Shown in pieces: positions 1 through 36,833 of a stretch of 36,833 bases of DNA. Where the stretch lies: assembly GCA_013426805.1 (NCBI GenBank), contig JACDZG010000074.1, forward strand, positions 1 through 36,833. The letters are read 5' to 3'. The position numbers and the translations under genes were made by a program. The stretch comes from Chromatiaceae bacterium (GTDB lineage Bacteria; Pseudomonadota; Gammaproteobacteria; Chromatiales; Chromatiaceae). The stretch's first letter is position 1. Each line of letters opens with the position of its first letter. The notes under the pieces are model-generated. The model ran no database searches and was not told the DNA's origin. It saw only the letters and a list, made by a program, of their open reading frames with translations.

Positions 1-284
1 CGAAGAGGCGGTGCCAGTTGATCATCGAAGAACAGACAAAATACGCGTAAAGGCGGTATGTTAGTCTATGTTAGTCTATCCGGGGCGCACTGTCCGCAGT
101 CGACGGTTACCCGTTCCTGCCCACGCTCAGGATGGGCGAATGCTCGGTCCGGCTCAACCGGGGTATCCGCAGGGGTATACCCAGTCCGACTCGGAGAATG
201 CCCCGTCCCGCCGCGGTTGATGGGGCATACCCCGTCCGGCGTGAGACCCCTATCCCTTCACGGTTGGAGGCAACGGGAAAGACC
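1..284. other. Intergenic left edge with short degenerate repeats
   Basis: No convincing gene is seen. The first 50 bases are open in two plus frames and could be the 3' end of a gene lying to the left, but too little is present to say. A 10-bp unit, ATGTTAGTCT, is repeated in tandem at 58-77. Between about 139 and 240 a degenerate motif like ATACCCCGTCCGGC recurs near 139, 176, 197 and 227. It includes the perfect palindrome GGGTATACCC at 173-182 and the hairpin GGGGCATACCCC at 222-233. Bases 270-284 are the severed half of a repeat split by the group II intron. Confidence 0.4.
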
Positions 285-1072
285 GGAGAGTAAGCCGGGT
301 TCTCACCGCTGCTTAGGCAGACGTTTGTGTTCTCTGTTGCCGCCTGGTTTCCCGGCGGTGCCACGATATCTCTGCCATACAGCGATTCGTTCCCGGCTCC
401 TCGCAGAACCGGACTTGGAGTGTTACACCATCCGGCTCCCAGCTTGAGTCATCCCCGGACGAACAGAGCAACATCGCCCCATCGACTCCGTGCACCAGGC
501 GTCCGGCGTAGCGCGCGAAGCTTTGCTATCCGTGTGAAATGCGCGAGTTTAGTGGTCGCGGGCAAAATCCTCTCGGCGTAGGGCCGCGTATCGATCACGC
601 ATTGTCTCAAGCCGCCACCCCTTGGCTCCACCGGCATTACCCGGCATCGACGCTACTATGGATGGCTCCGACTTCCAAGCACCACTGCCCATGTCCTCGC
701 TCTTACACTTGTTCATGGGTGCCCGCCTCCTGCGGACCGACGCTTGGATCTCCCTGGTTACCGCGTATTCTCAATGTCAGGCTCGACACGGCCTCGGACC
801 CCGGGGAGTACCGGCGCCGCTCGCCATGGCGCCGCACCGGTTGTTGCCTACCGGCGGGTCAAAACCGTCGGCACTCGCCAACCAAGACTTTCGGGGCTCA
901 ACACCTTCAGGGTCGGCATCACCCGTTACCTTTGCACCTCGCCTGCTTTCGTGCCTACGCATCGACGCGCCCGTTACCGCTCGCGCCGCAAGGCTCGATA
1001 CTGGGCTCGCGGCTCACGATTACCCAGGCGGGACTCTCACCCGCTAGAACACGCGGCCTTGCCAGGCCGCAC
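285..1072 (-). ncRNA. ORF-less group II intron (ribozyme)
   Basis: A self-splicing retroelement RNA of 788 nt on the minus strand, lacking the usual reverse transcriptase. The 5' end (1072) reads GTGCGGCCTGGC, a GUGYG-type start, followed by a GCGGGTGAGAGTCCCGC stem typical of bacterial domain I. Domain V lies at 406-438 with the AGC catalytic triad in GAGCCGGATG and the closing strand GTCCGGTTC; at 33 nt it is one base shorter than usual. Domain VI follows: GAGGAGCCGGG pairs with CCCGGCTTACTC, leaving one bulged A as branch point, seventh from the 3' end (285). Six bases at 856-861 (TGACCC read on the minus strand) are complementary to the last six exon bases GGGTCA, a candidate EBS1-IBS1 pair. 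It probably depends on a reverse transcriptase supplied from elsewhere. The exact class is not assigned. Confidence 0.85.
406..438 (-). ncRNA. Group II intron domain V
   Basis: The catalytic hairpin of the intron. The outer stem is GAGCCGGA pairing with TCCGGTTC, with the AGC triad at positions 2-4. The distal stem GGTG/CACT is closed by a three-base loop rather than the usual GNRA tetraloop, which may weaken activity. Confidence 0.8.
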
Positions 1073-1116
1073 TGACCCCATCCCTGCGACGGGAAAGACC
1101 TGACCCCATCCCTGCG
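1073..1116 (-). repeat. Duplicated 31-bp repeat, target of the intron
   Basis: An intact copy occupies 1086-1116. The 5' half of a second overlapping copy lies at 1073-1088, and its other half is at 270-284, beyond the intron. Removing 285-1072 rejoins that copy, which then matches the intact copy at 30 of 31 bases. On the minus strand the core reads GGGATGGGGTCAGGTCTT. From memory, GGGGTCAGGTCTT-type words are common near REP-associated tyrosine transposases in gammaproteobacteria. No transposase is present here, so that link is an inference. Confidence 0.75.
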
Positions 1117-1194
1117 TGCTGTTCGCCCCGGTGCGCGGCCTGACGGTTGAGCGCGTCCGGGATCGGCGGCAAATGGCTGGCCTGCGGGCAGGCC

Positions 1195-3510
1195 TCACGG
1201 CGTGGTGCTCGCTGATTGTTCCTCTTCCGTGCGGGTACCCACATGGCCCGGGGCGCCGACCGACCGATCTGGCGGCGGCCATTGTTCAGGCGGTACGACC
1301 CGTACCTCCGCCTCGTCGCCTCCCGAAGGTCGCGTTGGGATGCCGTAACCCTTGCCGATGCCCAATGCCGGATCGCCGTCGTCGTAGACGTTCTGAAGAA
1401 AGTTAAACAGCCCCCGCTCACCCTTACGCTTGAGCGATTGGGGCGAGCCGGCATCGAGATCCGGGGCCTTGGTGTCGGAATTGAACTCCTTGTAGAGTGG
1501 CTTGACGCGGGTCGGATCGACCAGACGCGCCGCGAGTTCCATCAGCCCGATCTCCAGGTAGCGGCGATGCCAGGGGCTGCGGGCGATCTGCTCCGCAAGC
1601 TCCTGCCAATCCCGTGGCTGCGCACCGATACAATGGGTGAAAGCGAACCAGGCGTCTTTCCGCAGATGGTCCAGAATGTCGGCCAGAAAGAGGGCCAGGG
1701 TATCGGCTGGTCCGCCGTCCGGCGCTCCCAGCGGTGAAGGTTCGCGCCGCGCCGACAGACCGAAAAAGACACCTCGGGCCTCCAGCCACCAACCGGCCAG
1801 TTGGTGGTCCTCCGGCAACCGTTGATTGGCGGCTGTGGTACCCTTGGTTCTCGCTTGATCCTGACGGTAAGCCTTTTTGTAATAAGTCTTATATTCTCTA
1901 AATGGGATGGGGTTCAGGCCGACCTCACACTGGATCAGGGTGGCCAGCGGACCCTGTTCATCGGGGCGGTTGCGGTCCGCGATGACCCGGGCATAAAGTG
2001 CGTTCGAGTCGATCAGGATCCAGATGACCTCGGCACCCAGCGACTGCTTGAGCCGCACCAGAGTCGCAATGAAGCGGTCCAGTTGGCCGGGGCCCGATCG
2101 CTGATTCGCCCCATTCGGGTCGGCCGGCCGCGGGTCCGCCGCCGTTTGTGCCCACACCGTGTCGGCATTCACACCGAGCTTGTCGATCTCGTCGATGACC
2201 AGCACCGGCTCGACCCCCGCGCGGTGCAGCAGGTACAGGTAGCGCCGCAGGAGTGAGATCAGCCAGACGCGGTTCCCGGGCCCGAAACTCGCGTGACGGC
2301 GGGTGCTGCGGCTGCCCGTGAAACCCAGTACCGCCAGTCCGGCCAGCGCAATGACCGCGCCGCCGACCGGGCTGATCGGGGGCTCGGTCGGGGGCGGCGC
2401 AGTCGGCTTGACGAGTATCCTTCCGGCGGTGGACGGGTCGCTGCCTTGGCTGAGCTTCTCGCCGTTGACGCCAGCCACTCCGAATACCCCTGGCGACTGC
2501 GCAACGATCCACTCCCATATCGGCGGTGAAACGATTAACCCCCAGCCGACTGCCAGCGCCGCCAAGACCTGCAGCAAGCGCTGGCCCTTGGCCTCCCAGC
2601 GCCAGGTCCGCTCAATACTGGCCTGCGCCTCCACTGAAAACTGCTGGGCATGAATCAGATCATAGAGGTGAGCACTCATCCGGCGCAGCCGCGCCAGGTC
2701 CAGATAGCGCAGCCAAAGCCAGGCCAACAGGGTGGCCGGGATCGTCAGCCAAGCGGACCGCCAACAAACCGCCCAGACGTAGCCCGGGTCAGTCCATGGC
2801 GCGAACGTCGGGTCACGGAGCCAGAGATGGAGCACGACGCCCGCCAGGAAGGCCAACAGCAGACACAGGGCGATGGTCCAGGCACTTTTCGGCTGACGCT
2901 GCGGCTTAATCAGGGCGGTCCGGGTAAACCAGTAAGTCGGAGTCCCGAGCCGCGCCTTCAGGGTGCGGCCATGGCGGCGGACTCCAGAGCGGGGGTCAAT
3001 GGCGCTGGTGAGTGCGAAGACGAGGTTGCGCAGCAGCGCCAGGGTATCGCCGTCGAGGTCAGCGTGTTCGGCCGAACCAGGCGCGACCGCCGCTCCGCCA
3101 TCGGGAAAGAAGGGGTCCACCGGCACCGGCAGCAGGAGCCGCGTGACCCCGCGCGGACGGCGGTTGATCCGCAGCCGGCAACGGTAGGGGTCGTGGCCCG
3201 AGGCGATGGCCAGAAGTCGGCCGATCCGGGGTTTGAACCACTGCGCCAACACGCCTAATCCGGTCGTGAGCTTCCACAACATTGACGCTTGCCGCGCTTT
3301 CAGTTTCACAACCCTGGCGTACAGCAGGGCCCTCAAGGGCACCAGTTCCCGCCGATCGTTCAGTGCCTCATCTACCAAGCGCGTCTTACCGACCCCGCGC
3401 TGGCCCGTGACCAGCATCATGCCGCCGCCGTTGAGCGCCGGGGTCTCGCAAAATGCGCGGATCTGCTTGATCGCCCGCTCGGTCTCGACAGTCTGAAAAT
3501 AGTCATCCAT
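1195..3510 (-). CDS. Membrane-embedded P-loop NTPase (KAP-like layout)
   Basis: A 771-residue protein of unknown function, third gene of a three-gene operon. Walker A is GQRGVGKT (36-43) and Walker B is VLVIDE (436-441), followed by a sensor-like strand WILIDSN near 497. Four hydrophobic segments lie between the two Walker motifs, at about 211-231, 246-268, 312-335 and 381-399. A membrane region inserted inside the NTPase domain is the hallmark of KAP-family NTPases, though overall similarity to known KAP proteins cannot be judged by eye. The C-terminal 240 residues look globular and are unassigned. The start ATG overlaps the end of the 373-residue gene by 8 bases, so translation is probably coupled. 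It likely acts at the inner membrane as the effector or anchor of the operon's system. Confidence 0.85.
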   Translation of the reverse strand: MDDYFQTVETERAIKQIRAFCETPALNGGGMMLVTGQRGVGKTRLVDEALNDRRELVPLRALLYARVVKLKARQASMLWKLTTGLGVLAQWFKPRIGRLLAIASGHDPYRCRLRINRRPRGVTRLLLPVPVDPFFPDGGAAVAPGSAEHADLDGDTLALLRNLVFALTSAIDPRSGVRRHGRTLKARLGTPTYWFTRTALIKPQRQPKSAWTIALCLLLAFLAGVVLHLWLRDPTFAPWTDPGYVWAVCWRSAWLTIPATLLAWLWLRYLDLARLRRMSAHLYDLIHAQQFSVEAQASIERTWRWEAKGQRLLQVLAALAVGWGLIVSPPIWEWIVAQSPGVFGVAGVNGEKLSQGSDPSTAGRILVKPTAPPPTEPPISPVGGAVIALAGLAVLGFTGSRSTRRHASFGPGNRVWLISLLRRYLYLLHRAGVEPVLVIDEIDKLGVNADTVWAQTAADPRPADPNGANQRSGPGQLDRFIATLVRLKQSLGAEVIWILIDSNALYARVIADRNRPDEQGPLATLIQCEVGLNPIPFREYKTYYKKAYRQDQARTKGTTAANQRLPEDHQLAGWWLEARGVFFGLSARREPSPLGAPDGGPADTLALFLADILDHLRKDAWFAFTHCIGAQPRDWQELAEQIARSPWHRRYLEIGLMELAARLVDPTRVKPLYKEFNSDTKAPDLDAGSPQSLKRKGERGLFNFLQNVYDDGDPALGIGKGYGIPTRPSGGDEAEVRVVPPEQWPPPDRSVGAPGHVGTRTEEEQSASTTP

Positions 3511-4624
3511 GGTCGGTCTGCTCGTCGCGGATCAAGCGGTCGGCCCCGGTCGGGGGCTGTTCTTGTGGCCAATCGTAGCGATCACCGAACCAGCCCTGCC
3601 ACTTATGGTGTTTGATAAATTTTTGCGGGTCTTCGGTGTAAGGGAGATCCATCACCCGCGCCGCCCAGAACAGCAGTGTGAGTGAGGCGGGTTGCAGGGT
3701 CCAGTTGCCATGGGCATCGGCAATTGGCGTGAGCCATCCCTCGAACAGCAGATCCTGTTCCAGCGGTACCAGTCGCTGATCCCGCCAGCCATTCCAAGGC
3801 ACCGGGCCGCGCAGCGGTCGCCGGCCGGTCTTGGCATCCGCACCATAGGGTTGCCAGACGGGGTGGTCGTGGTCCGGGTTCTGGGTGAACCGTGGCAGAT
3901 AGGCGGTGAGCAGGAGCGCGATCTGTCGCCTCTTGATCTCGATGTCGGCCGCGGATGGGCGGCCAGCGGGGTCGTTGATCCCGGCCAGGAGATGGCGTTC
4001 GCATAGCGCCTTGCATTCGATATTGATCCGCTGTCCGAGCCGTTCATAACACTGCCCGGAGAAATCCTGACACTGGTCATGACATTGCCGAGAGGGATCG
4101 GGGCACTGGCGGCGTTGGGTGCGGATAAACCAGCCAGCCCCGAGCCAGGCGTCCCACTGTTCGATCAAGTCCTTCCATTCCCCCGTGTCGCGCCGCAGGG
4201 CACCATCATCGCGCAAGAGAAAGGACGGATCGGCAAAGGCGCTAAACTCCTCCAGATTGTGCAATCGTCGAAATACCGGGCCGTGCAGAAATACCAGACA
4301 GTCACCCGCGATGTTGCGGGGACGCACCAGCGCCTCGCATAACTGGTAAATCTTCGTGCGATCACAATCAGTAAAACGCAGATAGGTGCCCGCCTTCGGT
4401 TCCCACCCGTCCGGCTGGGGTGGGTTTTCCGTCAGATTGCTGACCAAGCCGTGCAGTTGACGGAAATGATTGTCCGGCGTCCATTTGTCAGCGATGTTAG
4501 CGTAGGGGAGCACCAGGATTTTGACTCCCGTGCTTGACTCAAATGCGGCGCGAGCATCTTGATCACTCGATAACGGTCCGTTTCGCAAAGCGTTCAGGTC
4601 GATATAACTGAAGTCATCTGTCAT
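3503..4624 (-). CDS. Hypothetical protein with cysteine cluster, operon middle gene
   Basis: A 373-residue soluble protein that I do not recognise. It has no signal peptide or membrane segment. The N-terminal third has alternating strands and helices (ILVLPYANI near 36-44; CLVFLHGP near 109-116). A striking segment at 174-208 has Cys174, 181, 185 and 192 (spacing C-x6-C-x3-C-x6-C) followed by Cys204 and Cys208 and a His, which could bind metal. The C-terminal half is rich in Trp and Pro. It overlaps the upstream 2206-residue gene by 11 bases and the downstream NTPase gene by 8, so it is almost certainly made together with both. It may be an adaptor between the two ATPases, but that is a guess from position only. 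Confidence 0.8.
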   Translation of the reverse strand: MTDDFSYIDLNALRNGPLSSDQDARAAFESSTGVKILVLPYANIADKWTPDNHFRQLHGLVSNLTENPPQPDGWEPKAGTYLRFTDCDRTKIYQLCEALVRPRNIAGDCLVFLHGPVFRRLHNLEEFSAFADPSFLLRDDGALRRDTGEWKDLIEQWDAWLGAGWFIRTQRRQCPDPSRQCHDQCQDFSGQCYERLGQRINIECKALCERHLLAGINDPAGRPSAADIEIKRRQIALLLTAYLPRFTQNPDHDHPVWQPYGADAKTGRRPLRGPVPWNGWRDQRLVPLEQDLLFEGWLTPIADAHGNWTLQPASLTLLFWAARVMDLPYTEDPQKFIKHHKWQGWFGDRYDWPQEQPPTGADRLIRDEQTDHG

Positions 4625-7600
4625 TGCCGTTCCTTTGATCGGTCATAGGCCGGACATAGGCCGGAAAGAGGTTATTGCAAAACCGAAAACACGCTCCCTC
4701 GCTGCCGATCAGCACGCCGGTATGGGTCAGGCGATCTAATATCTGGACAACACGTTGAGTCCGGACATGGCCCTTGAATCGATCCGCGACCTCCGCGGGA
4801 TCGACGACCAACTCCTCGGGCCAGGACTTGTCCTGGTGCCTGATCGGGAGCAGTTCGCGGCGCTGCGCCTGGAGCGACAGTGCATCCCACAGGTTTTGCA
4901 GCCCGAATGCCCGTAGCGGGTTCGCATAAGGGTCGATGCCGTCTTCTTCATCCGCCTTCTCGGCGACAGACCTGACCGTCTGCCTGAGGTGGTTCAGAAC
5001 CTCGTCGCGGCAGACGCGGAGCGCGCGCTCCCAGTCGCCGACGCTGATCACCCGCCGCCGCCCCTTGGCGGTGCCGCAAAGCGCCAACCCGAGTGCGTGC
5101 GCAATCCAGGGAAACCCCCGACAAAAATGCAGTACCGTGCCGGCGAGAGATTCCGGTAACAGGATACCGAAGCCGTCCAACCGGGTCTGGAGAAATTCCC
5201 AGGTCTCCTGCGGCGACCAGGGGCCAAGCACCAGCGGGTCGCCGAACAGGTTGTACCACGGATTGTCCGGGAGGTTGGTGCGCGCCAGCCGACACAGGCT
5301 CTCACCCTGCTCGCTGCCGTGCGGGTAGGTGGTCGCGATGATACTGATCAGGTTCGCCTGAACCAGTTCCCTGACCAGATGGCCGACCGCATGACCCGGG
5401 GCGTCATGCCGCAGCAGGTGGAGTGTCTCATCCAGGAAGAGCACCGCCTTATGTCCGCGTCGGTGGCTGATTTGGGCGAGCCGTTCCTTGACGCGGCGGA
5501 TCGCCTCATCCCGCTGGCGCGGGTTGCCGACGTCTGACCATTCATAACGGATTCGCTCCCCTTTTCCATTCAGCTCGGCCCACAGCTTATTGAGGAACCA
5601 GCGCAGCACTGCGTCGCCGTGAGCGGCTGGATGTTGCGAACAGATCAGTTCCACCCAGGGCCGCTGATCGCCGCGCTGGACCAGTTCATACTCGATGCGC
5701 TGCATCAAGGTGGTCTTGCCCATCCGGCGGCCACCGACCAACAAGGCGCTCGCATTTTTCCGCGACGGTGAACCACCGCTCGGCCGCGCCTCCTCGTGGA
5801 GATCAAGCAGATAAAAAATCCTCTCCAACTCATCGGTGCGGCCATGGAAGGCACGGTCCATCCGCTCGGCGTCCAACCCGGGTGTGGTTTGAAAAACCCG
5901 GCCCGGCGTGATGCGATGCTGGAGTGCCGCCAACTGATTGAGCCGTTGCAGGACCTGTCGACGGTTGGGAGCACACAAGAGTGCCAGCAGGTCGTCCGGG
6001 TCCAGACGCAGCGCGATACCCGGCAGGTCCGGCAGCGGGTCGCGAGCCACGAGCAGCCAGAGACCTTCCGCTGACTTCGGTTGATCCGCGGCCGGGGTTT
6101 GACCGGGCAGCAGGCAATAGACGCGCGATAGGGTCTGATGCAGCAGGTCGATGCGCTCATCCGCGCCGCGGGTCTGTGCGTAGCAGATATCACCCGCCAA
6201 TCCGGGCTCGGATGCGGCCAGGACCGCCAGCAGGGGCGCCGCGATCGGTTTGAGTGCCGTGCCGGGTAGCCTGGATAGGCCCGGTTGCAGGAGCGCCTCG
6301 ACCTGGACGACAGCGCCCTGGATCGCCGCCAGCACCTCCGGTCGGCACGCCAACCAGTCCAAGACATCCGCGGACGGCACCGGGGGGGGCAGCAGCCTGC
6401 GCCAGAGTTCGAGGCCCAAGTCGCCCGGGCTTGGACGGGCAGTGGCGGAGGGGTCGTCGAGCGGTGCCCCGGTACACCAGGCGGTCAGGAAAGACGCGGG
6501 CAGTCCCTGCATCGCGTCCGTCAGGTCTCGATACCCCTGATCCCCGAGCATACGCCGCAGCAGCGATTGCACCGCTTGGGGGCCAGGTATCCAGTCGCCC
6601 AGCGCGGCGGTGACGCGGGGCGGGGTATCCCGCCGCAGATGGACCCAAACGGCCAGCGCCTGGTGACTGATCTCCGGCCCCTTGTCACTGTGCAGCAAGG
6701 CATGGACCTGAGCGACGAGATCAAGCCCTTGTTCCCCAGGCTTCAAATCCGGCACCCAGATGGGGATCGCGTCTTCCCCGGCGCCCGCCAGACTGGCGAT
6801 CTTCTTGACGCCGCTCCAGGCCGCCGCATAGCGATCCATGATGAGTCGGATGAGGCGTTCATGCTCATCGTCCGGCCACCAGGGGCCGCGCAACCATAGC
6901 AGGGGTCGCCGCGCGTCCAGGTGCGCCATCAAATGCCGCGCCCGCTCCGGCCACCAACAATCGTCGCTGAAGGTCTCCAGGCTACGCAAGGAGTGCAGCG
7001 GGATCTCATGCTGGTAATCCCGTCCCAGTTGATCCTGGCAGTAGAGTGTCACCTGCCGGTCCAGTGTATCGGGTGTCTGAGTGCCGATTCCGAAGCTGAT
7101 CTCGCTCCAATCATCATTGGCGGGCAGGGACAGGTTGCGCTTGACCTCGGTGATGAGGCCATCGGGGCCTTGTAACTCCATGACCAGCAGTGGCCGACTG
7201 GCCCTGTTGCGCAGCCGCAGCCGCACCTCGATATGCTGATCGTCCCGCCAGGTGAAGCGCGTTTCCACGTCCAGGTAGGCACTCAAATCGGGGTCCGCCA
7301 TCCCCTCGTCCAGCGCTTGCAGACGCAGTGCGATCGGCCCGGTCCAGGCGTCGCGGCAACCCTGCCAGAAGAGCCCGGCCAGGGTCAACCCGTTCTTGGC
7401 CGTGAGCACCGATTCGGCGCCGTCCACCTGTCCGCCCAGCGACAGGAGCCGTTCCCGCTCCTGCCAGGCGAAATGACCAGGCCCCTCACCGTGCGCGTCG
7501 CGCACTTGTCGAACCAGGTCGGCCAAGCCCTTGAGCCACTGACCCCAATGGTGGTTGTCGGGAAAAACCGCGGACACCCGGCTGATGTCGGCATCCGTCA

Positions 7601-10600
7601 ATACAGTCTCACGGGAGTAAGCCTGTAGCGCCGTGAGACCGAGTTTGGCCAAGGCGGCGGGCTTCTTGTGAGACCCCAGGAGGTCGAGCCAAGGCTGTCG
7701 GTCGACAAAGCCCTCGAAGGGAAGTCGGCTATAGGCCAGCCAAGCGAAGCGCGGCCCCAGGCACCTGGGGTCATCGGTCCCCCAGAGCAGCGCCAGGGTC
7801 TGGGCCCAGACCGGGGTTGGGCTGATCGGGTCCTGGGCGCACGCGGCCTGCCAGGCGCGTGCGGCCTGACTGAGCCGGAGCAGGCGCAATTGACCGCCGA
7901 TGGCAATCGGCCGGGGACATTCCCGCGGCGGCTCGCCCCACAGACAGTTGCCGATTCGCGCGGTCAGGACTTGGGCGAACGGGTCGCCGGTCAACGCGGC
8001 CGGCTCGCTGACCGCCAGGATGCCATCGACGATCTGGCCCAGCACGTCGCTCTCGGAGCGCTCGGCGAGGCCCTCCCATAGACGTGTCAGCAAGCGGTCC
8101 AGACCGGGGTGGTACCCAGTGTCGGAGAACGAGACTCGATTGCTGAAGTCCGGCCGCCTGGCCAATAGGGCGGGACGATGCGGCGGGTAACGGCGGTCCC
8201 AAGCCGCGACCTCGTCACGTGAAAGTCGGCTGGCGCGCTCCAGGACGTCGATCTGCGCATCGGTCAGGGCGTTACGCCCCAGCGCGTCCGCGATCAGGCG
8301 CAGTCCCCGCTGGGCGATCAGCGGTTCGTCTGAGTTGAAGAGGTCGGCCATGACCTGGAGTTCCGGCGGGGCCAAGCGGTCTTGCGCCCTGAGTGGATAG
8401 ACCGCGATCGAGCCTAACCCCTGCCGGTTATCCACCGGTGGTCGGGGGCTTCCTCCTTCCAAGAAAAGCAAACGGCCGGATTGGGCGGCGATAACAGCCT
8501 TGCCGGTAGCGAGCCGACAGGTCGCGGAGACCGGACCGACACGCTCCAGTGCCGCCATCAAGCGGCCCTGGTCGTCCAAGAGCATAGCGTCCTCCGAATC
8601 CCCGGCCACCAGCCAGAGCCCTCCCGATCCGTCCGCGGCCTGGTCATCGCCGGTACGGATCCGGCGGATGCGCCGGATCGCGGCCCCGCAGCCGGTGCTC
8701 CACAGGAGGCGCCCCTCCTCTCCACACCGGCGCGACAAAGCCACCACCGATCCGTCGTGGCCGCCACACACCGCCTGCGGTGGGTCCGCCAGGGTCGACA
8801 GATACAATGCATGGAGCTCGCTCACCGAGCGGTACCAAATCGTCGGCTTCGTCAGCGTTCCCGGTGAATCACCCCGCAACAAGGGGTCCAGTGACCAGCA
8901 GAGCAGCAAGCCGCCAATCTGGTCGATGGCCCAGACCCGCCGGGGTGCCTTGGCGTCGGGTTCCTCTTGGACCAGGCGCAGGCGCCCGGATCCGTCGCTG
9001 GTGTAGAGTACCTGTGGCGGGCGGAGCCGCTGTTGACTATCGAGCCCCAGCCACACCAGACAGGCCCGCTCCCGCGGGTCGTTGCCGCCGAGCAGAAAGC
9101 CGCGGCGCGGGCCAACTGAACTGTTCAGCCGCAGATAGCGCGCCGAGTAGCAGTCGATGGGCACACGCACCGATGCGGGGCCCTGCAGGCAGAACCTGCC
9201 GTCCTGCACCGCGAACAACAGGGCCTCGCCCTGATTGGTCGCGATCAGGACCAGGTCCGGCGATTGCTTTCCGTCCTCGCTGTCGACCCGGGTCGCGACT
9301 GCCCCGATCTGACCCCGCCACAGCCCTTGCCCCACGCCGTCGAGCTCGGCGTACTGCTCCCAGTGCGGCACGGGGTTTTCGGTGCGGATGAAGGCCGAGA
9401 GGCCGCGGGATGGCACAAAACAGACAAAGGACTGCTTGGCACGGTTCAGGCAGCGCAGGTGATGCACCTGACCGCCCAGGCGCAATGAATTCACCTCGGT
9501 CAGTGACCGTAAGGGGTAGGAGCGCGCGGCCAAGACCCGGCGTTGCCGGTCGACCTGGTAATGCAGCAGGTCGAGTAACCTGCGATACTCCACCTGGTAA
9601 GGATCCTTATGCAGTCCAAGACACTGGCCCCAGGGTTGCAGCCAGTCGTACTCGCGAAAGACCTTGAGCCAGAGCCGATCCGGTGCTGCCTCCGGAAGGT
9701 CGCAGAGTGCCGCGGTGGTCCGCAGCACCCGCAACGGGTCGTCAAGTGGCTGCTCGCCCCGATGACCATCAACCTGGTTGCGCATCCAGCCCCAAATCCG
9801 CCGCAGCAGGGCCTCGTGGCAGCCGGCAATCTGCAAGGCGCGCTCAGACGATATATCCGCGCTGATCGCCCGACCCAGATCCCGCGCCACCTCATCCAGG
9901 TAGCCCAGAGTCAGCGTAACCCCGTCATCCTCCTGAGTCTGTACTGTTTCATGCCTCTGAATGGCGCGCAGCCAGACCTCGACCAGCAGCCGAAAGCGCC
10001 TCGGGTCAGGGGCACGCCCTGCCGCCAAGCCGTTCTCCTCGACGAGGAACCGATACAGCCGCTTCGCCTTATGCAGGCAGCAGGTGATGGTCTCGGTCGC
10101 CCGGTCGCGCAGTATTTTCACCTCGCAAACATCGTTGAGCCGCAGTGGGTGGAGGCGGTAATACTGGTCCAGGGCGATGATGTTCCCCTGCGTGTCTCCG
10201 ACCAGCCGCTGGATATGCAGGCGGGGCATTGGCTGCCAGTGCCGAATCTTGGGGCGCGACTCGTCCGCGTCATCCTCCAGCCAGTAGACCCGTCCGTCAT
10301 AGCAGGCCGCTAAGACGACGCGTTTGCTGCCGGTCTGCCGCTTCTCGATGACCAGAATATCCTCGACCTTGCCCCCCAGGCGGGCGGAACGCCGGACCTC
10401 GCCGGTCTCGAGGTTAACCCGGAAAACCCGCGCCAGGTTGCTGGCCAGATAGCGCAGCGGGGCGTCCGCCGGGCCGTCTACACCGTCGATTCGGCCGATC
10501 TTCGGATCATCGAGCACCACCAACTGCCCGCTGCTGTCCAGCAGTTGATCGTCCGGCCAGTGTTCCGGATCATCGGTGCGCCGTTGGATAAAGAGTGCCA

Positions 10601-11234
10601 CCGGCATGTCCGCGCCACTGACGCGCTCCGCCCGCGGCAGGCCGGCGGACTCGGACTGCGGGGACCAAGTGACCTGGATCTGGGGCCCGGATGGCCCGGG
10701 CTGGCGATTCGCCATCACCGTGAGGCTGCCGTTACGGTACACGAGCATGAAGACGGCCATGTTCTCGTGTAACGCCAGCGGAGTGATCCGCGACGGTAAT
10801 TCCGCCATGCGGCAGCCAGGGAAATCGACCGGCGTCTCCCGCTGCACCGGAACCACGGGGGACGGCACGTCGCCGAAGTCGCGGAGGGGCTGTGTCTCCC
10901 CTGCCAAATCCGGCCGCCACTCAAAGAGTCGCAGCCCGGCCTTCTGGCCCGGGGTCCGCGGAAAGAGGCAGATCAGGTAGCGCAGCGGGGTTCCCGCGAT
11001 CGGCGGCAGCAGGTAGGTGCCGGACGGTGCCCGTTCCAGGGTCAGGGGTTCACCGACCGAGAGCAGCATCGGGAAGGCGTGGTCGACGAGGTCCAGGTAG
11101 TCCTGATAGTCGGCGATGGCCTGGTTCAGGCGCTCTTGGTCCGTCGGGGCTTCGTCTAGCGCCTTCCAGGCGGCCTTGAGTCTGTCTCTGACGGCGCCGT
11201 AGCGGGTCGCACTGCAAAAGGTCTTTTCCGGCAT
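4614..11234 (-). CDS. Giant propeller-ATPase protein (STAND-like), 2206 aa
   Basis: First gene of the operon, with a good ribosome site (AAGGGAG, 8 bases before the ATG). Two blocks (about 1-400 and 570-930) show short recurring strands such as DGRVYWLEDD, GNIIALD, SGRLLFLEGG and GGLLLCW, typical of WD/PQQ-like beta-propellers, separated by a helical region at about 400-570. A helical segment follows (about 950-1250), then a beta-sandwich-like stretch (about 1320-1410) and a region with a degenerate P-loop-like LWLRGPWWPDDE near 1445. The C-terminus is a P-loop ATPase: an FHGRTDELERI lead-in, Walker A GGRRMGKTTLM (1834-1844), Walker B KAVLFLDE (1929-1936), and a winged-helix-like end (about 2145-2198). 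This order (sensor repeats plus ATPase plus winged helix) resembles STAND NTPases, but with the ATPase last. Its likely role is a ligand-sensing switch; the ligand is unknown. Confidence 0.88.
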   Translation of the reverse strand: MPEKTFCSATRYGAVRDRLKAAWKALDEAPTDQERLNQAIADYQDYLDLVDHAFPMLLSVGEPLTLERAPSGTYLLPPIAGTPLRYLICLFPRTPGQKAGLRLFEWRPDLAGETQPLRDFGDVPSPVVPVQRETPVDFPGCRMAELPSRITPLALHENMAVFMLVYRNGSLTVMANRQPGPSGPQIQVTWSPQSESAGLPRAERVSGADMPVALFIQRRTDDPEHWPDDQLLDSSGQLVVLDDPKIGRIDGVDGPADAPLRYLASNLARVFRVNLETGEVRRSARLGGKVEDILVIEKRQTGSKRVVLAACYDGRVYWLEDDADESRPKIRHWQPMPRLHIQRLVGDTQGNIIALDQYYRLHPLRLNDVCEVKILRDRATETITCCLHKAKRLYRFLVEENGLAAGRAPDPRRFRLLVEVWLRAIQRHETVQTQEDDGVTLTLGYLDEVARDLGRAISADISSERALQIAGCHEALLRRIWGWMRNQVDGHRGEQPLDDPLRVLRTTAALCDLPEAAPDRLWLKVFREYDWLQPWGQCLGLHKDPYQVEYRRLLDLLHYQVDRQRRVLAARSYPLRSLTEVNSLRLGGQVHHLRCLNRAKQSFVCFVPSRGLSAFIRTENPVPHWEQYAELDGVGQGLWRGQIGAVATRVDSEDGKQSPDLVLIATNQGEALLFAVQDGRFCLQGPASVRVPIDCYSARYLRLNSSVGPRRGFLLGGNDPRERACLVWLGLDSQQRLRPPQVLYTSDGSGRLRLVQEEPDAKAPRRVWAIDQIGGLLLCWSLDPLLRGDSPGTLTKPTIWYRSVSELHALYLSTLADPPQAVCGGHDGSVVALSRRCGEEGRLLWSTGCGAAIRRIRRIRTGDDQAADGSGGLWLVAGDSEDAMLLDDQGRLMAALERVGPVSATCRLATGKAVIAAQSGRLLFLEGGSPRPPVDNRQGLGSIAVYPLRAQDRLAPPELQVMADLFNSDEPLIAQRGLRLIADALGRNALTDAQIDVLERASRLSRDEVAAWDRRYPPHRPALLARRPDFSNRVSFSDTGYHPGLDRLLTRLWEGLAERSESDVLGQIVDGILAVSEPAALTGDPFAQVLTARIGNCLWGEPPRECPRPIAIGGQLRLLRLSQAARAWQAACAQDPISPTPVWAQTLALLWGTDDPRCLGPRFAWLAYSRLPFEGFVDRQPWLDLLGSHKKPAALAKLGLTALQAYSRETVLTDADISRVSAVFPDNHHWGQWLKGLADLVRQVRDAHGEGPGHFAWQERERLLSLGGQVDGAESVLTAKNGLTLAGLFWQGCRDAWTGPIALRLQALDEGMADPDLSAYLDVETRFTWRDDQHIEVRLRLRNRASRPLLVMELQGPDGLITEVKRNLSLPANDDWSEISFGIGTQTPDTLDRQVTLYCQDQLGRDYQHEIPLHSLRSLETFSDDCWWPERARHLMAHLDARRPLLWLRGPWWPDDEHERLIRLIMDRYAAAWSGVKKIASLAGAGEDAIPIWVPDLKPGEQGLDLVAQVHALLHSDKGPEISHQALAVWVHLRRDTPPRVTAALGDWIPGPQAVQSLLRRMLGDQGYRDLTDAMQGLPASFLTAWCTGAPLDDPSATARPSPGDLGLELWRRLLPPPVPSADVLDWLACRPEVLAAIQGAVVQVEALLQPGLSRLPGTALKPIAAPLLAVLAASEPGLAGDICYAQTRGADERIDLLHQTLSRVYCLLPGQTPAADQPKSAEGLWLLVARDPLPDLPGIALRLDPDDLLALLCAPNRRQVLQRLNQLAALQHRITPGRVFQTTPGLDAERMDRAFHGRTDELERIFYLLDLHEEARPSGGSPSRKNASALLVGGRRMGKTTLMQRIEYELVQRGDQRPWVELICSQHPAAHGDAVLRWFLNKLWAELNGKGERIRYEWSDVGNPRQRDEAIRRVKERLAQISHRRGHKAVLFLDETLHLLRHDAPGHAVGHLVRELVQANLISIIATTYPHGSEQGESLCRLARTNLPDNPWYNLFGDPLVLGPWSPQETWEFLQTRLDGFGILLPESLAGTVLHFCRGFPWIAHALGLALCGTAKGRRRVISVGDWERALRVCRDEVLNHLRQTVRSVAEKADEEDGIDPYANPLRAFGLQNLWDALSLQAQRRELLPIRHQDKSWPEELVVDPAEVADRFKGHVRTQRVVQILDRLTHTGVLIGSEGACFRFCNNLFPAYVRPMTDQRNGNDR

Positions 11235-11776
11235 CTCGCGACTCCCTTAGATTCTCGTATACATTCCGAGGCCAGCGGGTGACGATCCGAAAACTCTGGT
11301 TGGTAATCGCTGCGCGCCCCCTTCGTCGACTTGCCCGGCAAGGGAACGCCGACCGCTTGATGGCACTTACATTTTTTCAACGGCAATTGGGCCAGATCAG
11401 CCAAAAAGTGTCTACTGAATGATGAGGCACTCATCCGGCGAAATACGCCGTTCGTCGCCGCGGCCTCGATCCTCGTTCCGGCGGTAGAAGCTGCTTGCAG
11501 CCGCTTCAAGGCGTCGGCCTTGATCGTTAAATCGTCCACTCAACCCTGCCCCGGCTCACGAGCAAGAAATTTCTTGGCGCCTTACGGCCACATCTCCCAT
11601 GCTAACGGCACGGTCTTAGTGACGGTTCAAAAACAGGCTATACGCATCAATTAACGACATGCCAGAAAAGCAGCCGGTTGCGAAAAAATGCCTGTTCACC
11701 TTGTTATTGAACCGTTACTTAGCCGGATGTGCGGTTCTACCGGGTCGCGCGTCAGGGTCTGCTTGGCCGTTCCCTT
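11235..11776. other. Intergenic region upstream of the three-gene operon
   Basis: About 540 bases without a supported gene. It is the likely promoter region of the minus-strand operon and is less GC-rich than its surroundings around 11560-11720. It contains a perfect 14-bp palindrome, CAAGAAATTTCTTG, at 11563-11576, which could be an operator, and a MITE-like inverted repeat at 11615-11722. I could not pick a convincing -35/-10 pair. Confidence 0.5.
11615..11722. repeat. MITE-like element with 23-24 bp terminal inverted repeats
   Basis: The left arm (11615-11637) and the reverse complement of the right arm (11699-11722) agree at about 20 of 23 positions, sharing the core ACGGTTCAA. A nested inverted repeat (AACAGGC ... 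GCCTGTT) lies inside. The 108-bp unit has no coding capacity. This is the form of a miniature transposable element or a large hairpin. The mobilising transposase is not in the window. Confidence 0.45.
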
Positions 11777-11926
11777 CTATTTCAACAGACGCTTGAGCCG
11801 CTCGATTTCAGCCAGGGCAGTCGCTTCGCGTTGCAGCGCGGCCTCTTTATCGGCGCGCTCCTGCGCCTTCTCCACCCTGGCCTGCTTCTCACCGGCCCGC
11901 GCCTGTACTTCCGCAGCAAGGCCGCT
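11777..11926 (-). pseudogene. Coiled-coil tail remnant, possibly of an Uma2-type protein
   Basis: The last 50 or so codons before the stop at 11777 encode a charged, Ala/Glu/Arg-rich coiled coil that ends in EIERLKRLLK. Tails like this end many Uma2-family (PD-(D/E)XK) proteins. The upstream reading frame runs into the DUF1289 gene and looks non-coding, so the nuclease domain is absent. I read it as the 3' scrap of a decayed gene. It could also be chance coding in GC-rich DNA. Confidence 0.3.
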
Positions 11927-12014
11927 GGTCCGCGCAGCGGACCTTTGTACGGATCTGCACCGACCCGACGGGGCCGTAACGGAACCCCGTGCCGGAAGGC
12001 CCCAAGACCATCCA

Positions 12015-12224
12015 TCAGCGTTCGCAGTCACAACGAAAATCGCCCTGCCAAGGATCGTGTTCCTCACGGCGATGCGCGACTGCCGCCAGGATGCGCAGTC
12101 GGGTGTGATCCGTCGCGCTGCTCCAGTCGGCGATTTCATCACGGGTGCGAAAGCAGCCACGACACAGGCCGCACGCAGGATCCATCTGACAGACAGAAAT
12201 ACAGGGAGATTCAACCATCAACAT
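12015..12224 (-). CDS. DUF1289 family protein
   Basis: A 69-residue protein with the full signature of DUF1289: SPCISVCQMDP, then LCRGCFRTRDEIADW, then an Arg-Ile-Leu helix. The four cysteines (two in CISVC, two in CRGC) probably bind a metal or an iron-sulfur centre; the family's function is not established. The ATG at 12224 is preferred over an upstream TTG at 12242, with a second ATG at 12218 also possible. It starts about 36 bases after the GlgC-like gene ends and is probably co-transcribed with it. Confidence 0.85.
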   Translation of the reverse strand: MLMVESPCISVCQMDPACGLCRGCFRTRDEIADWSSATDHTRLRILAAVAHRREEHDPWQGDFRCDCER

Positions 12225-12260
12225 CAGACACTCGAGAGGCAACGCGACGCTCGCCGGGAG

Positions 12261-13472
12261 TCAGAACCGATACCCCTTCGGCACCACGACAACGCCCTGC
12301 GGGGACACGGTAAAACGCTCCTGATCCTGCTTGCGGTCAAAACCGATGCGCTCCTTCGGCGGAATCCGCACGTCTTTCTCGACGATGCAGGTGCGCAGAT
12401 GCGCCCCCTCCCCGACCACGACGCCATCGAAGAGGATGGAGGCATCGACGATGGCACCGTCGCGCACGGCGACCCGGGTGAAGAGGATGCAATGGTTGAC
12501 GCCGCCGCCGGAGATCACGGTGCCGGCCGCCAGCATCGAGTTGACGAAAATGCCCTCGGTGCCGCTGACCGCCCCGGGGACGGTGCGCGCCGGCGGATAC
12601 TGGCCCTGGTAGGTCCGGATGTGCCAGTCGGCCTGATACAGATCGAGCGGCGGCTCGGCCCGCAAGAGACCCATATTGGCCTGGTAATAGGCATCGATCG
12701 AGGCAAGGTCGCACCAGTAGCGATCCGGGGTCACCCGGCCGCGTTCGCCGCCGAAGCGGTAGCCGCAGGCGAGTGCCGTGCCGAGGTGCGGCGCGATCCA
12801 ATCCACGCCAAGGTCCTCATCCGGACCCTCGCCGGCCCGATCCAGCATACTCAGCAGCCAGGACTTGTCGAAGCAATAGACGCCCATGGTGGCGAGTGCG
12901 TCGTCTGCGGGCGGCCCCGCGGCAGCATCCGGGTGGGGCGCCGTCACCCCCAGAATGCGACCGTCCGAATCCGCCATGACCAGCGGCTGCACACTGGAGC
13001 CGGGCTCGCGACGACCACGCACGGCCAGGGTCACCTGGGCACCCGACTCGCGGTGCGCGCGGATCAGCTCCGCGTAGTCCATGCGATAGATCGCCTCACC
13101 GGCCAGCACCAGCACCTCGCCGGCGGCGCTGCGCTCCAGCAGATAGCGATTCTGGCGGATGGCATCGCCGGGACCACCATACCAGTTGAGTCCCTCGCGC
13201 TGCTGGGCGGGTACCGGAGTGATGAAATCGCCGAGTTCCGGGTTGAAGATCGACCAGCCGTCGCGCAGGTGCTTATGCAGTGAGTGACTCTTGTACTGGG
13301 TGAGTACCAGCACCTGGCGCAACCCGGAATGCAGACAATTGGCCAGGGTGAAATCGATTACCCGGAACTTGCCGCCGAAGGGAACGGCGGCCTTGGGGCG
13401 ATGGAGCGTGAGTGGATCGAGCCCGGTACCGCGCTTGGCGGCAAGAACCAGAGTCAGGGTGTGAGAAGGCAT
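12261..13472 (-). CDS. glgC: GlgC-like protein (ADP-glucose pyrophosphorylase paralogue), altered active site
   Basis: A 403-residue member of the ADP-glucose pyrophosphorylase family: RPKAAVPFGGKFRVIDF near 25-41, LTQYKSHSL near 58-65, an SMLDRAGEGPDED region, and a left-handed beta-helix-like C-terminus. Family-wide the N-terminal loop is GGRG(S/T)RL; here it is AKRGTGL (12-18). The usual W-Y-R-G-T-A-D-A is WYGGPGDA (98-105). The GDHIY loop carrying the metal-binding Asp is GEAIY (125-129). The FVEKP motif that holds glucose-1-phosphate is replaced by GVTAPHP (175-181). Asp255 in YWCDLAS is kept. It may be a regulatory subunit rather than an enzyme. The ATG at 13472 is chosen over an upstream TTG at 13508; an AGGA lies 11 bases before it. 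Confidence 0.85.
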   Translation of the reverse strand: MPSHTLTLVLAAKRGTGLDPLTLHRPKAAVPFGGKFRVIDFTLANCLHSGLRQVLVLTQYKSHSLHKHLRDGWSIFNPELGDFITPVPAQQREGLNWYGGPGDAIRQNRYLLERSAAGEVLVLAGEAIYRMDYAELIRAHRESGAQVTLAVRGRREPGSSVQPLVMADSDGRILGVTAPHPDAAAGPPADDALATMGVYCFDKSWLLSMLDRAGEGPDEDLGVDWIAPHLGTALACGYRFGGERGRVTPDRYWCDLASIDAYYQANMGLLRAEPPLDLYQADWHIRTYQGQYPPARTVPGAVSGTEGIFVNSMLAAGTVISGGGVNHCILFTRVAVRDGAIVDASILFDGVVVGEGAHLRTCIVEKDVRIPPKERIGFDRKQDQERFTVSPQGVVVVPKGYRF

Positions 13473-13512
13473 GTCAGCAGTGATCCTGAAGAGAGCCGTT
13501 GGCCGCAATTGG

Positions 13513-13541
13513 GGCGATTGCCGTCACATCCGGCAATCGCC
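13513..13541. repeat. 11-bp perfect hairpin between pdxJ and the GlgC-like gene
   Basis: GGCGATTGCCG (13513-13523) pairs with CGGCAATCGCC (13531-13541) around a 7-base loop. It lies between two minus-strand genes and has no T-tract, so it is either a weak terminator of the recO-pdxJ transcript or a REP-like palindrome. The word AGGCGATTGCCGGAT recurs at 36671-36685. Confidence 0.5.
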
Positions 13542-13597
13542 TGAAGACAAATAGGCGCACCTGGCCGGGAGGTACCACGGCATGGCGCATCCCCCCG

Positions 13598-14353
13598 TCA
13601 GTCGGGCCGCACCGCGGCGGCGTCGATCACCCGCTTCATGTCACGGACCGCCTGATCCAACCCGGAAAACAGCGCGCGCGCGACGATGGCGTGGCCGATA
13701 TTCAGCTCCCTGATGCCGGGGATGGCGGCGATCGCCTTGACGTTATGGTAATCCAGCCCGTGCCCGGCGTTCACCTGGAGTCCGAGCGCCTGGCCCTGCT
13801 CCACCGCGCGCTGGATGCGGTGAAACTCGGCGGCCCGATGCTCCGCGGTGCGGGCGTCCGCATAGGCCCCGGTATGAATCTCGACGACCGGGGCGCCCAC
13901 CGCCCGGGCTGCCTCGAGTTGCGCCGGGTTGGCATCGATGAAGAGCGAGACCCGCACGCCCGCCTCCGCCAACATGGCGCAGAACTCGGTGAGAGCAGCC
14001 CGCTGACCGACGACGTCCAGACCACCCTCGGTGGTCAATTCGGCACGCCGCTCAGGCACGAGACAACAATCCGGCGGGCGCAGTCTGGCGGCGATGCGGC
14101 CCATCTCGGGGGTTGCCGCCATTTCCAGATTCATCCGCGTCACCAGGATATCGCGCAGCAGTTCCACGTCCCGATCCTGGATGTGTCTGCGGTCCTCCCG
14201 CAGGTGGAGTGTGATGAGATCGGCGCCCGCCTGCTCCGCCACCAGGGCGGCCTGGATCGGCTCAGGATAGCGGGTACCGCGCGCCTGCCGAATGGTGCAA
14301 ACGTGGTCGATGTTGACCCCAAGCAGAACCTCGGGCGGTGCGGTATCTTGCAT
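13598..14353 (-). CDS. pdxJ: Pyridoxine 5'-phosphate synthase PdxJ
   Basis: PdxJ condenses 1-deoxy-D-xylulose 5-phosphate with 3-amino-2-oxopropyl phosphate to make pyridoxine 5'-phosphate, the last ring-forming step of the DXP-dependent vitamin B6 route, in the cytoplasm. The 251-residue protein has the family blocks in order: [15 protein letters not shown] near the N-terminus, [43 protein letters not shown] and [14 protein letters not shown], which line the TIM-barrel active site. Length is normal. It starts 12 bases after recO ends and is the last gene of the lepA-to-pdxJ run, an order well known in gammaproteobacteria. Confidence 0.97.
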
Positions 14354-14365
14354 TTCGACTCTCGA

Positions 14366-15142
14366 TCATTCAGGTTCAGTTGCGGATAAGGTTCCGGGTT
14401 CATCGGTCGGCGGCGCTGGACCACGCTGACCGGCATCACCCGCGCGTCGAAACAGCTCCCGGCTCTTGAGCGGTTTGGGTCCCAGGTGGGGTTCGAGCAG
14501 CCGCCGCAGCAGGGTGCGCGCCGGCCGGACCTGATCAGCACCCAGGCTGTCCCCGCGGGCCAGCGCCAACAGGGTCGCGCCGGGGATCGGCTCGCCCAGT
14601 TCATCCGCGTCGGCCAGCCGCGTGCCGCGACCCGGCTCGACGACATACTGATAACGCGGGTCCACGGGGTCGCCGACATCCATCACCCGATCCAGTGAGG
14701 GCCCGTAACCCAAGGCGTCGAGCAGGCGCAGTTCAAACCGGCGCAGCGCCGAATCCAGGTCCTGACCCTCGGCCAACTGGCTGAGAGCGGCATGATAAAA
14801 GGCGAAGACCGGGTCATGGGGATCATTGCGGCCCAACAGCCGCATCAGAATCTCGTTCAGATAGAAGCCGCAGGGCAAGGCCCGGCCGACCAACGCAAAG
14901 GCACGCCCGGCCGCCTCGCTGCGGGTCAGGGTGAGCACCTCGCCGCGCCCGACCACCGCGATCCACAACGGCTGAAACGGTTGCAGCAGAGCGCTCGTCG
15001 GGCGGCGCCCACGACGCGCCCCCTTGGCGATGGCCGGGAACCGGCCATGACCCTCGGCGAAGAGTTCCACTAGGAGGCTGGTGTCGCTGAAGTCGCGCCG
15101 GTGCAGGACGAAGGCGCGGATCAACCCGCCGGAACCGCTCAC
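14366..15142 (-). CDS. recO: DNA repair protein RecO
   Basis: RecO works with RecR to load RecA on SSB-coated DNA during gap repair. The 258-residue protein begins with the family's OB-fold start (RAFVLHRRDFSDTSLLVELF, then GRFPAIAKGARR) and continues with a helical domain (FYLNEILMRLL, FELRLLDALGYGP). The GTG at 15142 is chosen because it overlaps the era stop as GTGA and places the family's N-terminus correctly; the open frame upstream is only era read in another frame. The C-terminus has a polar tail (PPTDEPGT) beyond the usual end. Confidence 0.95.
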   Translation of the reverse strand: MSGSGGLIRAFVLHRRDFSDTSLLVELFAEGHGRFPAIAKGARRGRRPTSALLQPFQPLWIAVVGRGEVLTLTRSEAAGRAFALVGRALPCGFYLNEILMRLLGRNDPHDPVFAFYHAALSQLAEGQDLDSALRRFELRLLDALGYGPSLDRVMDVGDPVDPRYQYVVEPGRGTRLADADELGEPIPGATLLALARGDSLGADQVRPARTLLRRLLEPHLGPKPLKSRELFRRAGDAGQRGPAPPTDEPGTLSATEPE

Positions 15143-16053
15143 GCGTCGCGGTACCCCAACTGGGCCAACGCGGCTTCGTCGCTGGACCAGCTCTTTTTGA
15201 TCTTGACCCAGACTTCCAGGTGCACCGGGCAACCGAAGAGTTTCTGCATCTCCAAACGCGCCTGGGTTGCGGTCGCCTTCATGGCCGCGCCGCGGTGACC
15301 GATCAGAATGGCCTTCTGTCCCGCTCGTTCGACCCAAATCAGGGCATTGATCCGGTAGCGCCCACCGTCCTCGACAAAGCGCTCGATCTCCACCGTGGTC
15401 CGATAAGGCAACTCCTCCCCATAACGCTGCACCAGTTGTTCACGCAACAGTTCGGCGGCAAAGAACCGCTCCGACCGGTCGGTGATCTGATCCTCCGGGA
15501 ACTGCGGTTCACCCTCCGGAAGGGCGGCGATCACCGCCTGTCCGAGGGCCTCGATACCGGTCCCCCGCGCCGCGGACACCGGCAGCAAGGCGCTGAAAGG
15601 ATACCGCGCCGCCAGCGTCTGAAGGTACGGAAGCAGCGCCGTCTTATCGGGTACGCCGTCCACCTTGTTGATCACGGCGATTGCCGGAACCTTGGCGTTC
15701 GCCAGGGCCTCCAGGGCCAGATCGTCCTCCGCGGTCCAGCGCAGGGCCTCGACTACGAACAGAACGAGGTTGGTGTCGCCGATGGCCGACCGGGCGGCCC
15801 GGTTGAGGTAGCGGTTCAATGCCCCGTCACCACGCTGGTGGATGCCGGGGGTATCGATGAACAGGGCCTGACCCGCGGGCAGGGTCTTGACACCGAGGAT
15901 GGCGTGGCGGGTCGTCTGGGCCTTGTGTGAGGTAATCGCGAGCTTCTGACCCAAAATGCGGTTGAGCAGCGTCGACTTGCCGACATTGGGGCGCCCGACG
16001 ATGGTCACATAGCCGCACCGACGAATCACCGGATCGACCGCTGGCTCAGCCAT
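15139..16053 (-). CDS. era: GTPase Era
   Basis: Era is an essential GTPase that binds the 3' end of 16S rRNA and helps mature the 30S subunit. The 304-residue protein has the G1 motif GRPNVGKS (20-27), TTRH switch region, DTPG, NKVD and a C-terminal KH RNA-binding domain with the conserved ILIGHRGAAMK turn. The ATG at 16053 overlaps the end of rnc by 8 bases, and the stop overlaps the recO GTG. rnc-era-recO is a classic operon joining rRNA processing, ribosome assembly and repair. Confidence 0.97.
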   Translation of the reverse strand: MAEPAVDPVIRRCGYVTIVGRPNVGKSTLLNRILGQKLAITSHKAQTTRHAILGVKTLPAGQALFIDTPGIHQRGDGALNRYLNRAARSAIGDTNLVLFVVEALRWTAEDDLALEALANAKVPAIAVINKVDGVPDKTALLPYLQTLAARYPFSALLPVSAARGTGIEALGQAVIAALPEGEPQFPEDQITDRSERFFAAELLREQLVQRYGEELPYRTTVEIERFVEDGGRYRINALIWVERAGQKAILIGHRGAAMKATATQARLEMQKLFGCPVHLEVWVKIKKSWSSDEAALAQLGYRDA

Positions 16054-16732
16054 GGGCGACCTCGCCAATCCGCGCCAACATCGCTTCAGCAGACGCCTGC
16101 TCGGCTCGCCGGCGGCTGCTCCCTTCACCGCGCGCCGACTGCCTGTCATCAGGCAAGACACATTGTACCGTGAAGCTCTGGTCGTGCTGAGTGCCGCCGA
16201 TGGTCACCACCTCGTACTCCGGGATGGGGCGGCGACGCGCCTGCAGGAACTCCTGCAGACGGGTCTTGGGGTCCTTGCCGGCACGGGAATCATCGAGTTG
16301 CTCCAAGTGGGTCCGAAACAGCGCCAGGATGACGGATCGCGCCTGAGCGAATCCACTGTCCAGATAGACGGCTCCGAGCACCGCCTCCAGCGCATCGGCG
16401 AGAATCGAGTCGCGGGTATGGCCGCCGGTGCGCAGTTCGCCGCCACCCAACCGCAGATAATCGCCAAGCTGCAGACCGCGGGCAAGCTGGGCCAGGGACT
16501 CACGCTTCACCAGCGCGGCACGCATCCGGCTCAAGGTGCCCTCGTCGGCTTGGGGGAAGCGACTCACCAGGGCCTCGGCGATGGTGAAGCCGATCAGGGC
16601 ATCACCCAGGAACTCCAAACGCTCATTGTTGGCGGCCCCGACACTGCGATGCGTGAGGGCCTGCACCAGCAGGTCCTCGCGGACAAAGGCGTGACTGAGC
16701 GCGCGGGCAAGTCGTCGGGCGTCGGCGTTCAC
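16046..16732 (-). CDS. rnc: Ribonuclease III
   Basis: RNase III cleaves double-stranded RNA, notably the 30S rRNA precursor and some mRNAs. The 228-residue protein has the signature ERLEFLGDA (37-45), the second acidic cluster DALEAVLGAVYLD, and a C-terminal double-stranded RNA-binding domain (about 155-225: DPKTRLQEFLQ ... RRRAEQASAEAML). The ATG overlaps the stop of the DUF4845 gene (ATGA), so the pair is probably translated together. Length and domain order are normal. Confidence 0.97.
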   Translation of the reverse strand: MNADARRLARALSHAFVREDLLVQALTHRSVGAANNERLEFLGDALIGFTIAEALVSRFPQADEGTLSRMRAALVKRESLAQLARGLQLGDYLRLGGGELRTGGHTRDSILADALEAVLGAVYLDSGFAQARSVILALFRTHLEQLDDSRAGKDPKTRLQEFLQARRRPIPEYEVVTIGGTQHDQSFTVQCVLPDDRQSARGEGSSRRRAEQASAEAMLARIGEVAHG

Positions 16733-17109
16733 CGGCCCTTGACCACAACCGTGTGCTTGAATGTCAGCACCGCGTCGACGTTGGCGAAGATATGCATCCG
16801 CTGCTCATAGTCGACGGTCACATCCAGCATGTTCTCCCCGCTCTTCTTGACGGAGAAGGCTTTACTGTCCACCGACCTGACGTCGTTCACCATCATCTGG
16901 CCCTCGATCAGCTTCATCACCGCGGGTTTGCCTCCGAGAACAGGCTCGGAACTCTCCGCAATGCTGTTCATAATGGATTTCAACGTCAGAAAGCTCATGT
17001 ACGATGGTCCGAGCTTGAAGAGCAGGGTCATGGCAAAGATCACCACGACCAGAACAAATAAGATGGCGCTCATCCCCATCCCCTGCTGCACTGCACGCAT
17101 TCTCGGCAT
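16729..17109 (-). CDS. DUF4845 single-pass membrane protein
   Basis: A 126-residue protein with one N-terminal membrane segment (SAILFVLVVVIFAMTLLFKL) and a small periplasmic domain. It belongs to the family often found between lepB and rnc (DUF4845). Function is not established. The ATG at 17109 is supported by an excellent ribosome site, GGAGGTAA, 5 bases upstream; the reading frame extends further but only into the end of lepB. Its stop overlaps the rnc start. Confidence 0.9.
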   Translation of the reverse strand: MPRMRAVQQGMGMSAILFVLVVVIFAMTLLFKLGPSYMSFLTLKSIMNSIAESSEPVLGGKPAVMKLIEGQMMVNDVRSVDSKAFSVKKSGENMLDVTVDYEQRMHIFANVDAVLTFKHTVVVKGR

Positions 17110-17123
17110 CGCGTTACCTCCCC

Positions 17124-17981
17124 CTATCGAATCACATGACCGAGCCGATCCCATGCGATCGGAATACCATCGCGCTCGCTGTCCCAATGCATCCAGATAG
17201 CGAACGCCTTACCCACCAGGTTCTCTTCAGGTACGAAGCCCCAGCAGCGGCTATCGTTACTGTTGTCGCGATTGTCCCCCATCACGAAATACTGGTTGGG
17301 CGGCACCCGGATCGGCCCGGCGGCGAGCACACGGCAGCCCGGCGGCAGGTCCGGCGCACCCTGACGAACCAGCGTGTGATGCTCCACCCCATCAAGGTTT
17401 TCAACGGCTTCCCGCGCACCGGTCATCACCGCGCCCGAGGCCACACCGGCATAACGGCCGATCGGCAATTGGGCTTGGGGCTGGCCGTTGAGATAGACGG
17501 TCTTGTTCTGATACCAAACCTCATCACCGGGCAGGCCGATGATGCGCTTGATGTAGTCGGTTTTGCCGTCCTGCGGGTACTTGAAGACGACGACATCTCC
17601 ATGGCGCGGCTCGCCAAGATTGACCATCTTGGTGTTGATGACCGGCAGACGCAACCCGTAGGCAAATTTGTTGACAAGAATGAAGTCGCCGGTCAGCAGC
17701 GTCGGCATCATGGAGTTGGACGGGATGCGAAACGGCTCGACCACAAAGGAGCGCAGCAGCAACACGGCGAAGATCACCGGAAAGAACGAGCGCGCGTACT
17801 CCACCAGGACGGGTTCGCGATAGACGGCGACGCCGGACATGCCGCCATCCGCCGCGGCGGCGGCCGCCGCCGCCTGAACCAGGCGCCGCCGTCGAGGAGC
17901 GAAGACGATCGCATCCACCAGCCAGATGCCGCCCGTCACGGCGGAAGCCAGCACCAAAAAGGCCGGAAAATCGAAGTTCAT
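17124..17981 (-). CDS. lepB: Signal peptidase I (LepB)
   Basis: LepB removes signal peptides from exported proteins at the periplasmic face of the inner membrane. The 285-residue protein has two N-terminal membrane helices (about 6-27 and 65-79), the catalytic Ser90 in PSNSMMPT, the general base Lys145 in YIKRIIGLPGD, and the C-terminal box GDNRDNSNDSRCWG. An odd point is the cytoplasmic loop between the helices, which carries a run of eight alanines (37-44), probably a slipped simple repeat in GC-rich DNA. It lies 35 bases after lepA and 14 before the DUF4845 gene, in the same transcription unit. Confidence 0.97.
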   Translation of the reverse strand: MNFDFPAFLVLASAVTGGIWLVDAIVFAPRRRRLVQAAAAAAAADGGMSGVAVYREPVLVEYARSFFPVIFAVLLLRSFVVEPFRIPSNSMMPTLLTGDFILVNKFAYGLRLPVINTKMVNLGEPRHGDVVVFKYPQDGKTDYIKRIIGLPGDEVWYQNKTVYLNGQPQAQLPIGRYAGVASGAVMTGAREAVENLDGVEHHTLVRQGAPDLPPGCRVLAAGPIRVPPNQYFVMGDNRDNSNDSRCWGFVPEENLVGKAFAIWMHWDSERDGIPIAWDRLGHVIR

Positions 17982-18016
17982 AACGTAGAGCAGGTCTCGG
18001 TTGAATAGAAAAAAAG

Positions 18017-19816
18017 CTAATCCTTGGTCATCTGCAGCACGGCAAGAAAGGCAGCTTGCGGGATCTCCACCCTGCCCACCTGTTTCATGCGCCGCTTACC
18101 CGCTTTTTGCTTGTCCAGCAGCTTGCGCTTGCGGCTTACGTCGCCACCGTAGCATTTGGCCGTGACATTCTTGCGCAGGGGTTTGACCGTGGTGCGGGCG
18201 ATGATCTTGCTGCCGATGGCGGCCTGGATGGCGACCTCGAACATCTGTCGCGGGATCAGATCCTTCATCCGCACCGTGATGTCGTGACCGCGCGACTGCG
18301 AGACCGAGCGGTGTACGATCGTCGAAAGCGAATCCACCTTGTCACCATTGATCAGCACGTCGAGCTTGATCAGATCAGAGGCTTGGAAACGCTTCAGCTC
18401 GTACTCGAAGGAGGCATAGCCGCGGCTCGCGGACTTGAGCCGGTCGAAAAAGTCCAGCACCACCTCGGCCAGCGGTAACTCGTAGCTCACCATGACCTGG
18501 CCGCCCAGATACTGGATTTGCTTCTGCACTCCGCGCTTCTCGATGCACAGATTGATCACGTTACCCAGAAAATCCTGGGGCGTGAGAATGTGTGCCTCGA
18601 TAATCGGTTCGCGGACCTCGCTGATCCGATTCGGCTCGGGGAGATTGGCCGGATTGTCGATGCGGATGACTTCGCCATCCTGGCGCAACACCTCATAGAC
18701 GACCGTGGGGGCGGTGGTGATCAAATCCAGATCATATTCGCGCTCCAACCGTTCTTGCACGATCTCCATGTGAAGCATGCCCAGAAACCCGCAGCGGAAG
18801 CCGAAGCCCAGGGCCTGGGACACCTCCGGCTCGTAGAACAACGAGGCGTCGTTGAGCCGCAGCTTGCCCAGGGCGTCGCGCAAGTCCTCATAGGCGTCCG
18901 AGTCGACCGGATAGAGCCCGGCAAAAACCCGCGGGCGCATCTCCTTGAAGCCGGGTAGCTTCTCACCCGGCCGCTCGGGTCGGGTGATGGTGTCGCCCAC
19001 CGGAGCCCCGTCGATTTCCTTGATGGCGGCGATGAGATAGCCGACTTCGCCGGGACCCAGGCTCGGACGCTCGGTCTTCTTGGGGGTGAAGACACCCACG
19101 GCGTCGACCTGTTGGGTGCGCCCGATGGACAGCATGACGATCTTGTCGCGCCGACGGATCTCGCCGTTCATCACCCGCACCAGCGACACCACGCCGACGT
19201 AAGGGTCGAACCAGGAGTCGATGATCAGGGCCTGCAAGGGGGCATCGCGGTCACCTTGGGGCGGCGGGATGCGCGTGACCAGCGTCTCCAGCAGTTCAGG
19301 AATGCCCTCGCCGGTCTTGGCGCTGACGCGCAGGGCGTCCTTGGCCTCGATGCCGATGATTTCCTCGATCTCGCGGATCACCCGCTCCGGCTCCGCCGAC
19401 GGCAGGTCGATCTTGTTCAGCACCGGCAGCACCTCGAGCCCCTGCTCGATGGCCGTGTAGCAGTTAGCCACGCTTTGCGCCTCGACGCCTTGCGCGGCAT
19501 CCACCACCAGCAGGGCGCCTTCGCAGGCCGCCAGCGAGCGCGAAACCTCGTAGGAGAAATCCACGTGGCCCGGCGTGTCGATGAAATTGAGGTTGTAGGT
19601 CCGGCCGTCGCGGGACTTGAACTCCAGGGTGACGCTCTGCGCCTTGATGGTAATCCCACGCTCCTTCTCCAGGTCCATGGAGTCCAGGACCTGACTCGAC
19701 ATCTCACGCTCGCTCAGGGCGCCGGAGAGCTGGATGAAGCGGTCCGCGATCGTCGACTTGCCGTGGTCGATGTGGGCAATGATCGAGAAATTGCGGATAT
19801 GGGTCAGATCAGTCAT
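18017..19816 (-). CDS. lepA: Elongation factor 4 (LepA)
   Basis: LepA is a ribosome-associated translational GTPase implicated in 30S biogenesis and in recovery of stalled or mistranslocated ribosomes. The 599-residue protein is of full family length. It starts with [16 protein letters not shown] (G1), has [23 protein letters not shown] (G3) in shorter form as [18 protein letters not shown] (G4), the EF-G-like domains, and ends with the LepA-specific domain ([25 protein letters not shown] core: [11 protein letters not shown]). It precedes lepB, as in many proteobacteria. The ribosome site is weak. Confidence 0.97.
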
Positions 19817-20079
19817 CGGTGTGGGGCGCCCTGGGGCTCTCTGGGTGCGGGGCGTCGGGGAACAAGACCGGACCGCCGGGGGACGCGGTCAGCCGGTCTA
19901 CCCGCGGCCGCGGCCCAAACCGCGCCGCGGCAACTGCTGCCGCAAATACTGCGCCATCATAGCAGAAGCGCCGGTGCCGCGGCAGGATCGCGGGGCCGGT
20001 TGGCACCTCATGCGCGAGAAATCGGTAGAATTCCGAGACCGAATCCACCAGCATCTAGGGGCGACTTAACCGGAGTCGG

Positions 20080-21528
20080 CTACGGCTTGGGAACCCGCAC
20101 GGCGTAGAACATGCGCCCTTCGCCCCGCTGGATCAGCACGGAAATCGAGCGCCCGGGCTCGAGCGACTCCAGGATGCGATTGAGTCCCGCGACATCGTCG
20201 ACCGTCTGATTGTTCAGCATGAGGATAACGTCTCCCGCGACGAGTCCGGCCTGGACGGCCGGTCCTTCCTCTACCCGCTCGATCAGCGCACCGCCCTGCG
20301 CGATCCCGAGTTGCTCCCGCTGCTCCGGACGCAGTTCGATGACCGCCATTCCCAGGCGGTTGAAATCACTGGCGGCCGACTCCGTACCCTTGCCGTCCTG
20401 CGCGTCAGCGGCGCCGTCGTCCTCAGGGAGTTCCGCAATCTTGACCTCCAAGGCCACCATCTCACCCTTGCGCAGGACGTCCAGATGGGCGGACTCGCCG
20501 ACCGGAGTGGTCCCGACCAGGGGCGGCAGGGCGCTCGAGGTGGGTACGTCCTTGCTGTTATAGCTGATGATCACATCGCCGACATTGACCCCGGCAGTCG
20601 CCGCGGGGCTGTCCGGCAGAACCTGCGCCACCAGCGCGCCGCGCGGTTGACTCAAGCCGAAGGTCGGCGCCAGATCGCGGGTGACGTCCTGAATCAGCAC
20701 TCCCAGCCAACCCCGGCTCACGCGCCCCTTCGTCTTGATCTGCTCGACGACGTCCATCGCCACGTCGATCGGGATGGCGAACGAAAGACCCATGAAGCCG
20801 CCGGTCCGGCTGTAGATCTGACTGTTGACGCCGATCACCTCGCCGTCCAGGTTGAACAGCGGACCGCCCGAATTGCCCGGGTTGATGGCCACGTCGGTCT
20901 GGATGAAAGGCACGTAGTTTTCACTGGGGAGATTACGGCCCTTGGCGCTGACGATACCCGCTGTCGCGGAGTGTTCGAAGCCGAAGGGCGAACCGATGGC
21001 GAGTACCCACTCACCGACCTGCAGGTCCTTGGCCGAACCGATCCGCGCGGCCGGCAGGTCGGTGGCTTCGACTTTCAGCAAGGCAATGTCACTGCGTTTA
21101 TCCGCCCCCACCGGACTTGCCACAAACTCCCGGCGGTCACTGGTGCGCACGATGATTTCCTCCGCCCCCTCAACGACATGGGCATTGGTCAGGACATAGC
21201 CATCCGCGGAGACGATGAAACCCGAGCCCAGGGACCGCCCCTGCTCGTCGTCTTCCGGCGCCTCCCCCGAGTCACCCTGATCACCGAAAAAATGCCTGAA
21301 AAAATCCTGTAGGGGGCTGTCCTCGGGCAGGTCGGGGATGGGGTAACCCGGGAAGTTCTTCGCCAGATTCCGGCTCTGTTTGGTGCTGATATTCACCACC
21401 GTCGGGCCATTCTGCGCCACCAGGGCGGTGAACTCCGGCAACGCACGGTTGGTGGCCTGGACCTGGGCCACCAATGCGGCGGCCAGGACGGCACCGAGAA
21501 CAAGCCTGAGACTCGCAAAGAGGCGCAT
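20080..21528 (-). CDS. mucD: Periplasmic serine endoprotease DegP/MucD-type
   Basis: A Do-type protease/chaperone that degrades misfolded envelope proteins. The 482-residue protein has a Sec signal peptide (about 1-25, ending VQA), the trypsin-like triad His117 (LTNAHVVEG), Asp147 (SDIALLKVE) and Ser220 (NPGNSGGPL), then PDZ1 (about 270-365) and PDZ2 (about 385-480). An acidic linker rich in Glu/Asp follows PDZ1. The ATG has a good site (GGAG, 8 bases upstream). It follows rpoE-rseA-rseB, which fits the algU-mucA-mucB-mucD arrangement of pseudomonads, so it is probably under sigma-E control. Confidence 0.95.
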   Translation of the reverse strand: MRLFASLRLVLGAVLAAALVAQVQATNRALPEFTALVAQNGPTVVNISTKQSRNLAKNFPGYPIPDLPEDSPLQDFFRHFFGDQGDSGEAPEDDEQGRSLGSGFIVSADGYVLTNAHVVEGAEEIIVRTSDRREFVASPVGADKRSDIALLKVEATDLPAARIGSAKDLQVGEWVLAIGSPFGFEHSATAGIVSAKGRNLPSENYVPFIQTDVAINPGNSGGPLFNLDGEVIGVNSQIYSRTGGFMGLSFAIPIDVAMDVVEQIKTKGRVSRGWLGVLIQDVTRDLAPTFGLSQPRGALVAQVLPDSPAATAGVNVGDVIISYNSKDVPTSSALPPLVGTTPVGESAHLDVLRKGEMVALEVKIAELPEDDGAADAQDGKGTESAASDFNRLGMAVIELRPEQREQLGIAQGGALIERVEEGPAVQAGLVAGDVILMLNNQTVDDVAGLNRILESLEPGRSISVLIQRGEGRMFYAVRVPKP

Positions 21529-21744
21529 GGGGACTCCGTAAATCGATCGACAGCACCGAGATCACCCAGGTCCACACGGGAAGCGAGGGCGCTCACTCAA
21601 TCAACCGGGGAAAGATGAGGGAATTGCGGCAGCCTCGCGACGACACGGCAGAACCGGTCGAAACGGTGCAACCCCAGTCAACTCGACACTGTAGCGGCGC
21701 AATCGCCACAACGCCAGTACCACGACCTGGATCTGGAGACCCGC

Positions 21745-22812
21745 TCAGGGGCTCGCGTCCACCGCTGAGCGAACGCCCGTCACGGCGGCGGCGACTGTCC
21801 CGGCTGGGACTTCGCCGACCGCGATCACCTGATGCCCGTCGACTACCCGCCCGGCAGCGTGCACCGCCCCGATGCGGGTCACCCCATCGAACCCGTCTGC
21901 GGCATTGCCCTCAATATAGACTGAGTACGATGAGAGGCGATCTGAGAACACGAAATGGTCGATCTGCGCCCCCTGCGGACCCTCCATCACGTCGTGCATG
22001 GTCAACTCGAATCCCGCGGGGCGCGTATCGAAACGCCACGAGGTCGGCAGTGGGTCGGCCGGCGGGTCCACAGCGGCCGGCGACGGGGCGTCCGACGACT
22101 GGGGCGACGGTGCCGCGGCCGTTGCGCTGAGTTCGATGGACGTGAACAGGAGTTGCTCGATCGCCTCTCCCCGATAGTCGATCAGGTCCGACTTCAAGGG
22201 TAGGCCGGTGGCCCGATCCAGATAGAACTGGTACCCATAGCGCACCTCATCCAAGGGCCGGATCGCCACCACGTCGGTGTCCCGACCGGCAACCCGCGCG
22301 CTGTCGAGGAGCTCGGTACGGTAGCGATCACTGAGGGCACGCGGGTCGATGGGCTCCGGCTGCATGAAAGCGCGGCGACCCTGGCTCTTGACCAGAATCG
22401 GATGGCCGTTCGGCATCACACAGGTCACCCGGTCACGTTCACGCGTCACGGTGCGCATGGGGCCGCTCATTGAGATGAGCCGCTCCTGCACGCGGCCTTG
22501 CTCGATCCGATGCACCAGATGCAGGGTTTCCAGTCGATTGTCGATCAAGTAGACCAGGGTTCCCTGGTAATCGAGTGAGCGCAGGGCCGCATTCATCCGG
22601 TCCAGCAGTCGGGTCGCCGGACCCAGATCGAGCGCATCCGCGACCTGCGCCGACACCCGGGGTATCAGACACCAGCCCAGAAGCATCGCAAGTCCGATCG
22701 GTAACCAGTGCCGCCGCGACCACCGGCGGCGGCAGGCGGTCGGCACCGCGCGGGCGATACTCAGCCCGACACGCATCCGGCCACGGCTCACCAGCGGGAG
22801 GGACACCGCCAT
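21745..22812 (-). CDS. rseB: Sigma-E regulatory protein RseB/MucB
   Basis: RseB is a periplasmic sensor that binds RseA and protects it from proteolysis until it senses lipoprotein-like or LPS signals. The 355-residue protein has a long basic N-region and a signal peptide (hydrophobic LPIGLAMLLGW, cleavage near VSA-Q), then the lipoprotein-like domain (LRSLDYQGTLVYL, RVQERLISMSGPMRTV) and a smaller C-terminal domain (FVFSDRLSSYSVYIE). The start is uncertain: ATG 22812 is chosen, while an ATG at 22860 would overlap rseA by 17 bases. A Pro/Ala/Ser-rich linker (APSPQSSDAPSP) joins the two domains. No rseC/mucC follows it. Confidence 0.92.
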   Translation of the reverse strand: MAVSLPLVSRGRMRVGLSIARAVPTACRRRWSRRHWLPIGLAMLLGWCLIPRVSAQVADALDLGPATRLLDRMNAALRSLDYQGTLVYLIDNRLETLHLVHRIEQGRVQERLISMSGPMRTVTRERDRVTCVMPNGHPILVKSQGRRAFMQPEPIDPRALSDRYRTELLDSARVAGRDTDVVAIRPLDEVRYGYQFYLDRATGLPLKSDLIDYRGEAIEQLLFTSIELSATAAAPSPQSSDAPSPAAVDPPADPLPTSWRFDTRPAGFELTMHDVMEGPQGAQIDHFVFSDRLSSYSVYIEGNAADGFDGVTRIGAVHAAGRVVDGHQVIAVGEVPAGTVAAAVTGVRSAVDASP

Positions 22813-22843
22813 CCGCTGTGCCGCACCCCCCCGGCCCGGCACC

Positions 22844-23428
22844 CTAGCGAACCCGCTCATAGCCCACGAGCGTTGCGTAGGGGAGCAGCCCCTTGACCCC
22901 GGCAGCGGGTGCGGTTTCCTGATGATTGACGAGAAACACATCCAATTTGCTGGCCAGTTCAGCCCGATCGGTATGCCAGCGTCGCAGCGCGTGATCGATC
23001 TCGGCGTCGTTGGCCGCGGCGGAACGCACCGACTGAGCCCGACCGGCCACATCAGCACTCAACGCCGGCGCGGACACCGGCCCCTGGTAAAAACCAGGAA
23101 CGGCGAAAACCGCGAGCAAGACGACACTGGCCGCCATGGCGGCACCGGCAAGGGGTGAATGCCAGATCCGCGACCGGACGCCGACGACGGCGCGCGGCAT
23201 CACCAGGGTGGGCTCGGCGCGCAGTCGATCGCTGACCGCGGCAGCCACACCGCGCACCTCCGACTGGACCCGTTCACCACGCAGTACCTGGCCGATCAGG
23301 TGGTAGCGCTCCCAGGTGGCTCGCAACGCCGGGTCCCGTTCGACCGAGTGCACCAGCGGCACGGCATGGCGGGTTGCCAATTCACCATCAACGAGGGCGG
23401 ACAACTGGGAAACTTGCTCAGCGGTCAT
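22844..23428 (-). CDS. rseA: Anti-sigma-E factor RseA/MucA
   Basis: RseA is a single-pass inner-membrane protein that holds sigma-E inactive. The 194-residue protein has the cytoplasmic anti-sigma domain (QLSALVDGEL, RYHLIGQVLRGE), one membrane segment (about 110-130: GAAMAASVVLLAVFAVPGF), and a periplasmic tail that would contact RseB and be cut by DegS. The ATG at 23428 places the family's MTAEQVSQLSALVDGE start correctly; the open frame extends 13 codons further without support. It lies 59 bases after rpoE. Confidence 0.93.
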   Translation of the reverse strand: MTAEQVSQLSALVDGELATRHAVPLVHSVERDPALRATWERYHLIGQVLRGERVQSEVRGVAAAVSDRLRAEPTLVMPRAVVGVRSRIWHSPLAGAAMAASVVLLAVFAVPGFYQGPVSAPALSADVAGRAQSVRSAAANDAEIDHALRRWHTDRAELASKLDVFLVNHQETAPAAGVKGLLPYATLVGYERVR

Positions 23429-23487
23429 TGGTAGATGCCAGGACTTGGGCGATTGCCGGAAAATCATGTGGTTTGACAGACATCGCC

Positions 23488-24066
23488 TTAGGGTTCAAGA
23501 AGTGGACGCAGCCGCTTGTCAATGGCCTCCCTCGCCCGGAAAATCCTGGATCGCACAGTCCCGATCGGACACTCCATGGCCTGCGCGATTTCCTCGTAAC
23601 TCAGCCCCTCGAGTTCGCGCAGAACGATGGCGGTGCGCAGGTCCTCCGGCAGGGCATCGAGTGCGTCCTGCACACTGTGGGCGATCTCGTCCGTCAACAG
23701 CTGACGCTCCGGAGTCGCGTAATCGCGCAGCCGCCCGCCCGCGTCCATCAACTCGGCCGTCTCGGTATCCAGATCGTCCCCCGGCGGGCGGCGACCCTGG
23801 GCCACGAGCTGATTTTTCACCGTGTTCACGGCGATTCGGTAGAGCCAGGTATAAAACGCGCTCTCCGCACGAAAACCCGCCAAGGCCCGATAAGCCTTGA
23901 TGAACGCCTCCTGGGTCACATCCAGGACCTCGCTCGGATCGCGGATATAGCGGCCGATGAGGTTGGCGACCTTTTGCTGATACTTCAACACCAGGAGATC
24001 GAAGGCCCGCTTGTCTCCGGCCTGGGCACGCAACACCAAGGCGTGATCGGTGTCGCGTTCAGACAC
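23488..24066 (-). CDS. rpoE: RNA polymerase sigma-E factor (RpoE/AlgU)
   Basis: An ECF sigma factor that directs envelope-stress transcription. The 192-residue protein has region 2 (LVLKYQQKVANLIGRYI, DVTQEAFIKAYRAL, FYTWLYRIAVNTVKN) and region 4 (LPEDLRTAIVLRELEGLSYEEIA, CPIGTVRSRIFRARE in shorter parts). The GTG at 24066 gives the canonical SERDTDHALV start; the frame runs on upstream but only into non-coding DNA. It heads the rpoE-rseA-rseB-mucD unit and is divergent from nadB, the same layout as in E. coli and Pseudomonas. Confidence 0.95.
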   Translation of the reverse strand: MSERDTDHALVLRAQAGDKRAFDLLVLKYQQKVANLIGRYIRDPSEVLDVTQEAFIKAYRALAGFRAESAFYTWLYRIAVNTVKNQLVAQGRRPPGDDLDTETAELMDAGGRLRDYATPERQLLTDEIAHSVQDALDALPEDLRTAIVLRELEGLSYEEIAQAMECPIGTVRSRIFRAREAIDKRLRPLLEP

Positions 24067-24285
24067 GCCCGCTGACCTCGCGTCCGTCGGGTCCGGGGTC
24101 CGATTGCATGGACAATTCCTCGTTCGGTTAGTTCGCTGATACGTCGAAGTGCGGTCGAGAAGGTCCCAAGTAAAGCACGCAGCCTTGATCCAGGACATGA
24201 AATCGGTGAGTGTAGCGACTTGGCCGGACTTTCGGGCCGGCCATCCCTGTTCCGTCACCAATCGATCCGCGAGCGAGCCTGAACG
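24067..24285. promoter_or_regulatory. Divergent rpoE/nadB intergenic region
   Basis: 219 bases between two divergent genes, so both promoters must lie here. No strong match to the sigma-E consensus (GGAACTT then TCTGA at 16-17 bases) was found for rpoE; GGACCTT with TATCAG is a poor candidate on the minus strand. A 7-bp hairpin (TGGCCGG ... CCGGCCA, 24221-24243) sits 42 bases before nadB and could affect its mRNA leader. Confidence 0.4.
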
Positions 24286-25917
24286 ATGACCGAGACCGTC
24301 CACCGTTACGATTGCCTGATCCTCGGCAGCGGGGCCGCGGGCCTGAGCCTGGCCCTGCGTCTGCCCGCGCAGAGCGCGGTGGCGGTCGTCTCCAAGCGAG
24401 AGTTGAGCGAGGGCAGCACCGTCTACGCCCAAGGCGGCATCTCCGCGGTGCTCGACGCCAACGACTCAGTACAGTCGCATGTCCAGGACACCCTGAAAGC
24501 CGGGGCCGGACTGTGTGACCCACGCGTCGTCCGGATGGTGGTGGAACACGGCCCCAGAAACATCCAGTGGCTGCTCGACCAGGGCGTGGCCTTCACCCGC
24601 AACGCCGAATATGTATCGGCGGGCGGGTACCACCTGACGCGCGAGGGCGGCCACACGCACCGGCGTATTGTACACGCGGCAGACGCTACCGGTCTGGCAG
24701 TGGCCACGACGCTGGAAGCCCAAGTGCGTGACCGGCCCAACATTACTGTACACGAGCAGCATATCGCTGTCGACCTGATTACCTCGCGTCACCTCAGGGA
24801 TCAGTGCGCACACCGGTGTCTCGGGGCCTACATCCTGAACCTCGCGACCGGCCGGGTAGAGACCTATCTGGCGCGTTTCGTGGTGCTCGCAACCGGCGGT
24901 GCCAGCAAGGTTTACCTTTATACCAGCAACCCGGACGTCTCCACCGGTGACGGGATCGCGATGGCCTGGCGGGCCGGCTGCCGGGTGGCCAACATGGAGT
25001 TCATGCAATTCCACCCGACCTGCCTCTATCACCCGCTGGCCCGCTCCTACCTGATCACCGAAGCCCTGCGCGGCGAGGGCGCCCGGCTGTTACTCCCGGA
25101 CGGCGAGCGCTTTATGCCGCGCTTCGACCCTCGCGCGGAACTGGCCCCGCGCGATATCGTGGCGCGGGCCATCGACCACGAGATGAAGCGTCTGGGCAGC
25201 GAATGCGTTTACCTGGACATTTCCCACCGCCCGGCCGATTTCATCATCGAGCATTTCCCGACCATCCATGCCCGCTGTCTTGAACTCGGCATCGACATCA
25301 CCCGTGAGCCGATCCCGGTGGTTCCGGCCTCGCACTACACCTGCGGGGGCATCATCGTCGACGATCAGGCCCGCACCGACCTCGCCGGCCTCTATGCCAG
25401 CGGCGAGACGGCCTACACGGGGCTGCACGGGGCAAACCGCATGGCCAGCAACTCGCTCTTGGAGTGTCTGGTATATTCGGAACTGGCGGCCGCGGACATC
25501 ACCCGCCTCATGGCAAGGGGCGGCGAACTTCCCGAGGCGCCGCCGTGGGACGAGAGCCGGGTCACCGAGCCCGATGAGGAAGTGGTCGTGACTCACAACT
25601 GGGACGAGCTGCGTCGTTTCATGTGGGACTACGTGGGCATCGTCCGCACCAACAAGCGGCTGCGCCGCGCCAAACGGCGCGCCGACCTGCTTCACCAGGA
25701 GGTGATCGAGTACTACAGCAATTTCCGTGTCAGCAACGATCTGATCGAATTACGCAACCTGCTCGAAGTGGCGGATCTCATCATCCAGTCGGCGCTGCGG
25801 CGGCGCGAGAGTCGGGGGCTGCATTACACGACCGACTTCCCCGACAAGGACCGCAGCCAGCGCGCACCCACTATCCTGATTCCTGACGGATATCGACCGC
25901 GCGGGCGGGATGAGTAA
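24286..25917 (+). CDS. nadB: L-aspartate oxidase NadB
   Basis: NadB oxidises L-aspartate to iminoaspartate with FAD, the first step of de novo NAD synthesis; NadA uses the product. The 543-residue protein has the FAD-binding GSGAAGL (14-20), an [16 protein letters not shown] block, the substrate-site region [18 protein letters not shown], the conserved YTCGGI and [12 protein letters not shown] blocks, and a C-terminal helical domain ([11 protein letters not shown]). Length is typical. It is divergent from rpoE and convergent with the next gene. Confidence 0.96.
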
Positions 25918-25972
25918 CAGGTAGGTCGGAGCTGGACAACGCACGAGTATCATCCTGGCGCGATCTGGTCCA

Positions 25973-26911
25973 TCATTTTTCGGCAAGTGCCTGACCTGGA
26001 CAGCCGCGCGCCTGGTCATCGCGGGCGCTGCGTTCGAGCTGCACGAGGAATGCGGCCGGCGGCACCAACACCCAACCCCGAAAATCGGCGCCCAATGGCC
26101 CCGACAACTGGCGCGGCGGCCGGTCCTCTGCGACCTCGACCACATAGAGCCCGCTATCCCCGTACATCCCCTGAGGGTCTTCGAGAACGGTCTGGCGCGC
26201 CCATTCCTCCAGCCCGGCCATGAGCGGCCCGCTGCGAACGCCCGCCGCCGAGCATTGCGCCGCCAGGCCAAACAAGAGCAACTGCTTGTATTCGTTTTGA
26301 ATATCTGTATCCTCCTGACCGCCGCGCGGGTGCCCATGATGGGTACCCTGAGTCATCCGCCGGACCAACAGATAGACATAGAGATCGTGCAGGTCGCGCC
26401 AGGCGTTCTCCGGCAACGGCCGACCCCACAGGGCCGCGTAACGGATTTGCCGGCCAAAGAACCGGAACAGATTATGCGTCGCCCAGTCGCGCCGCTGAGC
26501 CTGCTCCTCATCCTGAACCAGATAGCAGCGATCAAACTGGTGCAAGGCCTGGTTCAGATTCTGGAACATCAGCCAGTACAGCCGTTGCTCGACCGTCACC
26601 CCGCGCTGAACCGAATCGGCAGCCGCGGTGGATTCCAGGGGCAAGGACGTCGCCCACGGCTTCGGCAGACCGGCACAAGTCTTGAGTACGGGGCGCTTGA
26701 GCAACCGCAGTACCGCGAATCGTCGCGACGGTGAGCAGTCTGCCCGCCGCAGACCGTCGAGTGCGAGGACCAGCGCCGGGCCGGATTGGCGCACCCCGGC
26801 AGCACGCAAGCCGCGCAGCCACTCGCCCGAGTTAGGCAAGTCTCCGACGAAGCGCGGCGCGGCCAGGTCACGGATGGTCGCGGTCGCTAACTGAAGGGAA
26901 TCGGAGCCCAT
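25973..26911 (-). CDS. Hypothetical protein, first of two tandem paralogues
   Basis: A 312-residue soluble, mainly helical protein of unknown function. It shares with the upstream gene (27110-27991) the blocks W(R/Q)(D/E)LHDL(Y/F), YK(Q/R)LL, EWARQTVLEDP/DWARASTLADP and Y(V/I)VEV..D.PPR, so the two are duplicates. The layout resembles the helical N-terminal domain of some gammaproteobacterial c-di-GMP-binding PilZ proteins (SPSRRFAVLRLL, KRPVLKTC), but no PilZ domain (RxxxR ... D/NxSxxG) is present. That family call is tentative. The ATG at 26911 is chosen for its GGAAGG ribosome site 6 bases upstream; an ATG at 27013 is possible. Confidence 0.75.
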   Translation of the reverse strand: MGSDSLQLATATIRDLAAPRFVGDLPNSGEWLRGLRAAGVRQSGPALVLALDGLRRADCSPSRRFAVLRLLKRPVLKTCAGLPKPWATSLPLESTAAADSVQRGVTVEQRLYWLMFQNLNQALHQFDRCYLVQDEEQAQRRDWATHNLFRFFGRQIRYAALWGRPLPENAWRDLHDLYVYLLVRRMTQGTHHGHPRGGQEDTDIQNEYKQLLLFGLAAQCSAAGVRSGPLMAGLEEWARQTVLEDPQGMYGDSGLYVVEVAEDRPPRQLSGPLGADFRGWVLVPPAAFLVQLERSARDDQARGCPGQALAEK

Positions 26912-27109
26912 GATGACCTTCCAGTCCAACTCGATCGACAAACCACGGCGAGCCTTCAAGTACGACCCCGACCCCTCATTCCCGAGCGCGTCGACGGTGG
27001 CACCCTTCCGCATTGAATGCTAGCCGCTACGGTCTCCCAAGATCTGCCGATTGCCTCGCAGTTTGACGGCCGGCAGCGCGGGGTATGGCCCTAAACCGGG
27101 CACCTGGTC

Positions 27110-27991
27110 TCAGTCAGCACCGAGGCGGGACCGCTTCGTAGCGCTGGCCTCGATGATCGCGAGAAGATCCGCCGGCAAACGCAAGACCCAGGCCCGATTG
27201 GCTGAACCGAGGGCGCCCGCAAGCAGGCGCGGCGGTGTATCGCGCGATACCTCGACGATGTAAGTGCCTAGATAGCCAAAATAAAAACCAGGGTCTGCGA
27301 GTGTGCTTGCGCGCGCCCAGTCGGCAAGCCGCTCCGCTTGGTCCGGCCCGAGCAGGGTGTCGCCCCCTTGCTCTGCGCACAAGCCGAGGATCAGAAGCCG
27401 CTTGTAAGCTGTTTGCGGATCATCAAATGATTGGGTACCAGCCGCTTGCGCCAGCGGTGGCGGTGCCGCCGACATGCGGTTGCTGACATAGAAGAATAGA
27501 TCGTGCAGTTCCTGCCAGGTATGCGGGGGCCAGGTCTTGCCCCGGAGTACCCCGAGCTCGATTTGTCGACCAAGCCAGTCGAACATCTCACCAACCAACC
27601 AGGCGCGCTCCGCATCAGGATTCACCAGCGCTCCCCGCGCGGAACGGTCCAGGCGCTCCAAGGTCAGCTTGAGGTTCCTGAACACGACGCAGCACAGGTG
27701 CTGCTCCAGGGAGAGCGGTGCCGCTGAGTCAGGCGGCGGGAGCCGACCTTTGGGCAGGTCGTCGGCCACATCACGGAGGACCATCGCCAGCTGCCGCAGA
27801 ATCAACAGTGCCCGGGGACCCTCGACCGCCGCCTGAGCCAGCCGTTCCAGCTTGAGCAACAGCGACACCAACATCTGACAGAGGCCCTGCCCGCTGAGCC
27901 GCTCGAGCCAGGCATCGAAGCCCGGCGAATCAAACTCCCGATCGGCATGCGGGTGCGCCGAGGGCGAAGCGAGTTGATAGCAATTGTTCAT
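27110..27991 (-). CDS. Hypothetical protein, second of two tandem paralogues
   Basis: A 293-residue helical protein related to the neighbouring 312-residue one. It has matching blocks at TWQELHDLFFYV, AYKRLLILGLCAE, DWARASTLADPGFYFG and TYIVEVSRDTPPR, and a similar end (RAWVLRLPADLLAIIEASA). No signal peptide or membrane segment is seen. The N-terminal helices (FDAWLERL, LLLKLERLAQAA) again resemble the domain that precedes PilZ in some c-di-GMP receptors, without the PilZ part. The gap to the next gene is about 200 bases, so the two may or may not share a transcript. The ribosome site is weak. Confidence 0.75.
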   Translation of the reverse strand: MNNCYQLASPSAHPHADREFDSPGFDAWLERLSGQGLCQMLVSLLLKLERLAQAAVEGPRALLILRQLAMVLRDVADDLPKGRLPPPDSAAPLSLEQHLCCVVFRNLKLTLERLDRSARGALVNPDAERAWLVGEMFDWLGRQIELGVLRGKTWPPHTWQELHDLFFYVSNRMSAAPPPLAQAAGTQSFDDPQTAYKRLLILGLCAEQGGDTLLGPDQAERLADWARASTLADPGFYFGYLGTYIVEVSRDTPPRLLAGALGSANRAWVLRLPADLLAIIEASATKRSRLGAD

Positions 27992-28542
27992 GGGTCACGT
28001 TGTCAGGTATCGAAATGCTCAGCGCAAGAACTTTGCTGCGACAGGTTGATCGTCGACACCGAAGCCCCGGCGCGCAATGTCGAGCACGCGTTACCCGCGT
28101 CTGCCGCATGAGTTATACCCGTCGTTGTTGGTGTCTCGTTTATCGTTTTTGGTAACCCGATGCTTGATAAGCATTAACCACAAACGAAAACCGAAAACTC
28201 AAAACCGTTGCGGATAGCATAGCCTGACCGCAACAAAACCGCCCGTACGTTCGTTTGTTCGTTCGTGTCAGGCGCCCATTGATGCGGTCGGCACCGACTT
28301 CCCCGCCCCGGCCGGGCGAACAAACCACCCCATCAGTCAGCCCCTGCAACCCGCCCCTTCCCGTACCGACGCACCGTGCCGCAGACTCCGCCGGATGGCG
28401 ACAACCGCGCCAAGTCCGGACGGACACGCGGGTGCGGTCCGGCTGCCGGGGGTCTTGGGGTGACGTTCACGGCCCCAATGTGGGATCTTGTGTGCCGGGT
28501 GGGTTCGGCACCGCGGCAGCTTAACGAGTGCAGGAATCAGGC
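27992..28542. other. Intergenic region with an AT-rich patch
   Basis: About 550 bases between divergent genes. No supported gene. An AT-richer patch at 28130-28260 contains the inverted repeat TGCTTGATAAGCA (28161-28173), a 7-bp hairpin GTTGCGG ... CCGCAAC (28207-28234) flanked by T/A-rich DNA, and iterated GTTCGT words near 28248-28266. Promoters for both flanking genes should lie here, but none could be picked with confidence. Confidence 0.4.
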
Positions 28543-29097
28543 ATGGCAATACGCATCAAGAGTCACTGGTGGAACGAAGCGTCCAACCGCACGCTACCTG
28601 AAATTGCCTCAGCACTCGCCTTCATCTCCTGGCGCATCGCGCTGGATAAGGCCATCAATCTGCACTGCGAGCGCTTCGTCTACGCGGACGACGCCCAGCG
28701 CCTTGATGTCATCCGCGAATATCTCGCCTTCCTGATCCAGGTCGCCGACCGGCTGGCCCACGGGCGATTCGCCGACGACGAGCGGCGCGTCCTGATTACA
28801 AGCCTCGTGCGGAGCGTGATCGCGCATTGCCAGGACAACAGTCAGGACCTGCTCGGCCCCGGGGACTACGGCAGCCCCTTCATCGACCTGCTGAATCGGC
28901 GCTCCGAGGACTATGCGCAGTACCAATTCGATCAGGCAGGCCCCAGCTACGCCTTGCTGCGACACCTCGGGTTCGAAATACAGACGCTGATGGGGGCCGC
29001 CCAGGAGAACCGCTGGGTGATCGACCAGGTCATGGACAAGGACGGCTGGGATGCCTACAAGTCATTCGCCAAGGCCTTTAGGGACCTCTTCGACTAG
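28543..29097 (+). CDS. Conserved hypothetical protein
   Basis: A 184-residue, acidic, mostly helical soluble protein of unknown function. It starts IRIKSHWWNEASNRTL and contains an N-terminal helix bundle (ALAFISWRIALDKAINL, YLAFLIQVADRLAHG) and a middle with DLLNRRSEDYAQYQFD; it ends at KAFRDLFD. Composition and codon use match the neighbours, which supports it being real. The ATG at 28543 follows AGGAATCAGGC and is preferred over an upstream ATG-like start at 28528. Its 3' end overlaps the end of the convergent nei gene by 36 bases. Confidence 0.75.
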   Translation: MAIRIKSHWWNEASNRTLPEIASALAFISWRIALDKAINLHCERFVYADDAQRLDVIREYLAFLIQVADRLAHGRFADDERRVLITSLVRSVIAHCQDNSQDLLGPGDYGSPFIDLLNRRSEDYAQYQFDQAGPSYALLRHLGFEIQTLMGAAQENRWVIDQVMDKDGWDAYKSFAKAFRDLFD

Positions 29098-29898
29098 ACC
29101 GCCGGAATGCGCGCTGTCCTGGCAGACCGGGCACCAGTAAGTCGAGCGCGGGTTGCGTCCAAGCCGATCGCGGCGTACCGGCGCACCGCAGCACAGGCAG
29201 GGCTGCCCGACGCGACCATAGACCCAGAGCCGATCGTGTCCAGCGCCGGACGGCCGCGTACGACGCGGTCCGCCGAAAAGATTTACGTTGAGCAGATCCC
29301 CCGCTGTCCTGTACAGTGTACCAAAGTCCGCGCAAGACAGGTCGTCGAGCCGCAGTCGCGGTGAGCGGCGGGTCACAAACAGCACCTCTGACTTGTAAAC
29401 GTTGCCGATGCCGGCAGCGACCCGCTGGTCCAACAACAGGTCTACGATTGGCGTGTCCCGCGGCAGCAGTGCCAGGGCGCGGTCCCACAGTAGACCCGGG
29501 TCGAACGCCTCGCGGGTCAGGTCCGGGCCCAGGTGACGGCGCAGGTCAAGATCTCGAAACCCTTGAGTTCGCATGCGTTCTATTTCGCGAGCGTTGAAAC
29601 AAACGTAGACCCGTCCCTCGACCTCAAGGACCAATGACGCCTGATGCCGCGGCTTCCGCCAAGGCTCCGCGCGGCCATAGTGGTGCCAAGCGCCATAGAG
29701 CCCCAGGTGGCTGCGTAGCCGCTGGCCGTCATCCAGGTCGATGAAGAGATGTTTGCCGCGGCTGGTTACTGCCACTACCTGACGCGCGGCCAGTTCGGAC
29801 AGAAGTTGTCCTCGCACCCAAACCGCGTCCAGCCGACGCCCGGTAAGCCAGTGCCCAAGGACAGCAGCGATGGTGTGAACGGTGTCTCCCTCGGGCAT
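29062..29898 (-). CDS. nei: Fpg/Nei-family DNA glycosylase (endonuclease VIII-like)
   Basis: A base-excision repair glycosylase/AP lyase for oxidised bases. The 278-residue protein begins MPEGDTVH: after Met removal the catalytic Pro2 and Glu3 are in place. A conserved Lys lies in TSRGKHLFID, the H2TH region in LLDQRVAAGIGNVYKSEVLF, and the C-terminal zinc finger has CLCC and CPVCQ with GRNPRSTYW between. The MPEGDTVH start resembles Nei rather than MutM (usually MPELPEVE), so the substrate is probably oxidised pyrimidines; this is inferred. It is convergent with the hypothetical gene at 28543. Confidence 0.93.
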   Translation of the reverse strand: MPEGDTVHTIAAVLGHWLTGRRLDAVWVRGQLLSELAARQVVAVTSRGKHLFIDLDDGQRLRSHLGLYGAWHHYGRAEPWRKPRHQASLVLEVEGRVYVCFNAREIERMRTQGFRDLDLRRHLGPDLTREAFDPGLLWDRALALLPRDTPIVDLLLDQRVAAGIGNVYKSEVLFVTRRSPRLRLDDLSCADFGTLYRTAGDLLNVNLFGGPRRTRPSGAGHDRLWVYGRVGQPCLCCGAPVRRDRLGRNPRSTYWCPVCQDSAHSGGLVEEVPKGLGE

Positions 29899-30019
29899 AG
29901 CGGGGCTCGTTGGCGATCGGGGATGTACTGCCGGTACTGCCTGCGCCGGCCCGTTACCGATGGCAGGAATGCACTGTATGCGACTGTTTTATTTATGACT
30001 AAGACACAATGCCCGTGGC

Positions 30020-30045
30020 AAAAAAATCCCCGCAAAGAGCGGGGA
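30020..30045 (-). terminator. Rho-independent terminator without an upstream gene
   Basis: On the minus strand TCCCCGC (45-39 of this block) pairs with GCGGGGA around a 5-base loop, followed directly by seven Ts (30026-30020). Textbook intrinsic terminator. No protein gene on the minus strand ends before it, so it may end a small RNA or an untranslated transcript. Confidence 0.8.
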
Positions 30046-30295
30046 CGATGACTAAGGAGTCAGCGAGCTTCCGTGGAAACTCGCTTACTTCGAGTGCATT
30101 TCGATTGAAAAGTTCGACATCAACCGGCCAACAACCATTGAGCTTTCGCAAGATCACCGACAGGTTACGCCAGACGGCGGTAGGCCTGGTCCGCGCGATC
30201 GACCGCCACCGCGGGCGGGGTCGTCGCCGCCGCGGCTGTCGATCGGCCGAGCTTGTATTTTCAGCCGCAGACGCTATGAATCGTGCAAGCACGAT
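30046..30295 (-). ncRNA. Candidate small RNA ending at the orphan terminator
   Basis: The terminator at 30020-30045 needs a transcript. Just upstream, at 30063-30084, a strong hairpin GCGAG ... CTCGC with inner TTC/GAA pairs and loop CACG would form in that RNA. The 5' end is unknown; 30295 is only a generous limit set at a 7-bp inverted repeat. No known RNA family was recognised, and no promoter could be defined. Confidence 0.3.
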
Positions 30296-30484
30296 ACTGC
30301 ACCCGAGCACACCACCCGCCGCGACTACCCAAGAAGCTTGCCGAGTGGCGGATTCGTTCGCGCGACCGCTCTACCCGACATATCCACTGACGCGGCGATC
30401 CTGCCGCCCACTCCTGCACTCCGGGTTCGCCCCGAAGCCGCGGGTCACCTACTAAACGACAATGAAGTCCTGGAGACTCAACCC

Positions 30485-30826
30485 ATGCCGATAAAGATCA
30501 GCGGCGACACCCTGGCCCTGGATAAGGCGATACGCCGACAGATCGAAAGCGAGGCGCAAAAACTCGCTGACCGCTTCCCGGATGAAAGCATCGACGCCTT
30601 AGCGCGTATCAATGAGGAATTCGATCCCCTGCACGGCCACCGCGTTCGTTGCGAATTGCGCGCGAATCTGGGACAAGGTCGCCAGATTATCGTGCGCGAT
30701 GCCCGTAAGGACCCGGCCGAGGCTATCAGCGAGGTATTTGGAACGGCAATGCGTAATGTGCGCCGCCTGCGCCGCCGTTTGGCCGTTGCAACCAGCAACC
30801 CGGTTCCTCAGATCGGAGTTGTCTAG
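30485..30826 (+). CDS. hpf: HPF/RaiA-family ribosome hibernation factor
   Basis: A 113-residue ribosome-associated protein of the HPF/RaiA (sigma-54 modulation) family, which binds the 30S decoding region and silences ribosomes in slow growth. The fold is visible: ISGDTLALDKAIRRQIESEAQKLADRF, shown here in parts as LDKAIRRQIE and KLADRFP; VRCELRANLGQGRQIIV; then the helix DPAEAISEVFGTAMRNVRRL. The ATG at 30485 follows GGAG at 9 bases; the frame upstream is not family-like. It is a short-type protein without the C-terminal dimerisation domain of long HPF. Confidence 0.85.
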   Translation: MPIKISGDTLALDKAIRRQIESEAQKLADRFPDESIDALARINEEFDPLHGHRVRCELRANLGQGRQIIVRDARKDPAEAISEVFGTAMRNVRRLRRRLAVATSNPVPQIGVV

Positions 30827-30928
30827 CTGCTGCCGCCTGCCGCGAAGGGCAGTGTGTCGCTGACCGGCGATTTTCTCGCCCCCATGACGCCGGACGGGTT
30901 CGACCTGATGCAGGGTGGTTACCCCCTA

Positions 30929-31963
30929 CTAACGATGGACGAAAAACGGGTTGCCTTGATGACTTAAGACAACCCCGTCCGCGACGATCTGCTCGACCAC
31001 CAGCCCCTCGCGCGTCTTCTCCCCGTCGCGGTACTTGAGTCCGTTGATCACGACGAAACGACGGGATTGATTGGCCTCGAAGACATGCACCGTCATCGAC
31101 AAGGTCGGCAAATTGGCCTGCTGGTCGCGCGTCAGGCGCAGCTTGGTCAGGTCACCGGCATAACGCGGCTCCTGCGGCGGCGCTGAGAGCTCAGCCTTCA
31201 CCTTGGATTCATTGGGCTGCTTGTCCCCATCGCGCCTCTGGACCTGACCCGTCCTGTTCTTGAACGACTCAATATCGGCAATCAGGTCGGGCGGCACAGG
31301 AGTGGGAGCCGGGTCCTCCGACTGCGCAACAGGAATCCACTCCTCGGCGTCCTCGGCGTCCTCGGCGTCGCTCTCATCGGCTTCCAGTTGGCGTTGAAGC
31401 TCAACTTCCAATTCGGCCTCCAACGCATCCTCGTGGCCGCCTTGGTCGGAGCGACGCGGCGTTTGGCCAAGATCGGCGACACGAGGCTCGGGCACCGCCG
31501 GGGGTGCACGTACCGCGCCTTTGGGCGGCGGCGCCTCGACCAGGGGCGCTGCGCTCGCGAATGACCGCGATGGCTCGCTGCCGGACGCCGGATTCAAGGC
31601 GACCGGTGCCGCAACCGGCGGATTCACAATCGGGGCCTGGCGAGCCCCGCGATCCGGCATCGTGACGGCGGGGTCAGGCGCTGCCGGCGTGACGGCGGGC
31701 CGCACCGGGGACGCGTGCTCAATCAGGCCGGGAGGCGCGGCCGGCACCGTGACCTGCGGCGTGATCGGGACCGGCTGACGCAGTGCTGCATAGAGCGCGA
31801 TCAGCACCGCCGCGGCCGCCAACCCGACGGATACCAGAATCCAGGGGCTGCGCGTCGACACCGCTTCGTCCTCGGAAAAAAGCCCGGCGCCATGCAGGGT
31901 CGGCACGCGACCGAGTTCGCGTTCGGCTTGAGACTTTCTCAGGGCCTCCAGAATGTAGCTCAT
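30929..31963 (-). CDS. gspB: General secretion pathway protein B (GspB/ExeB)
   Basis: GspB partners GspA to assemble the type II secretin through the peptidoglycan. The 344-residue protein starts MSYILEALRKSQAERELG, the family hallmark, has one membrane segment (about 41-61), a long Pro/Ala-rich and then acidic periplasmic linker (about 65-250), and the C-terminal GspB domain (LPTLSMTVHVFEAN, RRFVVINGLKYRDGE, DGVVLSHQGNPFFV). A 9-bp tandem repeat (TCCTCGGCG, three copies, 31341-31368) encodes Asp-Ala-Glu repeats in the acidic part. The ATG overlaps the gspA stop (ATGA). Confidence 0.93.
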   Translation of the reverse strand: MSYILEALRKSQAERELGRVPTLHGAGLFSEDEAVSTRSPWILVSVGLAAAAVLIALYAALRQPVPITPQVTVPAAPPGLIEHASPVRPAVTPAAPDPAVTMPDRGARQAPIVNPPVAAPVALNPASGSEPSRSFASAAPLVEAPPPKGAVRAPPAVPEPRVADLGQTPRRSDQGGHEDALEAELEVELQRQLEADESDAEDAEDAEEWIPVAQSEDPAPTPVPPDLIADIESFKNRTGQVQRRDGDKQPNESKVKAELSAPPQEPRYAGDLTKLRLTRDQQANLPTLSMTVHVFEANQSRRFVVINGLKYRDGEKTREGLVVEQIVADGVVLSHQGNPFFVHR

Positions 31964-33987
31964 GGCGCACCGCGATTGCCTGGCGGTACGGACAGGTCCT
32001 GGGAATCCGCCGACAGGCCGATCCGGGAGCGACCTGCGCGACCTGGATCGGCCGCCGTACCGTCAACCGCGGTTTGAGCAACGCCACGCTGAGCCGCTGC
32101 CGCGGCAGCGAGCGGCGCGCTCATCAGCCGGGGAATGCCCGGCGTGGTCAAGGCGTTGTTGAGTTGCACCAGGGTCCGCGGGCCGGCGATACCGTCGGGC
32201 GACAAGCCGCGCGACACTTGGAATCGGCGCACCGCGGCAGCCAGACCAACGTCGAACTGGGCCGACCCGTTATCTGCACTGTCGGCGCCGGGGGTCTGTG
32301 CAAGCAGGCGTCGCAGCCACCGCACGGACTCGCCCGCGGCCCCCGGACCGATCACCGAAGCTCCGGTCGGCGGCGCTTGCCAGACGACGGTGTAATCGCC
32401 GTTCCAGATCAATTCGATCCCGGCGAGTGGCACCCGCTCGCTGCCGTCCGGCAGATCCAGGGTGGCATCGGTCGCATCAAGTGCACCCAGCACCGCATAC
32501 CGGCGTTCGCCACCGGCGTCCTTCATTCGCAACAGGACCGGCCGGTCGTAGAAGCGGATATGGCTGAGCTTGCCCTGCTCACGTTCGCACCGCAGCCCAA
32601 ACACCGCCACCCGCCCGCACGGATCGCCGAAGCCCAGATCCTGAACCGCGATCCCCCAGCGACGGAGCAGGACGCGCAAGGCAGCCTCTTCCGGCAGACC
32701 GATCCGCGCCACCGCATCCGCCGCGGACTGGGGCTGGATCGCGGCCAGCGAGACCCGCGGCAAGGAGGCGGCAAGGGTATCGACCGCAATCGCGGCGGGC
32801 ATCACCGGCTCGCCAGCCGACACTGCAGCAACCGCCGCCGGCACCACAGCGGGCGGCGGGGTCACGGCAGCGGCGGCGGCAACCGGCGCAACCGCATCGG
32901 GAGACAGGGACGCGGCGGCCGGCTCGCCCGCAACGGCGACGACGGCATCCGGACCCCCGACCTCGGCGGCTGCCGGGACCGGTGCGACAACCGACGGGTC
33001 GATCGCTCCCGAACCGGCCGACTCGGGCGTCGGCCGCGACTCCGACCACCCGGCGATCAGGTCCAGCGGGTCACCGGCGAGGCGATCAACGGACAGCCAG
33101 AGCGCGGTCAGCATCAACGTCAGCGCCGCGGCTCCCGCAACGGCAGGACGTGCCGCCGCCGGGCGCGCAGTCTTGACCCCCTCGCCACGCACCTCGCGCG
33201 CTGCTTTGGTGACGACCGCGGGCGTCACCTGACTGGCGCGCGAGACACAGGCCCCGAGCAGGGCGCGGTCACAGAGGATATTGACGACGCGCGGCACCCC
33301 GCCCGCGAGCTGGTGGATGCGCCGGATCGCCCCCGCCGTAAACAACGGGCGGTCGACCCCGGCCACCGCCACGCGATGGCGGATGTAATCACCGGTCTCG
33401 GCCGCGCTCAGGGGACGCAAGTGATAACGGGCGGTGATGCGCTGGTTAATCTGGCGCAGTCCCTCACGATCCAGCAGCGTCCGCAGTTCCGGCTGGCCGA
33501 TCAGAAAAATCTGCAGCAGTTTGGCCTTGGTGGTCTCCAGATTGGTAAGCAGGCGGATCTGCTCCAGCACCTTGGGGCGGAGGTTCTGCGCCTCGTCGAT
33601 CATCAGCACCGGACGACGACCGGCCGCGTGGGCGGCGAGCAGATAGTCGTTGAGGCGATCCACCAGGACCTTGACCGAACGCTCCCCTTCCCCGACCGGG
33701 ATGCGAAATTCGTCACAACAGGTGAGCAGCAGCTCACTGGCGGTCATCGCCGGATTGACGATCAGGGCGACGTCCACCCCCTCCGGCAACTGCTCCAAAA
33801 AGGCCCGGCAGACGGTCGTCTTGCCGGTCCCTACCTCGCCGGTGAGCAATACGAAGCCGCCGCTCTCACCAGCGCCGTACAGCAGATGGGCCAGGGCCTC
33901 CTTGTGCTGCTCACTCAGAAACAGGTAGTGGGGGTCCGGGGCGATCGAGAAACTCGGCTCCTTGAGTCCGAAATACTTGGGATACAC
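31960..33987 (-). CDS. gspA: General secretion pathway protein A (GspA/ExeA) ATPase
   Basis: GspA/ExeA is an inner-membrane AAA ATPase with a periplasmic peptidoglycan-binding part that lets the secretin multimerise. The 675-residue protein starts YPKYFGLKEPSFSIAPDP, with Walker A GEVGTGKT (50-57), Walker B VLMIDEAQNL (about 130), a membrane segment near 290-310 (AGAAALTLMLTALWL), an Ala/Pro/Val-rich linker, a C39-like domain (LLRRWGIAVQDLGF, GIELIWNGDYTVVW) and a C-terminal peptidoglycan-binding domain (VGLAAAVRRFQVSRGLSPDGI). The GTG at 33987 gives the family N-terminus; no in-frame ATG fits. It is co-translated with gspB. The remaining gsp genes are not in this window. Confidence 0.93.
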   Translation of the reverse strand: MYPKYFGLKEPSFSIAPDPHYLFLSEQHKEALAHLLYGAGESGGFVLLTGEVGTGKTTVCRAFLEQLPEGVDVALIVNPAMTASELLLTCCDEFRIPVGEGERSVKVLVDRLNDYLLAAHAAGRRPVLMIDEAQNLRPKVLEQIRLLTNLETTKAKLLQIFLIGQPELRTLLDREGLRQINQRITARYHLRPLSAAETGDYIRHRVAVAGVDRPLFTAGAIRRIHQLAGGVPRVVNILCDRALLGACVSRASQVTPAVVTKAAREVRGEGVKTARPAAARPAVAGAAALTLMLTALWLSVDRLAGDPLDLIAGWSESRPTPESAGSGAIDPSVVAPVPAAAEVGGPDAVVAVAGEPAAASLSPDAVAPVAAAAAVTPPPAVVPAAVAAVSAGEPVMPAAIAVDTLAASLPRVSLAAIQPQSAADAVARIGLPEEAALRVLLRRWGIAVQDLGFGDPCGRVAVFGLRCEREQGKLSHIRFYDRPVLLRMKDAGGERRYAVLGALDATDATLDLPDGSERVPLAGIELIWNGDYTVVWQAPPTGASVIGPGAAGESVRWLRRLLAQTPGADSADNGSAQFDVGLAAAVRRFQVSRGLSPDGIAGPRTLVQLNNALTTPGIPRLMSAPLAAAAAAQRGVAQTAVDGTAADPGRAGRSRIGLSADSQDLSVPPGNRGAP

Positions 33988-34345
33988 GATGATGCTCTTG
34001 AGAAAAACAGCGTGTTGGCGTCGACAAACCCACGCGATACAGCGGGCGGGAGCGCCCACGTGACCTTGGCAGGGTAGTCAGGGGCGGCCCCAGCGTCAAG
34101 GACGGAGAGCAGGCAGTAGCTGTCGGCTAACCCGTGCGGATTCAAACGGCTGCACCGCCGCAGCCGGGTCGGCGCCGCCTCCGCGAGCCGGCCGTCGGCG
34201 CGGATGGCGCGAGAAGCCGGCGCGCACCACTTGTGCCGCGTTCCGGTTGACCTGACAATCTGGGGGCTGCATCGGGGGCGTCCCGCCGCCCGTGCCATAA
34301 CCTACAACGACAGGCCCTCACCACCGGGGGTCGGAGAAGCAAGCA

Positions 34346-36517
34346 ATGACTGAGCGAGTGGAAGTGAGCGGCATCAAGGTCGCCAAGCCCCTGTATGACC
34401 TGGTAAAAACCGAGATCACACCAGGCACCGGGGTCGACCCTGACGGCCTGTGGAGCGCCTTCGCCGCCATCCTGGCCGAGTTGGCGCCGCGCAACCGGGC
34501 GCTGTTGGCCAAGCGCGATGCGCTCCAGGCCCAGATCGATTCCTGGCACCTGAACCATCGCGGCCAGCCGATCGACCTCGGAGCCTATCGCGCCTTCCTG
34601 TCCGACATCGGCTATCTGGTCCCCGAGGGTCCGGACTTCGCCGTGACCACCGCCCGCGTGGACGCCGAAATCGCATCGATCGCCGGACCCCAACTCGTGG
34701 TCCCCGCGAGCAACGCCCGTTACGCGCTGAACGCCGCCAATGCCCGCTGGGGCAGCCTGTACGACGCGCTCTACGGCACCGACGTCATCCCGGACGAGGG
34801 TAAGCCGGCGCGCGGCAAGGGCTATAACCCCGACCGCGGGGCCGAGGTCATCGCCCGCGCCGCGGCCTTCCTCGACCAGGCCGCCCCGCTCGCCACCGGC
34901 TCCCATCGGGAGGCCGTCGGTTATCGGGTGGAGCAAGGCCAACTGGTCGTCGACCTGCCGAACAACAGCCGGACCGGGCTGCAGGACCCGGCGCGCTTCG
35001 CCGGTTACCTGGGCGACGCGGCCGCACCGACCGCCGTCCTGCTGGTCAACCACGGGCTGCATGTCGAGTTGCAGATCGACCGCGCCAATCCGATCGGCAA
35101 GGCGAGCCCGGCCGGGGTCGCCGATGTGCTGCTGGAGTCCGCGGTCACCACCATCGAAGACTGCGAGGACTCGGTGGCCGCCGTCGACACCGAGGACAAG
35201 GTGGGCGTCTACCGCAACTGGCTCGGGCTTATGAAGGGAACCCTGACCGCCCAGTTCAGCAAGGGCGGCAAGCTGGTCGACCGCGCCCTGGAGCCGGACC
35301 GCACCTACACGGCCCCCAACGGCGGAACCCTCACCCTGCCCGGCCGCGCGCTCATGCTGGTGCGCAATGTCGGCCACCTGATGACCAACGACGCGGTGCT
35401 GCTGCCCGACGGCTCCGAGGTCCCCGAGGGCATGCTCGACTGCCTGATCACCTCACTGTGCGCCGTCCATGACCTGAAAGGCACGGGGGCTTTACGCAAC
35501 TCGCGCGCCGGCAGCATCTACATCGTCAAGCCCAAGATGCACGGGCCGGAAGAGGTGCAGCTGACCGTCGATCTGTTCGCTCAGGTCGAGGCCGCGCTGG
35601 GACTGCCCCGCAACACCATCAAACTCGGCATCATGGACGAGGAGCGGCGCACCACCGTGAACCTCAAGGAGTGCATTCGCGTCGCGTCCGAGCGGGTCAT
35701 CTTCATCAACACCGGCTTCCTCGACCGCACCGGCGACGAGATCCACACCGACATGGAGGCCGGCCCGGTACTGCGCAAAGGCGCCATGAAGACCGCCCCC
35801 TGGCTGCTGGCCTACGAAGACTGGAACGTCGACATCGGCCTCGCCTGCGGCCTGCCGGGTCACGCCCAGATCGGCAAGGGCATGTGGACCATGCCCGATG
35901 AGATGCGCGCCATGGTCGAGACCAAGGCCATGCACCCCAAGGCCGGGGCCAACTGCGCCTGGGTCCCCTCGCCCACCGCCGCCACCCTGCACGCCATGCA
36001 CTACCATCAGGTCGACGTGGCCGCCCGGCAGGCCGAGATCGCCGCCGGCGGACGCCGCGCCAGCCTCGACACCATTCTGCAGATCCCGCTCGACCCCAAG
36101 GGCACCTGGACTCCGGAAGAAACCCAGCAGGAGTTGGACCTCAACTGTCAGGCCGTGCTGGGCTATGTGGTGCGCTGGATCGACCAGGGCGTCGGCTGCT
36201 CCAAGGTGCCGGATCTGAACAACGTGGGCCTCATGGAAGACCGCGCGACCCTGCGCATCGCGAGCCAGGTCCTGGCGAACTGGCTGCACCACGGCGTCAT
36301 CTCGCGCGATCAGGTCATGGTAACCATGAAGCGCATGGCGGTCGTCGTCGACGGCCAGAATGCCGGTGACCCGCTCTACCAGCCGATGGCCCCGGCCTTC
36401 GACGGCATCGCCTTCCAGGCCGCCTGCGACCTGATCTTCAAGGGCCGCGAGATCCCTAACGGCTACACCGAGCCGACGCTGCACGCCATGCGGCTCAAGC
36501 TCAAGGCCGCGGGCTAG
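34346..36517 (+). CDS. glcB: Malate synthase G
   Basis: Malate synthase G joins glyoxylate and acetyl-CoA to malate in the glyoxylate shunt. The 723-residue protein is of full family length. Signature blocks seen in order: [87 protein letters not shown], and the C-terminal lid ([14 protein letters not shown]). The ATG follows GGAG in GGAGAAGCAAGCA. No isocitrate lyase gene is nearby. It is divergent from gspA, with 358 bases between the start codons. Confidence 0.97.
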
Positions 36518-36531
36518 GACGCCCGATCCGC

Positions 36532-36562
36532 GCGGCGGACCCCAGGCCCTGGGGTCCGCCGC
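36532..36562 (+). terminator. 14-bp hairpin after glcB
   Basis: A perfect 14-bp stem (36532-36545 with 36549-36562) and a 3-base loop begins 15 bases after the glcB stop. There is no T-tract after it, so it is either a terminator of the GC-stem-only type or an mRNA-stabilising hairpin. Confidence 0.6.
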
Positions 36563-36578
36563 ACGGACTTCCGCCACT

Positions 36579-36634
36579 GGAGTCCAAGGCTTCGGCCTTG
36601 GCGCGCGTTAACCAAGGCTGAAGCCTTGGACTCC
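36579..36634. repeat. 56-bp inverted repeat with nested hairpins
   Basis: Two 23-base arms (36579-36601 and 36612-36634) match at 22 of 23 pairs around a 10-base centre. Each arm also folds alone: CCAAGGC-TTCG-GCCTTGG on the left, with a stable UUCG-type loop, and CCAAGGC-TGAA-GCCTTGG on the right. It is non-coding and lies just after the glcB hairpin. The form fits a REP/BIME or a small non-autonomous element. Confidence 0.7.
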
Positions 36635-36833
36635 AACCTGTTGGGTATATGCATCCCGGGAAATCACCTAAGGCGATTGCCGGATCGCGGCTTCACTCAG
36701 CATCGTTATGTCTACCATTGCCCGCTCGACGCTTGAGTTCGTCGATGAATCGCTTGGCCCAACCCGAGGCGTCGGTCACCCTAGCAGCCTGTCGGACTTA
36801 GCCCCTAGGATTAGGGTAGGAGTCAACATCAAG
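36635..36833. other. Right edge: ORF remnant and possible insertion-sequence end
   Basis: On the minus strand an open stretch from 36797 to the stop at 36693 reads VTDASGWAKRFIDELKRR and then a short polar end. It looks like the C-terminus of a gene whose front is missing, since the frame is closed by a stop at 36798-36800. That break lies at AGCAGCCTGTCGGACTTA, which resembles an insertion-sequence terminus, but the window ends before this can be tested. Confidence 0.3.

What the first reader, a model, noticed from the sequence alone, without database searches (positions are those of the whole stretch)
1195..11234. Three-gene operon of two P-loop NTPases and a Cys-cluster protein, possibly a new sensing or defence system
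The genes overlap by 11 and 8 bases, so they are made together. One is a giant sensor-like protein ending in an ATPase, one a membrane NTPase, one a small protein with a possible metal site. A repeat-rich STAND-like sensor coupled to a membrane NTPase is the sort of layout seen in bacterial conflict and signalling systems, but I recognise no named system with this set. An intron lies 122 bp downstream and a MITE-like element upstream, which fits an accessory locus.
Basis: partly seen in the sequence, partly recalled or inferred. Interest (0 to 1): 0.8.

Follow-up and report, generated by a model that had tools for sequence, protein, structure and literature searches.

The report
Three-gene bacterial immune-like system, swappable effector
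A rare set of three bacterial genes, kept together in several distantly related bacteria, looks like an immune device in which a giant sensor protein switches on a harmful protein, and that harmful part has been swapped for a different one in one relative.

Summary
Three overlapping minus-strand genes encode a 2206-aa protein (P3), a 373-aa protein (P2) and a 771-aa membrane NTPase (P1). The operon is a conserved unit: seven relatives were found in other Gammaproteobacteria, and all 8 loci that show three genes on one contig (window included) keep the order P3-P2-P1, although the proteins are only about 20-40% identical to the window's. P3 is predicted to begin with two beta-propellers (AlphaFold pTM 0.81) and ends in a STAND-like ATPase. 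P1 is a P-loop NTPase with membrane helices inserted between Walker A and Walker B. In one relative of eight the NTPase-plus-membrane half of P1 is replaced by a TIR domain (Pfam E=3e-23) joined to the same P1 C-terminal domain. Such an effector exchange behind a constant sensor is the strongest evidence for a conflict (probably anti-phage) system. In the window's genus the operon sits at a variable site where one relative carries BREX. The clustered Cys of P2 are absent from the five relatives aligned, so a conserved metal site is not supported. No PADLOC model names P1, P2 or P3. Function is inferred, not shown.

The parts
4614..11234 (-). P3: 2206-aa sensor/switch protein (first gene of the operon)
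   Evidence: ORF; homologues along most of the length
10137..11066 (-). P3 aa 57-366: first predicted beta-propeller
   Evidence: AlphaFold model of aa 1-1000, pLDDT 78.6, pTM 0.81, 8 sequences; propeller proteins are the best PDB fold matches
9519..10130 (-). P3 aa 369-572: predicted all-helical segment between the propellers
8454..9503 (-). P3 aa 578-927: second predicted beta-propeller
5055..5867 (-). P3 aa 1790-2060: STAND-like ATPase (Walker A, Walker B DET, GxP-like motif)
4617..4997 (-). P3 aa 2080-2206: C-terminal region after the ATPase (winged helix expected, not tested)
   Evidence: alignment; winged helix is inference
3503..4624 (-). P2: 373-aa protein of unknown fold; conserved motifs WxGxGW, GW[LV], QPxS[LM]xLL[FY]WAA, WFG; probable adaptor
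   Evidence: adaptor role is inference; AlphaFold model too poor to use (pLDDT 48)
1195..3510 (-). P1: 771-aa membrane NTPase, probable effector
   Evidence: effector role is inference
3382..3405 (-). P1 Walker A (aa 36-43, GQRGVGKT)
2320..2874 (-). P1 membrane segments inserted in the NTPase (aa 213-397)
   Evidence: hydropathy
2188..2205 (-). P1 Walker B (aa 436-441, VLVIDE)
1411..1923 (-). P1 C-terminal domain (about aa 530-700), the part kept when the NTPase half is replaced by TIR in L100
11615..11722 (.). small palindromic (MITE-like) element upstream; setting, not part of the system
789..1037 (-). group II intron match downstream; setting, not part of the system
   Evidence: Rfam RF02005, 135.9 bits

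Best explanation
A three-component, NLR-like conflict system. P3 is the sensor and switch: two N-terminal beta-propellers (predicted) recognise a signal of infection, and the C-terminal STAND-like ATPase changes state and probably oligomerises. P1 is the effector: a P-loop NTPase whose domain is interrupted by membrane helices, attached through a conserved C-terminal domain. P2 is an adaptor between them. When P3 is triggered it would gather or unlock P1, which damages or opens the inner membrane and stops the infected cell; in the relative L100 the same sensor and adaptor instead drive a TIR domain, expected to destroy NAD+. Shown: gene order, conservation, motifs, TIR replacement. Predicted: the propeller fold. 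Inferred: sensing of phage, oligomerisation, adaptor role, membrane or NAD+ killing.
For: All 8 loci with three genes on one contig keep the order (a ninth, G1131, shows only a P1 C-terminal fragment at a contig end). The P-loop lysine and the Walker B acidic pair are kept in P3 of 8 of 8 sequences and in P1 of all 7 NTPase-type sequences. Two propellers in the AlphaFold model, with propeller proteins as best PDB matches. TIR_2 domain (3.2e-23) fused to the P1 C-terminal domain (profile E 2.3e-18) in the third gene of L100; the TIR resembles TIR models of defence proteins in PADLOC (best bSEFIR 9.2e-15). In trees of the P3 C-terminal half, of P2 and of the P1 C-terminal part the TIR locus is sister to the NTPase-type locus G930 (support 0.996, 0.975, 0.87), so the swap lies inside the family. 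Patchy: 5 of 210 genomes of the order. The site 3' of glgC holds BREX (BrxL, PglZ, PglX, BrxC) in G005.
Against: No experiment. Only 1 of 8 loci has the TIR version. The three loci with long flanks outside the genus (L063, L065, L099) lie, by eye, mostly among housekeeping genes and not in a clear defence island (with a few neighbours checked). No PADLOC model matches P1, P2 or P3 beyond mad8 at 0.0036 for the P3 ATPase (L099 and L100 proteins). The P3 of L099 and L100 reaches no Pfam family at E 0.01 and lacks the P of GxP, so the STAND label rests on motifs. P2 has no known fold.
Confidence: 0.6

Rival explanations
1. A regulatory or assembly complex of the cell envelope, not a defence system: P3 is an ATP-driven scaffold or chaperone and P1 a membrane NTPase that positions or remodels something; the TIR version would use TIR as a protein-interaction module.
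For: By name several carriers are symbionts or sulfur and methane oxidisers (life styles recalled), which could share an envelope trait; in L063, L065 and L099 the flanks are, by eye, mostly housekeeping genes, and a type II/IV secretion or pilus ATPase lies next to P1 in L065; no defence-library match for P2 and P3.
Against: Patchy within the order (5 of 210 genomes) and found in none of the 7 other genomes of the window's genus that were searched; one partner replaced by TIR, a common exchangeable immune effector (recalled); site shared with BREX.
Confidence: 0.22
2. The three genes form a conflict system of another type, for example inter-bacterial or anti-plasmid, with the same sensor-adaptor-effector logic.
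For: Same anatomy; no tool used here can tell what the trigger is.
Against: No obvious toxin-delivery partner recognised among the neighbours looked at, apart from the secretion or pilus ATPase beside L065; secretion signals were not tested.
Confidence: 0.13
3. The window copy is decaying and the shared order is inherited baggage without function.
For: The operon lies beside an intron match, a MITE-like element and the end of the contig.
Against: All three ORFs are open from end to end with all ATPase motifs, as in distant relatives.
Confidence: 0.05

Closest known systems
STAND NTPases / Avs and bacterial NLR-like sensors (recalled; Avs5 seen only in a search listing, PMC12931631)
   Same: Large sensor with repeats and a STAND-type ATPase that drives an effector; exchangeable effectors (recalled)
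   Different: In Avs the effector is part of the sensor protein (recalled); here it is a separate gene with a further gene between; the propellers are N-terminal and the ATPase C-terminal; no Avs model of PADLOC matches
MoxR-vWA ternary conflict systems: VMAP, iSTAND, FtsH and beta-propeller types (Kaur et al. 2020, PMC7159879: abstract, sections 20, 21, 22, 33 and found passages)
   Same: Three core genes, ATPase switch, variable effectors; one subtype uses beta-propellers; VMAP systems reported in Beggiatoa, Thiohalocapsa and Lamprocystis (passage)
   Different: No MoxR or vWA family among the Pfam matches of the three proteins (an AAA_5 hint at 0.13 in one P1); P1 and P2 match no component described in the sections read
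Conflict systems with Orc/CDC6 NTPases, KAP NTPases, STAND and TIR domains related to DndH (PMC10853773, found passages only)
   Same: Same vocabulary: an Orc/CDC6-type NTPase coupled to a KAP NTPase, STAND or TIR domains; P1's profile has its best (weak) PDB matches among ORC subunits (E 0.039)
   Different: Those passages describe HerA/FtsK-linked restriction systems; P1, P2 and P3 show no such partner in the loci read
KAP NTPases (Aravind et al. 2004, seen only as a reference title)
   Same: Membrane segments inserted inside a P-loop NTPase domain, as in P1
   Different: No KAP family among the Pfam matches of 6 P1 members at E<0.5 or of L099's P1 at 0.01
TIR effectors of Thoeris, SAVED and Argonaute-linked systems (PADLOC models)
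   Same: The TIR domain of L100's third gene matches these TIR models
   Different: Fused to the P1 C-terminal domain and placed behind P3 and P2 on a short contig; no Thoeris, CBASS or Argonaute partner on it

Membership tests
STAND NTPase (P3) | Walker A with GK[ST] | tested here: met
   GKT in 8 of 8 sequences; AAA_22 in 5 of 6 members, AAA_16 in 3 of 6 at E<0.5; no Pfam family at E 0.01 in L099 and L100
STAND NTPase (P3) | Walker B with acidic pair | tested here: met
   DE in 8 of 8
STAND NTPase (P3) | GxP motif after the ATPase core (recalled) | tested here: inconclusive
   GxP in 6 of 8; G-x-V in L099 and G-x-I in L100
STAND NTPase (P3) | Winged helix after the ATPase (recalled) | not tested
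MoxR-vWA ternary systems | MoxR AAA+ component | tested here: not met
   no MoxR family among Pfam matches of the three proteins; AAA_5 at 0.13 in one P1 only
MoxR-vWA ternary systems | vWA component | tested here: not met
   none among the matches
KAP NTPase (P1) | KAP sequence family | tested here: not met
   no KAP match at E<0.5 in 6 members
KAP NTPase (P1) | membrane helices inserted inside the NTPase domain | tested here: met
   by hydropathy, at least three separate segments between Walker A and Walker B in 7 of 7 NTPase-type sequences; a further one after Walker B in L063 and L099
Avs and other listed defence systems | match to a PADLOC model | tested here: not met
   only mad8 at 0.0036 for P3 (E<1); none for P3 of L099 and L100 at E<0.01
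TIR domain (L100 third gene) | TIR_2 profile | tested here: met
   3.2e-23, aa 31-153
Anti-phage defence system | protects cells from phage | not testable with these tools
   needs an experiment

The most novel reading that the evidence does not exclude
A previously unnamed family of split, NLR-like immune systems: a giant double-propeller STAND sensor, a dedicated adaptor of new fold, and a separate effector that docks through a constant C-terminal domain and exists in at least two forms, a membrane-inserted NTPase (possibly an ATP-gated pore or membrane disruptor) and a TIR enzyme.
Probability: 0.45. Interest if true: 0.85.

Novelty: new variant of a known kind. Interest (0 to 1): 0.72.

Why it matters
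If right, it adds an unnamed sensor-adaptor-effector immune system with an exchangeable effector, found here only in Gammaproteobacteria, several of them by name symbionts, sulfur oxidisers or methanotroph kin. The natural NTPase/TIR swap on one backbone makes the role of the membrane NTPase directly testable: if the TIR form acts by NAD+ loss behind the same P3 and P2, the NTPase form is very likely an effector too. It would give a clean case of a bacterial NLR-like switch whose sensor and effector are separate proteins.

Tried and rejected
Tried without result: viral contigs with P1, the P3 C-terminal part, and the P1 and P3 profiles; the P3 ATPase in genome contigs; tblastn against plasmids of P1, P2 and P3 (one search gave one chance hit at E 3), and of relatives' P3 against plasmids and phages; PDB sequence searches (best E 0.039, ORC4, with the P1 profile). 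The first wide searches found the window alone or with one 46-residue match that holds a stop; the joined query opened the family.

Hits rejected: weak ATPase hits among relatives (E 0.0019 or worse, among them 550-aa ATPases at 0.024 or worse); giant ATPase proteins of Euzebya and Streptomyces plasmids (E 0.007 or worse; phmmer with P1, P2, P3 listed no match); two short hits (L071, L072); 14 short matches; G960 and G1113. P1 also matches PHROG 296, a DNA transposition protein, at 5.3e-5 over aa 7-58 only, which I read as the common P-loop.

Considered and rejected: P2 as a conserved metal protein; MoxR-vWA ternary system; KAP membership of P1. The P2 model (pLDDT 48) was not used for a fold search.

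Full report
What is there. The window is the whole contig C28 of a 7.6-Mb genome in 349 contigs. Three open genes on the minus strand overlap by 11 and 8 bases: P3 (2206 aa), P2 (373 aa), P1 (771 aa). P1 matches AAA_16 (1.6e-8) and P3 AAA_22 (4.7e-5, below cut-off); P2 matches nothing in Pfam; NCBIfam gives nothing above a cut-off; PADLOC gives only mad8 at 0.0036 on the P3 ATPase; PHROGs gives only a P-loop match of P1 at 5.3e-5.

Is it a real system? Single-sequence searches first found little but the window: P2 in 1 of 55 genomes, P3 in 1 of 55 and 1 of 398, P1 in 2 of 274, the second a 46-residue match with a stop inside. P2 and P1 joined as one query against the order gave 20 of 210 genomes at E<=0.1; the window and four others are strong (best E 7e-23 or better), the other 15 are weak (0.0015 or worse) and were dropped. 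A P1 alignment scanned over the genome collection (two short patterns, so of limited reach) matched 98 stretches; 7 were reported as relatives and 5 are real: Candidatus Thiosymbion oneisti, a Methylococcaceae MAG, the endosymbiont of Escarpia spicata, Gammaproteobacteria RIFOXYD12_FULL_61_37 and a Sedimenticola MAG (four are the genomes, identical sequence). In the order of the Methylococcaceae MAG 6 of 281 genomes matched the P1 profile at E<=0.001: G864 is the MAG itself, G930 a full new locus, G897 a partial P1, G1131 a fragment, and G960 and G1113 short matches that I dropped. The P3 profile in the window's order gave 5 of 210 genomes, the window and the same four. In the phylum 15 of 398 genomes passed E<=0.01 for P1; all but the window are stretches of at most 59 profile positions.

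Gene order. Eight loci (window, L062, L063, L064, L065, L067, L099, L100) show three genes on one contig, in the order P3-P2-P1 in 8 of 8. The G1131 locus (L101) shows only 115 residues of the P1 C-terminal part at a contig end and is not counted. Neighbours overlap or nearly touch in seven: 11/8 bases in the window, 11/19 in L099, 1/4 in L063 and L064, 4/4 in L065; L062 has a 4-base overlap, then a gap of 12 or 51 bases by choice of start; L067 a 1-base overlap, then a 2-base gap. In L100 the gaps are 26 and 99 bases. P3 is cut by the contig end in L064 and L067; matching N-terminal halves lie on other contigs of the same genomes. Identity to the window is 24-29% for P3, 21-26% for P2 (5 relatives) and 28-38% for NTPase-type P1.

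P3. With eight sequences AlphaFold gives residues 1-1000 at pLDDT 78.6, pTM 0.81: two beta-propellers (about 57-366 and 578-927) with an all-helical segment between them. The best PDB fold matches include chains of the SSU processome, Elp2 and a designed repeat propeller (2ymu), several of them double WD40 proteins by recall; a 40S-ribosome chain (9npy_g, RACK1 by recall) matches one propeller with TM 0.74 of the target. Whole-query TM scores are at most 0.26 in the listed rows, so the two propellers are not arranged as in any listed structure. BFVD matches include many viral WD40 proteins. By sequence the propellers are nearly invisible (one Pfam hint at 0.014). The C-terminal ATPase keeps GKT, DET and T[TSA]YP in 8 of 8 and GxP in 6 of 8.

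P1. Walker A and Walker B are kept in all seven NTPase-type sequences, with at least three hydrophobic segments between them in each; L063 and L099 have one more after Walker B. This is KAP-like topology, but no KAP family was matched.

P2. Conserved motifs are WxGxGW, GW[LV], QPxS[LM]xLL[FY]WAA and WFG. The six clustered Cys are kept in 0 of 5 aligned relatives; outside the cluster Cys 96 is shared by two. The AlphaFold model is too poor to interpret.

The effector swap. In G897 (L100, one 9,747-base contig) the third gene is not an NTPase. Residues 31-153 are a TIR_2 domain (3.2e-23), and residues 203-408 match the C-terminal part of P1 (E 2.3e-18; 1.6e-15). Its P3 C-terminal half and its P2 are each 44% identical to those of G930, and trees of the P3 C-terminal half, P2 and the P1 C-terminal part all place it beside G930, which has the NTPase form. 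The simplest reading is that the N-terminal effector was replaced while sensor, adaptor and docking domain stayed. It is one case in eight, and an assembly error is not excluded. A degenerate stretch resembling the P1 Walker B region lies on another contig of G897. The TIR resembles defence TIRs in PADLOC. I recall, but did not test, that a W..E arrangement like its WEDVE stretch carries the catalytic Glu of TIR NADases.

Genomic site. Six of the 7 other genomes of the genus share DNA similarity over pdxJ and glgC; G003 lacks the close glgC copy. Similarity to the two closest genomes, G002 and G006, stops at window 11955 and 12009, just past glgC, and in the other four at the glgC end. Beyond glgC the genomes differ: G005 has BrxL, PglZ, PglX and BrxC (BREX) and a PDC-S01 gene; G001 has PDC-S01 (AAA_14/DUF4143), PDC-M03A/B and a T5orf172 protein; G007 has an AAA_14/DUF4143 gene and then core genes; G004 has a saccharopine-dehydrogenase-like gene and core genes; G006 a GGDEF-EAL regulator; G002's contig ends about 1.2 kb on (core genes named by eye). 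So this is a variable site with defence genes in one genome and PADLOC candidates in others.

Neighbours elsewhere. The long-flank loci (L063, L065, L099) lie, by eye, mostly among housekeeping genes. Checked neighbours: IS66 genes and UbiD at L099, a PIN gene at L063, a type II/IV secretion or pilus ATPase at L065, Uma2 genes at L062 and L103, BatD and TPR genes at L062, a dehydrogenase at L064. I count this as neutral, or slightly against a defence-island reading.

Mechanism. The best-supported account is sensor (P3), adaptor (P2), effector (P1). Sensing of phage, ATP-driven assembly, and killing through membrane or NAD+ damage are inferences from the families. The main rival is a non-defence envelope complex.

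Novelty. Searches of the open-paper library for ternary-system, STAND, TIR, beta-propeller, CATRA and KAP terms (only the listed papers seen) showed no title or abstract start that describes this set. I read the abstract and sections 20, 21, 22 and 33 of PMC7159879 with found passages, and found passages of PMC8195603 and PMC10853773; others were seen as listings only. I rate it a new variant of a known kind (STAND-based, modular-effector conflict systems).

Organism. G007 (three contigs, 7.7 Mb, same genus) agrees in size with the 7.74-Mbp Thiodictyon syntrophicum genome (abstract start seen); that the window comes from a Thiodictyon or Lamprocystis relative is my inference.

Noticed in passing
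L035 895-1076 (G002) and L030 2464-2519 (G006): Partial second copies of the glgC 3' end lie beyond glgC in the two closest relatives, as if something inserted or recombined at this site.
   Followed up: partly
L033 3081-17768 (G005): BREX genes BrxL, PglZ, PglX and BrxC at the same site 3' of glgC.
   Followed up: yes
L102 around 10290-10410 (G897 contig C261): A short degenerate stretch like the P1 Walker B region, possibly a relic of a lost NTPase-type P1 in the genome that has the TIR type.
   Followed up: partly
L044 6179-14724 (Euzebya pacifica plasmid) and L045 3483-11779 (Streptomyces xanthophaeus plasmid): Giant ATPase proteins of about 2000 aa, each beside a large gene or open frame of unknown function; only weak similarity of the ATPase. 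Possibly other unnamed giant STAND systems.
   Followed up: partly
window 11615-11722: 108-base palindromic element with CTTAG at both outer ends; looks like a MITE with target duplication.
   Followed up: partly
window 930-1085: Stretch 89% identical to L038 102-259 (G001), overlapping the group II intron match; perhaps an intron family shared in the genus.
   Followed up: no
L062 1-2952 (Ca. Thiosymbion oneisti): BatD-like and TPR genes lie downstream of the operon on the same strand.
   Followed up: no
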